Shown here: positions 1-64,000 of the stretch, one piece after another
Numbering within the stretch: the stretch's first letter is position 1
How the letters are laid out: each line of letters opens with the position of its first letter
Assembly (NCBI RefSeq): GCF_000264455.2
Contig: NC_017966.1
Span: 434,001-498,000, forward strand
Origin: Tistrella mobilis KA081020-065
Lineage (GTDB): Bacteria; Pseudomonadota; Alphaproteobacteria; Tistrellales; Tistrellaceae
Direction: 5' to 3'
Length of the DNA stretch: 64,000 nucleotides
Position numbers and translations under genes: made by a program
Notes under the pieces: model-generated
Told to the model about the DNA's origin: nothing
Seen by the model: the letters and a program-made list of their open reading frames with translations, nothing else
The model's database searches: none

Positions 1-50
1 GGCCGGATCCGCAGCCAGCCGCCGCCCGCGGGCGATGGATGCAGGCTCAT

Positions 51-64
51 GCATGCAGGCATGC
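51..64. repeat. Perfect inverted repeat upstream of the first ABC operon
   Basis: GCATGC-AG-GCATGC lies about 105 bp before the first start codon, and the octamer ATGCAGGC occurs twice just here (39-46 and 53-60). It could be an operator for the transporter operon. No regulator gene is visible in the window on this side. The minus strand is open from about 141 to the left edge, so a divergent gene could begin here, but I cannot identify one. Confidence 0.35.
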
Positions 65-168
65 GGTACGTGGCGTTGCCGTATGGTCAAGCCTGCGACA
101 ACAGAACCGACACATTCCGGGTCTAAGGTCGCGGCCGTCATCCACCGGCACCAGAGGATGCGGACCAC

Positions 169-1335
169 ATGGCGGCGATCGACATCTGCGGCATCACCAA
201 GAGCTTCGGGCGCACCGAGGTTCTGAAACGGGTCGATCTGGACATACGGGACGGCGAGTTCCTGACCCTGGTCGGGCCGTCGGGCTGCGGCAAATCCACC
301 CTGCTGCGCATCATCGCCGGGCTGGAAAGCCAGACCGGCGGCGAGATCCGCATCGCCGGCGCGGCCGTCGACCATCTGCGGGCCCGCGATCGCGACCTCG
401 CCATGGTGTTTCAGTCCTATGCGCTCTATCCGCATCTGACGGTGGCGGAAAACATCGCCGTGCCGCTCAGCATGCGCCGGCTGAATGCCGCCCGGCGCCT
501 GCCACTGCTGGGGCCGCTGCTGCCGGGCACCCGGCGGATCACGGCCGGGATCAGGGCCGAGGTGATGGCGACCGCCGCCATGCTCGGCATCGGCCATCTG
601 CTTGCCCGCCGGCCCGGCCAGCTTTCGGGCGGGCAGCGCCAGCGGGTGGCGCTGGGCCGGGCGATGGTCCGCCATCCCCGCGCCTTTCTGATGGATGAAC
701 CGCTCTCCAATCTGGATGCCAAGATGCGGGTGCATATGCGGGCGGAAATCGCCCGGCTGCACCGCCGGCTGGGCACCACCTTCATCTACGTCACCCATGA
801 TCAGGCCGAGGCGATGACCATGTCCGACCGGCTGGCGGTGATGATGGAGGGCCGCATCCTGCAGCTCGACACCCCCGACGCGGTCTATGACGACCCGGCC
901 GATATCCGGGTGGCGGAATTCATCGGCAGCCCGCGGATCAACCTCGTCACCACCCGGCTGGCCCCCAGCGGCCGGCTGCTGCTGGGCGACAGGCTGCTGG
1001 CGCTCCGCCCCGCCGTCCCCGGCCTCACCCCCGGCACCGAAATCCGGCTGGGCTTCCGGCCCGAACATGCCGACCTCGTCCCCGCCGACCGTGCGGCGCT
1101 CTCAGGCCGGGTTTCCCTGCTCGAAAACCTGGGCTCGGACCTGCTGGTGCATCTGGAGCTGGACGACGCGGCCGGTGGCGGCACGGCGGTGGTGCGGCTC
1201 GATCCCGCCCGCGGCCGCCCGGCCGAGGGGGAGATCTGCGGCATTGCCATGGGGCCGAAGCCGCTCGCCTTCGGCGCCGATGGCGCCCGGCTGCCGCTTG
1301 CAGCCGCCCCGGCGGCGGAGATGGCCCATGTCTGA
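169..1335 (+). CDS. ABC transporter ATP-binding protein, UgpC/MalK family
   Basis: This 388-residue protein is the cytoplasmic ATPase of a carbohydrate or glycerol-phosphate type ABC importer. It shows Walker A GPSGCGKST, the Q-loop VFQSYALYPH, the signature [15 protein letters not shown], Walker B FLMDEPLSNLDAK and the switch histidine in YVTHDQAEAM. A C-terminal TOBE/OB region of about 130 residues follows, as in MalK and UgpC. An insertion of roughly ten extra residues (LPLLGPLLPG and neighbours) sits between the Q-loop and the signature, which is not standard. Its stop overlaps the start of the next permease by 8 bp, so the genes are coupled. The substrate is inferred from the neighbours, not from the ATPase itself. 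Confidence 0.93.
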   Translation: MAAIDICGITKSFGRTEVLKRVDLDIRDGEFLTLVGPSGCGKSTLLRIIAGLESQTGGEIRIAGAAVDHLRARDRDLAMVFQSYALYPHLTVAENIAVPLSMRRLNAARRLPLLGPLLPGTRRITAGIRAEVMATAAMLGIGHLLARRPGQLSGGQRQRVALGRAMVRHPRAFLMDEPLSNLDAKMRVHMRAEIARLHRRLGTTFIYVTHDQAEAMTMSDRLAVMMEGRILQLDTPDAVYDDPADIRVAEFIGSPRINLVTTRLAPSGRLLLGDRLLALRPAVPGLTPGTEIRLGFRPEHADLVPADRAALSGRVSLLENLGSDLLVHLELDDAAGGGTAVVRLDPARGRPAEGEICGIAMGPKPLAFGADGARLPLAAAPAAEMAHV

Positions 1336-2269
1336 TCAGGCCCTGCATCTTGCCCGCGGCGCCCTGGCGCCTCGAAGCCGCGCGGCGGCACGGGCCGAAC
1401 GTCTGCGCGCCATGACCGCCTGGGCGCTCTCGGCCCCCGCCGTGATCCTGATGGCCCTGCTGCTGATCGGCCCGGTGATCGGGGTGATGGCGCTGTCGCT
1501 CACCGACTATCAGCTCGGCGCCAGCACACTCTCGTATATCGGCCTCGACAACTATGCCGAGATGTTCGGCGACCGGGTCTTTCACACCGCGCTGATCAAC
1601 ACGCTGCTCTATGTCGCGGTGGTGGTGCCGGGCTCGGTCTTCCTGGGGCTCGGCATCGCGCTGCTGATCGAATCCGGCACGAGCGGCCGCGCGCTCTATC
1701 GCGCGATCTATTTCCTGCCGGTGATGGCGACGCTGATCGCCATGGCGATCGTCTGGGAATTCATGCTCCACCCCCAATTCGGGCTGATCAACCTGGCCCT
1801 CGGCCGGATCGGCATCCCGGCGCAGAACTGGCTGACCGATGGCGATCTGGCGCTCTGGGTGCTGGCCGCCATCGGCATCTGGCAGGCGGTCGGCTTCAAC
1901 ATGGTGCTGTTCATGGCGGGGCTGGTCTCGATCCCGCGCTTCCTCTACGACGCGGCCGAGATGGACGGCGTGCCGGGCGCCTGGGCGCGCTTCCGCCTGG
2001 TCACCTGGCCGATGCTGGGGCCGGTCACCCTCTTCGTGGTGGTCATCACCTCGATCCGCTCCTTCCAGGTGTTCGACACGGTGCATGTGCTGACCAAGGG
2101 CGGGCCCAACAAGGCGACCGAGGTGCTGCTCTACACCATGTATGCCGAAGGGTTCGAATTCTTCCGCTCGGGCTATGCCGCCGCGGTCACCGTGGTTTTC
2201 CTGGGCTTCGTGCTGGCACTGACGCTGGTCAAGATCGGCGTCCTGGACCGGAAGGTGCACTATTCATGA
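1328..2269 (+). CDS. ABC transporter permease, UgpA/MalF type
   Basis: A membrane permease of about 313 residues with hydrophobic segments starting near residue 30 and a binding-protein-dependent transport signature around EMDGVPGAWARFRLVTWPM, the EAA loop that contacts the ATPase. I chose the ATG at 1328, inside the end of the ATPase gene (ATGTCTGA overlap), because it gives a normal UgpA length; the same frame is open further upstream, but that part encodes arginine-rich shadow sequence. It forms the transmembrane pore together with the next gene and is the second gene of a five-gene operon. Confidence 0.92.
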   Translation: MSDQALHLARGALAPRSRAAARAERLRAMTAWALSAPAVILMALLLIGPVIGVMALSLTDYQLGASTLSYIGLDNYAEMFGDRVFHTALINTLLYVAVVVPGSVFLGLGIALLIESGTSGRALYRAIYFLPVMATLIAMAIVWEFMLHPQFGLINLALGRIGIPAQNWLTDGDLALWVLAAIGIWQAVGFNMVLFMAGLVSIPRFLYDAAEMDGVPGAWARFRLVTWPMLGPVTLFVVVITSIRSFQVFDTVHVLTKGGPNKATEVLLYTMYAEGFEFFRSGYAAAVTVVFLGFVLALTLVKIGVLDRKVHYS

Positions 2270-3108
2270 CCCGCCCCGCCTCCCGTCCCCATCTGCTTCT
2301 TCCCGTACTGCGCCATCTGGTTCTGGGCCTTGGGGCGGTGATCATGCTCGCCCCCTTCGTCTGGATGGTCTCCACCTCGCTCAAGCCCGCGGCCGAGATC
2401 TTTCTGGACCATATCCGGCTCTGGCCGCACCAGCTGGCGGCGGCAGAAAACTACACCACCGCCGTCACCAAGGTGCCGCTGCTGCGCTTCATGCTGAACG
2501 GGCTGATCGTGACCGTCACGATCTTCGTGATCCAGGTCGCGGTCGCCCTGCCCGCCGCCTATGCGCTGGCCAAGCTGCGCTTTCGCGGCCGCGGGCTGAT
2601 CTTCGGCGCCATCCTGTTCTGCCTGCTCATCCCCCCGCATGCGATCGCCGTGCCGGTCTTCCTGCTCTTCCACCAGCTGGGCATCCTGAACAGCTATGCG
2701 GCCATGGTGGTGCCCTTCACCATCTCGGTCTTCGGCATCTTCCTGATGCGCCAGTTCTTCCTGACCGTCCCCGACGATCTGATCGATGCCGCCCGCATGG
2801 ACGGCTATGGCGAGTTCGCCATCGTCTGGCGGGTGATGCTGCCCACCGCCGTCCCGGCGATCACCGCCTTCGGCATCTTCTCGGTCGTCGCCCACTGGAA
2901 CGACTATTTCTGGCCGCTGATCGTGGTCAATGATCAGCACCTGCTGACCCCGCCGCTCGGCGTGGTCGCCTTCCGCAACCAGGAGGCGGGCAGCGATTTC
3001 GGCCCGCTGATGGCCGCCGCCACGCTGATCATCGCGCCGCTGGTGATCGCCTTCCTCTTCGCCCAGCGCCGGTTCATCGAGGGCATCACCCTGACCGGCA
3101 TGAAGTAG
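2266..3108 (+). CDS. ABC transporter permease, UgpE/MalG type
   Basis: A permease of 280 residues with about six hydrophobic segments and the EAA-loop signature DAARMDGYGEFAIVWRVMLP near residue 170. It starts within the stop of the previous permease (ATGA overlap) and would form the heterodimeric membrane channel with it. The C-terminal GITLTGMK resembles the conserved GLTAGAVKG-type end of MalG-class permeases. The family is clear; substrate specificity is set by the binding protein that follows. Confidence 0.93.
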   Translation: MTRPASRPHLLLPVLRHLVLGLGAVIMLAPFVWMVSTSLKPAAEIFLDHIRLWPHQLAAAENYTTAVTKVPLLRFMLNGLIVTVTIFVIQVAVALPAAYALAKLRFRGRGLIFGAILFCLLIPPHAIAVPVFLLFHQLGILNSYAAMVVPFTISVFGIFLMRQFFLTVPDDLIDAARMDGYGEFAIVWRVMLPTAVPAITAFGIFSVVAHWNDYFWPLIVVNDQHLLTPPLGVVAFRNQEAGSDFGPLMAAATLIIAPLVIAFLFAQRRFIEGITLTGMK

Positions 3109-3159
3109 CCACCCTTCCCCCCCTCACGGCCTTCCACCTGTCCAGAGAGGACGCACCCC

Positions 3160-4434
3160 ATGTTCCGGACGCTGCTCACCGCGTCGGCAATCGCCGTCGC
3201 GACCGCTGCCGCACTGCCCGCCGCCGCCGCCCAGCCGGTGGAACTGGTCATCCAGTACCCCTATGGCGAGCTGTTCAACGAGACCCACGCCCAGATCCGC
3301 GAGGCCTTCGCGAAGATCCATCCCGAGATCACCCTCACCTACCGCACCCCTTATGCGGAATATGAGGAAGGCACCCAGAAGATCCTGCGCGAGGCGGTGA
3401 CCAACCAGCTGCCCGACGTCACCTATCAGGGCCTGAACCGGGTGCGGATCATGGTCGATCGCGGCATTGCCCGGCCGCTCGACGGCTATATCGCCGCCGA
3501 AAAGGACTTCGAGGCCGAAGGTTTCCATCAGGCCATGTACGACATCGGCACTCAGAACGGCCATGTCTACGCCCTGCCCTTCGCCATCTCACTGCCGATC
3601 ACCTACTGGAACCTGGATCTGGTGCGCAAGGCCGGTGGCGACCCCGCCAACCTGCCGACCAGCTGGGACGGCGTGATCGACATGGCGAAGAGGATCGACG
3701 CGCTCGGCCCCGACGTGAACGGCATCAGCTATGTCTGGGACATCACCGGCAACTGGCTGTGGCAGGCCCCGGTCTTCGCCCATGGCGGCACCATGCTGAC
3801 CGCGGACGAAACCAAGGTCGCCTTCGACGGCGCGGAAGGCAAATTCGCCATGCAGACCATCGCCCGGATGGTCACCGAGGCGCATATGCCGAACCTGGCC
3901 CAGGCCGATGCCCGCGCGACCTTCGCGGCCGGCAAGACGGGCATCTACGTCACCTCGACCTCGGACCTGACCAAAACCACCAACATGATCGCCGGCAAGT
4001 TCGAGCTGAAGACCCATGTCTTCCCCGACGTGACGCCCGGCATCGGCCGCCTGCCCGCCGGCGGCAATGTGGTGATGATCGTCTCCAAGGACGACGCGAA
4101 GCTGGACGCGGCCTGGCAGTACGTGAAATTCGTCACCGGCCCCGAAGGTGCCGCGATCATGGCCCGCACCACCGGCTACATGCCCCCCAACAAGAAGGCC
4201 AACGAGGTCTATCTGAAGGACTTCTACGTCCAGAACCCCAACCACTATACCGCCGTCAGCCAGCTGCCGATCCTGACCAAATGGTACGCCTTCCCGGGTG
4301 AGAACGGCCTCAAGATCACCGATGTGATCAAGGACCATCTGAACTCGGTGGTCACCGGTGCCCGCGCGGGCGAGCCCGATGCGGTGCTGGCCGACATGAC
4401 CCGCGACGTGCAGCGCCTGCTGCCGAAGAAGTGA
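3160..4434 (+). CDS. ABC transporter substrate-binding protein, family 1 (UgpB-like)
   Basis: A periplasmic solute-binding protein of 424 residues. The N-terminus is a Sec signal peptide (MFRTLLTASAIAVAT...AAAAQ, cleavage likely after AAA-A near residue 24). The body has the extracellular solute-binding family 1 pattern, with PDVTYQGL, YALPFAISLPITYWN and the TTGYMPPN segment that recalls the TGYxP region of UgpB. A GAGAGGACGC ribosome binding region precedes the ATG. The stop overlaps the start of the phosphodiesterase gene, which supports a phosphodiester or glycerophosphate-type ligand, but binding of a sugar or polyol cannot be excluded. Confidence 0.9.
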   Translation: MFRTLLTASAIAVATAAALPAAAAQPVELVIQYPYGELFNETHAQIREAFAKIHPEITLTYRTPYAEYEEGTQKILREAVTNQLPDVTYQGLNRVRIMVDRGIARPLDGYIAAEKDFEAEGFHQAMYDIGTQNGHVYALPFAISLPITYWNLDLVRKAGGDPANLPTSWDGVIDMAKRIDALGPDVNGISYVWDITGNWLWQAPVFAHGGTMLTADETKVAFDGAEGKFAMQTIARMVTEAHMPNLAQADARATFAAGKTGIYVTSTSDLTKTTNMIAGKFELKTHVFPDVTPGIGRLPAGGNVVMIVSKDDAKLDAAWQYVKFVTGPEGAAIMARTTGYMPPNKKANEVYLKDFYVQNPNHYTAVSQLPILTKWYAFPGENGLKITDVIKDHLNSVVTGARAGEPDAVLADMTRDVQRLLPKK

Positions 4435-5282
4435 TGCCGATGAAGCTCATCCATCTCACCGACACCCATTTCGTCCGCCCGGGGGAGAGGCTTTACGGCC
4501 TCGACCCCAGGGCCCGGCTGGATGCCTGCATCGCCGACATCAACCGCAACCATGCCGACGCACGCCTGGCGGTGATCACCGGCGACCTCACCCATTACGG
4601 CGACCGCGCGGCTTTCCTGGGGCTGCGCGACGCGCTGGCGGCGCTGGCCGTGCCGGTACGGCTGCTGCTCGGCAATCACGACACGGTGGAAACCTTCCGC
4701 GAGGTCTTCCCCGAGACGCCGGTGGACGCCGACGGCCGGGTTCAGGGCGTGGAGGATACCGAGGCCGGCCGGCTGATCTTCCTCGACACCAACATGGCCG
4801 GCACCCATGCCGGCTGGTACGACCGGCCCCGCCTGGACTGGCTGTCCGCCCGCCTCGCCGAGGCGCCCGAAGGGCCGGTCTATCTGTTCATGCACCACCC
4901 GCCCTTTGCGCTCGGTATCGCCTCCATGGACCGGATCGGCCTGATCCGCCCGGATGATTTCGAGGCCTGCATCGCCCCCCACCGGGCCCGGATCCGCCAC
5001 ATCTTCTTCGGCCATGTCCACCGCCCGGTCTCGGGCTCGTGGCGCGGCGTCCCCTTCTCGACGCTGCGCGCCACCAACCACCAGGTCTGGATGGATCTGA
5101 CGTCCCCGGAGATCCGGGTCAGCCACGAACCCCCGGCCTATGCCGTGGTGCTGCTTACCCCCGACCAGACGACGGTCCATACCCACGACTTCCTGGACGC
5201 CGGCCCGGTCACCGACCTCACCGACATCGCCGGCAGCTTCTGGGACGAACAGGCCCGGCGGGCGGAGATGGCGGAAGGCTGA
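4434..5282 (+). CDS. Calcineurin-fold metallophosphodiesterase, GpdQ/CpdA-like
   Basis: All five metallophosphatase motifs are visible: DTHF, GDLTHYGD, GNHD, HHPP and GHVHRP, giving a two-metal hydrolase of about 282 residues. The order and spacing match the class III cyclic-nucleotide/glycerophosphodiester phosphodiesterases (CpdA, GpdQ). The ATG at 4434 overlaps the previous stop as TGATG; the ATG at 4440, giving MKLIHLTDTHF, is the alternative and fits family N-termini slightly better. The tight link to a Ugp-like importer favours glycerophosphodiester hydrolysis over cAMP turnover, but this is inference from context. No signal peptide is seen, so it acts in the cytoplasm on imported substrate. 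Confidence 0.88.
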   Translation: MPMKLIHLTDTHFVRPGERLYGLDPRARLDACIADINRNHADARLAVITGDLTHYGDRAAFLGLRDALAALAVPVRLLLGNHDTVETFREVFPETPVDADGRVQGVEDTEAGRLIFLDTNMAGTHAGWYDRPRLDWLSARLAEAPEGPVYLFMHHPPFALGIASMDRIGLIRPDDFEACIAPHRARIRHIFFGHVHRPVSGSWRGVPFSTLRATNHQVWMDLTSPEIRVSHEPPAYAVVLLTPDQTTVHTHDFLDAGPVTDLTDIAGSFWDEQARRAEMAEG

Positions 5283-5294
5283 CGGCCGGGACCA

Positions 5295-5344
5295 AAACAC
5301 GGCGTGCCGTCAGCCATGACAGCGCGCCGTGTTTCGACGCGATC
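5295..5344. terminator. Stem-loop after the Ugp-like operon
   Basis: A perfect 10-bp stem, AAACACGGCG (5295-5304) with CGCCGTGTTT (5335-5344), starts 12 bp after the phosphodiesterase stop and encloses a 30-base loop. No strong T tract follows, so the terminator call rests on position and stem quality. The rest of the gap up to 5540 shows nothing else I can name. Confidence 0.5.
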
Positions 5345-5540
5345 TGCATTCCGATCATGAGGCGGTCATCTGGAAGGGAACGCAGTTGGCGCCATCCTTC
5401 ACCATGTCAATTCGTCCACGCCCGAGTGGCGAGACACGGTCGGAATCGGAACTACGGAAGCAGCCGGCCTTCCTTCCACGCACCCATAAAGGGCGCATTT
5501 TTTCACCTGTGCCCCGGGGTTCGCGTGGGGGTGGGCGGAT

Positions 5541-5858
5541 TCAGGCGTCATCGCTCTCCGGCAGGTCCATGTCAAGCAGCCAGGAACTCAGGCTCTTGCC
5601 GTGCTGGTCCAGGCGAAGCGAGCGGGTCACCCCGCCGCCGAGCGCGCGGTGGAGAACGAAGTTGAGGGCGCCGAGCGTGGGCAGGCGGTAGCGGTCGACC
5701 GGGCCATCAATGATGCCGGCGAACCGGATTGCGACGCGGTCGGCGGTCAGCCAGGCGTCGAGGCGCGGGAAATCGGCCGCGTCGTAGACGATCACCGAGA
5801 TGGTCGAGGTGTCGCCCTTGTCGCCCGTGCGGGAATGGGCGATGTCGTGGAGTTTCAT
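5541..5858 (-). CDS. AtuA C-terminal-like small protein
   Basis: A 105-residue protein beginning MKLHDIAHSRTGDKGDTSTISV, the hallmark start of the small ferredoxin-fold domain that in longer AtuA proteins forms the C-terminus. Here it is a separate gene 11 bp downstream of the DUF1446 gene, so the two products probably form one complex. AtuA belongs to the acyclic terpene (citronellol/geraniol) pathway in Pseudomonas, but its exact biochemical role is unresolved and many homologues sit in unrelated catabolic clusters. This is the last gene of a six-gene operon led by a peptide-type binding protein. Confidence 0.8.
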   Translation of the reverse strand: MKLHDIAHSRTGDKGDTSTISVIVYDAADFPRLDAWLTADRVAIRFAGIIDGPVDRYRLPTLGALNFVLHRALGGGVTRSLRLDQHGKSLSSWLLDMDLPESDDA

Positions 5859-5869
5859 GGCCGCGCTCC

Positions 5870-7228
5870 TCAGGCTTCGAAATGACGCAGCGTCGCGCGG
5901 ACCCGGCTGCGCGGCAGATAGGTGGAGCCGACGCCGATGATCTCGCGGCAGGACTTCATCACCCCGCCGCCGCCAGCCGGGCCGTTGGTGTAGAGGGTTT
6001 CGACCTCGTCGCCGATCCGCTTCGCCGCGGCCGCCGTGGCCGTGCGGCCGATCACCCGGACGCGGACCTCGGCAGGGTCGGCCCGTCCCTCGGCCGCGGC
6101 GGCCCCGTGCAGCGCGTCGACGCCGATCAGGTCGAAGCGCAGCTCTTCGGCCACCAGGCCGGTGAGGCGCAACCGGCCCGCGACGATATCGAGTGCCAGC
6201 CGCCCGCGGGCAACGGCGCCCGGGCCGGCATAGGAGATCTGGCCCTCGCCGAAATACCCGTCGGCATAGCCGACCGACACCTTCAACGCCGCGGGGCGCG
6301 GCCGGCCGTTGGCCCCCGCTACCAGTACCCGGTCGGGGCCGTCCTGGGTGAAGGTGATGTCCGAGAAATCGGCGACCACGTCGGGCGTGACATAGCCCGC
6401 CGGATCGAACACCTCGTAGAGCAGCTGCTCGGTACAGGTGGCCCGGTCGATGCGTCCGCCGGAGCCCGCCACCTTGGTGATCACGGCAGTACCGTCTTCC
6501 GCGACCTCGGCGATCGGGAAGCCCAGACGCTCCAGCCCCGGCACGTCGCGGCGGCCGGGATCGGCGAAATAGCCGCCGGTGATCTGGCCGGCGCATTCCA
6601 GCAGATGCCCCACCGCCGTCGCCCGGCCGAGATGCGTCCAGTCGTCGAGTGACCAGCCGAATTCGTGGACGAGCGGCGCCACGAACAGCGACGGGTCGGC
6701 GACCCGGCCGGTGATGACCACATCGGCGCCGGCGGCCAGGGCCTCGATCATCGGCCCGGCCCCCAGATAGGCATTGGCCGAAATCACCCGTGTACCCAGC
6801 TCCTGAAGCGAGGCGCCGGTTTCTTCCAGCCGGGTGCCGGTGGGGTCGAGCAGATGCAGGACGTCGTCACCTTCCACCGCGACCACTTTCAGGCCGCAGA
6901 GCCCCAGCGCACGGGCAATCCGCACCACCTCTTCCGCCGCGGCGACCGGGTTGGCCGCCCCCATATTGGAGAGGATGCGCACGCCATTGGCCCGGGCCAC
7001 CGGCAGAACGGCCCGCATCCGTGCGTCGAGCAGCGGATCATACCCCTTTGCCGGATCGCCCCGACGGGCCTGCTGGGCAAGCGCGATGGTCCGCTCGGCC
7101 AGGCATTCGAACATCAGATACTGCACGTCGCCATGCGCGGCGATTTCGACGGCAGGTTCTATGCGGTCGCCGGCATATCCGGCACCGGCGCCCAGTCTCA
7201 CCCGCTTCAAAGGATGGTCCTCCGTCAC
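5870..7228 (-). CDS. Acyclic terpene utilisation AtuA family protein (DUF1446)
   Basis: A 452-residue protein with the DUF1446/AtuA core: RLGAGAGYAGDRIEPA at the N-terminus, FECLAERTIALAQ, LSNMGAANP, the glycine-rich VITGRVADPSLFVAPL and YTNGPAGGGGV near the end. The family is associated with AtuA of the geraniol/citronellol CoA pathway, although no geranyl-CoA carboxylase genes (atuC/atuF) are present here, so a terpene substrate is not supported. The downstream small gene supplies the domain that is fused in longer homologues. Located between a peptide-type ABC importer and that small gene, it probably acts on the imported compound or a breakdown product. Function remains a prediction from family only. 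Confidence 0.85.
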   Translation of the reverse strand: MTEDHPLKRVRLGAGAGYAGDRIEPAVEIAAHGDVQYLMFECLAERTIALAQQARRGDPAKGYDPLLDARMRAVLPVARANGVRILSNMGAANPVAAAEEVVRIARALGLCGLKVVAVEGDDVLHLLDPTGTRLEETGASLQELGTRVISANAYLGAGPMIEALAAGADVVITGRVADPSLFVAPLVHEFGWSLDDWTHLGRATAVGHLLECAGQITGGYFADPGRRDVPGLERLGFPIAEVAEDGTAVITKVAGSGGRIDRATCTEQLLYEVFDPAGYVTPDVVADFSDITFTQDGPDRVLVAGANGRPRPAALKVSVGYADGYFGEGQISYAGPGAVARGRLALDIVAGRLRLTGLVAEELRFDLIGVDALHGAAAAEGRADPAEVRVRVIGRTATAAAAKRIGDEVETLYTNGPAGGGGVMKSCREIIGVGSTYLPRSRVRATLRHFEA

Positions 7229-7289
7229 TTCTGTCCGGCCAGGGCTGTCCCGCCAGGGCGGATCGGGCCGCCGCAGGCCGGGACTGCGG

Positions 7290-8939
7290 TCAACCCGCGG
7301 CCGCTTCCGCGCGGGCGAAGCCGCCGCCGGGAATGGCGGCGAGCAGGTCGCGCGTGTAATCCCCGCGGGGACGAAGGAACACCTCGTCCACCGCCCCGTA
7401 TTCCACCAGCCGGCCCCGCTGCATCACCGCGATCCGGTCGGAGATCGCGGCCGCGATGCGCAGGTCGTGGGTGATGAAGACCATGGCGAAACCCAGCCGC
7501 TTCTGCAGATCGTCGATCAGCTCCAGCACCTGGGCCTGCACCGAGACGTCGAGCGCCGAAACCGCCTCGTCGGCGACGATCACCTCGGGCTCCATCGCCA
7601 GCGCCCGGGCGATGCAGATGCGCTGGCGCTGCCCGCCCGAGAATTCATGCGGGTAGCGGTCGAGCGCATCGGGCTTCAGCCCCACCATCTCCACCAGGCC
7701 AGCCGCCCTGCTCAACGCCTCGGCCCTGGGCGTGCCATGCTGCAGCGGTCCCTCGATCAGCGTGTCACGGATCCGCCGGCGCGGGTTCAGCGAGCGGTAG
7801 GGATCCTGAAAGATCATCTGCACGCCGCGGCGATAGGCCTGAAGCTCGCGCCCGCGAAAGCCGGCGATGTCACGGCCGCGATAGAGGATGCGGCCGCCGG
7901 TCGGCGTATTGAACCCGGTCAGGCAGCGGCCGACGGTCGACTTGCCGGAACCACTTTCGCCCACCACACCCAGCGTCTCGCCCTCCCCCAGGGTCAGGGA
8001 AACGCCATCCACCGCCCGAACCGCCCGGCCGCCGCCGAACAGGCTGCGGCCGCCATAGACCAGCTCCAGCGCCTCGATCTCGATCAGGGGCGCGGCCGCG
8101 GCCAGCGGCTCCGCCTTCACCTCCCCCTGGGGCACGGCATCGAGCAGCATGCGGGTGTAGGGGTGCTGCGGCGCCGCCAGCACCTCGGCCGCGGCCCCCT
8201 GCTCCACCACCTCGCCCTGACGCATGACCAGCACCCGGTCGGCGATGTCGTGGACGACGCCGAAATCATGGGTAATGAACAGCACCGCGCTGTGATGCCT
8301 GTCCTGCAGCTCGCGCAGCAGGCGCAGGATCTGGGCCTGGGTGGTGATGTCGAGCGCGGTGGTCGGCTCGTCGGCGATGATCAGTGCCGGTTCAAGCGCC
8401 AGCGCCATGGCGATCATCACCCGCTGGCGCTGGCCGCCCGACATCTGGTGTGGATAGGCGCCGATCATCCGCTCGGGGTCGGGCAGGCGCACATCGCGCA
8501 CCAGCTCCAGCACCCGCTCGCGCACCGCCGACGCCGCAAGGCCCGGCCGGTGGACGCGGATCGCCTCGCCGATCTGGGCGCCGACCGTCATCAGCGGGTT
8601 GAGCGCGGTCATCGGCTCCTGGAAGATCATCGCCATCCGGTCGCCGCGCAGCTCGCGCATCCGGGCCGGTGTGGCGGCGATCAGATCCTCGCCCTCCAGC
8701 TCGATCGCGCCGCTTTCGACACGCAGCGTGCCCGGCGGCAGCAGCCCCATCACCGCCGAGGCGGTGACCGACTTGCCCGACCCGCTTTCACCGACGATGC
8801 AAACGATTTCCTGCGGCCCGATATCGAGGTTGAGCCCACGGACCGCATGGGCCCGATCGCCCCCCTTGGGCAGGGCGACGGCGAGGTTGCGGATCGAAAG
8901 GACCGGAGAGGCCGTACCGGCAGCCTGTGCAGTGGTCAT
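7290..8939 (-). CDS. Dual-domain peptide/nickel-type ABC ATPase
   Basis: This 549-residue protein is a fusion of DppD-like and DppF-like ATPases. The first nucleotide-binding domain (about residues 12-265) has GESGSGKSV and [13 protein letters not shown]; the second (about 285-540) has GESGSGKST and [13 protein letters not shown], each with its own Walker B and TTALD or VSALD segment. The fused form resembles GsiA, the glutathione importer ATPase. It energises the two permeases encoded just upstream (4-bp gap to the first). A gamma-glutamyltransferase-like gene on the other side of the divergent regulator makes a gamma-glutamyl or other peptide ligand plausible, but that is inference. Confidence 0.93.
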
Positions 8940-8943
8940 GGGA

Positions 8944-9801
8944 TCAGCTCCTCCGGCCGGCGAGCTTGGGGTCGAGCTGGTCGCGCAGACCGTCGCCCAG
9001 GATGTTGACCGACAGCACCGTCACCGCCAGGAAGCCGCCGGCGAAGAAGATGGTCCAGGGCGCCTGCTGAAAGTAGTTGCGCCCCTCGGCCAGAATGTTG
9101 CCCCAGGTCGGCACGTCGGGCGGATAGCCGACGCCCAGGAAGCCCAGCACCGCCTCGACCAGGATCGCAGACGCGAAGATGTAGGTCGCCTGCACGGTCA
9201 GCGGCGCCACGCAATTGGGCAGCACATGGCGCAGCAGCACCAGCCAGCGCGGCACGCCGAGGCCCAGCGCCGCCTCGACATAAGGCTCCTCACGCACGCT
9301 CAGCACCACGCTGCGCACCAGGCGGACCACCCGCGGAATGTCGGGAAAGGCGATCGCGATCACCACCGACACGAAGCTGGCGCCGAACAGCGAGACCATG
9401 GCGACCGCCAGCAGGATCGAGGGAATGGCCATGATGCCGTCCATGATCCGCATCAGCACCGCATCGAGCAGCCGGGTGGCACCGGCGAGCAGGCCCAGCA
9501 CGGTGCCGATGCCGACCGCGACAACGCACACCACCAGCCCCAGGAACAGCGACACCTGGCCGCCATGGAGCACGCGGGAGAACAGGTCGCGGCCAAGCGC
9601 ATCGGTGCCGAACCAGTAGGTCGCATCCGGCGCCTTCAGCCGGAAGCGCGGCTTCATGATCGTGGGATCAAAACTGGTGAGATAGGGGGCGAGGATCGCG
9701 GCCAGGACCATCAGGGCGACGATCGCGAGACCCAGAAGGACCGGCCGGCTGGCGAGCACGCGCCGTGCAGTCGGAGACAGGGCAAGGGACATGGCGGCCA
9801 T
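8944..9801 (-). CDS. ABC transporter permease, DppC/GsiD type
   Basis: A 285-residue permease with the N-terminal OppC-like segment (FDPTIMKPRFRLKAPDATYWFGTDALGRD) and six hydrophobic stretches. The GTDxLGRDxxSR motif is diagnostic of the DppC branch of the peptide/nickel importers. The start at 9801 leaves a 4-bp gap to the previous permease stop; a second ATG at 9792 is possible. It works with the DppB-type permease and the fused ATPase on either side. Confidence 0.92.
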   Translation of the reverse strand: MAAMSLALSPTARRVLASRPVLLGLAIVALMVLAAILAPYLTSFDPTIMKPRFRLKAPDATYWFGTDALGRDLFSRVLHGGQVSLFLGLVVCVVAVGIGTVLGLLAGATRLLDAVLMRIMDGIMAIPSILLAVAMVSLFGASFVSVVIAIAFPDIPRVVRLVRSVVLSVREEPYVEAALGLGVPRWLVLLRHVLPNCVAPLTVQATYIFASAILVEAVLGFLGVGYPPDVPTWGNILAEGRNYFQQAPWTIFFAGGFLAVTVLSVNILGDGLRDQLDPKLAGRRS

Positions 9802-9805
9802 CCGG

Positions 9806-10744
9806 TCAGTAGCGGATCCGGGGATCGATCAGGATATAGGCGATGTCGATCAGCAGGTTGACCGAGACATAGGCCAGCGAGAAGAAGATGATCACCCCCT
9901 GCACCACCGGATAGTCGCGGGCCAGGATCGCATCGATGGTCAGCCGGCCGACGCCCGGCAGGTTGAACACGCTTTCGGTCACCACCACGCCGCTGATCAG
10001 CATGCCGATACCGATGCCGATCACCGTGACGATCGGGATCGCGGCATTGCGCAGGGCATGCTTCCACAGGATCACCCGTTCGGGCACGCCCTTGGCGCGG
10101 GCGGTGCGGACGAAATCCTCGCTCAGGATTTCAAGAATGCTGGCGCGGGCGACCCGGGCGATCAGCGACATGAAGAACACCGACAGCGTCAGGGTCGGCA
10201 GCACCAGATGGCGCAGGCTGCCCCAGGGATCATCGAAGGGGCTGACATAGCCCTGCACCGGCAGCAGGTCGAGCCAGAGCGAGAAGCACAGGATGAAGAT
10301 ATAGGCGAGCACGAAGCCCGGGATCGAAAAACCCAGCACCGAGAACAGCATCAGCAGCCGGTCAGCCCAGGAATTGTGCCGACGGGCGGCAATCACGCCC
10401 ATCGGCACCGCCAGCGCCACGGTCACGATGATCGAGGCTGCGGCCAGCACCAGGGTCGGTTCCAGCCGCCCGGCGATCTCGCCGATCACACTCTGATGCG
10501 AGGCGATCGAGACCCCGAAATCGCCGCGCAGCAGGTCCAGGATCCAGATCCCGTACTGGTGCAGCAGCGGCTTGTCGAGTCCGAGCTGCGCCGTGATCGC
10601 GGCGACGACCTCGGGGCTCGCCAGGTCGCCGGCGAGCACGGTGGCAGGGTCGCCGGTCAGCCTCACCAGGAGGAAGACCAGCGTCACCACCACCAGAACC
10701 ACCGGCACCGACATGGCGAGGCGGAGTGCGATCAGGCGCAGCAT
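9806..10744 (-). CDS. ABC transporter permease, DppB/GsiC type
   Basis: A 312-residue inner-membrane permease starting MLRLIALRLAMSVPVVLVVV, typical of DppB, followed by the large periplasmic loop with the TGDPATVL segment, the DFGVSI motif and the transport signature VRTARAKGVPERVILWKHALRN. It ends with LLIDIAYILIDPRIRY, the usual DPRIRY terminus of the family. It lies 13 bp after the binding-protein gene and forms the channel with the DppC-type permease. Confidence 0.93.
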   Translation of the reverse strand: MLRLIALRLAMSVPVVLVVVTLVFLLVRLTGDPATVLAGDLASPEVVAAITAQLGLDKPLLHQYGIWILDLLRGDFGVSIASHQSVIGEIAGRLEPTLVLAAASIIVTVALAVPMGVIAARRHNSWADRLLMLFSVLGFSIPGFVLAYIFILCFSLWLDLLPVQGYVSPFDDPWGSLRHLVLPTLTLSVFFMSLIARVARASILEILSEDFVRTARAKGVPERVILWKHALRNAAIPIVTVIGIGIGMLISGVVVTESVFNLPGVGRLTIDAILARDYPVVQGVIIFFSLAYVSVNLLIDIAYILIDPRIRY

Positions 10745-10757
10745 GGATGCCCTCCGC

Positions 10758-12347
10758 TCAGTGCTTGGCGATGCCCCAGTACACCTGGACGGGCGAATCG
10801 ATCAGCGGATCGACGCCGGCGCGGTGTGCCGAGACATTGGCATAGGTGCCGAGCGGGATGTAGAAGACCAGTTCATAGGCCCGCTTCTGGATGGCGGCGG
10901 CAAGGCGCTTCTTCTCGGCTGGATCCGATGCGGCCGCAAACTCATCCTTGAGCGTCGCCAGCGTCTTGTCCTCGGACCAGCCGACATAGCCATTGCTCCC
11001 GCGGGTGTCGAGGTTCAGGTTTGAGAGCGGCGAGGTCAGGTCGAGCATGTTCCAGTTGCCATAGGCGACGCTCCAGCCGCCCTGATCCACCGGATCCTTC
11101 TTGTTGCGGCGCTGCAGGAAGGTCGCCCAGTCCATCGACTGCATCTCGACATTCATGCCGATCTGCCGCAGGGCCTGCACGGTCATGGGCGCGACAGCCG
11201 ACAGCGAGGCGAGGTCGGTCGGGTGCAGCACCACCACCTTCTCGCCCTTGTAACCGGCATCCTTCAGCAGTGCCTTCGCCCCCTCGAAATCCGGCGTGAC
11301 GGCGGTCTGCACGGCACCCTCTTCGGTGGCGAGCGGGGTGCCGCAGCCGAACATGGCGCCGCAGATGGTATAGAGTTCGGGATCGCCGATCTGCGCATCC
11401 ATGAAATCGGTCTGCGAGATCGCGTGCAGCACGGCCTGGCGGACCTTGACGTTATCGAAGGGCGGCTGCAGCCAGTTCAGCCGCATGGTCGGCACATTGC
11501 TCGACTTCAGCTTCTGGACCTCCACGCCGTCCACACCGGTCAACTGCCCGACCGTGTCGGCATAGATGTTCTCCAGAATGTCGACCTCGCCCTTGGTCAG
11601 GGCATTGGCCGCGGTCTGCTGGTCGGGGAAGCTCAGATATTCGACCCGGTCGACCTTGGCGACCTTGCCGCCGGCCAGGCCCGAAGGCGCCTCGTCACGC
11701 GGGACATAGGCCTCGTTCCGCACATAGACCGCCTTGACGCCGGGCTGGAATTCGTCGGCGACGAAGCGGAACGGGCCGGAGCCGATATATTCGCGGATCT
11801 GCTCGGTGGGGGAGGTCTCGGCGATGCGCTTCGGCATGATGAAGGGCACCAGCGAACTCGGCTTGGCGAGCGCGTCGATGACCGCGCCGAAGGGCTCGGA
11901 CAGGACCAGACGGAAGGTCTTGTCGTCGACCGTCACGAATTCCTTCGCCGCCTTCATCATCCGGATACCGGTGAGGTCGCGCGCAGCCCAGCGGCGGACC
12001 GACGCGACGGCATCCTCTGCGGTCACCGGTGCACCGTCGTGGAAGGCCAGGCCGTCGCGCAGCGTGAAGGTATAGGTCATGCCGTCATCACTGACCGACC
12101 AGTCCTTCACCATCTGCGGCTGCGGTTCGAAATTCGCATCCACGGCAAACAGCGTGTCGTAGATGAAATAGCCGTGATTCCGCGTGATATAGGCGGTGGT
12201 GGTGATCGGGTCCAGCATTTTCAGGGCCGCATGGCCCACCACTTTCAGCGTGGTCGTCTCCTGCGCCGACACCTGAAGCGGCGCGCCGAAAGCCCCCAGC
12301 AGGCCAAGCCCTGCCAGAACTCCGGTCAATCCGGCGTTGATTTTCAT
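10758..12347 (-). CDS. Periplasmic substrate-binding protein, family 5 (DppA/OppA-like)
   Basis: A 529-residue extracellular solute-binding family 5 protein: Sec signal peptide (MKINAGLTGVLAGLGLLGAFG...VSAQE), then DPITTTAYITRNHGYFIYDTLF, TFTLRDGLAFHDGAPVTAEDAVASV and RQAVLHAISQTDFM. I placed the start at 12347 because GGGAGT lies about 8 bp upstream and the signal peptide begins there; the same frame is open 36 bp further up without a ribosome binding site. It is the first gene of the operon and is divergent from the LysR gene. Ligands of this family range from peptides to nickel and opines. Confidence 0.92.
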   Translation of the reverse strand: MKINAGLTGVLAGLGLLGAFGAPLQVSAQETTTLKVVGHAALKMLDPITTTAYITRNHGYFIYDTLFAVDANFEPQPQMVKDWSVSDDGMTYTFTLRDGLAFHDGAPVTAEDAVASVRRWAARDLTGIRMMKAAKEFVTVDDKTFRLVLSEPFGAVIDALAKPSSLVPFIMPKRIAETSPTEQIREYIGSGPFRFVADEFQPGVKAVYVRNEAYVPRDEAPSGLAGGKVAKVDRVEYLSFPDQQTAANALTKGEVDILENIYADTVGQLTGVDGVEVQKLKSSNVPTMRLNWLQPPFDNVKVRQAVLHAISQTDFMDAQIGDPELYTICGAMFGCGTPLATEEGAVQTAVTPDFEGAKALLKDAGYKGEKVVVLHPTDLASLSAVAPMTVQALRQIGMNVEMQSMDWATFLQRRNKKDPVDQGGWSVAYGNWNMLDLTSPLSNLNLDTRGSNGYVGWSEDKTLATLKDEFAAASDPAEKKRLAAAIQKRAYELVFYIPLGTYANVSAHRAGVDPLIDSPVQVYWGIAKH

Positions 12348-12518
12348 GCTACGGACTCCCTGTGCATTCCATCGATGAGCCACCCGGGGGATGTTTTTCT
12401 AGGGCGATATTTTCGTCGCCTCGTCATTGCCGTCTTCGGCCGGCCTCCTCCACCGGTCCGGGGCAATAAATTCTTGTAACATAGCGTTTCTTGCGGATTA
12501 AATTTGGAAAATGACATC

Positions 12519-12542
12519 ATTCATACGGATATCGGTATGAAT
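12519..12542. promoter_or_regulatory. Palindromic operator overlapping the lysR start codon
   Basis: Two perfect 8-bp arms, ATTCATAC and GTATGAAT, are separated by GGATATCG, itself nearly symmetric. The site covers the chosen ATG (12537) of the LysR gene and lies in the divergent region with the peptide-transport operon. A bound regulator here would block lysR expression directly, so autorepression is the simplest reading. The same half-site ATTCATACG recurs at 21879 before the acyl-CoA dehydrogenase gene. Confidence 0.5.
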
Positions 12543-13463
12543 TTGAATCTGAGACAGTTGCGCGCCTTCGCAGCCGGCGCCCGCGCCGGTTCCTTCTCCG
12601 AAGCGGCACGGACGATCAACCTCACCCAGCCCGGCTACTCGCTGATCATCCGCCAGCTGGAGGAGGAGATCGGCATGAAGCTGTTCGATCGCACCACCCG
12701 CCGGCTGGCGCTGACGCCTGCGGGGCGGGAATTCGCGCTCCGCGTCGACAAGATCCTGGCCGATCTCGACAATGCCTGCCGCGATCTTGAGGATCTGCGT
12801 CTTCGGCGACGCGGCAAGGTGACGATCGCCGTCCTGCCTTCCACCGCCTCCACCTTCGTGCCCAAGGTCGTGCAGATGCTGGCGCGCGACCATCCGGGCC
12901 TCTCGGTCTCGATCCTGGAGCGGCTGGCCGCACCGCTGATCGAGAGCGTGTCGACCGGCGAGGCCGATTTCGGCTTCGGCATCAGCCTGGGTGCCGACGA
13001 GGAACTGCGCTTCACCCCCATGATTCAGGACCGCCTTGTGGGTCTGTTTCCGGCCGGGGACGAGCTGGCGGAGGGTGCCGCAGCACTGGGCTGGCAACAG
13101 CTGATCACCCGGCCCTATGTCTGCTTCGTCGACAACACCAGCCTGCATCATCACGTAGACCGCGCAGCGCGGGAAAGCGGGCTGGCGCTGAACGTGGTCA
13201 GCGAAGTGACCTACATGACCACGGCCGTCAGCCTGGTCCAGGCGGGGATCGGCTTCACCATCCTGCCGGAACTCGCGCTCGGCAGTCTCAATCTCGACGG
13301 CGTCATCATCCGCCCGGTGATCGACCCGCCGGCGGTGCGCAGCATCGGCACCATCACCCGGGCCGGCCGGGTGAAGAGCCCCGCCACCCTTGCCGCGCTG
13401 GACGCGTTGGACCGCATCTGTCGGGACCGGTCGAGCCGCCTGATCCTGGCCGGTCATTCATAA
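12537..13463 (+). CDS. LysR-family transcriptional regulator
   Basis: A 308-residue LysR regulator with the N-terminal winged helix (LNLRQLRAFAAGARAGSF...AARTINLTQPGYSLIIRQLE) and a substrate-binding effector domain from about residue 90. The ATG at 12537 gives the usual MNLNLRQLRAF start; a TTG at 12504 would add eleven residues without homology support. It is divergent from the peptide-type ABC operon and upstream, in the same direction, of the gamma-glutamyltransferase and amidase genes, so it is the best candidate to control both flanks in response to the imported compound. Confidence 0.9.
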   Translation: MNLNLRQLRAFAAGARAGSFSEAARTINLTQPGYSLIIRQLEEEIGMKLFDRTTRRLALTPAGREFALRVDKILADLDNACRDLEDLRLRRRGKVTIAVLPSTASTFVPKVVQMLARDHPGLSVSILERLAAPLIESVSTGEADFGFGISLGADEELRFTPMIQDRLVGLFPAGDELAEGAAALGWQQLITRPYVCFVDNTSLHHHVDRAARESGLALNVVSEVTYMTTAVSLVQAGIGFTILPELALGSLNLDGVIIRPVIDPPAVRSIGTITRAGRVKSPATLAALDALDRICRDRSSRLILAGHS

Positions 13464-13600
13464 CGAATTCTGGGGAAATGATGTTCAAGTCCAAATGACC
13501 CGGTCAGAATCCGGCATGCTATCGTGATGTCCGGCCGCAGACGCCCACCGCAGCCTGCTGCTGCGCAAGAAGCAAAGGGCGCCGGCAAGGAGGCAGAGCG

Positions 13601-15319
13601 ATGGACAGGACCAGTCAAGGCGCGCGCAGCTGGAAACAGGCCGCCGGAACACAGTTCTCATGCGAGAAGGCCCCCGCCCTCGGATACCGGGGCATGGTCG
13701 TGACCAACCACCCGCTGGCATCGGCGGCGGCGGTCGAGATCCTGGCCGGCGGCGGCAATGCAGTCGATGCGACCATCGCCGCGCTGTTCACTCTGTCGGT
13801 GGTCGAGCCGATGATGGTGGGCATCTTCGGCGGTGGGACCGCCCTGATCCGCCTGGCCGATGGCCGCGAGGCGGTGATCGACGGCCTGGCGACGGCCCCC
13901 GCCGGCGCCGCACCCGACAGTTACAAGGCGGTGTCCGACAGCTGGCCGGACTATATGGAAACCGAAGACCGCGCCAATGCCGTGGGGGCGAGCGCGGTGG
14001 CGGTGCCCGGCAATCTCAAGGCCTGGTGCGAGACGCTGGAGCGCTTCGGCACGCTCGACCTCGCGACCGTCACCGAAGCGGCGATCCGCCACGCCGATCG
14101 CGGCTACCGCGCCACGCCCTATCTCTGCAACTGCATCGACGGCACGGCGGCGGATCTGATCCGCGATCCCGAAATCTCGGCGATCTTCACCCCCGGCGGC
14201 ACACCGCTGAAGCCCGGCGACCTGGTCCGCCAGGGTGCCTATGCCGACACGCTGCGGCTGATCGCGCGGGAAGGCGCCGTGGCGCTCCATGGCGGCGGGC
14301 TGGGCGCGCATGTGGGCGAAGAACTGACCCGTGCCGGTTCGTTCCTGCGCACCCGTGATCTGATCGACTACCGCACGGTCGATCGCGTGCCCGTCCGGGG
14401 CGATTATCGCGGCTGGGAGATCGTCGGCACCCCGCCGCCCTGTTCGGGCGGGGTGCATATCGTGCAGATGCTGAACCTGCTGGAAGGGTTCGATATTGCC
14501 GGCACCGGCTTCGGCACGGCGGAAGGCGTTCATCTTCTGCTGGAGGTGCTGAAGATCGCGGCCTCGGACCGCCGCGCCTCCACTGCCGATCCGGCCTATG
14601 TCGACGTGCCGGTCGACCGGCTGATCTCCAAGGCCTATGCCGATCTGCGCCGGCCGGAAATCCTGCCCGACCGCGCCAATGTGTTCCCGCCGCGGGTCAT
14701 TTCGACCGAGAGCGCCAACACCACCCATGTCACCATTGCCGATGGCGACGGCAACATCGTCACCTCCACCCAGACCATCAACAGCCTGTTCGGCGCCCGG
14801 CTGATCATCCCCGGCACCGGCATCATCCCCAACAACTATATGTATCTGTTCGACCCCCATCCGGGCCATGCCCTGTCGCTGGAGCCGGGCAAGCGGATCA
14901 CCAGCACCCAGGCGCCGCTGATCCTGTGCCGCGACGGCCGGCCGGTGCACGCGCTCGGCCTGCCCGGCGGCCCCAGGCTCTACGGCTCGGCCATGCAGGC
15001 GGTGGTCAATCTGATCGACCACGGCATGACGCTGCAGGAGGCGGTGGAAGCGCCGCGGGTCTGGACCCAGGGGCAGGATGCCGAGATCGAAACCGCGGTG
15101 CCTGAAGCCGTGCGCGACCGCCTGGCCGCCATGGGCCATGACGTCCGCCCGGTCGGGCATGTGGCTGGCGGCATGTGCGCGATCAGCTTCGAAGCCGACG
15201 GCGCGATGACCGGTGCCGCCTGCTGGCGGGCCGACGGCACGCCGATCGGCATCGGTGGCGGCCTTGCGCGTGAGGGCACGCAGTTCTGGCCTGATTACCG
15301 CCGCACCGCTGGCATCTGA
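13601..15319 (+). CDS. Gamma-glutamyltransferase family protein
   Basis: A 572-residue N-terminal-nucleophile hydrolase of the gamma-glutamyltranspeptidase family. The autocatalytic cleavage site and nucleophile are visible as ANTTHVTIADGDGNIV, with the first Thr of TTH at about residue 374; the glycine-rich GTPPPCSGG and LPGGPRLYGSA segments are also family features. A strong AAGGAGG lies before the ATG. No clear signal peptide is seen (the N-terminus is polar), unlike periplasmic E. coli Ggt, so a cytoplasmic role on imported gamma-glutamyl compounds or a related acylase activity is possible. It is followed by an amidase gene 51 bp downstream. Confidence 0.85.
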   Translation: MDRTSQGARSWKQAAGTQFSCEKAPALGYRGMVVTNHPLASAAAVEILAGGGNAVDATIAALFTLSVVEPMMVGIFGGGTALIRLADGREAVIDGLATAPAGAAPDSYKAVSDSWPDYMETEDRANAVGASAVAVPGNLKAWCETLERFGTLDLATVTEAAIRHADRGYRATPYLCNCIDGTAADLIRDPEISAIFTPGGTPLKPGDLVRQGAYADTLRLIAREGAVALHGGGLGAHVGEELTRAGSFLRTRDLIDYRTVDRVPVRGDYRGWEIVGTPPPCSGGVHIVQMLNLLEGFDIAGTGFGTAEGVHLLLEVLKIAASDRRASTADPAYVDVPVDRLISKAYADLRRPEILPDRANVFPPRVISTESANTTHVTIADGDGNIVTSTQTINSLFGARLIIPGTGIIPNNYMYLFDPHPGHALSLEPGKRITSTQAPLILCRDGRPVHALGLPGGPRLYGSAMQAVVNLIDHGMTLQEAVEAPRVWTQGQDAEIETAVPEAVRDRLAAMGHDVRPVGHVAGGMCAISFEADGAMTGAACWRADGTPIGIGGGLAREGTQFWPDYRRTAGI

Positions 15320-15370
15320 ATACCCGCCCCGTCCTCCTTCACTGACATATCCCTGGATGGAGATATCCCC

Positions 15371-16792
15371 TTGTCCCAGGATCTCATCGCCCTGTCCGCG
15401 GTCGAAGCAGTCGGCCTGCTGCGCCGGGGCGACATCACCCCCCTCGACCTGATCGACGCCGCCGAGGCACGAACCGAAACTGTCGACGGGGCGATCAACG
15501 CCCTGCCGATCCGCTGTTTCGATCAAGCGCGGGAAGCGGCCGCATTGCTCGATCCCGCGACCGCCCGGCGCAAGGCCGGCTGGCTGGCGGGGCTGCCGAT
15601 CGCGGTCAAGGATCTGAGCGATGTGGAGGGCGTCCGCACCACCATGGGCGGCTCGCCGATCTTCAAGGACAGGATCGCGACCGGCTCCAGCTATGAGGTC
15701 CGCAATCTTCTGGCGAATGGCGCCCTGCCGGTGGCCAAGGCGACCTCGCCCGAATTCGGCTTCAATGCCACCACCTACAGCCAGCTCTTCGGCTATACCC
15801 GAAACCCCTGGAACACGGCGCTGTCCACGGCCGGCTCTTCGGGCGGATCGGCGGCGGCACTCGCGACCGGCGAGGTCTGGCTCGCCACCGGCTCCGATCT
15901 GGGCGCCAGCATCCGCGCGCCGGCCGCCTTCTGCGGCGTTGTCGGGTTGAGGCCCGGCCCCGGCCTGGTGCCGCGGGGCCCCGCCACCTATTCCTCGACC
16001 CTGCTGCCGGTCAACGGCCCGATGGCGCGCAGCGTCGCCGATGTGGCCCTGATGCTGGACGCCATGGTCGGCCATCAGCCGGGCGACCCGCTGTCCTTCC
16101 CCCCGGCCGTGCCCAGCTATCAGACCGGTCTCGACCAGGATCCGGCACAGCTGCGGGTCGGCGTGTCCACCGATCTCGGCATCACCCATTGCGACAGCGA
16201 GATTGCCGGGCTGATCCGCAATGCCGGCCGGATTTTCGAGGGCATGGGCGCCGCGGTCGACGAAGGCTGCCCGGATTTCACCGGCGCCATCGAGATCTTC
16301 CACACCATCCGCGGTACCGGCCATATCGCCGGCATGGGCAAGCTGGTCGAAAGCCATCGTGATCAGCTGACGCCCGAGATCCTGTGGAGCGTCGAAACCG
16401 CCCGCAAGCACGATGCCGATGCGATCGCCACAGCCGAGCGCGAGCGCTCGGCCCTCTATGCCCGGGTCGCCGCCTTCTTCGAGGCCTATGACCTGCTGAT
16501 CTGCCCCTCGACCGTGGTACCGCCCTTCCCCGTGGACTGGACCACGGTTCGCGAGCATGAGGGCCATGTCTTCGAGCGCTACATCGACTGGATCGCAATC
16601 ACCTTCGCGATCACCCTGACCGGTTGCCCGGCCATTTCGGTGCCCTGCGGCTTCACCGCCGAAGGCATGCCGGTCGGTGTGCAGATCGTCGGCCGCCCGC
16701 GTGGCGAACACGCCCTGCTGAAGGCGGCAGCCGCCTTCGAGCGCGCTGCGGCGCTTGGTCGCCTGACGCCGATCGATCCGCGCCAGGGATGA
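15371..16792 (+). CDS. Amidase signature family hydrolase
   Basis: A 473-residue amidase-signature protein with the Ser-cisSer-Lys triad: Lys80 in AVKDLSD, the cis-Ser in STAGSSGGSAAAL (156/157) and the nucleophile Ser180 in GSDLGASIRAP. The usual DxGGSIR reads DLGASIR here, a small departure. The start is a TTG (15371), judged from the conserved MSQDLIALSAVEAVGLLRRG opening. It lies behind the gamma-glutamyltransferase gene and faces the isomerase-like gene. Substrate is unknown; the frame does not have the gatB/gatC neighbours of a tRNA amidotransferase subunit, so a catabolic amidase is favoured. Confidence 0.87.
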   Translation: MSQDLIALSAVEAVGLLRRGDITPLDLIDAAEARTETVDGAINALPIRCFDQAREAAALLDPATARRKAGWLAGLPIAVKDLSDVEGVRTTMGGSPIFKDRIATGSSYEVRNLLANGALPVAKATSPEFGFNATTYSQLFGYTRNPWNTALSTAGSSGGSAAALATGEVWLATGSDLGASIRAPAAFCGVVGLRPGPGLVPRGPATYSSTLLPVNGPMARSVADVALMLDAMVGHQPGDPLSFPPAVPSYQTGLDQDPAQLRVGVSTDLGITHCDSEIAGLIRNAGRIFEGMGAAVDEGCPDFTGAIEIFHTIRGTGHIAGMGKLVESHRDQLTPEILWSVETARKHDADAIATAERERSALYARVAAFFEAYDLLICPSTVVPPFPVDWTTVREHEGHVFERYIDWIAITFAITLTGCPAISVPCGFTAEGMPVGVQIVGRPRGEHALLKAAAAFERAAALGRLTPIDPRQG

Positions 16793-16800
16793 TCATCACA

Positions 16801-16833
16801 GTGGAAGCGGAGGCCACGGCCACCCGCTTCCAC
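16801..16833. terminator. Bidirectional hairpin between convergent genes
   Basis: A perfect 10-bp stem, GTGGAAGCGG (16801-16810) with CCGCTTCCAC (16824-16833) around a 13-base loop, lies in the 47-bp gap between the convergent amidase and isomerase-like genes. The position suggests termination for both strands, although T tracts are weak. Confidence 0.6.
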
Positions 16834-16839
16834 GTCTTC

Positions 16840-17589
16840 TCAATGCGCCGCCAGCAGCGCGCCGAACCCCTCGACCCGGTCGGTGATGCCGGCCCGACGC
16901 AGCGCATGCCAGTAGAGCGCGGTGTTGACCGCGATCACCGGCTTGTCGAGCCAGAATTCAGCCACCGCCGCCAGCCGCGCCATGGGCAGGTTGGTGCCAA
17001 GCTGCACGATCGCCTCCACGGCCGGATCGTTCAGGCGGATCAGCGCGTCGCGGATGATCCGGGGTGACAGGTCGGCCATTTCGACCGGCCCCGTCGCCTG
17101 CACGCCGCCCACGGCCACGACCTCGAAGCCCAGCCCTTCGAAGAAGCGGACGACCTTGTCTTCCCCCGCCTTCTGATAGGGGGTCAGCACCGCCAGCCGG
17201 CGGATGTCGCCATGGGCGCGGATCGCCGGACCGAAGGCATCCGACGCGAGTGTCACGTCGAGCCCGCCCGACCGGGCCGCCAGTCCCGCCGCCAGCCGGG
17301 CCGAGGCCTCGGGGCCGTCCCAGAAGGTTTCGGCCGACATGCCCATGATCAGGGCATGGGGGCGGCAGGTGATCACCCGGTCGACCGCCGCCATCAGCTC
17401 GGCCTGCACCCGTTCCATCAAGGCGGCGAAATCGGCCTCGGTGGTCAGCGGCCGGTCGGGGATGTGGATGCGCGAGACATGATTGCTCACCCCGCCGGGG
17501 CGCATGCGGGCGAATTCGGTCTGCACCACCGTGTTGGTCGACGGCACCATCACGCCGAATTTCAGGCGGCGCCCTTCCTGCTCGAACAT
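16840..17589 (-). CDS. Maleate isomerase/arylmalonate decarboxylase-fold protein without the usual cysteines
   Basis: A 249-residue Asp/Glu racemase-superfamily protein. It has the family motif PSTNTVVQTEF, an IMGMSAETFWDG segment and VQLGTNLPMARL. In maleate isomerases and racemases those last two segments carry the two catalytic cysteines (CTSGSF-like and CTNLP-like); here they read GMS (83-85) and GTN (198-200). Only Cys75, off-motif, is present nearby. So it belongs to a cysteine-less subgroup whose chemistry I cannot name. A GAGGAGCGGAG ribosome site precedes the ATG. It is divergent from the CitE/MaoC genes and may act on the same dicarboxylate chain. Confidence 0.78.
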   Translation of the reverse strand: MFEQEGRRLKFGVMVPSTNTVVQTEFARMRPGGVSNHVSRIHIPDRPLTTEADFAALMERVQAELMAAVDRVITCRPHALIMGMSAETFWDGPEASARLAAGLAARSGGLDVTLASDAFGPAIRAHGDIRRLAVLTPYQKAGEDKVVRFFEGLGFEVVAVGGVQATGPVEMADLSPRIIRDALIRLNDPAVEAIVQLGTNLPMARLAAVAEFWLDKPVIAVNTALYWHALRRAGITDRVEGFGALLAAH

Positions 17590-17680
17590 CTCCGCTCCTC
17601 TCTGCCCGGCGGCTGCCCGATCGGGGCCCGCCCATGACGCCCCTTGCGCGGCGCTTCGTCCCGGCTATGCTACACGGAAA

Positions 17681-17696
17681 ATTTGTCTGGACAAAT
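17681..17696. promoter_or_regulatory. Perfect GntR-type operator palindrome
   Basis: ATTTGTC-TG-GACAAAT is a perfect 7+2+7 inverted repeat in the divergent region between the isomerase-like gene and the CitE gene. TTGTC/GACAA half-sites are typical of FadR-subfamily GntR regulators. A weak promoter (TTGCGC, 16 bp, TATGCT at 17666-17671) lies just before it. No GntR gene is adjacent; the only GntR in the window is at 50.7 kb and has its own, different palindrome. Confidence 0.5.
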
Positions 17697-17749
17697 AGGT
17701 GATCTGCGACGACCATCCAGCCGATCACCCCAGCCGCCGGAGACCGTCC

Positions 17750-18613
17750 TTGTCCCAATCCGCACGCCGCAGCCTGTTGTTCGCCCCCGCGACGCGCCCG
17801 GAGATCTTCGCCAAGGCCCTGGCCTCCGGCGCCGACCTGGTCTGTGTCGATCTGGAAGACGCCGTCGCCCCCGACCTGAAGCCGGCCGCCCGCCCGGCCG
17901 GCTTCGACTTCCTGCGCGCCGCCGCAGGCGACGGCGCCGGCGGGCCCGAACGGATCCTGCGCATCAACGGGCTGAAGACGATTGCCGGCCTGCACGACCT
18001 GGCCGCACTCGCCGGTGCCGGGATTCCCACTGGCATCGTGATGCTGCCTAAGGTTGAAAGCGCGGAGGAACTGCGCCTCGCCGATGCGGTGCTGACCGAA
18101 GCCGGCAGCGCGCTGAAGCTGGCCGCGCTGGTGGAGAGCGTGCGCGGGATCGAGGCCGCCCATGCCATCGCCGCGGCAACGCCGCGGCTCGACCTGATGA
18201 TGTTCGGTGGGGCTGATCTTGCGGCCGAACTCGGCACCCGGGTGGCGCCCGAGCCGATGGCCTATGCCCGCGTCCGGCTGGTCCAGGCCGCACGCGGCGC
18301 CGGCATCGATCTGATCGACGTGCCGGCGCTGGATTTCCGCAACCCGGATGCCGTGGCTGAAGACGCCGCCCGCGCCCGGGACCTGGGCTTCACCGGCAAG
18401 GCCGCCCTGCATCCCGCCAATGTCGCCCTGGTCAATGCCGCCTTCACCCCGGCCGAGGCCGAGATCGCCTGGGCACGCCGGGTGATCGAGGCCTTCGAGG
18501 CCTCGGCCGGCGGCGTCGCCGTGCTCGACGGCAAGCTGATCGAGAAACCGGTGGTCGCGGCCCAGCGCCGGGTGCTGTCGCGCGCCCGGGCCGCCGGCCT
18601 GCTCGCTGCCTGA
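17750..18613 (+). CDS. HpcH/HpaI aldolase family CoA-ester lyase (CitE-like)
   Basis: A TIM-barrel lyase of about 287 residues of the CitE/malyl-CoA lyase group: RRSLLFAPATRPEIF at the N-terminus, VCVDLEDAVAPDLK with metal-binding acidic residues, RINGL, MLPKVESAEEL, LMMFGGADLAAELG and GFTGKAALHPANVALVNAAF. These match enzymes that cleave citramalyl-, malyl- or citryl-type CoA thioesters. I chose the TTG at 17750 because GGAG lies 7 bp upstream and homologous sequence begins there. It is 54 bp before a MaoC hydratase gene; a hydratase plus lyase pair suggests mesaconyl/citramalyl-type CoA chemistry. Confidence 0.86.
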   Translation: MSQSARRSLLFAPATRPEIFAKALASGADLVCVDLEDAVAPDLKPAARPAGFDFLRAAAGDGAGGPERILRINGLKTIAGLHDLAALAGAGIPTGIVMLPKVESAEELRLADAVLTEAGSALKLAALVESVRGIEAAHAIAAATPRLDLMMFGGADLAAELGTRVAPEPMAYARVRLVQAARGAGIDLIDVPALDFRNPDAVAEDAARARDLGFTGKAALHPANVALVNAAFTPAEAEIAWARRVIEAFEASAGGVAVLDGKLIEKPVVAAQRRVLSRARAAGLLAA

Positions 18614-18667
18614 TCCGCCCTTCTACAGACACGCTTTACCTCCAGAGACGAGAACGGAGACCTCCCC

Positions 18668-19186
18668 ATGGTGCAGACTCACGTCGCCGTCGGCGAAAAC
18701 CGCTACCGCGAAAGCTTCGGCCGCTATTTCGAGGATTTCAGCGTCGGTGACATCTACGAGCACCGCCCGAAGCGGACCATCACCCAGAACGACAACATCT
18801 GGTTCACCCTGCTGACCATGAACACCCACCCGATGCATTTCGACGAGGAGTTCGCCAAACACTCCGAATTCGGCCAGTGCATCGTCTGCTCGCCCTTCAC
18901 CGTCGCCCTGCTGGTCGGCATGAGCGTCACCGATGTCAGCCAGAAGGCGATCGCCAATCTGGGCTGGAAGGAAATCAAACTGACTCATCCGGTCTTCGCC
19001 GGCGATACGCTGGAGGCGGAATCGGAGGTGCTGGACAAGCGCGAGAGCAAGTCGCGCCCCAATGCCGGCATCGTCACCGTGCGCACGCGGGGCATGAACC
19101 AGCACGGCAAGGTGGTCTGCGAATTCGACCGGACCATGCTGATCGCGAAAAAAGGTTACGACGTGGAAGAGAAGGCTGGTTACTGA
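18668..19186 (+). CDS. MaoC family dehydratase
   Basis: A 172-residue single hot-dog domain hydratase with FEDFSVGDIYEHRPKRTIT, the active-site helix region NDNIWFTLLTMNTHPMHFDEEFA (the Asp and His of the NxH/D...H motif) and the HPVFAGDTLEAESEVL segment. The family adds water to enoyl-CoA or mesaconyl-CoA double bonds. Following the CitE-like lyase it would supply the hydroxyacyl-CoA that the lyase cleaves. A GGAGACC ribosome site lies 5 bp before the ATG. The precise substrate is not determined by the sequence. Confidence 0.86.
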   Translation: MVQTHVAVGENRYRESFGRYFEDFSVGDIYEHRPKRTITQNDNIWFTLLTMNTHPMHFDEEFAKHSEFGQCIVCSPFTVALLVGMSVTDVSQKAIANLGWKEIKLTHPVFAGDTLEAESEVLDKRESKSRPNAGIVTVRTRGMNQHGKVVCEFDRTMLIAKKGYDVEEKAGY

Positions 19187-19243
19187 CCGGTTTCGCATCT
19201 CCCCCAAGTCGACCCGCCGGTGACCACCCGTCATTCGGACACG

Positions 19244-19273
19244 CGAAGGGCGTATCATTGGATACGCCCTTCG
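19244..19273. terminator. Strong hairpin after the MaoC gene
   Basis: GAAGGGCGTATC and GATACGCCCTTC form a perfect 12-bp stem (13 bp with the flanking C-G pair) around the tetraloop ATTG, 58 bp after the hydratase stop. There is no T tract, but the stem is much stronger than the surrounding background. Confidence 0.6.
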
Positions 19274-19393
19274 TCGCATCTATGACACCGGAAGAACATC
19301 GGTCGATGACATGCAGGCAGACTAGCATCCATCTGTCGCAGCCCCCTCCCTCTCGCGGCCCTCTCCGTCTCGCGAGGCTGTCCCAGATCATGG

Positions 19394-19849
19394 ATGTCCA
19401 GGATGCAGGAAGTCGACACCACCACGCTCACGGCCGGCTTCGTACCGCTCGGCACCCTTCAGCCGGTGCTGCCGGCCATCGAGGAATGCATCACCCGCTG
19501 GCGCAATGACGGACGTCTGGACGGCCTGCTGCGCCTGGGCGCGGAAGAGCTTCTGGCCCTCTGTCGCGACGATCTTCCCGCCGATTATCTGCGCTTCCTG
19601 AGCGAGGCCGGAGCCGGGCCGCTGCCGGCGGACGGGCTGGTCATGTTCTGCTGCCCGCTCGATTTCGACGAGGTCTATGGCCGGGAGGATGGCGGGCGTT
19701 ATGCCATCTTTGCAACCGATGCGGGCGGGGCCTGCTATGCCTTCGACCGCGTGGATGCGCTCGCCGTCGTCCGGATTCCGGCCACGGGTGAGCCGATCAC
19801 CCCGGTGGGCGGGGACTTCACGGCCTTTCTGAGCGGCCTGCTGGATTAG
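19394..19849 (+). CDS. SUKH (SMI1/KNR4)-like small protein
   Basis: A 151-residue acidic protein with LPADYLRFLSEAGAGPLPADGLVMF near the middle and YAIFATDAGGACYAFD later, a layout like the SUKH/SMI1-KNR4 fold in which an early L-P-x-D-Y/F-xx-F/L motif precedes the beta-rich half. Many SUKH proteins are immunity proteins to contact-dependent toxins, but no toxin gene is nearby, so this role is not supported. An ATG at 19403 is an alternative start. I am moderately sure of the fold and unsure of the function. Confidence 0.5.
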   Translation: MSRMQEVDTTTLTAGFVPLGTLQPVLPAIEECITRWRNDGRLDGLLRLGAEELLALCRDDLPADYLRFLSEAGAGPLPADGLVMFCCPLDFDEVYGREDGGRYAIFATDAGGACYAFDRVDALAVVRIPATGEPITPVGGDFTAFLSGLLD

Positions 19850-19981
19850 TCTACCATTTTTATCGACTGATTATTTGTCAGGACCAGCAGGGCGCGCTAT
19901 GCTTCCTTCATAATGCCGGCCGCATCCCGGGCGATGCGGCAGACCGGATTGGACCGGCCGGCCCTGGGGGAGAACCGCGCA

Positions 19982-20575
19982 ATGACCGACGATGCCGGAC
20001 TGCGCGGCATCCGGACGCTGATCCTGGATGCCGGCCCCCATGCCAGTACCTCCGGACGCCTGCTGCGCCGCCTTGCCGTCGAGGCAGGCGAGGCCCGGGT
20101 GCTCCGCCTTGCCGGGACCCATGACGACATGCTCTCCAGGGTCTGCCGGATGGTGGCTGCCGCACCAGGTGTGGTGATCTGCGGCCATAATCTTGGGGCG
20201 GCCCTTGCCTTGCATCTGGCCGATCGCCCGGTCGCCCGGGCGGTGGGCGGACTGCTGCTGCTCGCCCCCGCCGATGTCGAACAGCGCCCCGGGCTTGAAG
20301 ACCATGGCCCCCTGCCCCGCGGCCAGCTGCCCTTCCCAACCATCGTCGCCGCCCGGCCGGGGGACCCCTGGATGGATGACGCCCGGCTGAAGCGGCTGGC
20401 GCTCTGCTGGTGCGCGGAACGGGTGGAGCTTGGCGGCGATGACGACCGGCCGGCGCTGCGCCGCCTGCTCCGCCGGCTGCTGCTGCGCGCACGGATCGAC
20501 CGCGAGGGCCCGCCCGCCGGCCGTCCGCCACTGATGGCCGAAGACGGCCCGCCCGCCCGCGGCTGGCTGATGTGA
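19982..20575 (+). CDS. RBBP9/YdeN-like alpha/beta-hydrolase fold protein, probably inactive
   Basis: A 197-residue protein with the RBBP9/YdeN layout: RTLILDAG near the start, a nucleophile-elbow segment VVICGHNLGAALALHLAD, then TIVAARPGDPW with the acid residue. The nucleophile position of GHSLG is Asn70 (codon AAT) instead of Ser, and no histidine is found in the C-terminal 85 residues where the catalytic His should be. Both features indicate a pseudo-hydrolase, perhaps a binding protein. The arginine-rich C-terminus (RRLLRRLLLRARIDRE) is also unusual. It is convergent with the acyl-CoA dehydrogenase gene, 7 bp apart. Confidence 0.6.
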   Translation: MTDDAGLRGIRTLILDAGPHASTSGRLLRRLAVEAGEARVLRLAGTHDDMLSRVCRMVAAAPGVVICGHNLGAALALHLADRPVARAVGGLLLLAPADVEQRPGLEDHGPLPRGQLPFPTIVAARPGDPWMDDARLKRLALCWCAERVELGGDDDRPALRRLLRRLLLRARIDREGPPAGRPPLMAEDGPPARGWLM

Positions 20576-20582
20576 GCCCCGC

Positions 20583-21839
20583 TTATAGTCCTGCGGGTCC
20601 GGTAAAGTGCCGGGTGTTCCGGCCGATCGCCGCCCGCGCCGCCTTCAGCTCCGCCTTCGCCACCGTCTGCAGATGCACCTCGTCGGGCCCGTCCAGCACC
20701 CTGAGCGCCCGGCCCCAGCTCCAGAGCCCGGCAAGCGGCGTGTCGGGCGACAGGCCCGCCGCGCCGAAGACCTGCATCGCCCGGTCCAGCACCCGGGTCT
20801 GCAGCCGCGCACTTGCAAGCTTGATCGCAGAGACCGCCGTGCGCGCCGCCGCATTGCCTTTCGTGTCCATCAGCCAGGCCGCCTGCATCACCAGCAGCCG
20901 GCACTGGTCGATCTCGATCCGGCTTTCGGCGATCCACTCGCGGATATTGGCACGATCGGCCAGAGGTGTGCCGCCGATCCGGCGTTCCAGCGCCCGCTCG
21001 GTCATCAGCTCCAGCGCCAGTTCGCACTGACCCACCGAACGCATGGCATGATGCACCCGCCCGGGCCCCAGCCGGGCCTGGGCGATGGCAAAGGCGTCAC
21101 CCTCGGCCCCGATCAGATGTGCCGCCGGCACCCGGACATTGCGGAACACGATCTCGCCATGCCCGTCTGCCGCATGCGCGCCCATCAGCGTGATGTCGCG
21201 CACGATCTTCACGCCGGGGACGTCGATCGGCACGATCACGAAGGAATGCCGCCGGTGGCGCTCCGCCAGACCGTCCGGGTCGGAGACGCCGAAGACGATG
21301 GCGAAGGACAGATGCGGATGGCGGGTGCCGGTGATGAACCATTTCCGCCCTTCCACCACGTAATCGTCGCCGTCCCGGCGGATGGTGGTGGCGAGCGAAG
21401 TGGGGTCGGATGACGGCGCATCCGGCTCCGACATGCAGAAAACCGACCGGATCTCCCCCAGCAGCAGCGGATCCAGCCAGCGCGCCTTCTGATCCGGCGT
21501 GCCGAACAGCTGCAGCAGCTCCATATTGCCGCTGTCCGGCGCCGCGCAGTTGAACACCTCCGAGGCCCAGGGGACCCGGCCCATGATCTCGGCCAGTGGC
21601 GCATACTCGGCATTCGACAGCCTGACCCCCGGCTGATCGTCGGTCAGCGACGGCAGGAACAGGTTCCACAGCCCGGCCTCCCAGGCTCGCGCCTTCAGCC
21701 GTTCGATGATCTCCGTCGGATGGCCGCCGTCGAGGAAGGCCCGCGTCACCGCCCCATGGGCCGGCAGGATATAGTGGTCCATGAAATCCGTCAGCCGCTG
21801 GCGCAGCGCTTCGACATGAGGCGGGTGGTCAAACTGCAT
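20583..21839 (-). CDS. Acyl-CoA dehydrogenase family protein
   Basis: A 418-residue flavoprotein of the acyl-CoA dehydrogenase superfamily. The FAD/substrate segments CMSEPDAPSSDPTSL, GRKWFITGTRHP and GPGRVHHAMRSVG are visible, and the C-terminal WSWGRALRVLDGPDEVHLQ resembles the ACAD10/11-like branch. The start at 21839 is supported by GAGAGAAAG upstream and by MQFDHPPHVEALRQRL; the frame is open 46 codons further back through the operator region. It would oxidise an acyl-CoA at the alpha-beta bond. No electron-transfer flavoprotein genes are adjacent. Confidence 0.88.
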   Translation of the reverse strand: MQFDHPPHVEALRQRLTDFMDHYILPAHGAVTRAFLDGGHPTEIIERLKARAWEAGLWNLFLPSLTDDQPGVRLSNAEYAPLAEIMGRVPWASEVFNCAAPDSGNMELLQLFGTPDQKARWLDPLLLGEIRSVFCMSEPDAPSSDPTSLATTIRRDGDDYVVEGRKWFITGTRHPHLSFAIVFGVSDPDGLAERHRRHSFVIVPIDVPGVKIVRDITLMGAHAADGHGEIVFRNVRVPAAHLIGAEGDAFAIAQARLGPGRVHHAMRSVGQCELALELMTERALERRIGGTPLADRANIREWIAESRIEIDQCRLLVMQAAWLMDTKGNAAARTAVSAIKLASARLQTRVLDRAMQVFGAAGLSPDTPLAGLWSWGRALRVLDGPDEVHLQTVAKAELKAARAAIGRNTRHFTGPAGL

Positions 21840-21878
21840 CTTGTTGTTCTTTCTCTCGACCGGACCAGGGCAGACATC

Positions 21879-21898
21879 ATTCATACGTTCGTTTGAAT
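21879..21898. promoter_or_regulatory. TetR/PsrA-like operator before the acyl-CoA dehydrogenase gene
   Basis: ATTCATACG-TT-CGTTTGAAT is a 9+2+9 inverted repeat with one mismatch, about 40 bp upstream of the dehydrogenase start. CAAAC...GTTTG-type repeats are known for PsrA/FadR-like TetR regulators of fatty-acid genes. The left arm and the bases before it (GACATCATTCATACG) are identical to the left arm at the LysR start at 12.5 kb. Confidence 0.5.
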
Positions 21899-22050
21899 TG
21901 AAGATCGCATATGGCCTGCCCGAGGTCAAGGCGCGCCGCAGATCCTGGAATTCAGGGCACAGATGATGTGCCCGCACCGCCGATACCGGATCCCGGCGTC
22001 CAGGCCCATCTGGCGGGGTGAGACAGTCACCCTGATGGAAGGACGGATCG

Positions 22051-23085
22051 ATGGAGCATCGTCAGCTGGGCGCTTCGGGCCTCAAACTGCCGGTTCTGGG
22101 GCTTGGGACAGGCACCTTCGGCGGTAGCGGGCCGCTGTTCGGCGCCTGGGGCAATACCGATGTGGCAGAGGCCCGGCGGCTGATCGACATCTGCCTGGAG
22201 GCCGGCGTCACCCTGTTCGACAGCGCCGATGTCTATTCCGACGGCGCCTCGGAACAGGTTCTGGGCCAGGCGATTCGCGGCCGGCGCGACCGGGTGATCC
22301 TGTCGACCAAGATGGGCCTGCCCATGGGGCCCGGTGCCAATGACGCAGGCGTCGGTCGCGACCGGCTGATCCGCGGCGTGGACGCGGCACTCCGCCGGCT
22401 TGGGACCGACCGGATCGACATCCTGCAACTCCACGCCCATGACGCCGCCACCCCGGTGGACGAGGTGGTGGCGACGCTGGATGACCTGATCCGCGCGGGC
22501 AAGCTGCGCCATGCCGGGGTCTCGAACTATCCCGGCTGGGCCTTGATGAAGGCGCTGGCGGCCGCCGACCGCACCGGCCGCAGCCGCTTCGTCGCCCATC
22601 AGGTCTATTATTCGCTGATCGGCCGCGACTATGAATGGGAGCTGATGAAGCTGGGGCAGGATCAGAAGGTCGGCGCCCTGGTCTGGAGCCCGCTCGGCTG
22701 GGGCCGGCTGACCGGCCGCATCGGCCGCAACCGTCCGATCCCCGCCGGCAGCCGGCTACACGACACCGCCGCCTTCGCGCCCCCGGTCGACGAGGCCCTG
22801 CTCTACCGCGTGACCGACGTTCTGGACGAGATTGCCGCCGAGACCGGACGCACGGTGCCGCAGATCGCGATCAACTGGCTGCTCGGCCGCCCGACGGTCA
22901 CCTCGGTGATCATCGGCGCGCGCAACGAGGCGCAGCTGCGGGACAATCTGGGCGCCACAGGCTGGCAGCTGACCCAGGACCAGATCGCCCGGCTGGATGC
23001 GGCCAGCGTCCGGGACGCCCCCTATCCGCACTTCCCCTATCGGCGGCAAGAGGCTTTCGCCCGGCTCGATCCGCCGGCGGTTTAA
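22051..23085 (+). CDS. Aldo/keto reductase
   Basis: A 344-residue NAD(P)H-dependent TIM-barrel oxidoreductase. The catalytic tetrad is visible: Asp and Tyr in LFDSADVYSDGASE, Lys in ILSTKMG and His in ILQLHAHD. The cofactor-binding end SVIIGARNEAQLRDN is typical of the YajO/Tas-like AKR group. A GGAAGGACG ribosome site precedes the ATG. It stands alone; its stop overlaps the convergent GNAT gene stop by 4 bp. Substrate unknown. Confidence 0.9.
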   Translation: MEHRQLGASGLKLPVLGLGTGTFGGSGPLFGAWGNTDVAEARRLIDICLEAGVTLFDSADVYSDGASEQVLGQAIRGRRDRVILSTKMGLPMGPGANDAGVGRDRLIRGVDAALRRLGTDRIDILQLHAHDAATPVDEVVATLDDLIRAGKLRHAGVSNYPGWALMKALAAADRTGRSRFVAHQVYYSLIGRDYEWELMKLGQDQKVGALVWSPLGWGRLTGRIGRNRPIPAGSRLHDTAAFAPPVDEALLYRVTDVLDEIAAETGRTVPQIAINWLLGRPTVTSVIIGARNEAQLRDNLGATGWQLTQDQIARLDAASVRDAPYPHFPYRRQEAFARLDPPAV

Positions 23086-23600
23086 GGCAACAGCCGCTTC
23101 TCGTAACGCCAGACCACGATGTCGAACGGGCCGTCTGCCGTCTGAAGCTGCATAGGCGTGGTCGCAGCCCGATGCCAGCCGGCCTTCTCGTAAAAGCGGG
23201 CGGCACGGTCATTCCCCACCACACAGGAAAGCCAGGCGATGTCCACTCCAGACGCGGCAAGCTGCGCCTCCGCCGCCAACATCAACGGCATCGCCAGACC
23301 ATGGCCGCGCAGGGCGGGATCGACATAGAACTGGTCGAGACAGGCACCCTTCAGCCAGAAAAAACCGGCGGGGGCGCCGTCTGGCCCGGTCACCTGCACT
23401 TCGCCCGCCGGTGCCGCCTCAAGCCGGGCCACGAAACTCTCCAGCCGCCGCGCCCGGACAAGACCCTCGGACGCCGACGCCAGATGCCCGTCGCACCAGC
23501 CCTGATGCCAGAGCCGGGCGAGCGACGGGATATCCGCCGGGGCAAGCGGGCGCATCGGCGCCGGATCGAGATGGCGGAAAGCCTCGACGGGGGCGGTCAT
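23082..23600 (-). CDS. GNAT-family N-acetyltransferase
   Basis: A 172-residue acetyltransferase with the GNAT motif A LDQFYVDPALRGHGLAMPLM, where RGHGLA is the acetyl-CoA pyrophosphate loop, and the motif B-like VVGNDRAARFYEKAGW. The target is unknown. A GAGGAG element about 10 bp upstream supports the start. Confidence 0.85.
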   Translation of the reverse strand: MTAPVEAFRHLDPAPMRPLAPADIPSLARLWHQGWCDGHLASASEGLVRARRLESFVARLEAAPAGEVQVTGPDGAPAGFFWLKGACLDQFYVDPALRGHGLAMPLMLAAEAQLAASGVDIAWLSCVVGNDRAARFYEKAGWHRAATTPMQLQTADGPFDIVVWRYEKRLLP

Positions 23601-23742
23601 AAAGGGGCATCTCCTCGCGGCAGCTGCACCTCTCTGCGAGAGGCCCTCTTCCGAGAATAGAATGCCGCCGGTGCAAGGTGAAGCGCCGGGGGCGGAACGG
23701 CATCCGCTCCCCGGCGCTTCATTTCACCTCTTGTACCTGATG

Positions 23743-24132
23743 TCAAAAGCCGACCCGATCGATCGTGATCGGATCGTAGCGGGCGACATGGTGCTTGTGC
23801 GGCGGCGTGGCGAGAATGTGCCGCGCCCGGTCATCGAGCCCGTCGGTGGCAAGCCGCCGATGCTGCGCGAGGACCACTTCCAGCGCCGTGACGAAGTGTT
23901 CGTAATAGTTCCACTGCTCGGGTCCGAACCCAGGATTGGCCGCCTCCCAATTGCGGATGGCATCGGTCAGCGCTTCCTGAAATTCGCCCCAGGCGAATTC
24001 GCCCGCCTCGCAGGCGGCAATGGCGATGGCGAAGGCCCGCAATTCCCAGGGCTTGTCGAAGGGCACCTGCCCCTCGCGCCGCTCAAGCAGAACGGCCAGA
24101 TCGGTGCTGCAACTTGTCGATACAGGCATCAT
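23743..24132 (-). CDS. Nitrile hydratase accessory (activator) protein
   Basis: A 129-residue protein matching the nitrile hydratase activator family (P14K/NhlE type): VPFDKPWELRAFAIAIAA, the FAWGEFQEALTDAIRNWEA segment and NYYEHFVTALEVVL, which also resembles the N-terminal part of beta subunits. Such proteins carry the metal-loaded alpha subunit and help exchange or insert the cofactor. It is the last gene of the nitrile hydratase operon, 23 bp after the alpha gene, the standard order for cobalt enzymes. Confidence 0.9.
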   Translation of the reverse strand: MMPVSTSCSTDLAVLLERREGQVPFDKPWELRAFAIAIAACEAGEFAWGEFQEALTDAIRNWEAANPGFGPEQWNYYEHFVTALEVVLAQHRRLATDGLDDRARHILATPPHKHHVARYDPITIDRVGF

Positions 24133-24155
24133 CTGCGATGTCCCTTGCCGGTCGT

Positions 24156-24767
24156 TCAGGCCGCCCGGGGGAAGCCGGTGCCGATCATCGAATCCCGGGT
24201 AACCAGGGCCGCAAGCTCGTCAGCCCCCATCCCGTCGGTGCCCGCGGGGCGCTGCGGCAGCACCCAGTAGCGGATTTCGGAATTCGAATCCCACACCCGG
24301 ATCTCGGTTTCCTGCGGGATGTCGAGCCGGAAATCCTCTTTCAGGCAGAGGCGCGGCTCGCGGATGATCCGGGCGCGATAGGGCATCGACTTGAACCAGT
24401 TCGGCGGCAGGCCGAGCACGGGCCAGGGATAGCAGGAGCAGAGCGAGCAGACGACGACGTTATGGATCGTATCGGTGTTCTCGACGACGATCATGTGCTC
24501 GCCCTGCAGGCCGCCGATCCCCAGTTCGTGGCAGGCGGCACTGGCATCCGCCAGAAGCCGGGCCTTGAACTCGGGATCGGTCCAGGCCCTGGCCACCACA
24601 GAGGCGCCGAGCCGCGGGCCGACCTCGTTTTCATAGACGGCGGCGAAGCGGTCGACACCCGCTTCCGACATCAGCCCGCCTTCGATCAGGATGGCCTCGA
24701 TCGCCTTCACGCGGGCCGCGATCTCTTCCTCGCTGCGGGGTGTGTAGACCAGATTGACTCGGGTCAT
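24156..24767 (-). CDS. Nitrile hydratase, alpha subunit
   Basis: A 203-residue alpha subunit that binds the catalytic metal and hydrates nitriles to amides. The metal site is [17 protein letters not shown], with Cys107, Cys110 and Cys112; the last two are normally oxidised to sulfinic and sulfenic acids. Ser108 is the residue typical of iron enzymes, whereas the downstream [12 protein letters not shown] and the beta-alpha gene order are typical of cobalt enzymes, so the metal type is ambiguous by motif alone. The start at 24767 has GGGAGGACG in front; the frame is open a little further but without a ribosome site. It lies 14 bp after the beta gene. Confidence 0.95.
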
Positions 24768-24781
24768 GCATCGTCCTCCCT

Positions 24782-25468
24782 TCAGGACCGCGCCAGGGTG
24801 ATGTAGGGCTCCCACATGTCGACATGCTGACATGCGTTGGGATCGGCATGTTCCGCCCCGTAGAGTTCTGACTGGGCGAAACGGACGGTGTAGAGATGTT
24901 CGGCGGTCTCTCCGCCACCGGCGGCGGTGGTGTCGGGAAAGACATGGGCGCCGTGATGCATCACGATCTCGCCGACACGCCCCATGGCATAGCGGGGCCG
25001 GCGATGGTGATGGCGGGGCACCGAGGCATCGACGACGACTTTGTCCCCGATCCGGAATTTCGGCGCCGTCTCGATCTGCCGGGCGGCCGGGAAGCCGTTC
25101 TGGATGGCCCAGTTGGCGAAGTCGACGAGGGCCGGGTCGTCATTCGGCGGCAATGGCGCATCCGGATACTGAAGATAATAGGCCGTCCGCTTGTCCAGCT
25201 CCTCGCGGGTCCAATGACCCTTTTCGCAGCCGATCCGTTCGACCGCATCCACCCAATGCTCGTAATAGAAGGCGGTGAGGTAATGGAGCGGGTGCATCCC
25301 CTCCAGATGCTTGCGGAATTCGTCCAGGCCGAACATCCCGGCCCGGGCCGCGAAGGGGAACAGCGCCCAGGCCGCCTTTTCCCATTCGGCATGATAGGGC
25401 GGCTCCCAGGCGGTGGGCCCGACCGGCCCCATCCCGTCGATACCGCCGAGGTCGTGAATACCGTTCAT
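24782..25468 (-). CDS. Nitrile hydratase, beta subunit
   Basis: A 228-residue beta subunit starting [16 protein letters not shown], the family hallmark, followed by [20 protein letters not shown] in the N-terminal helical part and the SH3-like C-terminal barrel with [23 protein letters not shown] and [15 protein letters not shown]. The arginine in RPRY and other conserved arginines contact the oxidised cysteines of alpha. It is second in the operon, after the CbiM-like gene (37 bp) and before alpha. Confidence 0.95.
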
Positions 25469-25505
25469 AGCTCATCTCCCTGCTGCAGGACCGGTCCCGG
25501 GACCA

Positions 25506-26174
25506 TCAGGCCGGCGCATGGAGGCGACGCTCCAGCAGCATGCCGTTGCGGAGCGACTTCGCGAGCGCCAGCACGCCCAGATCGATCAGAGGTTCGGCCA
25601 GAATGACCGCCAGATAGGCCGCCCCGAAGGCCGAGACCGACTGCAGAACCGAAAGCTCGACGCCCTGGCCGTAAAACACCCAGAACGCCACCCACGAGAC
25701 GATGCCGGCCTGGTAGGTAGCCGAAAGCGCGAGCACCTGACGATAGGAGAGGTCGACATAGGGCGTGCCCGGCGCGATCAGACGCCGCGCGGCCCAGGAC
25801 AGCGCAAAGAGCGGCACCAGAAGCGTCGTGACGTTCATGCCGTATTGCGGCAGGTCGAAGGGCGCGAAGAGCAGCCCCTGTACCAGCAGCCCCGATGCCA
25901 AGCCGATGGCCGCAGGGGCGAGGCCGAACATCAGAAACAGCGTGGAGCCGAGGATCAGATGAACCTCCGACACGCCGACCGCCGGATGCGGCAGCAGCTG
26001 GAAAAGACCAAGCACGACGGCCGCCGCGATGCCGCTGCGGGCAGCGAGTGACGCGCCGCCGCGGTTTCTGATCTCGTCATAGCCGAATTTGAGCGTCGCC
26101 AGCCCGGCCCCGGCCGCCGTCGCGTATCCCAGGATGGCCTTTGCGCCATCCACGATGCCCGGTTCGATGTGCAT
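25506..26174 (-). CDS. CbiM-like energy-coupling factor permease, probable cobalt/nickel uptake
   Basis: A 222-residue membrane protein with about six hydrophobic segments. It begins MHIEPGIV, the CbiM/NikM start (MHIPDG) in which Met1 and His2 ligate the metal, and carries HPAVGVSEVHLILGS in the region that holds the third ligand histidine (His63/His72). CbiM-type proteins are the metal-specific component of ECF cobalt and nickel importers. No CbiN, CbiQ or CbiO gene is adjacent, so it works alone or shares a module encoded elsewhere. An AGGAGG precedes the ATG. As first gene of the nitrile hydratase operon it most likely feeds cobalt to the enzyme, replacing the NhlF-type transporter known in Rhodococcus. 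Confidence 0.78.
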   Translation of the reverse strand: MHIEPGIVDGAKAILGYATAAGAGLATLKFGYDEIRNRGGASLAARSGIAAAVVLGLFQLLPHPAVGVSEVHLILGSTLFLMFGLAPAAIGLASGLLVQGLLFAPFDLPQYGMNVTTLLVPLFALSWAARRLIAPGTPYVDLSYRQVLALSATYQAGIVSWVAFWVFYGQGVELSVLQSVSAFGAAYLAVILAEPLIDLGVLALAKSLRNGMLLERRLHAPA

Positions 26175-26200
26175 CGTCCGCCTCCTGTTTTTTATTGGAG

Positions 26201-26289
26201 AGCACCCGCGCGCATGTCATCCACTCAGGACGCGCTCTTCCCCCGCGCGCCTTCCCGGGATCATGGCCCCGGCTGCCGCGTCGGGTGCT
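26201..26289 (-). promoter_or_regulatory. Structured leader of the nitrile hydratase operon
   Basis: If transcription starts just after the -10 box described next, the operon has a 5' leader of about 115 nt. Within it AGCACCCG (minus strand, from 26289) can pair perfectly with CGGGTGCT (ending at 26201), enclosing 73 nt, and a short CTCC (26197-26200) can pair with the GGAG of the ribosome site. It does not match a cobalamin or NiCo riboswitch that I can recognise. Confidence 0.3.
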
Positions 26290-26295
26290 GTCTTA

Positions 26296-26324
26296 TTCAT
26301 AATTGTCAGATGACATTATTGCAA
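26296..26324 (-). promoter_or_regulatory. Promoter and operator of the nitrile hydratase operon
   Basis: On the minus strand TTGCAA (26319-26324) and TATGAA (26296-26301) are spaced 17 bp, a plausible sigma70 promoter. The spacer contains the perfect inverted repeat TGTCA-TC-TGACA (26304-26315), the size of a MarR-family site. Its position between -35 and -10 fits repression by the product of the marR gene divergently encoded nearby. Confidence 0.5.
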
Positions 26325-26453
26325 AGGAAATATATTTGTATGTCGGTGGATCACCCCTGAACATGTGGGGCGCGCCGCAGATGAGTCCCGCCCCGCCCGC
26401 AGCGCCCCGCACAGGCGAGCCGACAGGCCAATCACTGACCGGGAGCCTTGAAG

Positions 26454-27557
26454 ATGATTCAGGTGGTTTCTATGCTGAAAACAAATCAGCGGGGGCCGGT
26501 GACCATGTCCAAAGTGAATATCGGATTGCTGATCTCGCAAAGCGGCCCGACCGGTATCTGGGCGCCATCCTGTCTGAACGGCGCCATCCTGAGCGCCGCC
26601 GAGACAAACGCCGCCGGGGGCGTCCATGGCCAGGAAATCAACCTGGTCGTGCGAGACGCCGGCTGGGATCCGGCCGTGGCGGCGCGCATCGCCCGGGATC
26701 TGGTCGAGATCGACAATGTCTCGGTGATCGTCGCCATGGTGGCATCCAATGCCCGACGGCGGATCTCGTTCGCGATCGCCGGGCGTGTGCCCTTCATCTA
26801 TACGCCGAACTATGAAATGGACGCGCCCGAACCGACCATTGCGCTCAGCGCCACCGATGACCGCCTGATCCCGCCCATGCTCGCCTGGATCGAACAGCGC
26901 TTTCGCGCGCGCCGGTTCCTGATGATCGGCAGCGACTATCGCTGGCCGCAGCGGACCATGCCGATGACCGGCCGGATGATCGCGGCGGCGGGCGGCACCG
27001 TGGTCGGCATGCTGTCCCGGCCGCTGGATGCGCCGGAAGACTGGGACCGGCGCGCGGTCGAAGACATCCGCAAGGCGGATCCCGACGTCGTTCTCTGCTT
27101 TCTGGTCGGGGATCAGGGCATCCCCTTCTACCGGATCTATGGCGAGGCCGGGCTTGCCGGCAGGATCCCGAGATGCGCCATCGCCACCGACGAAACCATC
27201 CTCACCAGCCTCTCACCCGCAGCGATGGAAGGGCTGTTCGCCGGGGCCTGCTATTTCGCCGCGGCCCGGACTGCGCCCAATACCGCGTTCATGGAACGCT
27301 ACTGGTCGTCCTTCGGAAGCCTGGCGCCGATCCCCAACGCCTATGGGCAATCCTGCTATGAAGGCGTCAGCTTCGCGCTCGGCCTCATCGGCCGGTGCCG
27401 GTCCGCCGACCCTCGCCGCCTGCTGAGCCTGCCGCCGCATGGGGTCGAATATCGGTCCGCCCGGTTCGACACCGCCACCGGCACGCTCTCGCAACGCCTG
27501 CCGGTCTATATCGCGGCGGCAGACGGGTTGTCCTTCGATGTCGTCGCCCGGTTCTGA
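26454..27557 (+). CDS. AmiC-like cytosolic amide-sensing protein (periplasmic-binding fold)
   Basis: A type I periplasmic-binding-protein fold of about 350-367 residues without a signal peptide, so cytosolic. SKVNIGLLISQSGPTGIWAP and NAIL-like ligand-pocket segments, RVPFIYTPNYE and NAYGQSCYEGVSF align it with AmiC of Pseudomonas and NhhC of Rhodococcus, sensors of short amides. It is closely related to the protein at 38976-40013. GGGAG stands 8 bp before the ATG at 26454; the ATG at 26505 is the homology-based alternative. Divergent from the nitrile hydratase operon and 60 bp before a marR gene, it likely senses the amide product and modulates that regulator. Confidence 0.85.
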   Translation: MIQVVSMLKTNQRGPVTMSKVNIGLLISQSGPTGIWAPSCLNGAILSAAETNAAGGVHGQEINLVVRDAGWDPAVAARIARDLVEIDNVSVIVAMVASNARRRISFAIAGRVPFIYTPNYEMDAPEPTIALSATDDRLIPPMLAWIEQRFRARRFLMIGSDYRWPQRTMPMTGRMIAAAGGTVVGMLSRPLDAPEDWDRRAVEDIRKADPDVVLCFLVGDQGIPFYRIYGEAGLAGRIPRCAIATDETILTSLSPAAMEGLFAGACYFAAARTAPNTAFMERYWSSFGSLAPIPNAYGQSCYEGVSFALGLIGRCRSADPRRLLSLPPHGVEYRSARFDTATGTLSQRLPVYIAAADGLSFDVVARF

Positions 27558-27617
27558 GGAGTCTGATATGAATACACCGTCTTCCGGCCCCGCCCGGGAA
27601 ACGACAAGGAAACAGTG

Positions 27618-28076
27618 ATGTCCGGCGAGTCTCTCCAAACGACCATCGGCTTTCTGGTCGCCAATCTGAACCGCCAGCTCGAACGCGAGCTGGAAGAGAA
27701 TCTGCGGCCGCTGAAGCTGCCGGTCGACCAGCTCCGGGTCCTTCAGACGCTGGCCTCCGACGGTGCGGCCGACGGGCTCAGCATGTCGGAAATCGCCCGA
27801 ACGATTCTGATCGATGCCTCGACCCTGACCAAGGTGATCGATCGGATGATCTCGGACAGCCTGGTCTATCGGGCCGCCGATCCGGCCGATCGCCGCCGGG
27901 TCCGCGTGCTGCTGACCCAGAAAGGCGCCGCCCTTCTGAAGACGCTGCGCCCGATGCTCGACCGGCAGGAGGCGGAGCTTCGGCGCACTTTCGACGTGTT
28001 GATGGACGACCCGACGCCGCGGAACTTCGCGGAGTTGCTGGAGCATTTCTGCAAGCGAAGCGCGCCGCCGGCATAG
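27618..28076 (+). CDS. MarR-family transcriptional regulator (nitrile hydratase locus)
   Basis: A 152-residue winged-helix regulator: helical dimer region at the N-terminus (ANLNRQLERELEENLRP), recognition helix around MSEIARTILIDASTLTKVIDRM and the wing DPADRRRVRVLLTQKG. AAGGAAA precedes the ATG. Its genetic partner is the AmiC-like sensor upstream. In Rhodococcus rhodochrous J1 the nhhC/nhhD pair has the same AmiC-like plus MarR-like composition and controls a cobalt nitrile hydratase, which supports the assignment. A paralogous regulator is encoded at 40233-40652 beside the second AmiC-like gene. Confidence 0.88.
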   Translation: MSGESLQTTIGFLVANLNRQLERELEENLRPLKLPVDQLRVLQTLASDGAADGLSMSEIARTILIDASTLTKVIDRMISDSLVYRAADPADRRRVRVLLTQKGAALLKTLRPMLDRQEAELRRTFDVLMDDPTPRNFAELLEHFCKRSAPPA

Positions 28077-28103
28077 GGTCGCCCGGATACAGGCGGCGCC
28101 CGA

Positions 28104-28391
28104 TCAGACCCCTTCCACCATCAGCACGCGATAGTCGGCCGCCCGATAGCGATGGCCGCGGGCCTCGGCATAGGCCGGGCTGTCATACCAGGCGCGGGCG
28201 GCATCCATGTCGGGGAAGGACAGGATCACCACGCCTTCCGCCGCCGCACCTTCCAGCACCTGATGGGGGCCATAGAAGGCAAGCGGGGTGATCGGGTGGT
28301 CGCCGCGCGCGGCACGGGCGCCGGCGGCATAGTCCTTGAAGGCGTCTTCGTCGCGCATCTTCTCGCGGATCATCACGACATAGGCGGTCAC
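28104..28391 (-). CDS. DUF1330 domain protein
   Basis: A 95-residue ferredoxin-like alpha-beta protein: TAYVVMIREKMRDEDAF, the core PLAFYGPHQVLEGAA and VVILSFPDMDAARAWYDSPAY, all standard for DUF1330. The start is a GTG at 28391 overlapping the stop of the tetR gene (GTGA), with GGAGGAG about 8 bp upstream. The family is small and functionally unassigned; some members resemble ABM-type monooxygenases. It is the last gene of the oxidoreductase-tetR operon. Confidence 0.85.
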   Translation of the reverse strand: MTAYVVMIREKMRDEDAFKDYAAGARAARGDHPITPLAFYGPHQVLEGAAAEGVVILSFPDMDAARAWYDSPAYAEARGHRYRAADYRVLMVEGV

Positions 28392-29014
28392 GGGGCATCT
28401 CCTCCATGGGGGTGGTCTGGTTTCGACATCAAGGTGACCATCCGCCTGAACCCATCGGCAAACTGGCGGCGCGCGACCACCGGATCGGAGGTGATCGCAC
28501 CCGACAGGTAGAACGCGCCGAACCCGATGCAGTAGGCCAGCAGGTCGGTCGTCATATGCCGCAGATTGCCGGTCTGAAGCCGGCCGGCCTCGACGCATTC
28601 CCGAATGGCATCGCGGGCCACGTCGTAGGTGGGCAGATGGATCCCCTCGATCGGGCGCCGGTCCTTCAGCCCGCTCAGCGTGCCGGAAGACAGGAACATC
28701 AGTTCGAAATAAGCGCTCTTCTCGATCGCGAAGTCGAAGACGCGGGCCGCCAGCGCCTCCAGATGGCGGACCGGATCCGCCTCCTGCCGTTCGATCGAGA
28801 GATAGCCTTCATAGATCCGGAAGCCCTCTTCGATCAGGGCACGCATCAGGGCTTCCTTGTCGGCGAAATGGCGGTAGATCGCCATGGGCGACAGGCCGGC
28901 CCGTTTGGCGATTTCCCGCAGGGAAACCGAGCCTGCGCCCATCTCCAGGAAGGCGTCGACGGCAATGGCGAGGATCCGGCTGCGCGTGTCCGACGGAGCC
29001 CCGCCCTCAGTCAT
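28388..29014 (-). CDS. TetR-family transcriptional regulator
   Basis: A 208-residue TetR regulator with the N-terminal helix-turn-helix RILAIAVDAFLEMGAGSVSLREIAKRAGLSPMAIYRHFADKEAL (split over residues 13-56) and a variable C-terminal ligand domain. Its start overlaps the stop of the FAD oxidoreductase gene (ATGA) and its stop overlaps the DUF1330 start, so the three are cotranscribed. Two related operator-like sequences in the divergent region at 30.65-30.79 kb are the obvious binding sites, implying control of itself and of the aldehyde dehydrogenase gene. Confidence 0.88.
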   Translation of the reverse strand: MTEGGAPSDTRSRILAIAVDAFLEMGAGSVSLREIAKRAGLSPMAIYRHFADKEALMRALIEEGFRIYEGYLSIERQEADPVRHLEALAARVFDFAIEKSAYFELMFLSSGTLSGLKDRRPIEGIHLPTYDVARDAIRECVEAGRLQTGNLRHMTTDLLAYCIGFGAFYLSGAITSDPVVARRQFADGFRRMVTLMSKPDHPHGGDAP

Positions 29015-30630
29015 GAGGCATCCTGAGCGAAAACCGGCGCCTTCTTGATCTCATCGACCATGTCCCTGCCAGTGACGGCAGAGGCACAGAGCACACCGCC
29101 GAACAACGCGCCGATGATGCCGTCGCTGGTCACGTCCTGTCCAGTCAGATACAGGCCCGGTACGGGGGTCTGCGCCCGCAGCCAGTCCTGTTCATAGCGC
29201 TGCGGCGAGCTTTCGATCCCCAGAAAATCGCCGTATTGCTGACGGACGAAGGTCTCGTAGGTCAGCGGGGTCGAGACCTCGACATAGCGCACGGCACCGC
29301 GGGTCGCAGGTACCAGGCGATAGAGATCGGCCAACAGGCGCTCCTGCACCTTCGCCTTCATCGCCTCGTAATCGGCGCCGCGCTTCATCCACCGCGTACC
29401 CTGCCAGGGGGCGAAGTGGCGGTAGTCGGTCAGCGCGTGCATCTCGATCGTCGACCGGTTCGGGAAGGTCTCGTTCCATGTCGGGTCCTTCGCCGAGGCG
29501 AAGGTGATGAAGTGAAACGGAAACGGCGCATCGAAATCGACACGGTGCGCCGCCAGGTTGGCGTCGAAATCGGTCCCCGGATGCGCCCAGATATTCGCAG
29601 GCTCCAGACCCAGCGTCGCCGCATCCCCCTCCAGCCCGATATGCAGCCCGACCACGGTATTGGTATAGGTCACGCTCTCGCGCATCCGGTCCAGCCCGGC
29701 CGCCGCACGCGCCTCGGGCGCCATCAGCCGGCCGAAGGTGTTGCGCAGGCCGGCGCCGCTGATCACGACCCCGGCGCGCACCTCTTCCCCCGATGCCATC
29801 ACGACACCGGTCGCCCGGCCGTCCTCGACCAGGATGTGCGCCACCTCGGCACCATGCAGGACCAGCCCGCCCGCCGCCTCGATCACCGGCACGATCGCAT
29901 CCGCAAAGGCCCGGCCGCCGCCATGGGGATAGCTGGCGCCGTTCATATAGTGCTTGGCCAGCATGGCATGCATGGCGAAGGAACTGCGCGCGGGTTCGAT
30001 GCCGTAATCGCCCCAGTTGGCGCAAAGTACCGCGGTCAGTTCAGGATCCGAGGTCAGGTCGGCGATCACTTCGCGGGTCGTGCGCCGGGCGAAATCATGG
30101 AAGGGGCCGGTCATCGCTTCCAGCGCCGGCATCGGCCGGTCTGCCGGATAAGCCTTCAGAGCGAAGAAGGGGGCCGAGGACTTCGATGCCGCCGCCAGAA
30201 GCTCCAGATAGCGGTCGATCGCGGCATGCTCCTGCGGGAACCAGCCGTGGAGCGCGGCCCGATAGGCCTCGACTCCGGCGGGAATGCGATATTCGCGCCC
30301 GGCAATGTTCATCCGGTTGTAGATCGGGGGCAGATGCGCCCAGCGGATCCCACCCCGGGCCGCGTAGTCGAACATCTTCCAGGTCAGCGTCCGTGGCGAT
30401 GCGACGTCGCCGATATAATGCATGCCTACCGTCCAGCGATACCCGGCCCGGTCATAGCTCTGGGTCAGGCCGCCGATCACGGCGTTCTGCTCCAGCACCA
30501 GCATGCGCATCCCCTGCTGCGCCAGGACGGAGGCCACCCCCAGCCCGCCCATGCCGGAGCCGATGACGATGGCGTCGAAGCCATGAGGAATGCCGTCCTT
30601 GCGCCTGTAGGGCCGCCCTTTGGTGTACAT
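29011..30630 (-). CDS. FAD-dependent phytoene desaturase/retinol saturase-like oxidoreductase
   Basis: A 539-residue flavoprotein with the dinucleotide-binding motif AIVIGSGMGGLGVASVLAQQG at residues 20-40, the second FAD segment VLEQNAVIGGLTQSY and a C-terminal GLYLTGQDVTSDGIIGALFGG that binds FAD. The overall layout matches the carotenoid isomerase/phytoene desaturase/RetSat superfamily. No carotenoid biosynthesis genes are near, so a lipid or hydrophobic-compound saturase/desaturase is the safest description. It heads an operon with tetR and the DUF1330 gene. Confidence 0.85.
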   Translation of the reverse strand: MYTKGRPYRRKDGIPHGFDAIVIGSGMGGLGVASVLAQQGMRMLVLEQNAVIGGLTQSYDRAGYRWTVGMHYIGDVASPRTLTWKMFDYAARGGIRWAHLPPIYNRMNIAGREYRIPAGVEAYRAALHGWFPQEHAAIDRYLELLAAASKSSAPFFALKAYPADRPMPALEAMTGPFHDFARRTTREVIADLTSDPELTAVLCANWGDYGIEPARSSFAMHAMLAKHYMNGASYPHGGGRAFADAIVPVIEAAGGLVLHGAEVAHILVEDGRATGVVMASGEEVRAGVVISGAGLRNTFGRLMAPEARAAAGLDRMRESVTYTNTVVGLHIGLEGDAATLGLEPANIWAHPGTDFDANLAAHRVDFDAPFPFHFITFASAKDPTWNETFPNRSTIEMHALTDYRHFAPWQGTRWMKRGADYEAMKAKVQERLLADLYRLVPATRGAVRYVEVSTPLTYETFVRQQYGDFLGIESSPQRYEQDWLRAQTPVPGLYLTGQDVTSDGIIGALFGGVLCASAVTGRDMVDEIKKAPVFAQDAS

Positions 30631-30649
30631 GCATCCTCCCGATTCTTTT

Positions 30650-30669
30650 GTTTATGCTTGTAAACTATC
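30650..30669. promoter_or_regulatory. Upstream TetR operator-like site (proximal to the oxidoreductase gene)
   Basis: TGTAAACTAT (30659-30668) is a near copy of TGTACACTAT in the palindrome at 30767-30790. With the same 4-bp centre it has a degenerate left arm (6 of 10 matches). GTTTA-N6-TAAAC at 30650-30665 is a shorter symmetry over the same bases. Position 20-40 bp upstream of the oxidoreductase start suits repression. Confidence 0.4.
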
Positions 30670-30763
30670 ATACCGGGCCGCTTGGACAAGTCGGATTCTG
30701 AAATCCGGCATCTCTGTCCTCATCCGGTCAAATTCCGCAGACAGATTATCGAATGGCGGCCGG

Positions 30764-30792
30764 TTGCATAGTATACGACTGTACACTATGAC
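30764..30792 (+). promoter_or_regulatory. Promoter with embedded TetR operator for the aldehyde dehydrogenase gene
   Basis: TTGCAT (30764-30769) and TATGAC (30787-30792) are 17 bp apart, and the space between and across them is filled by the palindrome CATAGTATAC-GACT-GTACACTATG (30767-30790; 9 of 10 arm positions pair). This is a textbook arrangement for steric repression by a TetR dimer. Confidence 0.5.
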
Positions 30793-30848
30793 TCGATCGG
30801 AGGAAACCTGAAGCCCCACACAGACCGGACAGAAAGGACGGCCCAGAG

Positions 30849-32288
30849 ATGTCGGACCATCAGCCGAGCCCGACCATGACCATCAACGGTCATGGCGTGA
30901 CCTCATCCCAGGTGATCGAGGTGATCAACCCGGCCACCAGCGAGGTCTTCGCCACCGCCCCGGACTGCAGCCGCGAGCAGCTGGACGCGGCGGTCGAAAC
31001 CGCGCAGCAGGCCTGGGAAAGCTGGCGCCGGACCCCGGTGGCCGAGCGCCAGGCCGCCGTACGTGGCGTCGCCCGTGTACTGCGCGGCCATGCCGACGAG
31101 CTGGCACGCCTGTTCACCGCCGAACAGGGCCGGCCGCTGAAGGCCGCCCGGCAGGAAATCACCGGCGCCGCCGACTGGCTGGATGTCGTGGCCGGCATGA
31201 CCCCGCCCGAGCATCTGACCGAAATGCCGGATGGTCAGCGCATGCATACCCGCCATGTGCCGCTGGGCGTGATCTGCGCGATCGCGCCCTGGAACTTCCC
31301 GGTCAGCCTGGCGATGTGGAAGCTGGGTCCCGCGCTGGTGGCGGGCAACACCGTGGTGCTGAAGCCGTCGCCCTTCACCCCGCTCTGCACGCTCAGAATC
31401 GGCGAGTTGCTGCGCGACGTGCTGCCGGCGGGCGTGCTGAACGTGATCAGCGGCAGCGACCGGCTGGGCCCCTGGATGACCGCGCATCCGGGTTTCGCCA
31501 AGATCTCGTTCACGGGATCCACCGCCACCGGCAAGGCGGTGCTGGCCAGCGCCGCCGCCGATCTGAAGCGCGTGACCCTGGAACTGGGCGGCAATGACGC
31601 GGCGATCGTGATGCCCGATGTCGATGTCGACACGGTCGCCCAGAAGATCTTTTTCGGCGCCTTCTTCAACACTGCCCAGATCTGCGTCGCGACCAAGCGG
31701 CTCTATGTCCACGAAGACATCTACGACGCACTGCGCGACCGGCTGGTTGCGATCGCCCGATCGGTGAAGATGGGTGACGGCACCGAACAGGGCACGGTTC
31801 TGGGGCCGATCCAGAACCGGCGCCAGTTCGACCGGGTGATGGAGCTGCTGGACGACGCCCGGCGGAACGGGCTGACCCTGCTTCAGGGCGCAGACGTGCC
31901 CGCATCGGGGTATTTCATCCCGGTGACCATCGTCGACAACCCGCCCGAGGCATCGCGTGTGGTCCAGGAAGAGGCCTTCGGCCCGGTGCTGCCGATGATG
32001 CGCTTCTCGGATGTCGACGAGGTGATCGCGCGCGCCAATGACAGCCCCTATGGCCTGGCCGGCGCGGTCTGGTCGGCGGACGAGGTGGCGGCGATCGCCA
32101 TCGCCGAACGGCTGGAGACCGGCACCGTCTGGATCAACCAGAACCTCAACATCCGCCCCGACACCCCCTTCGCCGGCCACAAGCAGAGCGGTTTCGGCGT
32201 CGAGAACGGCATGGAAGGACTGCTGGAATATACCGTGCCGCAGGCCATCCATCTGCCGCCGCTCGCGGCGCGGCGCGGCGGGTCCTGA
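30849..32288 (+). CDS. NAD(P)-dependent aldehyde dehydrogenase
   Basis: A 479-residue aldehyde dehydrogenase with IAPWNFPVSLAMWKLGPAL, the cofactor loop SFTGSTATGKAV, catalytic Glu in VTLELGGNDAA and the nucleophile Cys in NTAQICVATKRLYV, plus EEAFGPVLPMMRFSD. It is divergent from the TetR-controlled operon and carries the clearest TetR operator in its promoter. Substrate unknown; the sequence groups loosely with benzaldehyde/aldehyde dehydrogenases active on aromatic or medium-chain aldehydes, but the family is too broad to say. Confidence 0.9.
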   Translation: MSDHQPSPTMTINGHGVTSSQVIEVINPATSEVFATAPDCSREQLDAAVETAQQAWESWRRTPVAERQAAVRGVARVLRGHADELARLFTAEQGRPLKAARQEITGAADWLDVVAGMTPPEHLTEMPDGQRMHTRHVPLGVICAIAPWNFPVSLAMWKLGPALVAGNTVVLKPSPFTPLCTLRIGELLRDVLPAGVLNVISGSDRLGPWMTAHPGFAKISFTGSTATGKAVLASAAADLKRVTLELGGNDAAIVMPDVDVDTVAQKIFFGAFFNTAQICVATKRLYVHEDIYDALRDRLVAIARSVKMGDGTEQGTVLGPIQNRRQFDRVMELLDDARRNGLTLLQGADVPASGYFIPVTIVDNPPEASRVVQEEAFGPVLPMMRFSDVDEVIARANDSPYGLAGAVWSADEVAAIAIAERLETGTVWINQNLNIRPDTPFAGHKQSGFGVENGMEGLLEYTVPQAIHLPPLAARRGGS

Positions 32289-32310
32289 ACGGCCGGCGAT
32301 CTTTGGAAAA

Positions 32311-32344
32311 GGCAGGGGCCGGCCCCGAAGGACCGGCCCCTGCC
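32311..32344. terminator. Bidirectional terminator between aldehyde dehydrogenase and amidase genes
   Basis: GGCAGGGGCCGG and CCGGCCCCTGCC form a perfect 12-bp stem around a 10-base loop. On the minus strand the stem is followed by TTTTCC, so it is best suited to end the amidase transcript; it also lies 22 bp after the aldehyde dehydrogenase stop on the plus strand. Confidence 0.75.
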
Positions 32345-32402
32345 CTACTCGTTCAGATCGACCCGTTCCGGGTTCTGGTGCAGATGCGCAGGCTTTGTCT
32401 GT

Positions 32403-33917
32403 TCAGAAGGTCTTCCAGTCGCCCGCCGCCTCGAAGGCAGCCGCGGCGGCATAGATGGTGCTCTCGTCATAATCCTTGCCGACCAGCATCATGCCGACCG
32501 GCAGGCCGTCGATCAGACCGCAGGGCACCGTCATGGCCGGATGGCCGGTCACGTCGAACTGCTGGGTGTTGCCCAGCACCGAGAAGGCGGTGGTGATGAT
32601 CTCGGTCAGCGAGGCGTCGGCGGCCGGGATGGCCGGCGCCACGATCGGGCAGGTCGGCATCAGCAGCAGGTCGTACTCGGCGAAGGCGGCGTCATAGGCG
32701 GCCTTGACCTTGCGGGCGATGTTCTGGGCCTTGGCGTAGAAGCGGCCGTTATACTTCTGGATGAAGTACTCGCCGATGAACATCGAGATCTTCAGCGAGG
32801 GCGACAGCTCGTCGGCACGCTGGCGCCAGCCGCTATGGGCATCCAGCAGGCCGACATTGTAGAGCCCCTTCCAGTTCATGCCCATGCCGTTGCCGGCCAT
32901 CATCTGCCACTGCAGACCTTCCAGCGCGATCGGCCCCCAGATCACCGCGGCGGTGTGGTGCTCGGGGATCGAGATTTCGGTGAGCACCGCGCCCGCCTCT
33001 TCCAGCTTCTTCGCCGCGGCGCGCACCTTCTCGTAAACGGCCGGATCGCCGTTCGCGACCTCGAACCCCTCCTTCAGGATGGCGATCTTCATGCCCTGGA
33101 CGCCCTTGCCCAGCGCCTCGGTATAGGGCGCGGTCACAGGGGCGTACTGGCGCGGATCCAGCCCGTCCGCACCGGCGATCACCTCCAGCATCAGGGCGTT
33201 GTCCGCCACCGACGAGGTCATCGGGCCGGTGTGGTCGATGGTCGCCTCGATCGGCATCACGCCGGTATAAGGCACCAGACCATGGGTCGGCTTCATGCCG
33301 TAAAGACCGCAGAGGGCAGACGGCATGCGGATCGAACCGCCCTGGTCGCCGCCGATCGCCATGTCGACCTCGCCGCAGGCGACCAGCGCCGCACTACCCG
33401 ACGACGAGCCGCCCGCGATATGACCCATCTTATAGGGGTTGTGCACCGGCGCCGGCGACGAGGTGTGGCTGCCGCCCGACAGGCAGAAATACTCGCAGGT
33501 CGCCTTGCCGACGATGGTGGCGCCTTCGTCGAGCATGCGGGTGACGATGGTCGCATCCAGCGCCGGGATATAGCCTTCCAGCGTCGAGGCGCCGTTCATC
33601 ATCGGCACGCCGGCCAGCGCCACATTGTCCTTCAGCACCACGGTCTTGCCGGCGAGCTTGCCGGTGGCGGCACCCTTCACTTCCGACTTCACATACCAGG
33701 CACCGTATTTGTTCTCAGCGCCTTCCGGACGGTAGCCGGGGGTGCGGGGGTATTTCACGACCGGGATGTTGTCGGGCATCGCGTCGAGCGCGTCATAGGC
33801 GGCGAAATTGCCGGCCATCAGGGTGAGATACTCGGCCGCCTCGTCGGCGGAGAGCGTCATGCCGAGATCGGCGGCGAGGTCGATCAGCTGGTCGGTATTC
33901 GGGCGGGTGACGGACAT
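32403..33917 (-). CDS. Amidase, nitrile-hydratase-associated family
   Basis: A 504-residue amidase-signature enzyme. The Lys is in [13 protein letters not shown], the cis-Ser in [13 protein letters not shown] and the nucleophile Ser in [16 protein letters not shown], the form characteristic of the Rhodococcus/Pseudomonas amidases linked to nitrile hydratase. The N-terminal extension of about 70 residues before the core also fits that group. It hydrolyses amides to the acid and ammonia, the second step of nitrile use. The start at 33917 has GGAGACC upstream. It follows the amide/urea-type ABC genes on the same strand, 181 bp after the last one, and ends before a strong terminator. Confidence 0.92.
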
Positions 33918-34098
33918 CTTGGTCTCCGTTGTCCTTGAACGTGAAGCGAAAGACAAAGGGGGAGCGGCCCGGCGCAGAGTCCCTGTTCTCGCGCCGGCGG
34001 TCTGCATGCTCCCCGGGTTCTGGCCCGGTCGTCTCTTGGGGAAAATCGGGCGGGGGCCGTGGGTGTGGGGGGACTGGTGGTCCGAGGTCTCCTGTCGG

Positions 34099-34812
34099 TC
34101 AGGCGTGCATGCCGACGAAATCGGCGATGCGCTCCGGATCCGCCATCAGCTCCGGCGAGACCTCGTCGGTGATCACCCCTTTCTGGATGATCAGCAGCCG
34201 GTCCGAGAGGGCGGTCAGGAATTCGAGATTCTGTTCGACCAGGATCATGGCGATCCCGGTCTGGCGGCGCAGTTCGTGCAGGGTCTCGACGATCTCGTCC
34301 AGGATGTTGGGCTGGATGCCCTCGGTCGGTTCGTCGAGCAGGATCATGCGCGGTTCGGTGCACAGGCAGCGGGCCAGCGCCAGCAGCTGCTGTTCGCCGC
34401 CCGAAAGTGCGCCGCCGCGCCGGTCGAGCAGCCGGGTCAGCCGCGGGAACATGGTCAGCACCCGGTCGATGACCTCGCGACTTTCCCGCCTCTTGCCGGC
34501 CTGGCCCATGCGCAGGTTTTCGTAGACCGACAGATCCGGGAAGATCTGGCGGCCCTGCGGCACATAGCCGATGCCGGCCGCAGCCTTGGCCGCCGGCTTC
34601 GCGGCGGTGACGTCGCGGCCGTCGAGCACGATCCGCCCACCGGTCGCCGGCAGATAGCCCATCAGCGTGCGGATCAGCGTGGTCTTGCCCATGCCGTTAT
34701 GGCCGAGGATGCCGAGGAATTCCCCGGCGCTCAGGGTGAAATCGACGCCCATCAGGATCGGGATCCGGCCATAGCCGGATTTCAGGCCCTGAACCTCCAG
34801 CAATGCGGTCAT
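34099..34812 (-). CDS. ABC ATPase, UrtE/LivF type
   Basis: A 237-residue ATPase: Walker [11 protein letters not shown], signature [15 protein letters not shown], Walker [17 protein letters not shown]. The IQPNIL extension after Walker B is characteristic of UrtE and LivF. It pairs with the LivG-type ATPase encoded 1 bp upstream to drive import through the two LivH/LivM-type permeases. The set, with a UrtA/FmdD-like binding protein and a downstream amidase, points to short-chain amide or urea uptake. Confidence 0.93.
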
Positions 34813-34813
34813 G

Positions 34814-35557
34814 TCAGTGCACCTTCTTGCCGAGATAGACGTCGCGCACCCGCTGATCCGCCAGCACCTGATCGACCCCCGCCTCGACCAGCACCTTGCC
34901 CTGATTGAAGACGGTGACGGTCTTGGCGATCATCCGGATGAACTGCATGTCGTGTTCGACCACGATCAGCGCCTTGGTCCGGTTGATGTCGCGGATGATC
35001 TCGGCGGTGCGCAGCACCTCGTCATGGGTCATGCCGGCGGCGGGCTCGTCGAGCAGGATCAGCTCGGGATCGCCCGCGATCACCATGCCGATCTCCACCC
35101 ATTGCCGCTGACCATGGGAGAGCCGGCCCACCTGGGCATCGGCCAGTTCGGTCATGCGGATCCGCGCCAGCACCTCGTCGGCGACGTCGCGGGCCTTGCG
35201 GTCCAGATGCTGGCGGCGGGCGGCGAGCCAGACATGTTCGCGCACCGAGAGCCCGTCGAAGACATTGGGCACCTGGGTCTTGATGCCGATGCCGCGCCGG
35301 GCGATGGCATGGGGCTCGTCACCCGCGATCGGCGCCCCGCGGAAGGCGATCGCCCCCGTCGAGGGCTTCAACTGGCCGGTCAGCATCTTGAAGAAGGTGC
35401 TCTTGCCGGCGCCGTTGGGGCCGATCAGGCAGCGCAATTCCAGCTCGCGCAGGGTGAAGTCCACCTCCGACACCGCGACCACGCCACCGAAGCGCATGGT
35501 GAGGTCGCGGGTCTGAAGCAGGATGCCGTCGGATGGGGTGGTTTCCTGGATGGTCAT
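34814..35557 (-). CDS. ABC ATPase, UrtD/LivG type
   Basis: A 247-residue ATPase: Walker A GPNGAGKSTFF, signature LSHGQRQWVEIGMVI, Walker B LILLDEPAAGMTHDE. The LSHGQRQWVEIGM form of the signature is typical for UrtD rather than for amino-acid LivG, which supports an urea/amide specificity. It is the partner of the UrtE-type ATPase. Confidence 0.93.
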   Translation of the reverse strand: MTIQETTPSDGILLQTRDLTMRFGGVVAVSEVDFTLRELELRCLIGPNGAGKSTFFKMLTGQLKPSTGAIAFRGAPIAGDEPHAIARRGIGIKTQVPNVFDGLSVREHVWLAARRQHLDRKARDVADEVLARIRMTELADAQVGRLSHGQRQWVEIGMVIAGDPELILLDEPAAGMTHDEVLRTAEIIRDINRTKALIVVEHDMQFIRMIAKTVTVFNQGKVLVEAGVDQVLADQRVRDVYLGKKVH

Positions 35558-35558
35558 G

Positions 35559-36626
35559 TCACTTCGCCCCCTCGACAGCCGTGGTTTCGGTGACGGTGGC
35601 GTCGGATGCCCGGGCCCTGCCGGGCAGCAGCCGCATCACCAGCCCGACCAGCCCCAGCCGCATCAGCGGCACCAGACCCATCGGGATCGCCATCACGAAG
35701 CCGAGCAGGATGGCCCCCATGACCAGATCGGCGTTGAAGGTCTGCTGGGTGCCGATCTGCATCACCAGATACTGCATGATGAAGCAGCCGAGCACCGGGC
35801 CGACCAGGGTGCCGAGGCCGCCGATGGTCACCCAGATGATGATCTGGGCTGCCGTCGACAGGCTGAACACGGTGGGGCTGACGAAGGCGCCCCAATTGGT
35901 GAACAGCCCGCCGGCCAGCCCCGCCACCGCACCGCCGACCACGAAGACCATCAGCTTGTAGATCCGCGGGTCGTAGCCGAGCAGCGCCGCCCGGGTCTCG
36001 TTCTCGCGCACGGCCACCACCACCCGGCCGAAATGGGTGCGCAGCAGCCCTTTCAGCGCCAGATAGACCAGCAGCAGGCAGCCGGCCGAGAGATACCAGT
36101 TCTCTTCCGGCCCGAAGAAGAAGTCGGGATCGCCGGGCATCGACAACCCGGGGACTGCGGGAATGCCATTGAAACCGCCGAGCGCCGCATTGCCGATGGT
36201 ATAGGCATCACCGGCGGTGCTGTTGACCACGTTGAACAGGATCAGCGTCACCGTCAGCGTGATGACACCCAGATAGACGTCGCTGATCCGGCCGTAGAAC
36301 ATGAAGTAGCCGAGCACGGCGGCGAACACCGCCGGCACCAGCACCGCCAGGCCGACCGCGGCCCAGCTGCCGTCGGTATTGATCGCGGTCACCGCGAATG
36401 TATAGGCGCCCAGGCCGAAAAAGGCGGTCTGGCCGAAGGAGAGGATGCCACCGAAGCCCCAGATGAAGCCGAGGCTGAGCGCCAGCACGCCCATCACCAC
36501 GAAGATCGTGTACTGCATCAGATCGAACAGCTCGACCATCGCCGGCATGAACACGATCAGCAGGGCGGCGATGAGAACGCCGATGGTCTGGCCGGCTTTG
36601 GAGACGGTCCGGATGTCGAGGCCCAT
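35559..36626 (-). CDS. ABC permease, UrtC/LivM type
   Basis: A 355-residue inner-membrane permease with roughly nine to ten hydrophobic segments and the family features GGILSFGQTAFFGLGAY and the EAA-like VRENETRAALLGYDPRIYKLMVF. It is next to the LivH-type permease (3-bp gap) and both ATPases. C-terminal residues after about 340 are hydrophilic. Confidence 0.92.
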   Translation of the reverse strand: MGLDIRTVSKAGQTIGVLIAALLIVFMPAMVELFDLMQYTIFVVMGVLALSLGFIWGFGGILSFGQTAFFGLGAYTFAVTAINTDGSWAAVGLAVLVPAVFAAVLGYFMFYGRISDVYLGVITLTVTLILFNVVNSTAGDAYTIGNAALGGFNGIPAVPGLSMPGDPDFFFGPEENWYLSAGCLLLVYLALKGLLRTHFGRVVVAVRENETRAALLGYDPRIYKLMVFVVGGAVAGLAGGLFTNWGAFVSPTVFSLSTAAQIIIWVTIGGLGTLVGPVLGCFIMQYLVMQIGTQQTFNADLVMGAILLGFVMAIPMGLVPLMRLGLVGLVMRLLPGRARASDATVTETTAVEGAK

Positions 36627-36629
36627 GGA

Positions 36630-37496
36630 TCAGAGGCTCCCCCTGAAGAAGCGCCCGGAGATGCCCTGGGGCAGCAGGCGGATCAGGATGATGGCGGCGA
36701 CGAACAGGAAGACTTCGCCGATCACCGGGGTGGTGAGATACGAGGCGGTCTGGTTGATGAAGCCGAACAGACCCGAGGCGGTGGCGCTGCCGGCGATGAT
36801 CGAGGTGCCGCCCGCAACCACGGTGATGAAGGCCTTGGCGATATAGGCCGCCCCCATGGTCGGCAGCACGCCCGCCACCGGAGCGAGCAGCCCGCCGGCA
36901 AGGCCGGTGATGGCGGCACCGAGGCCGAAGGTCGCCATATAGACCCGGGGCGGGCTGACCCCCATGGCCGCCGCCATGTCGGGGTTCTGCATGGTGGCGC
37001 GCGCGATCAGGCCGAAGCGGGTGCGACGCATCAGCAGCCAGAGCCCGCCGAGCAGGGTGATCGCCACCGCCACCAGAAAGACGGTGTAGAGGCTGCTGCG
37101 ATAGGCGCCGATGGTGAAGCCGCCCAAAGGCGACGGCACGCTCTTGATCGTGTTGCCGAAGATGGTGGTGATCAGGCCGACGAGGAACAGGCTCAGGCCC
37201 CAGGTGGCGAGCATCGAATCCACCAGCCGGCCATAGAGCAGGCGGATGAAGGTCCGTTCCACCAGCAGCCCGACCAGCCCCACGAAGACCGGCGAGACCA
37301 CGAGCATGGCGATCCAGATGTTGATGCCGGCCTCCACCGCCACCACGGTGGCATAGGCGCCCAGCATCAGGAATTCGCCATGGGCGAGGTTGATGATCTT
37401 CATCATCCCGAAGATGACGGCGAGGCCGGTGCAGAGCAGGATCAGCGAGGCCACGCCGTTCAGCACATCCAGGGTCAGGACGGCTGCGAGATCCAT
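36630..37496 (-). CDS. ABC permease, UrtB/LivH type
   Basis: A 288-residue permease with about eight hydrophobic segments and IINLAHGEFLMLGAY, the hallmark of LivH/UrtB, plus RATMQNPDMAAAMGVSPPRVY as the ATPase-contact loop. It lacks the long periplasmic N-terminal domain that cyanobacterial UrtB proteins have. First membrane component after the binding-protein gene. Confidence 0.92.
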   Translation of the reverse strand: MDLAAVLTLDVLNGVASLILLCTGLAVIFGMMKIINLAHGEFLMLGAYATVVAVEAGINIWIAMLVVSPVFVGLVGLLVERTFIRLLYGRLVDSMLATWGLSLFLVGLITTIFGNTIKSVPSPLGGFTIGAYRSSLYTVFLVAVAITLLGGLWLLMRRTRFGLIARATMQNPDMAAAMGVSPPRVYMATFGLGAAITGLAGGLLAPVAGVLPTMGAAYIAKAFITVVAGGTSIIAGSATASGLFGFINQTASYLTTPVIGEVFLFVAAIILIRLLPQGISGRFFRGSL

Positions 37497-37512
37497 GAGC
37501 CTGTCCCCCGGG

Positions 37513-38766
37513 TCAGAGCGAGATCACATACTGCTTGTTGTCGTTCGGATTCTTGACCAGATCGCAGACCGCGGCGGTATCCGAAGGCTTCTGGTCGGGA
37601 TAGCTCGCCACCACGTCCCAGAGCTTGTCCTTCGCCTCGGCGAGGAAGGCGTTGCGCACCGAATGATGGGTCGCCTTGTCCAGCGTGACCTTGCCGGTGG
37701 GGCCATCGAAGCTGAGCCCGGTCTCCAGCGCCTCGATCACCTTCATGCGGTCGATCGACTTCGCCTGCTGCGCCGCCTTCACCCAGAGATGGAAGCCTTC
37801 ATAGGTGCCGGCCGCCAGTTCCGAGATATAGGGGATGCCGGGGAACTTCTCCTTGAGCGCCGAGACGAATTTCACGCTGGCATCGGTCTTCAGCTCTTCG
37901 TAATAGCCATAGCCCGAGACGATGCCGTTGCTTTCCGACGGCTCCAGCGCCGCCAACTCGTTGACCAGGCCGAAAGTGGTCGATGAGATCGGGATCGACC
38001 CCTTGAGGCCGGCCGCCGCCCACTGACGGTAGAAGGCGGTATGGTTGCCGCCGACCAGGGCCGAGAACACCACATCCGGCTTGGCCTGCTGAATCTTGCT
38101 GATCGTCGAGCCGAAATTGGTCACGTCGAGCGGGAAGAAGTCGATGGCCAGCACCTCGCCGCCATTGTCGCGGGTGTACTTCTCCATCCATTTGGCCGTG
38201 ATCTGGCCGTAATTATAGTCGGCCGCCAGGATGTAGACCTTCTTGCCCCAGCGCTCCAGAGAATAGGGCACCAGCTTTTCGACCGTCTGGGCCGGGGTGG
38301 TGCCGGTGCAGAAGATGTTGCGGTCGCAGACGCCGCCTTCGTAGAGCGTGTTGTAGAAATAGAGCGTCTTGTAGCGATCGAAGATCGGCCGGATCGCTTC
38401 ACGCGAGGCCGAGGTGATGCCGCCATGGATCACCGCGACCTTGTCCTTGAGCGCGATCTGCTGGGCATACTGGGTGTAGAGCTGAATGTTCGACTGGGTG
38501 TCGTAATGCACCAGCTTCAGCGGCCGGCCGAGCACGCCGCCGGCCGCGTTCACCTCTTCGATGCCCAGTTCCAGCGCCCGCACCATCGGGACGCCCGAGG
38601 TACCGACCGGGCCCGACTGGTCGTGCAGGCTGCCGATCAGGATCGGATCCTCGGAGCCGAGCGCAGCGTGGCGCATGATCATCGGCGCCGCGATCAGCCC
38701 GCCGGTCGCGAGTGCGGTGCTGCGGAGAAAACTCCTGCGGGTGAAGTTGGTCCGGTCGTTGGACAT
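37513..38766 (-). CDS. Amide/urea-type ABC substrate-binding protein (UrtA/FmdD-like)
   Basis: A 417-residue type I binding protein. The N-terminus has a twin-arginine signal (TRRSFLRSTALATGGLIAA), so it is exported folded through Tat. The mature part, DPILIGSLHDQSGPVGTSG, IYNTLYEGG-like segment FYNTLYEGGVCDRNIFCTG and AADYNYGQITAKW, is typical of the UrtA/FmdD urea and short-chain-amide binders. GGGAG stands upstream of the ATG at 38766. It heads the importer operon, with the second AmiC-like sensor encoded just before it. Confidence 0.9.
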   Translation of the reverse strand: MSNDRTNFTRRSFLRSTALATGGLIAAPMIMRHAALGSEDPILIGSLHDQSGPVGTSGVPMVRALELGIEEVNAAGGVLGRPLKLVHYDTQSNIQLYTQYAQQIALKDKVAVIHGGITSASREAIRPIFDRYKTLYFYNTLYEGGVCDRNIFCTGTTPAQTVEKLVPYSLERWGKKVYILAADYNYGQITAKWMEKYTRDNGGEVLAIDFFPLDVTNFGSTISKIQQAKPDVVFSALVGGNHTAFYRQWAAAGLKGSIPISSTTFGLVNELAALEPSESNGIVSGYGYYEELKTDASVKFVSALKEKFPGIPYISELAAGTYEGFHLWVKAAQQAKSIDRMKVIEALETGLSFDGPTGKVTLDKATHHSVRNAFLAEAKDKLWDVVASYPDQKPSDTAAVCDLVKNPNDNKQYVISL

Positions 38767-38840
38767 GTGTCGGCTGCTCCCTGCCAATGGCCGCCTTTCA
38801 GGACACGCTCCCCGTGTCCCTCGACGACTCCCTGACAGGC

Positions 38841-38869
38841 ATTTGAAAACGAGCTTATTGAAAAGTCAA
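38841..38869 (-). promoter_or_regulatory. Promoter and operator of the amide importer operon
   Basis: On the minus strand TTGACT (38864-38869) and TCAAAT (38841-38846) are 17 bp apart. The inverted repeat TTGA-AAAG-TCAA (38858-38869) covers the -35 box, a likely operator. The leader to the binding-protein start is about 70 bp. Confidence 0.5.
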
Positions 38870-38917
38870 CTATATGACGCGCTGCAAAAATGATGGATGA
38901 TCAGACCAGGACCGGCG

Positions 38918-38961
38918 GCGCCGGCCGGCGGGGAAGCCCCCGGGGGGCTAGCGGCCGGCGC
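38918..38961. terminator. GC-rich hairpin between the AmiC-like gene and the importer operon
   Basis: GCGCCGGCCG (38918-38927) pairs with CGGCCGGCGC (38952-38961). It lies 15-58 bp after the AmiC-like stop on the minus strand and before the importer promoter, so it probably separates the two transcripts. No T tract is present. Confidence 0.5.
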
Positions 38962-38975
38962 TGCGGAACGCGGTC

Positions 38976-40013
38976 TCAGAAAGACGCGACATGTTTGAAG
39001 TCGATACCCTGCACGGTGGCGATATGGACATGACTCGGCATTTCAAGGCTGTCCTCGCTGCGCGCCGACAGATGCGCCAGATGGAACCGGTCGCGCCGCT
39101 TGAACGGGCCGTAGCCGCGGGGAACCGCATCGACCAGGCTTTTCAGGAAGTGCACGCCCTCGTAGCACGACTGCCCCAGCATGTTGGGCACCGGCGAGCG
39201 CGCCCCGAAGAGCGCCAGATAGCGGTCCAGGAAGCGGTTGTTGGCGCGGGTGTCGAGATTGGCGAAATAGGCCGAGACGCTGTAGAGCCGCTCGGTGTTT
39301 TCCTCACCCACCGCATAGAGCAGGTTCTCGTCGAAGGCGAGGCAGAGCCGCGCCGCCCGTCCGGCCATGCCCGCCTCGCCGAAGGCGCGGTGGAACATGA
39401 TCGCGTCCTCGCCCAGCAGCATCACCAGCACGCCATCGGCGCCGCTCGCCCGGATTGCGGCCAGTTCCTCCGAAAAGTCGGACCGTTCGGAATAGAGCCA
39501 GGGGACGTAGCGCTCCCCCACCAGCCGGGCACCGGTTCGTGCCGCGAGCGCCTTGACCAGCGCCGCCGAGCGCCGGGGCCAGACATAGTCGTTGCCCAGG
39601 ATGAACCAGCGCTGCACCCGTTCATGCTCCGCTACCCAGCTCATGGCCGGCGGCAGCAGCTCGCGGCTGGTCTCGCCGATGGTGTAGACGCCGGGATGGC
39701 GTTCGCCGCCCTCGTATTGTGGGGTGTAGACATAGGGCACGCGGCCGGCGATGGAGGCGGCGATCCGCGCCCGCAGATCGCTGGGATGCATCGCCACCAC
39801 CGCATCGATGCGCCGTTCGGCCACCGCCTTCGACACCCTGGCGGCCACCTGGTCCGGCGGCAGACCGGCATCCAGCACTTCCAGCGCGATTTCGTGCCCG
39901 CCAATGCCGCCGGCGGCATTGATCTCGTGCACCGCCAGCCGGGCACTGGTTTCGCAGGACGGTCCCCAGATGCCGGCGGGACCTTGGAGCTGAATCAGCA
40001 GTCCGATGTTCAT
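38976..40013 (-). CDS. Second AmiC-like cytosolic amide-sensing protein
   Basis: A 345-residue type I binding fold without signal peptide. MNIGLLIQLQGPAGIWGPSCE, INAAGGIGGHEIALEVLDAG, RVPYVYTPQYE, FILGNDYVWPRRSAAL and NMLGQSCYEGVHF match the protein at 26454-27557 position by position, so the two are paralogues. GAGGGAG precedes the ATG. It is divergent from a marR gene and upstream of the amide importer operon on the same strand. By analogy with AmiC it senses an amide in the cytoplasm; the absence of an AmiR/ANTAR partner and the presence of marR suggests repression control instead of antitermination. Confidence 0.85.
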   Translation of the reverse strand: MNIGLLIQLQGPAGIWGPSCETSARLAVHEINAAGGIGGHEIALEVLDAGLPPDQVAARVSKAVAERRIDAVVAMHPSDLRARIAASIAGRVPYVYTPQYEGGERHPGVYTIGETSRELLPPAMSWVAEHERVQRWFILGNDYVWPRRSAALVKALAARTGARLVGERYVPWLYSERSDFSEELAAIRASGADGVLVMLLGEDAIMFHRAFGEAGMAGRAARLCLAFDENLLYAVGEENTERLYSVSAYFANLDTRANNRFLDRYLALFGARSPVPNMLGQSCYEGVHFLKSLVDAVPRGYGPFKRRDRFHLAHLSARSEDSLEMPSHVHIATVQGIDFKHVASF

Positions 40014-40114
40014 CGGCGGAACTCCCTCGATTGCCAGTCAGGCCCTGAAACGGCGGCGACTTTTCTTGGATTTTTCGGTCGCCGGACCGCTTCCCTATCC
40101 CCTGTCGTTCTCGT

Positions 40115-40137
40115 CCGCGGCGCGCAAAGCGCCGCGG
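40115..40137. repeat. Inverted repeat in the divergent amiC-like/marR region
   Basis: CCGCGGCGC-GCAAA-GCGCCGCGG is a perfect 9+5+9 repeat. A second repeat, CGGCGAC (40054-40060) and GTCGCCG (40078-40084), flanks a T-rich stretch in the same 219-bp gap. Either could be a regulator site or a leader hairpin. Confidence 0.4.
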
Positions 40138-40232
40138 TCACTTGCACAGACATGTCGACGTCGGATAAATGATCGCGCGCGTTCCCCCGTGGTCCCACCC
40201 GACACGCGCCGGAAAGAGGGTGCAGAGTCTTC

Positions 40233-40652
40233 GTGCCGACGTCCATCGAACATAACGTGGCCTACATCGCCGCCCGTGTCGCCCGCCATCTGGAGCGGGA
40301 TCTGGAAGAGGCGTTGCGGCCCGAAAAGATCCCGGTCTCGACCGCGCGCGTGCTGGCCCTGCTCGCCGACGATCAGGGCCGGCCGATGTCGGAACTGGCC
40401 GATGCGGTGCTGGTCGATCCGCCGACCATGACCAAGATGATCGATCGCCTGGTCTCGCAGTCGCTCGTGTTCCGTGCCCCCGACCCGGATGACCGGCGGC
40501 GGGTGCTGATCTTCATGGCCCCGCGCGGCGAAGAGCTGTGGCAGCGCATCGCGCCGGCTATCGCCCGCCAGCAGCAGCGCATCGAAGCGGCGATGGGCAC
40601 AGCGGATCTCAACCGGCTCTGCCGCATGCTCGACGATCTGACCCGCGCCTGA
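40233..40652 (+). CDS. Second MarR-family transcriptional regulator (amide locus)
   Basis: A 139-residue MarR regulator with MSELADAVLVDPPTMTKMIDRLV as recognition region and the wing DPDDRRRVLIFMAPRG. It shares layout and many residues with the MarR at 27618-28076 (for example VARHLERDLEEALRPEKIPVSTARVL against LNRQLERELEENLRPLKLPVDQLRVL in the first helices). The start is a GTG. It is divergent from the AmiC-like gene. The likely targets are the importer promoter at 38.85 kb and its own region. Confidence 0.85.
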   Translation: MPTSIEHNVAYIAARVARHLERDLEEALRPEKIPVSTARVLALLADDQGRPMSELADAVLVDPPTMTKMIDRLVSQSLVFRAPDPDDRRRVLIFMAPRGEELWQRIAPAIARQQQRIEAAMGTADLNRLCRMLDDLTRA

Positions 40653-40657
40653 CCGCA

Positions 40658-42115
40658 TCATTCCGCCCCATCCTCGTTCAGCAGAATATGCTTGGCCACC
40701 GAATACTGGTCGAGCGCATGGATCGACATGTCGTAGCCGAAGCCCGACCGGCGGCGGCCGCCATGGGGCATTTCGGCCGGGAAGACCATATGGTCGTTGA
40801 TCCACACACAACCATAGGCCAGCCTGCGACCCAGCCGTATGGCGCGGCCGATATCGCGGGTCCAGATCGACGCCGCCAGGCCATGTTCCGAACGGTTGGC
40901 GAAGCGCAGCGCCTCGTCCACATCGGCGCAGCGCGTGACGGTCACCACCGGTCCGAACACCTCGCGGGTGACGATCTCGTCCTGGGGGCTGGTGTTGACG
41001 ATCAGGGTCGGCTCGTAAAAGCAGCCATTGCCCGGCACCACCCGGCCGCCGGCGACGATTTCGGCGGTGCCGGCCGCGCGGGCGCGTTCTACATAGCTCG
41101 CCACCCGGTCGCGCTGGCGCGCAGAAATCAGCGGCCCCATCTCGGTCGCCGGGTCGAAGGGTGATCCGATGCGGATCGCCGCCACCGCCTCGGCCAGCCG
41201 GGCCACCAGCCGGTCATGGATGCCGGGCGCCACGAACAGCCGGGCCGCGGCGGTGCAGTCCTGGCCGGCATTGTAGAAGCCCGCGCGGCGGATGCAGGCC
41301 ACCAGCCGGTCGACATCGGCGTCTTCTGCCACGATCACCGGGGCGTTGCCGCCCAGTTCCAGCAGGCTGCGCTTCACGCCGAAGGCCGCCCCGTCCAGCA
41401 CCTTGCGGCCGGTGACCAGATCGCCGGTGACGGTGACCAGCGCCACGCCCGGATGGCGGACCAGGGCCTGGCCCACCACTTCGCCCGATCCCGCCACGAC
41501 ATTGAGCACGCCGGGCGGCAGCAGGTCGGCCGCCAGCGCCGCCAGCGCCAGCACCGAGAGCGGCGCCTCCTCCCCCGGTTTCAGGACGACCGTATTGCCC
41601 GCCGCCAGCGCCGGCGCCAGCTTCCAGGCCGCGATCATCAGCGGATAGTTCCAGGGGATGATCGCCGCCACCACGCCCAGCGGCTCGCGCAGCAGAATGC
41701 TGGTCCGGCCGGGCAGATAGGCATCCGCGGCCATGTCGGTGCGGGTGCGGGCGGCACCGGCGAAGAAGCGGAAGACATCCGCCGCCCGCGGCAGTTCACC
41801 ATCGCGCGACGCCGACAGCGGCTTGCCGCAATTGCGCGCCTCGATCCCGGCAAGCGACGGCGTGTGGCGATCTATGGCATCGGCCACCGCCAGCAGGGCG
41901 CGCGCCCGCTCGCCGGGGGTGAGCGCCGCCCAGCCGGGTGCCGCCCGCTCTGCCGCCGCCACCGCCTCGTCGACCTGGACCAGGGCGGCATCGCGCAGCG
42001 TTGCGATCCCCGCACCGGTCGACGGGTCGATCACCATGCGCTCCGGCCCCTCGCCCGCCACCAGCCGGCCGGCGATCAACAAGGCGGTGTTGTCGATCTG
42101 CCCCGCCGGTCTCAT
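40658..42115 (-). CDS. Aldehyde dehydrogenase, aminobutyraldehyde/betaine-aldehyde type
   Basis: A 485-residue aldehyde dehydrogenase: IIPWNYPLMIAAWKLAPALAAGNTVVLKP, catalytic Glu in SLLELGGNAPVI, Cys in FYNAGQDCTAAARLFV and EVFGPVVTVTRC. The GQDCTAxxR form of the cysteine loop is typical of gamma-aminobutyraldehyde and betaine-aldehyde dehydrogenases, suggesting an amino- or ammonio-aldehyde substrate. Its start overlaps the stop of the LysR gene by 4 bp, so the regulator and enzyme are coupled. Confidence 0.9.
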   Translation of the reverse strand: MRPAGQIDNTALLIAGRLVAGEGPERMVIDPSTGAGIATLRDAALVQVDEAVAAAERAAPGWAALTPGERARALLAVADAIDRHTPSLAGIEARNCGKPLSASRDGELPRAADVFRFFAGAARTRTDMAADAYLPGRTSILLREPLGVVAAIIPWNYPLMIAAWKLAPALAAGNTVVLKPGEEAPLSVLALAALAADLLPPGVLNVVAGSGEVVGQALVRHPGVALVTVTGDLVTGRKVLDGAAFGVKRSLLELGGNAPVIVAEDADVDRLVACIRRAGFYNAGQDCTAAARLFVAPGIHDRLVARLAEAVAAIRIGSPFDPATEMGPLISARQRDRVASYVERARAAGTAEIVAGGRVVPGNGCFYEPTLIVNTSPQDEIVTREVFGPVVTVTRCADVDEALRFANRSEHGLAASIWTRDIGRAIRLGRRLAYGCVWINDHMVFPAEMPHGGRRRSGFGYDMSIHALDQYSVAKHILLNEDGAE

Positions 42116-43038
42116 GCCGTCATCTCCCCGGCGCGATGGCCCGGCCTCTGGCCCTGGCGGCAGGATTGCAGGAAATGCTCCACCGCCGGCATCCGCTCCA
42201 GCCCGCGCCGCCAGACCACGCCCACATCCAGCGCCGGCAGCGGATCGGCGATCGCCCGCACCTCCAGCCGATCGCCTTCCAGCGACCAGGGCCGGTAGGC
42301 GAGATCCGGGGCAATGGCGATGCCGGCGCCGGTGGCGACCATGCTGCGCACCGCCTCCACCGATCCGGTTTCGAACAGCACCCGGGGGGTGAGCCCGGCC
42401 CTGCGGAAGATCCGCGCCAGCGCGTCGCCGTAATCATCCGCACTCAGCACGATCAGCGGTTCCTCGCAGACGTCGAACAGCGTCACCCGGTCGCGCTTCA
42501 GGAAGCGGTGATTGGGCGGCAGCCACAGCCGGTTCTGCGACCGGGCCAGCACCTCATGCGCCAGCGCAGCCTTCTCTTCGATTTCCGAGACGATCAGGAT
42601 CGCGACGTCCAGCTCGCCATTGATCAGCAGCTGTTCGATGAACGGCCGGCGGTCCTCCGAGGGCGCCACCTCGACCCCCGGAAAGGTGCGCCGGAAACGC
42701 GCCAGCAGATCGGCCAGGAAATAGCCCGCCACCATCGGCGAGACGCCGAGCCCCAACCGCCCGGTCAGCTTGCGGCCGGCGGCCGACAGCGTGCGGCCGG
42801 CCGCGGTCAGCGCCTCGATCATCGCATGGGCGTGGCGCAGGAACTGGTGCCCTTCATGGGTCAGCGACACACCACGGGGGTGCCGCTGCAGCAGTGGCAC
42901 CCCCAGCTGATGTTCGATCGACTTGATGGCCTCGGTCACCGCCGATTGCGACACACCGACCAGCGCGGCCGCCCCCGTCACCGACCCCGCTTCCGCGGCG
43001 GCGACGAAATATCGGATGTGACGGAAGGACAGGTCCAT
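42112..43038 (-). CDS. LysR-family transcriptional regulator
   Basis: A 308-residue LysR protein: MDLSFRHIRYFVAAAEAGSV...VSQSAVTEAIKSIEHQLGVPLLQRH in the DNA-binding half and a typical effector domain. It is encoded between two aldehyde dehydrogenase genes on the same strand, overlapping the second by 4 bp and lying 61 bp after the first. Unlike most LysR genes it is not divergent from its presumed target. Confidence 0.88.
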   Translation of the reverse strand: MDLSFRHIRYFVAAAEAGSVTGAAALVGVSQSAVTEAIKSIEHQLGVPLLQRHPRGVSLTHEGHQFLRHAHAMIEALTAAGRTLSAAGRKLTGRLGLGVSPMVAGYFLADLLARFRRTFPGVEVAPSEDRRPFIEQLLINGELDVAILIVSEIEEKAALAHEVLARSQNRLWLPPNHRFLKRDRVTLFDVCEEPLIVLSADDYGDALARIFRRAGLTPRVLFETGSVEAVRSMVATGAGIAIAPDLAYRPWSLEGDRLEVRAIADPLPALDVGVVWRRGLERMPAVEHFLQSCRQGQRPGHRAGEMTA

Positions 43039-43099
43039 GACGCGATGGTCGCCTTTCCGGCCCGGTTTCCCAGGGTGGTTCTCCCCGGGGTGGCAGAGG

Positions 43100-44605
43100 T
43101 CAGCCGAGCGTCACCCAGACGCTCTTGGTCTGGGTGTGGGCGACAACGGCCTCGAAACATTTGTCGCGGCCATTGCCGGTCTGTTTCCACCCGCCCCAGG
43201 GCTGGGTCATGTCGCCGTTCATATAGCCGTTGATCCAGACCATGCCGCACTCCACCCCCGCCGCGAAACGGTGGGCCTTGGTGAGATCCCGGGTCCACAG
43301 CCCAGCTGCGAGGCCATAGACCGTGTCGTTGGCGATGCGCAACGCCTCGTCCAGCCCGTCGAACGGGATCACCGCGCCCACCGGACCGAAGATCTCTTCA
43401 GATGCAATCCGCATGCCATTGTCCACATCGGCGAACAGGGTAGGTGCGACATAGGCCCCGCCTTCGCACCCCGGCGGCACCATGCCGCCGAAGGCCAGGC
43501 GCGCGCCCTCGGTCCGGCCGGTCTCGATATAGTCCAGCACCCGGCGCTGATGGCTGCGGGTGACCAGCGGCCCCAGCGTGGTGGCGGGGTCGAGCGGGTC
43601 GCCGACATGAACGGTCTCGCGGGTACGGGCAGCGAAGGCGTCGAGGACATCGGGCAGGATTGCCCGCTCGACCAGGACGCGGGAGCCGGCGCTGCATACT
43701 TCGCCCTGGTTGCCGTAGATGCCTGCAACCGCCGTGTTCACCGCGGTTTCCAGGTCGGGCGCATCGGCCATGATCACATGGGGCGACTTGCCACCGCATT
43801 CGGTCGAGACATGCTTGAGGTTGGACTGGCCTGCATATTCCATCATCAACCCGCCGACCTCGCCCGAGCCGGTAAAGGCGATCTTGTCGACATCCATATG
43901 GCGGGCCAGCGCCTGACCGGCCTCTTCGCCGAAGCCCGGCACCACGTTCAAGATGCCGGGTGGGCCGCCGGCCTCGACGAACAGCCGGCCGAGCAGCAGG
44001 GCGCTTAGGGGTGACTGTTCCGCAGGCTTCAGCACCACCGCATTGCCTGCGGCGAGGGCAGGCGCGATCTTCCATGCCGCCATCATCAGCGGATAATTCC
44101 AGGGCACGATGCAGCCCACCACCCCAAGCGGCTGCCTGAGGATGTAGTGGAGGGCCTGTTCTCCCGTTGCGGTGGTAGACCCGGTGATCTTGTCCGCGGC
44201 CTCGGCCATGAAGCGGAAGCAGGCGAGGCTGCCCGGGACGTCGATGGTCAGCATCTCGGCAATCGGTTTGCCCATATCCTGGGCATCCAGCACTGCAAAT
44301 GCCTCGGCATGCGCCTCGATCAGCTCGGCGAAGCGGTAGAGCACCTCCATGCGGGCACGGGGCGGGATGCGCGCCCAGGGCGCCGTGCGGAAGGCCCGCC
44401 GGGCCGAAGCGACCGCCCGGTCGATATCGGCGGCACCACCGCGAGCGACCTCGGCCAGAACCGCATCATTCGCCGGATTGATCGTGGCGAAGCGGGCGCC
44501 GCTGGCGGCCTCGACGAACTCGCCATCGATGAACAGGCCGGTATCGGGTTTGAGCCGGCCGGCGAGCGCCGTCCAGTATCCGGCGGTCTTCAGATCAAAG
44601 GGCAT
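43100..44605 (-). CDS. Aldehyde dehydrogenase, PuuC-like
   Basis: A 501-residue aldehyde dehydrogenase with VPWNYPLMMAAWKIAPALAAGNAVVLKPAEQ, Glu in ECGGKSPHVIM and the nucleophile Cys in GNQGEVCSAGSRVLVE. The ECGGKSPH and QGEVCSAGSR loops are characteristic of PuuC/gamma-glutamyl-aminobutyraldehyde dehydrogenases and related broad-range enzymes. A small ABM monooxygenase gene lies 10 bp upstream in the same operon. Confidence 0.9.
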   Translation of the reverse strand: MPFDLKTAGYWTALAGRLKPDTGLFIDGEFVEAASGARFATINPANDAVLAEVARGGAADIDRAVASARRAFRTAPWARIPPRARMEVLYRFAELIEAHAEAFAVLDAQDMGKPIAEMLTIDVPGSLACFRFMAEAADKITGSTTATGEQALHYILRQPLGVVGCIVPWNYPLMMAAWKIAPALAAGNAVVLKPAEQSPLSALLLGRLFVEAGGPPGILNVVPGFGEEAGQALARHMDVDKIAFTGSGEVGGLMMEYAGQSNLKHVSTECGGKSPHVIMADAPDLETAVNTAVAGIYGNQGEVCSAGSRVLVERAILPDVLDAFAARTRETVHVGDPLDPATTLGPLVTRSHQRRVLDYIETGRTEGARLAFGGMVPPGCEGGAYVAPTLFADVDNGMRIASEEIFGPVGAVIPFDGLDEALRIANDTVYGLAAGLWTRDLTKAHRFAAGVECGMVWINGYMNGDMTQPWGGWKQTGNGRDKCFEAVVAHTQTKSVWVTLG

Positions 44606-44615
44606 GGGTGCCGCC

Positions 44616-44912
44616 TCACTTGGCCGAAAGTTCGGTGCAGGTTTCGAGGATCACCGGCCCGTCGAAATGCGGCGAAACCGCGGCGAAGAACACCGCCACC
44701 GCCTCCGACCCGTTATGGCGATCCATGGCCGCGACATCGGTGAAGCGTTCATAGGTCGTGAACCGGCAGGGATTGTCCCGCGACCGGCTGATGAAGAAGT
44801 CCACCGTCTCGGGCTCATTGGCCCGAACATGCGCCGCAACCTTGAGCAGCTCGGCCTCGGCAAGCGCTTCGGCGCCGGGCGTGACGGTGATGATGGCCGT
44901 GATGGTGATCAT
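44616..44912 (-). CDS. Antibiotic-biosynthesis-monooxygenase (ABM) domain protein
   Basis: A 98-residue ABM/YgiN-type ferredoxin-fold protein: MITITAIITVTPGAEALAEAEL, NEPETVDFFISRSRDNPCRFTTYERFTD and a C-terminal helix region. Members act on quinols or on small reactive carbonyls. Together with the downstream aldehyde dehydrogenase and the divergent alcohol dehydrogenase it suggests detoxification or oxidation of a small alcohol/aldehyde series. Confidence 0.82.
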   Translation of the reverse strand: MITITAIITVTPGAEALAEAELLKVAAHVRANEPETVDFFISRSRDNPCRFTTYERFTDVAAMDRHNGSEAVAVFFAAVSPHFDGPVILETCTELSAK

Positions 44913-45204
44913 GGATCTGCAAATGCCTCCCGCGCAGGCCGACGGATCTCCCCAGACCCGTCCCCTGATCAGCCTGCGGCCGGCGGGGGCGGCATGACCA
45001 ATTCAAAATCCCGGATTGCGCTATCGGAAAAGCCGAACGCGCTGGCAGGGCCTGCCGCAGATCGATGCATCTGCCATCGGCTTTGCCGATACCGGACCCG
45101 GCGCGTTTCCTGTTTTACAGCCCGCACGCGCCTGCGCTCTGCTGGCAGGCGGCCGGAACCCTGTCCGGCCGGCACTGACGGACGACGACAAGGAGATGGC
45201 AGAC

Positions 45205-46242
45205 ATGGCGCGCATGCAGGCGGCAGTGGTCGAACGGCCGGATGAGGGGTTGCGGATGATGGAGGTCGCGCGCCCGGAACCCGGTCCGGGCGAGGTGCTG
45301 ATCCGCGTGGCAGCCTGCGGTGTCTGCCACTCCGACCTGCACATCGTCGATGGCGACTGGGGCACGCCGCCGAAACTGCCACTGATCCCCGGCCACGAGG
45401 TCACAGGCCATGTCGCGGCGCTGGGCGCCGGTGTGTCGGGCATCGCCATCGGCGACGCGGTGGGCGTGCCCTGGATGGCCCATGCCTGCGGACGCTGCGC
45501 CTGGTGCCAGGCCGGGATGGAAACGATCTGCGAGGCCGGCGGCGCCACCGGCTTCAGCCGCGATGGCGGCTATGCCGAGTATATGCTGGCCGAGGCCGCC
45601 TTCGTCGCCCGGCTCCCCGCCGATGCCGATCTGGTGGCGATCGCGCCGATCCTCTGCGCGGGTGTCACCACCTGGCGCGGCCTTAAGCGATCGGAGGCGC
45701 GGGCGGGCGAGCATGTGGCGATCGTGGGCGCCGGCGGGCTCGGCCATGTCGCGATCCAGTATGCCCGGGCGATGGGGCTGCGTCCGGTCGCGGTCGACGT
45801 TTCGCCCGCCCGGCTGGACCATGCCCTGACGCTCGGCGCCGAAGCGGTGGTCGATGCCGCGGCCGGTGACCCCGTGGCCGGCGTGCAGGCGGCGACCGGC
45901 GGCGGCGCCCATGCCGCAATCGTCACCGCCACCGCACCCGCGGCCTTCGAACAGGCCATCGCCATGACCCGCCCCGGCGGCACCACGGTGTTCATCGGCC
46001 TGCCGGGGGGCGAACGCGATGCCATCCGGGTGTCGATCGCCCGCATCTCCAACTGGGAACGCTCCATCCGCGGATCCAATGTCGGCACGCGCCGCGACCT
46101 GCAGGAGGCGGTGGATTTCGCGCTCCGCGGCCATGTTCGGGCAGAGGTGACCCCCCTGCCCTTCGCCCGGATCGACGAGGCCCTGGCCCGGCTGCGCCGC
46201 GGCGAGGTGACGGGCCGCCTGGTGCTGACCATGGGCAGGTGA
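45205..46242 (+). CDS. Zinc-dependent alcohol dehydrogenase, AdhP-like
   Basis: A 345-residue medium-chain dehydrogenase. Catalytic zinc ligands are in CGVCHSDLHIVDGDW and GHEVTGHV, the structural zinc cysteines in ACGRCAWCQAGMETICEAG, and NAD binding in VAIVGAGGLGHVAIQYARAMG. AGGAG at 45191-45195 is 9 bp before the ATG at 45205, so I prefer it to the ATG at 45196. It oxidises primary alcohols to aldehydes and is divergent from an aldehyde dehydrogenase operon. The 292-bp divergent gap holds no other feature I can name. Confidence 0.9.
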   Translation: MARMQAAVVERPDEGLRMMEVARPEPGPGEVLIRVAACGVCHSDLHIVDGDWGTPPKLPLIPGHEVTGHVAALGAGVSGIAIGDAVGVPWMAHACGRCAWCQAGMETICEAGGATGFSRDGGYAEYMLAEAAFVARLPADADLVAIAPILCAGVTTWRGLKRSEARAGEHVAIVGAGGLGHVAIQYARAMGLRPVAVDVSPARLDHALTLGAEAVVDAAAGDPVAGVQAATGGGAHAAIVTATAPAAFEQAIAMTRPGGTTVFIGLPGGERDAIRVSIARISNWERSIRGSNVGTRRDLQEAVDFALRGHVRAEVTPLPFARIDEALARLRRGEVTGRLVLTMGR

Positions 46243-46272
46243 AGACGGGCGCAGAGAGGGCTTGCACGTCAT

Positions 46273-46288
46273 ATAAGTATCTGCTTAT
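46273..46288. promoter_or_regulatory. ArsR-type operator
   Basis: ATAAG-TATCTG-CTTAT is a short AT-rich inverted repeat ending 9 bp before the ArsR start. Such sites are typical for autoregulated ArsR/SmtB genes. Confidence 0.5.
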
Positions 46289-46296
46289 CTATCGGC

Positions 46297-46611
46297 ATGA
46301 CCGAGACCGATGTGTTCAAAGCCCTCGCCGATCCCACCCGCCGCGCCATCTTCGAGAAGCTGGCCGCGGGGCGGATGAATGCCAGCGCGCTCAGGGACGG
46401 CATGGCGATCAGCCAGCCGGCGATGTCGCAGCATCTGGCCGTGCTGCGTGCCGCCGGGCTGGTGCGGGAAGAACGCCAGGGCCGGTTCGTCGATTACGAG
46501 GTCGATCCCGACGGTCTGGCCGTGGTGGCGGACTGGCTGGCGAAGTATCGCGCATACTGGCCGGCGCGGATCGATGCCCTGAAGGCGCTGCTGAAGGAGA
46601 TGGACCAATGA
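46297..46611 (+). CDS. ArsR-family transcriptional regulator
   Basis: A 104-residue winged-helix protein: VFKALADPTRRAIFEKLAAG, recognition region ISQPAMSQHLAVLRAAGLV and wing EERQGRFVDYEVD. It contains no cysteine, so it is not a thiol metal sensor. The C-terminal WPARIDALKALLKEM helix is typical of the ArsR subgroup paired with SRPBCC (AHSA1) proteins, and that gene follows with a 4-bp overlap. Confidence 0.88.
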   Translation: MTETDVFKALADPTRRAIFEKLAAGRMNASALRDGMAISQPAMSQHLAVLRAAGLVREERQGRFVDYEVDPDGLAVVADWLAKYRAYWPARIDALKALLKEMDQ

Positions 46612-46940
46612 CCACCCCCGCCTCCACGCCCGGCGCCGATCGCATCGTGCAGGATTACGATCTCGACGCCCCGCCGCAGAAGGTCTGGCGGGCGATCAGC
46701 ATCCCCGAACTTCGGGCACACTGGCTGCCGGCCGCGGATCTGGCGGCGGCCGAACCGGCCTCGGTCACGCCCGGGCGCGAACTCAGCTATCGCATGCGGG
46801 AACAGGCACCGCCCTTCACCGAAAGCCTGGTGACCTTCACCATCGCCCCCAATACCACCGGTGGCACCCGGCTTCGGGTCGTCCATCGCCGCATGGCCGC
46901 CGCCAATGACCGCAGCGGTCCGATGATGCGCGCCGCCTAG
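46608..46940 (+). CDS. SRPBCC (AHSA1-like) domain protein, short
   Basis: A 110-residue START-like protein: [30 protein letters not shown], then a beta-sheet region ending [11 protein letters not shown]. The usual AHSA1 partner of such regulators is about 140-160 residues and ends in a long helix; this one stops after a short polar tail ([14 protein letters not shown]), so the ligand-covering helix seems missing or replaced. It starts at ATG 46608, inside the arsR stop. Confidence 0.75.
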
Positions 46941-46986
46941 ACGCGGTACAGCCTTCCCCACATTCAAAAGAGAGCGGAGGTCGCCG

Positions 46987-47583
46987 ATGCGCGGCACGAT
47001 GCAGCTCGTCCCCATGGTCGTGGAACAGTCGACCCGGGGCGAACGGGCCTTTGACATCTATTCCCGGCTGTTGAAGGAACGGATCATCTTCCTGAACGGC
47101 CAGGTCGACGATGACGTCGCGGCGGTGGTCTGCGCCCAGCTGCTGTTCCTGGAGGCGGAAGACCCCGGCAGGCCGATCAATCTTTACATCAACTCGCCCG
47201 GCGGCGTGGTCACCAGCGGCTTCGCGATGTACGACACCATGCGCTACATCCGCTCGCCGGTGCACACGCTGTGCATGGGGACGGCCCGTTCGATGGGTTC
47301 CTTCCTGCTGATGGCCGGCACGGCCGGCGAGCGCGCGGCCCTGCCCAATGCCAGCATCCTGGTTCACCAGCCCTCGGGCGGGTTCCAGGGCCAGGCCTCG
47401 GACATCCTGATCCATGCCGAGGAAACGCTTCGGGTGAAGCAGCGCATGATCCGGCTTTATGCCGAGCACTGCCATCGCACCCCTGAAGAGGTGGAACGCA
47501 CGCTCGACCGCGACCGGTTCATGACCGCGGAAGAGGCGCTGGACTGGGGGCTGATCGACCGGATCCTCGACCGACGGCCCTGA
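46987..47583 (+). CDS. clpP: ATP-dependent Clp protease proteolytic subunit (ClpP paralogue)
   Basis: A 198-residue ClpP-type serine protease: [34 protein letters not shown], the nucleophile Ser102 in [14 protein letters not shown], His127 in ILVHQPSGG and Asp176 in [15 protein letters not shown]. The catalytic triad is complete. No clpX, clpA or trigger-factor gene is adjacent, so this is probably an extra copy, with the housekeeping clpP-clpX pair elsewhere. GCGGAGG precedes the ATG. The oxyanion/nucleophile loop differs from the usual GQAASMG, which may reflect a specialised role. Confidence 0.9.
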
Positions 47584-47603
47584 GGGCGCGCGCGACACTT
47601 GCG

Positions 47604-47622
47604 GCGACCGGTTTCCGGTCGC
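47604..47622. terminator. Hairpin after clpP
   Basis: GCGACCGG-TTT-CCGGTCGC is a perfect 8-bp stem 21 bp after the clpP stop. No T tract follows. Confidence 0.45.
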
Positions 47623-47690
47623 ATCATGCGCGGGCGTCTCCGCCGGCCGGCGGGGGCCGAACCGCAGGAAAGTCAGGCCCCCGCCCACAG

Positions 47691-49121
47691 ATGCCCACCA
47701 CTGCCGGCAAGACGGCCGCCCGTCACGACATCGCCGCCGACCCCAATCCGTCGCTCATGGCCGCCCGGCGTGACTGGCACCGGCTTCAGGCCGCGCTGGC
47801 GCCCGAGATGCGGGACTGGCTGGCCGGGCTGGTCAGTGCCTCTTCCGACGAGCTGGCGCGCGATTTCTACGATGTGCTGATGGCCGATGCCGAGGCGGCG
47901 CCGCTGCTGTCGAACGAGATCGTCCAGACCCGGCTGCGCGGCTCTCTGGCCGGCTGGATCCGCAGCCTGTTTCCGGCCGGCCCCGCACCCGATTTCGACA
48001 GCATGGCGACCGTGCAGACCCGCGTGGGCGAAGTTCATGCCCGGGTCCGGGTGCCACTGCACCTGGTCAGCCGCGGCGCACGGCTGATCAAGGCCGGCAT
48101 CGCCGGACGGATCGCCGGCAGCCGGGTCGGCCGCGACGAGCTGGTCCGCCTGCTGCTGCATGTGGAGACCGTGATCGACATCGCCATCGAGCTGATGGGC
48201 GCGGTCTTCGTTTCCGGCATCACCCATCAGAGCCGCGACGAGGAAGCCTACCGGCTGTTCTTCCTGAGCCAGGATCTGTCGCTGGAACGCGAGAGCCAGC
48301 GCGCCTCACTGCTGGAATGGAACCAGGCCGTGCTGCTGGCGCTGGCCGGTGGCAGCGGTTCGACCGAGCCCCTGCCCCGCATCGGTCGGTCGGATTTCGG
48401 CCTCTGGTTCCACCATCGCGGCGGCATCATGTTCGAAGGCACGCCGGTGCTCGACCGGGTGAACGAGCTGATGCAGCGTCTGGACGAGGGCATCCTGCCC
48501 GAGACCGATGCGGCGCGCGCCGCCGGTGACGGTTTCGGGCCGGCGCTGGGGCTGATCCAGGCGGCGGTCAACGAGATCCGCTTCATCCTGAACGACGCCT
48601 TCCAGGCCATGATCGGCGCCGAGGCCGGTCGCGATGCCCTGACCCGGACGCTCAACCGCCGCTTCCTTCCCGCGATCCTGAAGCGCGAGATCACGCTGGC
48701 GATGCGTCGCGACCATCCCTTTGCGGTCATCATGGTCGATCTGGATCATTTCAAAACCATCAACGACAGCCACGGCCACAGTGCAGGGGATGCAGCGCTG
48801 CGCCAGGCGGCGGAGACCATCCTCGGCACCTGCCGCAGCAGCGATCTGGTCTTCCGCTATGGCGGCGAAGAGTTCCTGGTCGTCGCGGTCGAGGCCGGCG
48901 AAGCGGCCGCGCGTGCGCTGGCCGAACGGCTGCGCGAAGCCATCGGCAAGACCGAAGTCGTGCTCTCGGGCGATACCCGCATCCGGCTCGGCGCTTCGGT
49001 CGGTGTCGCGGTGTTCGACGGCCATCCCGATTACAACCATCTGGTCGAAGCCGCCGACAGCGCCATGTATCAGGCCAAGCGCGCGGGTCGCAACCGCGTG
49101 GTGGTCGCCGGCGGCCGATAG
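47691..49121 (+). CDS. Globin-coupled diguanylate cyclase (DosC-like)
   Basis: A 476-residue signalling enzyme making cyclic-di-GMP. Residues about 25-175 form a sensor globin with the proximal His116 in RVGEVHARVRVP, the HxR motif of globin-coupled sensors. A helical middle domain (about 190-310) links to a GGDEF domain with DLDHFKTIND and the active loop GGEEF (391-395). The inhibitory site RSSD (382-385) is at the correct five-residue distance, so product feedback is expected. The enzyme would couple oxygen or redox-ligand binding to cyclic-di-GMP output. It stands alone between clpP and the semialdehyde dehydrogenase gene. Start: ATG 47691; an ATG at 47757 is possible. Confidence 0.9.
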   Translation: MPTTAGKTAARHDIAADPNPSLMAARRDWHRLQAALAPEMRDWLAGLVSASSDELARDFYDVLMADAEAAPLLSNEIVQTRLRGSLAGWIRSLFPAGPAPDFDSMATVQTRVGEVHARVRVPLHLVSRGARLIKAGIAGRIAGSRVGRDELVRLLLHVETVIDIAIELMGAVFVSGITHQSRDEEAYRLFFLSQDLSLERESQRASLLEWNQAVLLALAGGSGSTEPLPRIGRSDFGLWFHHRGGIMFEGTPVLDRVNELMQRLDEGILPETDAARAAGDGFGPALGLIQAAVNEIRFILNDAFQAMIGAEAGRDALTRTLNRRFLPAILKREITLAMRRDHPFAVIMVDLDHFKTINDSHGHSAGDAALRQAAETILGTCRSSDLVFRYGGEEFLVVAVEAGEAAARALAERLREAIGKTEVVLSGDTRIRLGASVGVAVFDGHPDYNHLVEAADSAMYQAKRAGRNRVVVAGGR

Positions 49122-49196
49122 CCTCTTCTGTCCGTTTCCAACCCTCACCCCCGCCCGGCCCCACAGGGCCATATGTCCCCTCCCGAGGAGCGAGAG

Positions 49197-50633
49197 ATGT
49201 ATCCGAATACCAGCCTCTTCATCGACGGTACCTGGGCTCCGGGCTCGACGGGCAAGGACGAGGCCGTCCTGAACCCGGCCACCGCCGAGGAGATCGGCCG
49301 CGTCGCCCATGCGTCGACCGGCGATCTGGACCGCGCACTCGAGGCTGCCGCCCGGGCGTTCAAGACCTGGCGCAAGGTCTCGCCCTATGACCGGTCCAAG
49401 GTGATGCGCAAGGCGGCCGATCTGCTGCGCGAGCGGGCCGACACCATCGCCCGCATCATGACCATGGAACAGGGCAAGCCGCTGGCCGAAGCCAAGGTCG
49501 AGACGCTGGCCGCCGCCGACCTCATCGACTGGTTCGCCGAGGAAGGCCGCCGCACCTATGGCCGGGTGATCCCGTCCCGCGCCGTGGGTCATCTCCAGAC
49601 CGTGACGCGCGAGCCGGTGGGCGTCGTCGCCGCCTTCACGCCCTGGAACTTCCCGATCAACCAGGTGGTCCGCAAGGTCTCGGCCGCGATCGCGACCGGC
49701 TGCACCATCATCGTGAAGGGCCCGGAAGAGACCCCGGCAAGCTGCGCCGAGCTGATCCGCGCCTATGCCGATGCCGGCGTGCCGGCCGGCGTGATCAACC
49801 TGGTCTACGGCATTCCGGCCGAGGTCTCGTCCTATCTGATCCCGCATCCGGTGATCGCCAAGATCTCGTTCACCGGCTCGACGGCGGTCGGCAAGCATCT
49901 GGCGGCGATGGCCGGCCAGCACATGAAGCGCGCGACCATGGAACTCGGCGGCCATGCGCCGGCGATCGTGTTCGGCGATGTCGACGTCTCGAAGGCGGCC
50001 AAGGCGCTGGCGGCGCAGAAGTTCCGCAATGCCGGCCAGGTCTGCGTCTCGCCGACGCGCTTCCTGGTGGAAGAGAGCGTCGCCGACCGCTTCGTCGGTG
50101 AATTCACCGAGGCGGTGGCCTCGATCAAGGTCGGTGACGGCCTCGATCCCGAGACCCGCATGGGGCCGCTGGCCAATTCGCGCCGCGTGGATGCGATGGA
50201 AGCCCTGGTCGCCGATGCCGTCGCCAATGGCGCCACCATCCGCACCGGCGGCGAGCGCATCGGCAACAAGGGCTATTTCTTCCAGCCGACGGTGATGACC
50301 GGCGTGCCGCTCGCGGCCCGGATCATGAACGAAGAGCCCTTCGGCCCGGTGGTGCCGGTTTCGACCTTCAGCGGCTATGACGCGCTGATCGCCGAAGCCA
50401 ACCGCCTGCCCTATGGCCTGGCGGCCTATGCCTACACCTCGTCGTCGAAGACCGCGGCAGCACTTTCGGCCGATATCGAAAGCGGCATGATCTCGATCAA
50501 CCAGGGCATGCTGGCCCTGCCCGAGGTGCCCTTCGGCGGCATCAAGGATTCCGGCTACGGCTCGGAAGGCGGCATCGAGGCGATGGAGCCCTATCTGATC
50601 ACCAAGTTCACCGCCCATAACACGACCTTCTGA
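49197..50633 (+). CDS. Succinate-semialdehyde-type NAD(P) aldehyde dehydrogenase
   Basis: A 478-residue aldehyde dehydrogenase of the GabD-like group: [36 protein letters not shown], Glu in [13 protein letters not shown] and Cys in [22 protein letters not shown] stands upstream of the ATG at 49197. The HpaI-type aldolase of the downstream meta-cleavage cluster is expected to release succinate semialdehyde or a related semialdehyde, so this enzyme could finish that pathway. It ends in a classical terminator and is followed by a convergent GntR gene. Confidence 0.88.
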
Positions 50634-50656
50634 CGGTCCGCGCCGTCGAAGCGGAA

Positions 50657-50689
50657 GAGGCCGGGACGGTAACGTCCCGGCCTCTTTTT
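50657..50689 (+). terminator. Intrinsic terminator
   Basis: GAGGCCGGGACG-GTAA-CGTCCCGGCCTC followed by TTTTT, 24 bp after the dehydrogenase stop: a complete rho-independent terminator. Its A residues on the other side make it usable for the convergent GntR transcript as well. Confidence 0.92.
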
Positions 50690-50706
50690 CGTGGAGCGGT
50701 CGGTGC

Positions 50707-51453
50707 TCAGTCCGTACCGGTCGCCTGTTCCCAGAGGCGGGCATCCGGGTCCCGGGCCAGCGCCACCACCACCGCATTGGTGGTGTGTTCGATATGGCGG
50801 CGGATCACCTCGGCCGCGCGGTCGACATTGCGGTCGAGGGCCGCATCCAGCAGGGCGCGATGTTCCAGGTGGATGTCGCGGGTCATCACGGTCTTGGCGC
50901 GCGACAGGCGGCGATAGCGTTCATGATGGCGGAACATCATCGCCCGCATGCGCAGAAGCCAGGTCGAGGCGCAGGCCGAGACCAGGGCCTCGTGGAAATC
51001 GTGGTTCAGCCGTTCCCATTCCGACATCTGCTCGACGCCCTGGCGGTCGGCCAGCTCCAGCCGTTCCAGCCGGTGATAGGTGGTGATGACCCGCTCTTCC
51101 CAGGCGACATCGCCGGCCGGGATCGACTGGGCCAGGGCATCGGCCTCGAAGATCTTGCGCAGATGGCCGATCTCGCGGGCATCGGTCGCCGACATCGGCG
51201 CCACCACGAAGCCGCGCTGGCCCTGCATCTGCACCAGATATTCCCCCGACAGCCGGGCCAGCGCCTCGCGCAGCGGCCCCGCCCCGATCTGATAGCGGTC
51301 GCGCAGCATCTCGATCTTCAGCTTCAGATCGGGCGGCAGCGCCCCGGTGACGATGTCCTCGCGCATCAGGCGGTAGGCGCGTTCGGCCTGGGTCTTGTCT
51401 TCAATATCCGGTCGGGCGGGGCTATCCGGGCGGACGGGCGATCGCTTGTCCAT
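50707..51453 (-). CDS. GntR-family regulator, FadR subfamily
   Basis: A 248-residue GntR protein: winged helix with AYRLMREDIVTGALPPDLKLKIEMLRDRYQIGAGPLREALARL (residues about 26-68) and an all-helical FCD effector domain containing LNHDFHEALVSAC, HLEHRALLDAALDRNVDRA and HIEHT metal/ligand histidines. The ATG at 51453 gives the normal length. It is divergent from the TRAP transporter genes and a perfect palindrome lies in the gap, so it most likely represses the TRAP and catabolic operon until the substrate is present. Confidence 0.9.
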   Translation of the reverse strand: MDKRSPVRPDSPARPDIEDKTQAERAYRLMREDIVTGALPPDLKLKIEMLRDRYQIGAGPLREALARLSGEYLVQMQGQRGFVVAPMSATDAREIGHLRKIFEADALAQSIPAGDVAWEERVITTYHRLERLELADRQGVEQMSEWERLNHDFHEALVSACASTWLLRMRAMMFRHHERYRRLSRAKTVMTRDIHLEHRALLDAALDRNVDRAAEVIRRHIEHTTNAVVVALARDPDARLWEQATGTD

Positions 51454-51527
51454 GCGGTACGGGTTTCCCGGCGAGATTGAAATCAGAGGCAGGCTAGTTC
51501 GGCTGCCCGAAAATATCAATTTCCAAA

Positions 51528-51556
51528 TTGACACGCTCAAAATATCGATATTTTAT
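51528..51556 (+). promoter_or_regulatory. TRAP operon promoter with embedded GntR operator
   Basis: A consensus -35 TTGACA (51528-51533) and TTTTAT (51551-51556) are 17 bp apart. The perfect 16-bp palindrome AAAATATCGATATTTT (51539-51554) fills the spacer and covers the -10. A partial copy, AAAATATCAATTT (51510-51522), lies upstream and would overlap a possible -35 (TTGATA on the minus strand) for the GntR gene. Confidence 0.65.
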
Positions 51557-51576
51557 GCCCGCAGGGAGGAATATCG

Positions 51577-52194
51577 ATGACAAAAATCCTCGAAGAAGCC
51601 GGCGCGTCGCAGTCCCCGCTGCACACCGGCACCCGCGGCGTCCCTGGTCCGGTCGCCTGCCTGCAAACACTCAGCAACCGCATCGCCGGGGTCGAAGCCT
51701 GGGCGGCGGGGCTGACGGTGTTCGGCATCTTCTGTCTGCTGCTCGGCAACGTCGTCTCGCGCAGCCTGGGCAATCCGCTGATCTGGACCGACGAACTGGC
51801 CGTGTTCCTGATGGCCTGGGCGGCCTTCATCGGCGCCTCGCTCGGCCTCGCGCGGCGTCAGCACATCGCGATCACCCTGCTGCCGGATGCGCTCAGGCCC
51901 GCCGCGCGGCGCCAGCTCGCGATCCTGGTGGATGTGGCGCTGCTGGTCTTCCTGGCCGTGCTCTCGGTGCAGATCTGGCGCTGGTTCGATCCCGTCGGCG
52001 TACTTCAGGCCCCGTCGATCGAGGATTTCACCTCATCGACCTTCAACTTCATCTATCAGGAGCCGACGGTGACGCTGGGCATGCACAAGGTCTGGTTCTG
52101 GCTGGTGATGCCGATCTTCTGCGTCACCGCCACCATCCATGTGCTGGCCTCGCTCGCTGGCCGCCTGACCGGCGGGGAGGAGATGGCGGCATGA
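51577..52194 (+). CDS. TRAP transporter small permease (DctQ)
   Basis: A 205-residue membrane protein with four hydrophobic segments and the DctQ pattern VVSRSLGNPLIWTDELAVFLMAWAAFIGASLGLARRQHI. GGGAGGA is the ribosome site. A longer than usual polar N-terminus (about 35 residues) and a periplasmic loop containing FTSSTFNFIYQEPT are present. It forms the membrane complex with DctM, encoded with a 4-bp overlap. Confidence 0.9.
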   Translation: MTKILEEAGASQSPLHTGTRGVPGPVACLQTLSNRIAGVEAWAAGLTVFGIFCLLLGNVVSRSLGNPLIWTDELAVFLMAWAAFIGASLGLARRQHIAITLLPDALRPAARRQLAILVDVALLVFLAVLSVQIWRWFDPVGVLQAPSIEDFTSSTFNFIYQEPTVTLGMHKVWFWLVMPIFCVTATIHVLASLAGRLTGGEEMAA

Positions 52195-53462
52195 TCGCGG
52201 GCGTCTCTTTCCTCGCCATGCTGGCGGTCGGCATGCCGATCGCCTTCGCGCTCGCCGCCCTGGGCCTGATCTACATCTTCGCCACCGGCAACCTGATCCT
52301 GCTCCAGTCCTATGGCCAGCAGATGTTCGGTGGCCTTGAGAATTACGGCCTGCTGGCCCTGCCGCTGTTCATCCTGCTGGGCGAGTTCATGAATGCCGGC
52401 GGCATCGGCCGGCGGCTGATGGCGCTGGCGCTGGCCATGCTGGGCTCGATCCGCGGCGGGCTCGCCTATGTCAACCTGGTCGCCAACATGATGATGGCGG
52501 CGATTTTGGGCTCGACGGTGGCCCAGATCACCATCATGTCGCGGCTGGCGGTGCCCGAGATGGAAAAGGCCGGCTATCCGCGTGACGTATCGGTGGCGAT
52601 CACCGCCGCCGGCGGCCTGCTGGCGCCGATCATCCCGCCCTCGATGCTGTTCATCATCTTCGGCGTGATCGCGCAGATCCCGATCGGCGACCTCTTTATC
52701 TCGGGCATCGTGCCGGGCCTGCTGATCTTCCTCGCCTTCATCGGCGTGATCATGTGGCTGGGCCGCCGCCACGGCTTTCCCAAGACCGAGGCGATGCCGA
52801 TCCGCGCCCGCTTCCGTGCCGTGCTCGATGCCCTGCCGGCGGCCGCCATTCCGGTGATCATCGTCGGCTCGATCCTGGGCGGCCTTGCCACCCCCACCGA
52901 ATCGGCCGCGATCGCCAGCCTCGCCGCGGTGCTGATCGGCCTGTTCGTCTATCGCGAGATGACGCCGGCCGACATCCTTCCCGCCTTCCTGAATGCCGCG
53001 CGCGGCTCGGCGACCGTGCTGTTCCTGATCGCCGCCGCCCAGGTGTTCAGCTGGGTCATCACCTTCGAGAACCTGCCCGCCCTCGTCGCCGAGACCATGC
53101 AGGCGATGACCGCCTCGCCGATCGTCTTCCTGCTGATGCTGAACGTGCTGCTGCTGGTGCTGGGCATGATCAGCGACCCGATCCCCGCGATCATCCTGAT
53201 CGTCCCGGTCTTCCTGCCGGTCGCGACCGGCGTCTACGGCATCGATCCCTTCCATTTCGGCGTCGTGCTCTGCCTGAACCTGACGCTGGGTCTGCTGACA
53301 CCACCGGTCGGCACCGGGCTGTTCGTCGCCTCGCTGATGGGCAAGGTCAAGGCCGAGCGTCTGGCGGTGCTGCTGATGCCCTTCTTCTTCGCGGTGCTGT
53401 CGGTGCTGCTGCTGCTGGTCGTCTTCCCCGTTCTTTCCACCGGCCTTAAGGATCTGCTCTGA
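52191..53462 (+). CDS. TRAP transporter large permease (DctM)
   Basis: A 423-residue permease with about twelve hydrophobic segments, including GLENYGLLALPLFILLGEFM, the re-entrant region AGGLLAPIIPPSMLFIIFG and MISDPIPAIILIVPVFLPV. The ATG at 52191 overlaps the DctQ stop (ATGA); the frame is open far upstream, but that part is shadow sequence over dctQ. It imports the substrate with a sodium gradient. Confidence 0.93.
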   Translation: MIAGVSFLAMLAVGMPIAFALAALGLIYIFATGNLILLQSYGQQMFGGLENYGLLALPLFILLGEFMNAGGIGRRLMALALAMLGSIRGGLAYVNLVANMMMAAILGSTVAQITIMSRLAVPEMEKAGYPRDVSVAITAAGGLLAPIIPPSMLFIIFGVIAQIPIGDLFISGIVPGLLIFLAFIGVIMWLGRRHGFPKTEAMPIRARFRAVLDALPAAAIPVIIVGSILGGLATPTESAAIASLAAVLIGLFVYREMTPADILPAFLNAARGSATVLFLIAAAQVFSWVITFENLPALVAETMQAMTASPIVFLLMLNVLLLVLGMISDPIPAIILIVPVFLPVATGVYGIDPFHFGVVLCLNLTLGLLTPPVGTGLFVASLMGKVKAERLAVLLMPFFFAVLSVLLLLVVFPVLSTGLKDLL

Positions 53463-54415
53463 TGGCGCGCATCTGGATCCTGGGCGGCGGTCTGATCGGC
53501 TGCGGCTGGGCCGCCGCCTTCGCCGGCGCCAGCCATGAGGTGACGGTGATCGACCCCGATCCGGCCGTCGCAGACCGCATCGCCACCGTCCGGGCGCAGG
53601 CACTTCCGGTGCTGCAGGGCCTCGGCACCCTCAGCCCCGATGCGACCACGCCCCGCCATGTCGCGACCGCGGCCGAGGCCGGCCCGCCGCCGGTGCTGGT
53701 GCAGGAGAACCTGCCTGAGCGGCTCGATCTGAAGCGTCGGGCGCTGGCGGCACTGGAACCGCATCTCGCGGACGACACCATCATCGCCTCGTCCTCGTCG
53801 GGCCTGTCGCCCGACGACATGGCCGAAGGACTGGCCCGGCCGGAGCGCCTGCTGATCGCCCATCCCTGCAACCCGCCCTATCTGATGCCGGTGGTGGAGC
53901 TGTCGGGCGGCACCCGGACCGCGCCCGAGGTGGTGGCGCGGGCGTCCGACCTCTTCCGGACGATGGGCAAGACGGTGCTGACGCTCACCCGGCCGGTGCC
54001 CGGCCATCTGGTCAACCGCCTGCAGGCCGCCCTCTGGCGCGAGGCGGTGCATCTGGCGAGCGAGGGCATCGCCAGCCTCGCCGATATCGAACAGGCGGTG
54101 ATCCAGGGTCTGGCGCCGCGCTGGTGCATCGTCGGCCCCTCCACCGTCTTCCATCTGGCGGGTGCCGAGGGCGGCATCGGGCGTTTCGTCGATGCGCTCG
54201 GCCCCGAATTCGAACGCTGGTGGGCGACGCTGGGCGATCCGCGCCTGGATGCCGCCACCCGCGCCCGCCTCGTCTCCGGCATGGCCGAGGCGGATCCGCG
54301 GCCGGTGGCCGAGATCGCCGCCAGCCGCGATGCCGGCCTGACCGAACTCATGGTCTTCCTCTCCAAGAAGGAAGCCACCCCCCATAACGATACCCCGAGA
54401 GGAAACCAGGGATGA
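53462..54415 (+). CDS. 3-hydroxyacyl-CoA dehydrogenase-family oxidoreductase (L-gulonate/carnitine dehydrogenase-like)
   Basis: A 317-residue NAD-dependent enzyme: IWILGGGLIGCGWAAAFAGA at the N-terminus, a long NAD domain with IIASSSSGLSPDDMAEGL and the catalytic His in LLIAHPCNPPYLMPVVEL, then the C-terminal helical domain with RPVPGHLVNRLQAALWREA. The single-domain form without a thiolase-linked hydratase resembles lambda-crystallin/L-gulonate 3-dehydrogenase and carnitine dehydrogenase, which oxidise free beta-hydroxy acids. It is inserted between dctM (TGATG overlap) and the binding-protein gene (ATGA overlap), so it probably acts on the imported compound. Confidence 0.85.
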   Translation: MARIWILGGGLIGCGWAAAFAGASHEVTVIDPDPAVADRIATVRAQALPVLQGLGTLSPDATTPRHVATAAEAGPPPVLVQENLPERLDLKRRALAALEPHLADDTIIASSSSGLSPDDMAEGLARPERLLIAHPCNPPYLMPVVELSGGTRTAPEVVARASDLFRTMGKTVLTLTRPVPGHLVNRLQAALWREAVHLASEGIASLADIEQAVIQGLAPRWCIVGPSTVFHLAGAEGGIGRFVDALGPEFERWWATLGDPRLDAATRARLVSGMAEADPRPVAEIAASRDAGLTELMVFLSKKEATPHNDTPRGNQG

Positions 54416-55384
54416 AAGCAGCACGCATCCTGACCGCAGCCGCCGCATTGATGGTCGGCCTGATCGGCGCCGAGGCCCAGGCCGAACAGTATCGGCTGGG
54501 CCTGATCACCCCGCCGCCGCATCAGTGGTCGAAGAGCGCGGTGACGGTCGCAGAGCGCATCAAAGAAGCCACCAACGGTCGGGTCGAGATCCTGGTCTTC
54601 CCCTCGGGCCAGCTCGGCAACGAGGCGCAGATGCTCCAGCAGCTGCAGACCGGCGCGCTCGACTTCGCCTTCCTGACGCTGGGTGAATTCGCCAACCGCG
54701 ATGCCGATTACGGCGTCTTCCTCGCCCCCTATATCGTCAAGGACGCCGCGGGCGCGCGGCAGATCCTGAAGGGCGGCGTGGCGCAGAAGCTGCTGGGCGG
54801 CGTGTCCAAATTCGCCCTCAAGGGCTTTGGCTGGGGCATGGCCGGCATGCGCCAGATCGTGATGCGCGGCCCCGTGGCCTCGGTCGAGGATCTGTCGGGC
54901 AAGAAGGTGCGCACCGTGCCCTTCGCCCAGGAGCTGGATTTCTGGACCCGGCTGGGCGCGGCGCCCACCCCCACTGCCGCTGCCGGCGCTCTATGACGCC
55001 TTCGCCAACGGCCAGGTCGACGGCATGCAGATCGATTTCGAGGGCACCTGGAACTCGAAGTATTACGAGCATGCCGGCACGATCGTGGCGTCCAACCACA
55101 TGATGTTCCCGATGATCGCCGTCGGCTCGGGCCGCAAATGGCAGACCGTGCCCAAGGAAGATCAGGCGGTGATCGAAAAGATCATGGCCGAGGAGCTGGA
55201 CGGCATCGTCGGCGCCTATGCCGAGATCGACGCTACCTATCTCGACAAGCTGAAGACCACCAGCGTGCCGGTGGTGAACGCCGATCGCGCCTTCTTCGGT
55301 GGCGCCATCGACCTCTGGTACCAGTCCTGGCGCGAGAAGACCCCGCTGCTGAAGGAACTGGAGAAGGAAGCCGCGGGTCTCTGA
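54412..55384 (+). pseudogene. TRAP substrate-binding protein gene (DctP) with a one-base frameshift
   Basis: The first part (54412 to about 54970) encodes a signal peptide (MKAARILTAAAALMVGLIGAEAQAE, split near residue 24) and a normal DctP N-terminal half up to LGAAPTP. There an extra base within CCCACCCCCA (54964-54973) shifts the frame and gives a stop at 54999. In the shifted frame the expected continuation LPLPALYDAFANGQVDGMQ begins at 54974 and runs to the normal end at 55384. The total of 973 nt is 3 x 324 + 1, so a single insertion explains everything. A sequencing error in the C run is possible; if real, the importer would lack its binding protein. Confidence 0.85.
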
Positions 55385-55462
55385 TCCGCCCCGGCCTTCT
55401 TTCCCACTGCCACGGCCGCCGTTCCTCCCCTCGGGGGACGGCCGGCCAGGAGGACGATCGAG

Positions 55463-56338
55463 ATGACCGATATCTACCGGGATCTGCGCTATCTGCGTGT
55501 GCCCGTCGAGGATCTGGACGGTGCCGAGGCCTTCGCCACCGGCATTTTCGGCCTGCAGCCGGGCGATCACGACGATGCCAATCGCCGCTTCCGCTCGGAT
55601 GCGCGCAATTACGCGATCTGCTACACGGCCGAGGCCGGCCCCGCCGCGGTGGCGCTCACCGTCGCCCATGCCCGCGAGCTGGACGAGGCCGAGGCGCGGC
55701 TTGAAACCGCCTGTCCCGGCCTGCCCCGGCAGCGCCTGGATGCGGCGGCCTGCGCCGCGCGACAGATCAAGGCCGGGTTGTCGGTGATCGCCCCCAATGG
55801 CGTGGTCGTCGAGATCGTCTGGCGGCCGCTCACCTCGGGCTGGCGCTATCACGGATCGCGCGATGCCGGCATCACCGGCCTGCAATCGGTCCAGATCGCC
55901 TGCACCGACCCGGCCGCGAACGAGGATTTCTGGACCCGCGGCATCGGCGCCGAGGTCTCGGACTGGGCAGGCGATGCCGTGTTCCTGCGCATCGACGACG
56001 CCCATCACCGCATCGCCCTCTACCCCTCGGATCGCGACGGCCTGCTGGGCGCGGTCTGGGAGGTCGACGGCATCAATGCGGTGATGCAGGGCTGGTATCT
56101 GTTCCAGGCCCGCCAGGTGCCGGTGGTCCACGGCCCCGGCCGCCAGCCGACCTCGGGCGCGATGTTCGTCACCGCCCGCGGCCCCGGCGGCCTGCTGCAT
56201 TCCTATGCCCATGGCATGGAGCGGGGCCCGGCGGTGACCGGCCGTGGGCCCCGCCAGTTCGCCGACGCCGCCCTGTCGCATTGCGCCTGGGGGTCACCCT
56301 GCACGGCCCCCGAATTTCTGGGGAGGGATGAGAGGTGA
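55463..56338 (+). CDS. Extradiol-dioxygenase-fold (VOC) protein without metal ligands
   Basis: A 291-residue two-domain VOC protein clearly paralogous to the next gene (both share YHGSRDAGITG and GPGRxPTS). The metal ligands of the active paralogue are replaced: the first His is Ser142 in GLQSVQI, the second is Gly196 in GLLGAVWEV and the Glu is Ser247 in LLHSYAHG. It therefore cannot bind iron in the usual way and may be a structural or regulatory partner, or have another activity. It starts 78 bp after the frameshifted binding-protein gene and overlaps the next gene by 4 bp. Confidence 0.82.
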   Translation: MTDIYRDLRYLRVPVEDLDGAEAFATGIFGLQPGDHDDANRRFRSDARNYAICYTAEAGPAAVALTVAHARELDEAEARLETACPGLPRQRLDAAACAARQIKAGLSVIAPNGVVVEIVWRPLTSGWRYHGSRDAGITGLQSVQIACTDPAANEDFWTRGIGAEVSDWAGDAVFLRIDDAHHRIALYPSDRDGLLGAVWEVDGINAVMQGWYLFQARQVPVVHGPGRQPTSGAMFVTARGPGGLLHSYAHGMERGPAVTGRGPRQFADAALSHCAWGSPCTAPEFLGRDER

Positions 56339-57192
56339 TCGGTCTCAAGGACGTCGTCTATTGCCGTCTCGGCACCCGCGATCTGGCCGGTGCCGAATGG
56401 TTCGCGGTCAACATCCTGGGGCTTGAGGTGGCCGAGCGCCGCAAGGGCGCGATCTACTTCAAGTCCGACGCCCGCGCCCACACGCTCTGCTATGTCGAAG
56501 GCGGCCGCGAGCAGGAGGCGACGGCCTTCGAGATCGCGACCTCCGCCGATCTCCAGAACGCGGGTGCGGTGCTGGAAAATCTCGGCCATGCCGTCCATTA
56601 CGGCACGCCTGCCGAATGCGATGCCCGCCATGTCCGCGAATTCATCCGCTTCGACGACCCGAGCGGCAACCACATCGAATTCGTGGTGCGGCCCGAGACT
56701 ACGGCACAGCGCTATCACGGCAGCCGCGATGCCGGCATCACCGGCTTTTCCCATGTCGGGCTCTGCTCCACCGACCCGGCGCGCGACGAGCTGTTCTGGA
56801 CCGATGTCTGCAAGGCGCGGGTGTCGGACCGGATCGGCGATGCGCCGCTGATGCGCTTCGGCACCATCCATCACTCGGTGGCGCTGTTCCCCTTCCACCA
56901 GCCAGGCATCCAGCACGTCAACCATCAGGTGGCGAGCACCGACGACATCCAGCGCTCGCTGGCGCATCTGCGCCGCAACCAGGTGACGGTGACCTTCGGC
57001 CCCGGCCGGCACCCCACCTCGTCGGCACAGTTCCTGTATTTCGCCGGCCCTGACGGCATGACCTTCGAATACTCGACCGGGGTGTGCGAGATCCACGACG
57101 AGCCGCTGTGGCGGGACCGCCAGTTCCATTTCGCGCCCAAGGGCTTCTGTCAGTGGGGTTCGGCACCCAACATCGCCGCCTTCAAGGACTGA
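56335..57192 (+). CDS. Extradiol ring-cleavage dioxygenase, type I (BphC/HpaD-like)
   Basis: A 285-residue two-domain VOC dioxygenase. The iron ligands of type I extradiol enzymes are in place: His140 in GFSHVGLCSTD, His194 in IQHVNHQVASTDD and Glu245 in MTFEYSTGV. It would open a catecholic ring next to the hydroxyls to give a semialdehyde. The following genes encode the dehydrogenase, hydratase and aldolase of a meta-cleavage pathway. The ring substrate is unknown; homoprotocatechuate-like or another substituted catechol fits the HpaH/HpaI neighbours. Confidence 0.88.
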   Translation: MIGLKDVVYCRLGTRDLAGAEWFAVNILGLEVAERRKGAIYFKSDARAHTLCYVEGGREQEATAFEIATSADLQNAGAVLENLGHAVHYGTPAECDARHVREFIRFDDPSGNHIEFVVRPETTAQRYHGSRDAGITGFSHVGLCSTDPARDELFWTDVCKARVSDRIGDAPLMRFGTIHHSVALFPFHQPGIQHVNHQVASTDDIQRSLAHLRRNQVTVTFGPGRHPTSSAQFLYFAGPDGMTFEYSTGVCEIHDEPLWRDRQFHFAPKGFCQWGSAPNIAAFKD

Positions 57193-57196
57193 GATC

Positions 57197-57901
57197 ATGA
57201 CCGATCGTCTTGCTGCAACCGTCCGGGTCGCTGCCCGCGCACTCGGACGGGCCGGGCTGGTGCATGCCTATGGCCACTGCTCGGCGCGGATCGATGCCGA
57301 CACTTTCCTGGTCTGCCCCTCGCGGCCGATGGGGCTGGTACGTCCGGACGAGGCCTGCACCGTGGTGCCGGTGGAAGGTCCCCTGCCCGCCGGCGTGCTG
57401 GGCGAGGTGCGGCTGCACCAGCGGATCTATGCGAAGCGCCCCGAGGCGCAGGGCGTGGTGCGCTTCATGTCGCCCAATATGATGGCGCTGGCCGCCCTCG
57501 GCCGGGTGCCGCGCATGCGCCATGGCTTCAGCACCTATTTCGCCCCCGGCGTCGGGCTCTGGGACGACATCCAGCTGGTCCGCGACGACGAGAAGGCGGC
57601 GGGCGTGATCGCGGCGATGGGCGAGAGCGCCGGCGTGCTGATGCGCGGCAACGGCGCGGTCGTGGCCGGCGCCAGCCTGGAAGAGGCGGTGGGCCTTGCC
57701 TGGTATCTGGAAGACGTCTGCCGGATCGAGCTTGCCGCCCTCTCCACCGGCCTCGGCGACACCGCCCCGGTGATCGGCCCCGAGGCCGCCGCCGCCCGCG
57801 CCACCCGTGCCGGCCTGATCTTCGAACGCATGTGGGACTACCTGACCGACGGCGATCCCGAGCGCGACATCGCCACGCCGCCGGCCGACCGAAAGGAATG
57901 A
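57197..57901 (+). CDS. Class II aldolase/adducin-fold protein with altered metal site
   Basis: A 234-residue protein of the class II aldolase fold: GLVHAYGHCSARID, CPSRPMGLV, EVRLHQRIYAKRPEAQGVV and VLMRGNGAVVAGASLEEAV. In fuculose-phosphate-type aldolases the HxH after VVH and the His of RGHG bind zinc; here these are Arg89, Met91 and Asn152, while Glu70 remains. A normal zinc aldolase reaction is unlikely. The gene lies between the dioxygenase and the semialdehyde dehydrogenase (ATGA overlap with the latter), so the product probably acts on a ring-cleavage intermediate in the step that is otherwise missing. Confidence 0.8.
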   Translation: MTDRLAATVRVAARALGRAGLVHAYGHCSARIDADTFLVCPSRPMGLVRPDEACTVVPVEGPLPAGVLGEVRLHQRIYAKRPEAQGVVRFMSPNMMALAALGRVPRMRHGFSTYFAPGVGLWDDIQLVRDDEKAAGVIAAMGESAGVLMRGNGAVVAGASLEEAVGLAWYLEDVCRIELAALSTGLGDTAPVIGPEAAAARATRAGLIFERMWDYLTDGDPERDIATPPADRKE

Positions 57902-59361
57902 CCGACTTGACCCGTTTCCTGAACTTCATCGACGGCGAATTCGTCGCGGGCAGCGGCGAGGCCTTCGCCAATCATTTTCCGACCACGGGTGAAGTCATCG
58001 GCGAGGTCTCCGCGGCCGGCCGGGCGGACGTGGACGCCGCAGTCGGCGCCGCGAAAGCGGCGCTGAAGGGCCCCTGGGGCCGGATGTCGATCCCCGAACG
58101 GGTCGCCCTGCTGCGCAAGCTGGCCGACGGCATCAACGCCCGCTTCGACGAGTTCCTGGCGGCCGAGATCCGCGACACCGGCAAACCGCGCTCGATCGCC
58201 TCGCATATCGACATCCCGCGCGGGGCCGCCAATTTCAACGTCTTCGCCGACCAGATCCTGACCGCCTCGACCGAAACCTTCGAGATGGCAACGCCCGACG
58301 GGGGCGGCGCGCTCAATTATGCGCTCCGCCTGCCGCGCGGGGTGATCGCGGTGGTCTGCCCCTGGAACCTGCCGCTGCTGCTGATGACCTGGAAGGTCGC
58401 CCCGGCGCTGGCCTGCGGCAACACCGTGGTCGTGAAGCCCTCGGAAGAGACCCCCGCCACCGCCACCCTGCTGGGCGAGGTGATGAATGCGGTCGGCATC
58501 CCGCGCGGCGTCTACAACGTCGTCCACGGCATGGGGCCGGGGGCGGCCGGCGAGTTCCTGACCAGCCATCCGGACGTCAACGGCATCACCTTCACCGGCG
58601 AGACCCGCACGGGTGAGGCGATCATGCGCGCGGCGGCCGGCGGCATCCGCCCGGTCTCGCTGGAACTCGGCGGCAAGAATGCCGGCATCGTGTTCGACGA
58701 CGCAGATCTGGAGGCGACGCTGGAAGGCCTGGGGCGCGCCTGCTTCGCCAATACCGGTCAGGTGTGCCTGGGCACCGAGCGGCTCTATGTCCAGCGCGGC
58801 ATCTTCGACCGCTTCGTCGAAGGGCTGGCGGCCAAGGCGCGCAGCTACCGCTTCGGCGACCCCTTCGACCCCGCCACCACAATGGGCCCGGTGATCAGCG
58901 CCGAGCATCGCGCCAAGGTGCTGTCCTATTACGACAAGGCGCGTGCGGCCGGCGCCACGCTGATCGCCGGTGGCGGCACACCGGATGTCGCGGGCTATGC
59001 CGGCGGCTACTGGGTGGAGCCGACGGTCTGGACCGGCCTGCCCGAGGATGCGGCCGTGGTCCGCGACGAAATCTTCGGCCCCTGCACCCATGTGACGCCC
59101 TTCGACACCGAGGAAGAGGCGCTGGCGCTGGCCAACGACACCCCCTATGGCCTCGCCACCTCGATCTGGACCACCAATCTCGGCCGCGCCCATCGCACCG
59201 CCAAGGCGATCGAGGTCGGCATCGCCTGGGTGAACTGCTGGTTCCTGCGCGATCTGCGCACGCCCTTCGGCGGCTCCAAGGCATCGGGCATCGGCCGCGA
59301 GGGCGGCATCCATTCGATGGAGTTCTATACCGAACTCCGCAACGTCTGCATCAAGCTCTGA
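57898..59361 (+). CDS. 2-Hydroxymuconate-semialdehyde-type dehydrogenase (HpaE/DmpC-like)
   Basis: A 487-residue aldehyde dehydrogenase: FLNFIDGEFVAGSGEAF, VVCPWNLPLLLMTWKVAPALACGN, Glu in VSLELGGKNAGIV and Cys in ANTGQVCLGTERLYV. The CPWNLPL and NTGQVCLGTER forms are diagnostic of hydroxymuconic and carboxymethyl-hydroxymuconic semialdehyde dehydrogenases. AAGGA stands 5 bp before the ATG at 57898, which overlaps the previous stop. It oxidises the extradiol cleavage product to the dicarboxylate. Confidence 0.92.
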   Translation: MTDLTRFLNFIDGEFVAGSGEAFANHFPTTGEVIGEVSAAGRADVDAAVGAAKAALKGPWGRMSIPERVALLRKLADGINARFDEFLAAEIRDTGKPRSIASHIDIPRGAANFNVFADQILTASTETFEMATPDGGGALNYALRLPRGVIAVVCPWNLPLLLMTWKVAPALACGNTVVVKPSEETPATATLLGEVMNAVGIPRGVYNVVHGMGPGAAGEFLTSHPDVNGITFTGETRTGEAIMRAAAGGIRPVSLELGGKNAGIVFDDADLEATLEGLGRACFANTGQVCLGTERLYVQRGIFDRFVEGLAAKARSYRFGDPFDPATTMGPVISAEHRAKVLSYYDKARAAGATLIAGGGTPDVAGYAGGYWVEPTVWTGLPEDAAVVRDEIFGPCTHVTPFDTEEEALALANDTPYGLATSIWTTNLGRAHRTAKAIEVGIAWVNCWFLRDLRTPFGGSKASGIGREGGIHSMEFYTELRNVCIKL

Positions 59362-59380
59362 GAGAGGGATCGGGTTTACC

Positions 59381-60163
59381 ATGCTGACCGAAGAACAGCG
59401 CGCACGCTGCGTCGACAGCCTGCTTGAAAGCCACCGCACCAAGGTGCAGGGCCAGCGCCCCTCGGAGATGTTCCCCGAGATCGAGATCGCCGACAGCTAT
59501 GCGATTTCCTCGGCGGTGGCCGCCGCCAAGGTGAAGGCCGGGGCGAAGATCATCGGCCACAAGATCGGCCTCACCTCCAAGGCCATGCAGGCGGCATCGA
59601 AGATCGACGAGCCGGATTACGGCTACATGTTCGACGATCTGGTGCTCGCCGACGGCGCCAAGGTGCGGTTCGAGGATTTTTGCGTGCCCCGCGTCGAGCC
59701 GGAGCTGACCTTCATCCTGAAGGAGCCGCTGAAGGGCCCGAATGTCGGCCTGGTCGATGTGCTGCGCGCCACCGAATGGGTCGTGCCCTCGATCGAGATC
59801 ATCGATGCCCGGGTGACCGAGCCGCGGCGGATCTTCGACACGGTTGCCGATAACGGTGCTGCCGCCGGCCTGGTGCTGGGCGGCCGGCCGGTGCGGCCGA
59901 CCGATGTCGACCTGCGCTGGGTGGGGGCCATCTTCTACCGCAATTCCGAGATCGAGGAGACGGGGCTCGCCGCCGGCGTGCTCGGCCATCCGGCGATGGC
60001 GGTGGCCTGGCTCGCCAACAAGCTCGCCCCCTTCGACGTGACGCTGGAACCCGGCCACATGCTGCTCTCGGGCAGCTTCACCCGGCCGGTCTGGGCGAAG
60101 AAGGGCGACACGCTGCATGCCGATTTCGGCCCGCTCGGCGCCGTCGCCGTGCAGTTCGTCTGA
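59381..60163 (+). CDS. 2-Oxo-hept-4-ene-1,7-dioate/2-oxopent-4-enoate hydratase (HpaH/MhpD family)
   Basis: A 260-residue hydratase of the FAH-related HpcG/MhpD group: GHKIGLTSKAMQAASKIDEPDYG, the metal-binding RVEPELTFILKEPL and IEIIDARVTEPRRI. The KIGLTSKAMQ and EPELTF motifs place it with HpaH, which hydrates 2-oxohept-4-ene-1,7-dioate. Water addition gives the 4-hydroxy-2-oxo acid that the next gene product cleaves. It lies 19 bp after the dehydrogenase. Confidence 0.92.
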   Translation: MLTEEQRARCVDSLLESHRTKVQGQRPSEMFPEIEIADSYAISSAVAAAKVKAGAKIIGHKIGLTSKAMQAASKIDEPDYGYMFDDLVLADGAKVRFEDFCVPRVEPELTFILKEPLKGPNVGLVDVLRATEWVVPSIEIIDARVTEPRRIFDTVADNGAAAGLVLGGRPVRPTDVDLRWVGAIFYRNSEIEETGLAAGVLGHPAMAVAWLANKLAPFDVTLEPGHMLLSGSFTRPVWAKKGDTLHADFGPLGAVAVQFV

Positions 60164-60172
60164 GGTGCGGCG

Positions 60173-60940
60173 ATGAAGGCCCCGCGCAACGACTTCAAGC
60201 GCCGGCTTACCGCCGGTGAGGTTCTGAACGGCTTCTGGCTGTCGCTGGCAAGCCCCGTCGCCTCGGAAGCCCTGTCGCTGGCCGGCTTCGACTGGCTGCT
60301 CTTCGATGGCGAGCATTCGCCGGTGGATGTGGCCGGCGTGCAGCCGCTGCTGCAGGCGGCCGCCACCGGCACCGCCTCGGCGGTGGTGCGCCCGGCCTGG
60401 AACGACAAGGTGCTGATCAAGCGCCTGCTCGACATCGGCGCCCAGACCCTGCTGGTGCCCTTCGTCCAGTCGGCGGAAGAAGCCGCGGCCGCCGTGCTGG
60501 CCTCGCGCTACCCGCCCCATGGCGTGCGCGGCGTCGCCGGTGCCACCCGCGCCAGCCGCTACGGCCAGACCGAAGACTATTTTGCAGTCGCCAACCAGGA
60601 GATCTGCGTCCTGGTCCAGGTGGAAACCGGCGAGGCGCTGGACCGGCTGGAAGAGATCGCGGCGGTCGACGGGGTCGACGGCGTGTTCATCGGCCCCTCG
60701 GACCTCGCCGCCTCGATGGGTCATCTGGGCAGGCCCGGCCATCCCGAGGTGCAGGCGGCGCTGAAAGACGCCGCCGCCCGCATCGCCGCCACCGGCAAGG
60801 CCCCGGGCATCCTGGCGACCAACGCCGCCGATGCCCGGCGCTATGTCGACTGGGGCTATCGCTTCGTGGCCGCCGGGGTGGATGTGGGCGTGCTGATGGC
60901 CGGCGCGAAAGCCATGCTGGCCGAGGTCCGCGGCGGCTGA
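60173..60940 (+). CDS. 4-Hydroxy-2-oxo-heptanedioate aldolase family (HpaI)
   Basis: A 255-residue class II TIM-barrel aldolase: FDWLLFDGEHSPVD, VRPAWNDKVLIKRLLDIGAQTLLVPFV, RYPPHGVRGVAGATRASRYG, metal-binding Glu in VQVETGEAL and Asp in FIGPSDLAASMG. This matches HpaI, which splits 4-hydroxy-2-oxoheptanedioate into pyruvate and succinate semialdehyde. It is the last gene of the catabolic operon and is followed by a strong terminator. Confidence 0.93.
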   Translation: MKAPRNDFKRRLTAGEVLNGFWLSLASPVASEALSLAGFDWLLFDGEHSPVDVAGVQPLLQAAATGTASAVVRPAWNDKVLIKRLLDIGAQTLLVPFVQSAEEAAAAVLASRYPPHGVRGVAGATRASRYGQTEDYFAVANQEICVLVQVETGEALDRLEEIAAVDGVDGVFIGPSDLAASMGHLGRPGHPEVQAALKDAAARIAATGKAPGILATNAADARRYVDWGYRFVAAGVDVGVLMAGAKAMLAEVRGG

Positions 60941-60964
60941 CATCTGACGCGATCGGAACGATGC

Positions 60965-60997
60965 ACGGGGGAGGACGGCATGGCCGTCCTCCCCCGT
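60965..60997. terminator. Bidirectional terminator after the meta-cleavage operon
   Basis: ACGGGGGAGGACGGC (60965-60979) and GCCGTCCTCCCCCGT (60983-60997) form a perfect 15-bp stem around a 3-base loop, between the convergent aldolase and PaaX-family genes. The plus side continues TTCCCGTT. Confidence 0.85.
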
Positions 60998-61020
60998 TTC
61001 CCGTTCTCCCCCGGTCACGT

Positions 61021-61890
61021 TCACCCGCCCGCCGCCCACTGGTCGAGCAGCCGGATCCAAAGCGCCTTGGCGCGGAGCTGATAGGCGATCATGCCCTCGG
61101 TCAGCCGGCGCCGCGTCTCGCCCGGGCGCAATTCGTCGGGCAGCAGCGGATCGCGCACCAGATTGCGGATCACCGTGCGGCCGATGGCGAGCGAGTCCGC
61201 CGCCACCGGCTCGGGCGCCGCCTCGCCCGCCTCGACCGCATCCTGCGCCGCATTGCCGCGCGCCAGCAGCCGGTCGAGGTCGGCCTCCACCCGGTCCATG
61301 GCGGCGGCATCCCAGAGCGCGCGCGCACCCGCCTCGTCTTCAGGCGCCAGATCATCCAGGCGAAACACGGTCGACAAAGGGGCCAGACCCAGCTGCGTCA
61401 GATCATCCCGCAGCGCCGCCGTGCCGCCGGCCAGATTGTCGGGCCGGATCCACACCCCCTGGGTCAGCTGTCGGAAGCCGCGCAGCCGCAGCGCGCGGTC
61501 GTGGCGGCGCAGCTGCGGCCGGTCCGTCCGGTCGATCGCCGCATCGGCGACACCGATCCAGGCGCCGGACCAGGCCACCAGACGCCTTTCCCGCCGCCGC
61601 CAGCCATCCACCTCGCGCACCAGCGCCCCGGCCGCGGCCAGCGCATGAACGCCCCGCGCCGGAGAGGCGATCACCCCGTCCGCCTTCAGCCGGCTGAGCG
61701 CCACCCGCACCGTCTGATCGGTATAGCCGAAGAGATTGCCGGCCCGAACCAGCGCCTTCAGCGGCAGTTCATGCGCGTCATGTGTCGTCAAAAGATCCAG
61801 AACCATCTCCCGTGCGTTGGGCGGGGTTGGATTCGTGACCGTTTCAGTGGAAACTGAAGCGTCGGCTTGCGATGTTTCGTCGATCGTCAT
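61021..61890 (-). CDS. PaaX-family transcriptional regulator
   Basis: A 289-residue regulator: MVLDLLTTHDAHELPLKALVRAGNLFGYTDQTVRVALSRLKADGVIAS is the winged-helix of PaaX (residues about 28-75), followed by GWRRRERRLVAWSGAWIGV and the C-terminal PaaX domain with DPLLPDELRPGETRRRLTEG. PaaX represses phenylacetate genes in response to phenylacetyl-CoA; here there are no paa genes, only a divergent crotonase and CoA ligase, so an acyl-CoA of their pathway is the likely effector. The start at 61890 has no clear ribosome site and an unusual Ser/Thr-rich leader of about 25 residues. Confidence 0.88.
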   Translation of the reverse strand: MTIDETSQADASVSTETVTNPTPPNAREMVLDLLTTHDAHELPLKALVRAGNLFGYTDQTVRVALSRLKADGVIASPARGVHALAAAGALVREVDGWRRRERRLVAWSGAWIGVADAAIDRTDRPQLRRHDRALRLRGFRQLTQGVWIRPDNLAGGTAALRDDLTQLGLAPLSTVFRLDDLAPEDEAGARALWDAAAMDRVEADLDRLLARGNAAQDAVEAGEAAPEPVAADSLAIGRTVIRNLVRDPLLPDELRPGETRRRLTEGMIAYQLRAKALWIRLLDQWAAGG

Positions 61891-61910
61891 TAAATACCAT
61901 AAACTGAAGC
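61843..61910. promoter_or_regulatory. Repeated PaaX-like sites
   Basis: The decamer AAACTGAAGC occurs at 61851-61860 and again at 61901-61910, exactly 50 bp apart. The first copy is part of the inverted repeat TTCAGT-GGAA-ACTGAA (61843-61858) inside the first codons of the paaX-like gene; the second lies in the 48-bp divergent gap. The spacing of nearly five helical turns suits two dimers on one face. Confidence 0.5.
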
Positions 61911-61938
61911 AAACGGCTTGACCCGACGGAGACACCCG

Positions 61939-62742
61939 ATGAGCACAGATGACACCACTGCAGACCGGCCGGCTGTCAGAGTCGAGACCGAAGCCGGCAT
62001 TGCAACCATCATCCTGGATCGCCCCGCGCGGCGCAATGCGGTGGACCGGCCGACGGCCGAGGCGCTGCGTGCGGCCTTTGCCGCGGCGGATGCTGATCCC
62101 GAGGTGCGGGTGATCGTGCTCTGGGGGAATGGCGGCACCTTCTGCGCCGGGGCCGATCTGCGCGCCCTGGGCGACCCGGATCTGCGCAACGAGGTGGAGC
62201 CGACCGGCACCGGTCCCGGGCCGATGGGGCCCAGCCGGATGGTGATCGACAAGCCGGTCATCGCCGCGGTTGCCGGCCATGCCGTGGCCGGCGGTCTGGA
62301 ACTGGCTCTGATGTGCGACCTGCGGGTCGTGGAAGAAGATGCGGTCTTCGGCGTGTTCTGCCGCCGCTGGGGTGTGCCGCTGATCGATGGCGGCACGGTG
62401 CGCCTGCCGCGGATCGTCGGCCATGGCCGGGCGATGGACATGATCCTGACCGGCCGCCCGGTCGATGCGATCGAGGCGCTGACCATGGGCCTTGCCAACC
62501 GGGTGGTGCCGAAGGGCGAGGCGCGGACGGCAGCCGAAGCGCTCGCCCGCCAGATCGCCGCCTTCCCGCAGGCCTGCATGCGCGCCGACCGGCGATCGGC
62601 GATCGGCCAGTGGGATCTGCCGATGGCCGAGGCCCTGGTTCGTGAGGGCGCCGGCGGCTACCCGATCGTGTTCGAGGAAGCCATCGCCGGCGCCGGCCGT
62701 TTCGCCGCCGGCGCCGGGCGCCATGGCAGTTTCGAAGACTGA
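61939..62742 (+). CDS. Enoyl-CoA hydratase/isomerase (crotonase) family protein
   Basis: A 267-residue crotonase: the oxyanion-hole segments NGGTFCAGADLRAL and AGHAVAGGLELALMCDLRVV are present. In hydratases the two catalytic glutamates lie in the segments PEINLGIIPGAGGT and nearby; here the corresponding stretch reads CRRWGVPLIDGGTVRL, with no glutamate at the first position. The reaction may therefore be isomerisation, decarboxylation or hydrolysis. GGAG lies 7 bp before the ATG at 61939. Divergent from the PaaX-family gene and upstream of a CoA ligase gene. Confidence 0.88.
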   Translation: MSTDDTTADRPAVRVETEAGIATIILDRPARRNAVDRPTAEALRAAFAAADADPEVRVIVLWGNGGTFCAGADLRALGDPDLRNEVEPTGTGPGPMGPSRMVIDKPVIAAVAGHAVAGGLELALMCDLRVVEEDAVFGVFCRRWGVPLIDGGTVRLPRIVGHGRAMDMILTGRPVDAIEALTMGLANRVVPKGEARTAAEALARQIAAFPQACMRADRRSAIGQWDLPMAEALVREGAGGYPIVFEEAIAGAGRFAAGAGRHGSFED

Positions 62743-62837
62743 CCGAAGAACCCCGGCACAGACCGGGGCAGGTGACCATGCAACCATGCCGGCCGCGCCC
62801 AAGCCCGCGGCCCCGTGACAGGGAGACCAGACGTCCG

Positions 62838-64000
62838 ATGTCCGCCACCGCCTGTGGACCTCTCTACCGCGACCTGATCGACCAGGGTGCGCGCTGGCAC
62901 GGCCCGCGCACAGCGATCGAATTCGAAGGCCAAAGCCTGACCTTCACCGAGGTCGACCAGCTCTCCGCCCGGCTCGCCAACGCCTTCCATGCCGCCGGCC
63001 TCGGCCACCGCACCCGCGTGGCGCTGCTGCTCGACAACGGACTGATGAGCGTGCCGGTCGATTTCGCCTGCGTGCGCGCCGGCATCGACCGCGTGCCGCT
63101 GAATTCCAGGCTGTCGCTGCGCGAACACGCCCATATGCTGCGCGAAACCCGGGTCAGTGCCCTGGTCTACGGGCCGGAACTCGCAGGCCGGGCGGCAGAG
63201 CTTGCGGCCGAACTGCCCGATCTGACCCTGCTCGGCCTGGGCACAACCGAGGGCGGCGGCAGCGATGTCGTGGCGGCCGCGGCCGACCAGCCCACCACCC
63301 CGCCCGCGATCCGGGTTGAACCCGACGACGTGGTGCTGACGCTGTTCACCTCGGGCACGACCGGCACGCTCAAGGCCGCGCAGCACACCCAGGCCTCCTA
63401 TGCCGCGATCTGCCGCAACGTGCTGCTGAACCTGCTGCCGGCCGGCCCCGACGACGCCATGCTCCATGCCGCCTCGCTGATCCATGCGAGTGGCGTGTTC
63501 GTTCTGCCCTTCTGGCTGCGCGGCGGCCGCACGGTGATCATGCGCGGCTTCGAGCCCGATGCCTACCTGGCCCGGATCGTCGAAGACGGCATCACCGCGA
63601 TCAACATGGTGCCGACCATGCTGGGCATGCTGCTCGACCGGCCAGGGGCGGCCGCCGTGGCGGACAGCCGGCTGAAAACGATCATCTACGGCGCCTCGCC
63701 CATGCCGCGGCCGGTGATCGAACGGGCGATGGCGATGTGGGGGCAGCATCGTTTCTGGCAGTATTACGGCCAGACCGAATGCCCGCTGACCATTTCGGTG
63801 CTCCGCCCGGAAGACCATGTTGCGGACCTGCTGGGTGCCGCCGGCCGGCCGGCGCTGGATGTCGAACTCCGCATCGTCGATGCCGCCGGCCAGGACGTGC
63901 CGGCGGGCGAGCCGGGCGAGATCGCGGTCCGTGCGCCCCAGCGGATGAAGGGCTATCTGGACGCGCCCGCACTCAATGCCGAAACCCTGCTGCCCGATGG
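62838..64000 (+). CDS. AMP-dependent acyl-CoA synthetase, partial (runs off the right edge)
   Basis: The frame opens at ATG 62838 and is open to the end of the window, 387 codons, so the C-terminus is missing. Visible motifs of class I adenylate-forming enzymes: the phosphate loop LFTSGTTGTLKAA (usual TSGTTGxPKG, so Pro and Gly are replaced), HAASLIHASG in the acyl-pocket region, IIYGASPMP, and the A5 motif YYGQTE. It would activate a carboxylic acid to its CoA ester. With the upstream crotonase and the divergent PaaX-type repressor it forms the start of an acyl-CoA catabolic operon. Confidence 0.88.
   Translation, partial: MSATACGPLYRDLIDQGARWHGPRTAIEFEGQSLTFTEVDQLSARLANAFHAAGLGHRTRVALLLDNGLMSVPVDFACVRAGIDRVPLNSRLSLREHAHMLRETRVSALVYGPELAGRAAELAAELPDLTLLGLGTTEGGGSDVVAAAADQPTTPPAIRVEPDDVVLTLFTSGTTGTLKAAQHTQASYAAICRNVLLNLLPAGPDDAMLHAASLIHASGVFVLPFWLRGGRTVIMRGFEPDAYLARIVEDGITAINMVPTMLGMLLDRPGAAAVADSRLKTIIYGASPMPRPVIERAMAMWGQHRFWQYYGQTECPLTISVLRPEDHVADLLGAAGRPALDVELRIVDAAGQDVPAGEPGEIAVRAPQRMKGYLDAPALNAETLLPD

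Follow-up and report, generated by a model that had tools for sequence, protein, structure and literature searches.

A solitary CbiM-family protein encoded ahead of a likely cobalt nitrile hydratase in Tistrella mobilis is a candidate cobalt carrier

The closest described relatives of the protein analysed here are CbiM and NikM, the group I ECF S-components (structures 5x3x and 4m58) of the CbiMNQO and NikMNQO transporters. In these canonical systems transport is reported to require at least CbiM and CbiN (PMC7689651). Uptake activity in the absence of A and T units has been described for BioY and for two cobalt S-units from bacteria (PMC3246461), and solitary BtuM, from a bacterium that has no ECF module, sustains uptake (PMC6072759). 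Other metal uptake proteins are encoded beside their enzyme, as is NhlF (NiCoT/NicO family) in the cobalt nitrile hydratase (NHase) clusters of Rhodococcus. In Thioalkalivibrio, one cobalt-transporter subunit has been described ahead of the thiocyanate hydrolase genes (PMC5328954), and CbtC to CbtF were predicted as cobalt transporters associated with B12 synthesis in Proteobacteria and Actinobacteria (PMC2667541). In the open-licence literature we found no paper on a link between solitary CbiM and NHase, on the lone family described below, on its division between riboswitch and NHase contexts, or on the absence of its N, Q and T partners. The fold, the CbiM family and the database annotation of individual genes are already known; the family-level case for function without N, Q and O, serving two cobalt sinks, is new.

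In Tistrella mobilis KA081020-065, the lone cbiM gene (25506-26174, minus strand; 222 aa, N-terminus MHIEPG) is the first gene of an NHase operon and has a ribosome-binding site, AGGAGG, at 26181-26186 (minus strand). Behind it, also on the minus strand, come the NHase beta subunit (24782-25468; TIGR03888, 226.5 bits), the alpha subunit with its metal motif (24156-24767; TIGR01323, 289 bits) and an accessory protein homologous to the beta N-terminus (23743-24132). The intergenic gaps are 37, 14 and 23 nt, and because they are so small the four genes are likely to be co-transcribed. The mechanically called alpha open reading frame begins at 24833, inside beta, and the ATG at 24767 is its probable true start. 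Neither the list of open reading frames nor Pfam showed cbiN, cbiQ or cbiO beside cbiM in the operon neighbourhood, in agreement with the initial annotation, which had placed the gene ahead of beta and alpha without these partners.

Two genes lie on the plus strand beyond cbiM. The first, divergent from the operon, encodes a periplasmic-binding-protein-fold protein (26448-27557; Peripla_BP_6, 194 bits) that matches AmiC (1pea/1qnl, E about 1e-22), has no obvious signal peptide and is probably an amide sensor of the AmiC/NhhC type. The second encodes a MarR-family protein (27615-28076; MarR_2, 42.7 bits), probably an NhhD/NhlD-like regulator of the operon. We take this pair to resemble NhhC/NhhD of Rhodococcus J1, and a comparable pair of substrate-binding protein and MarR regulator also flanks the NHase-cbiM locus of a Rhizobium plasmid. 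A TetR regulator, an FAD-dependent oxidoreductase and an aldehyde dehydrogenase adjoin the cluster at 28388-32288, with no evident link to cobalt. The gene order of the operon was the same in a same-species genome (cbiM 99% identical) and in a same-genus genome (cbiM 97% identical). Elsewhere, wherever NHase genes and a linked cbiM share a strand, the order is reversed and cbiM comes after the NHase genes, so its position as first gene is a peculiarity of the Tistrella genus.

The lone protein scored 68.6 bits against Pfam CbiM (PF01891), about three times the curated cut-off of 23.1 bits, with residues 2-209 aligned to positions 1-202 of the 205-position profile. Its AlphaFold2 model had a pLDDT of 84.8 (67 for the N-terminal residues) and matched NikM 4m58 best (Z 20.2, 199 residues, rmsd 2.6, spanning residues 1-210), followed by CbiM 5x3x (Z 17.6); other S-components ranked below, at about Z 12 and lower. 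Searching the PDB directly by sequence, with either the lone protein or its alignment as query, returned no relative, and profile comparison of the lone family with the chromosomal CbiM gave a weak match. Homology to CbiM/NikM therefore rests on Pfam, the fold and an ungapped motif. The initial annotation had called the protein CbiM/NikM-like with an MHI start; the full-length profile match, the predicted fold and the N-terminus bear this out, and no unrelated membrane family matched more closely, as Pfam gave only CbiM and the top fold matches were NikM and CbiM. The protein thus shares with CbiM/NikM the fold, the Met1-His2 start, the third ligand histidine and the Pfam domain, but differs from them in its lack of operon-encoded N, Q and O, its structural alignment identity of about 16-18% and its own family motifs (LPHxPVGVSEVHLILG and DLPQYGMN).

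Residues H2, H72 and N114 were identical in all 106 family sequences, and position 1 was the initiator codon in every complete family copy. The nickel ligands of NikM are presumably Met1, His2 and His67, and the best ungapped offset placed His72 onto His67 of NikM 4m58 and onto H69 of the chromosomal CbiM. By this alignment the third ligand of the putative metal site is His72, equivalent to NikM His67. We propose that the metal would be bound by the amine of the N-terminus together with His2 and His72, in a geometry that stays provisional given the lower confidence of the model at the N-terminus. The site first proposed comprised Met1, His2, His63 and His72; three of these are invariant, while His63 is only near-invariant (98 of 106 sequences).

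To place the protein in a wider context, we used matches to query peptides in 84,980 species genomes, which gave at least 594 stretches, of which at least 486 code for related proteins. Locus analysis was confined to the best 80 of these (59-70% identical). In a class sample of 385 genomes the scores were bimodal, with the lone family at 350 bits or more and canonical relatives at 119 bits or less. By sequence, lone CbiM is a distinct, conserved family separate from canonical CbiM. NHase genes were near cbiM in 21 of the 80 loci, close upstream on the same strand in 20 and on the opposite strand in one (L082), and this linkage was frequent in Alpha- and Gammaproteobacteria and in Actinomycetota. 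On annotated plasmids, family members sit beside nitrile hydratase or B12 synthesis genes and carry the public labels 'energy-coupling factor ABC transporter permease' or 'cobalt transporter'. In a quick tree of NHase-linked and other copies the labels were clustered; parsimony asks for 5 changes, but branches with good support demand no more than 1, and the NHase-linked copies may be one clade or several. An amidase-NHase-accessory-cbiM cluster on an IncFIB/IncHI1B plasmid of Klebsiella (NZ_CP065459.1) lies between insertion sequences, which suggests horizontal spread of the whole unit.

A cobalamin riboswitch was found just upstream of cbiM at 22 of 24 non-NHase loci (11 of 12 that we picked and 11 of 12 from the class sample, none of which adjoins an NHase) and at none of 11 NHase-linked loci. 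Rfam at gathering thresholds found nothing in the window, the whole 64-kb stretch of DNA analysed, so no riboswitch control of the Tistrella NHase operon was seen. This split in regulation is an independent line of functional evidence: apparently, copies that serve B12 synthesis are controlled by B12, and those that serve NHase are encoded alongside it. Lone CbiM is not an oddity of the Tistrella operon but a member of a large conserved family that is NHase-linked or under B12 riboswitches. On Sinorhizobium meliloti pSymB (L096), a riboswitch-led lone cbiM lies between transposases, in a convenient genetic system.

The reading we favour, and consider probable, is that lone CbiM acts as a solitary S-component. 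Produced together with NHase, it would move Co2+ (possibly also Ni2+) through the inner membrane with no help from CbiN, CbiQ or CbiO; its transport activity and cobalt as the ion are what we infer. We searched carrier genomes for the partner proteins. Among the 45 genomes traced from the loci, whose completeness is unstated, 14 gave no CbiQ-family match. Among the 16 genomes of the class sample that have the lone family, 9 gave none, two of them (G242 and G405) assembled into a single contig. Pooled, 23 of 61 carrier genomes had no detectable CbiQ-type T protein by a search for CbiQ alone, and ABC ATPases or unrelated membrane proteins may still act as partners. CbiN was missing in 27 of 30 carrier genomes searched, including all 23 without CbiQ, and was present only in the Tistrella genus. 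No CbiN equivalent for lone CbiM was found. In Marinobacterium lacunae AK27 and Pseudomonas sp. JAI120, NHase and lone cbiM occur with no CbiQ, CbiN or NicO match. Solitary cobalt uptake is supported by the 23 carriers that have neither CbiQ nor CbiN.

The remaining 38 of the 61 carrier genomes hold some CbiQ-family protein, and lone CbiM could instead be an S-component that borrows a CbiQO or CbiNQO module encoded elsewhere, as in the module sharing of group II ECF transporters. This is unlikely, though it is the best of the alternatives. Tistrella mobilis KA081020-065 itself has a riboswitch-led cbiMNQO locus elsewhere in its genome (C1:3252-3254 kb), and its same-species and same-genus relatives also carry CbiMNQO. 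Against borrowing stand the 23 genomes without CbiQ, and many of the weaker CbiQ matches (E 1e-9 to 1e-13, about 200-240 aa) are, from their score and length, probably biotin T proteins. The sole CbiQ of the Tistrella genome (C1:3252324-3252949) is also broken into two frames, as it differs by one base from the cbiQ of the same-species genome, which is open and intact; the frameshift in this assembly is possibly a sequencing or assembly error. The initial annotation had suggested a genome search for orphan cbiQO, and the CbiQ that was found lies inside the complete cbiMNQO operon and is not an orphan. Its proposal of a metal carrier acting without ATPase stays plausible in view of the 23 carriers, but the host does have CbiMNQO elsewhere, a module on which the protein could dock. 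A NicO protein is also encoded in this genome, and the NHase operon itself probably lies on a secondary replicon.

A further alternative is that lone CbiM is no dedicated cobalt importer but carries nickel, or both nickel and cobalt, or acts as a cobalt sensor or chaperone. The best structural matches are NikM structures, CbiM/NikM specificity is unreadable from sequence alone, and a urease cluster lies near one family copy. However, the two recurrent contexts of the family, NHase and B12 riboswitch or B12 synthesis, are both cobalt-related, and we regard this alternative as improbable, somewhat more so than borrowing.

The metal of the NHase was assessed by comparison with solved chains. The alpha subunit scored about 294 bits against Co-type and 197 bits against Fe-type chains, and the beta subunit 242 bits against Co-type and 91 bits against Fe-type chains; in both cases the nearest was the Pseudonocardia thermophila cobalt enzyme. 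The alpha subunit carries the motif CSLCSCY, and among the closest alpha matches was 1ugr, a chain with Ser at the same motif place, which we take to be an engineered variant of the cobalt enzyme. The described signatures are CTLCSCY for Co-type and CSLCSCT for Fe-type alpha subunits (PMC2667541), so that the Ser here is of the Fe type and the Tyr after the motif of the Co type. The accessory protein is P14K/NhlE-like (TIGR03889, 61.5 bits, above the cut-off of 46), and no P47K activator is present in the operon. From these sequence comparisons the metal of the operon NHase is likely to be cobalt. An iron-type or metal-promiscuous NHase with only incidental cbiM linkage has very little probability. 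In its favour are the Ser of the motif and the finding that, of the 140 genomes in the class sample that encode NHase, only the 3 of the Tistrella genus had a lone cbiM next to it among the matches listed. Against it, both subunits lie much nearer to cobalt than to iron enzymes, the Tyr and the accessory protein are those of the Co type, and the linkage turns up repeatedly, on several separate branches and in different phyla. A second NHase in the genome (C1 near 505.9 kb) has CTLCSC and its own accessory protein, with no cbiM match adjacent. Short NHase-alpha-like open frames (C3:395500-396413, C1:1689145-1689297 and C1:2016698-2016856), some of them clustered, resemble NHLP leader peptides of RiPP precursors.

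Like NhlF, lone CbiM is encoded with a cobalt NHase, here a likely one; unlike NhlF, it belongs to another family, matching Pfam CbiM only, with no NicO profile match and no NiCoT signature HxxxxDH. A cobalt route other than NhlF, as initially suggested, is supported for this operon, and no NhlF-like genes adjoining NHase were found among the matches listed in the class sample. The arrangement also resembles the thiocyanate hydrolase locus, where a lone cobalt-transporter subunit accompanies another cobalt-dependent member of the NHase superfamily (PMC5328954); the likeness is one of arrangement alone, and the passage on that gene gives no transporter family and does not take up partner-free transport. 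In a Thiobacillus MAG (L052:6001-8251), lone cbiM is followed by cyanase and methyltransferase genes, an arrangement that fits the reported locus (PMC5328954). By description, the lone family resembles CbtC to CbtF as predicted cobalt transporters associated with B12 synthesis (PMC2667541) and may coincide with one of them. CbtG was also considered as the lone family and was rejected, as CbtG is Rv0256c (PMC4428469).

Lone CbiM also resembles solitary BioY and BtuM, which share the S-component fold and occur in genomes without a T protein (PMC6072759). Its genomic context is likewise linked to its presumed substrate, but that context points to cobalt ion and not to biotin or cobalamin, and lone CbiM is a putative transporter. 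If it acts as a solitary carrier, the N-terminus, His2 and His72 would capture Co2+ on the periplasmic side, and the ion would be released into the cell without ATP, passively down the electrochemical gradient. Metal insertion into NHase, or corrin synthesis, would act as the sink that pulls uptake, and co-expression of cbiM with NHase would let the metal arrive while the alpha subunit and the accessory protein are made. For the family as a whole, the balance tips slightly towards a widespread autonomous CbiM family that imports cobalt by facilitative or secondary transport without CbiN, CbiQ or an ATPase, paired with B12 synthesis and with nitrile and thiocyanate hydratases.

The lone family bears on how solitary S-components move their substrate without an ATP-driven module. 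A metal-specific, riboswitch-controlled family found in genomes without a detectable CbiQ-type T protein offers a clean test of solitary S-components. Lone CbiM is also a possible missing part for the heterologous production of cobalt nitrile hydratases. If the proposed function is true, hundreds of proteins labelled 'ECF ABC transporter permease' could be re-annotated as probable solitary cobalt carriers, and lone CbiM would be an ECF-fold metal transporter that acts as a secondary or facilitative carrier.
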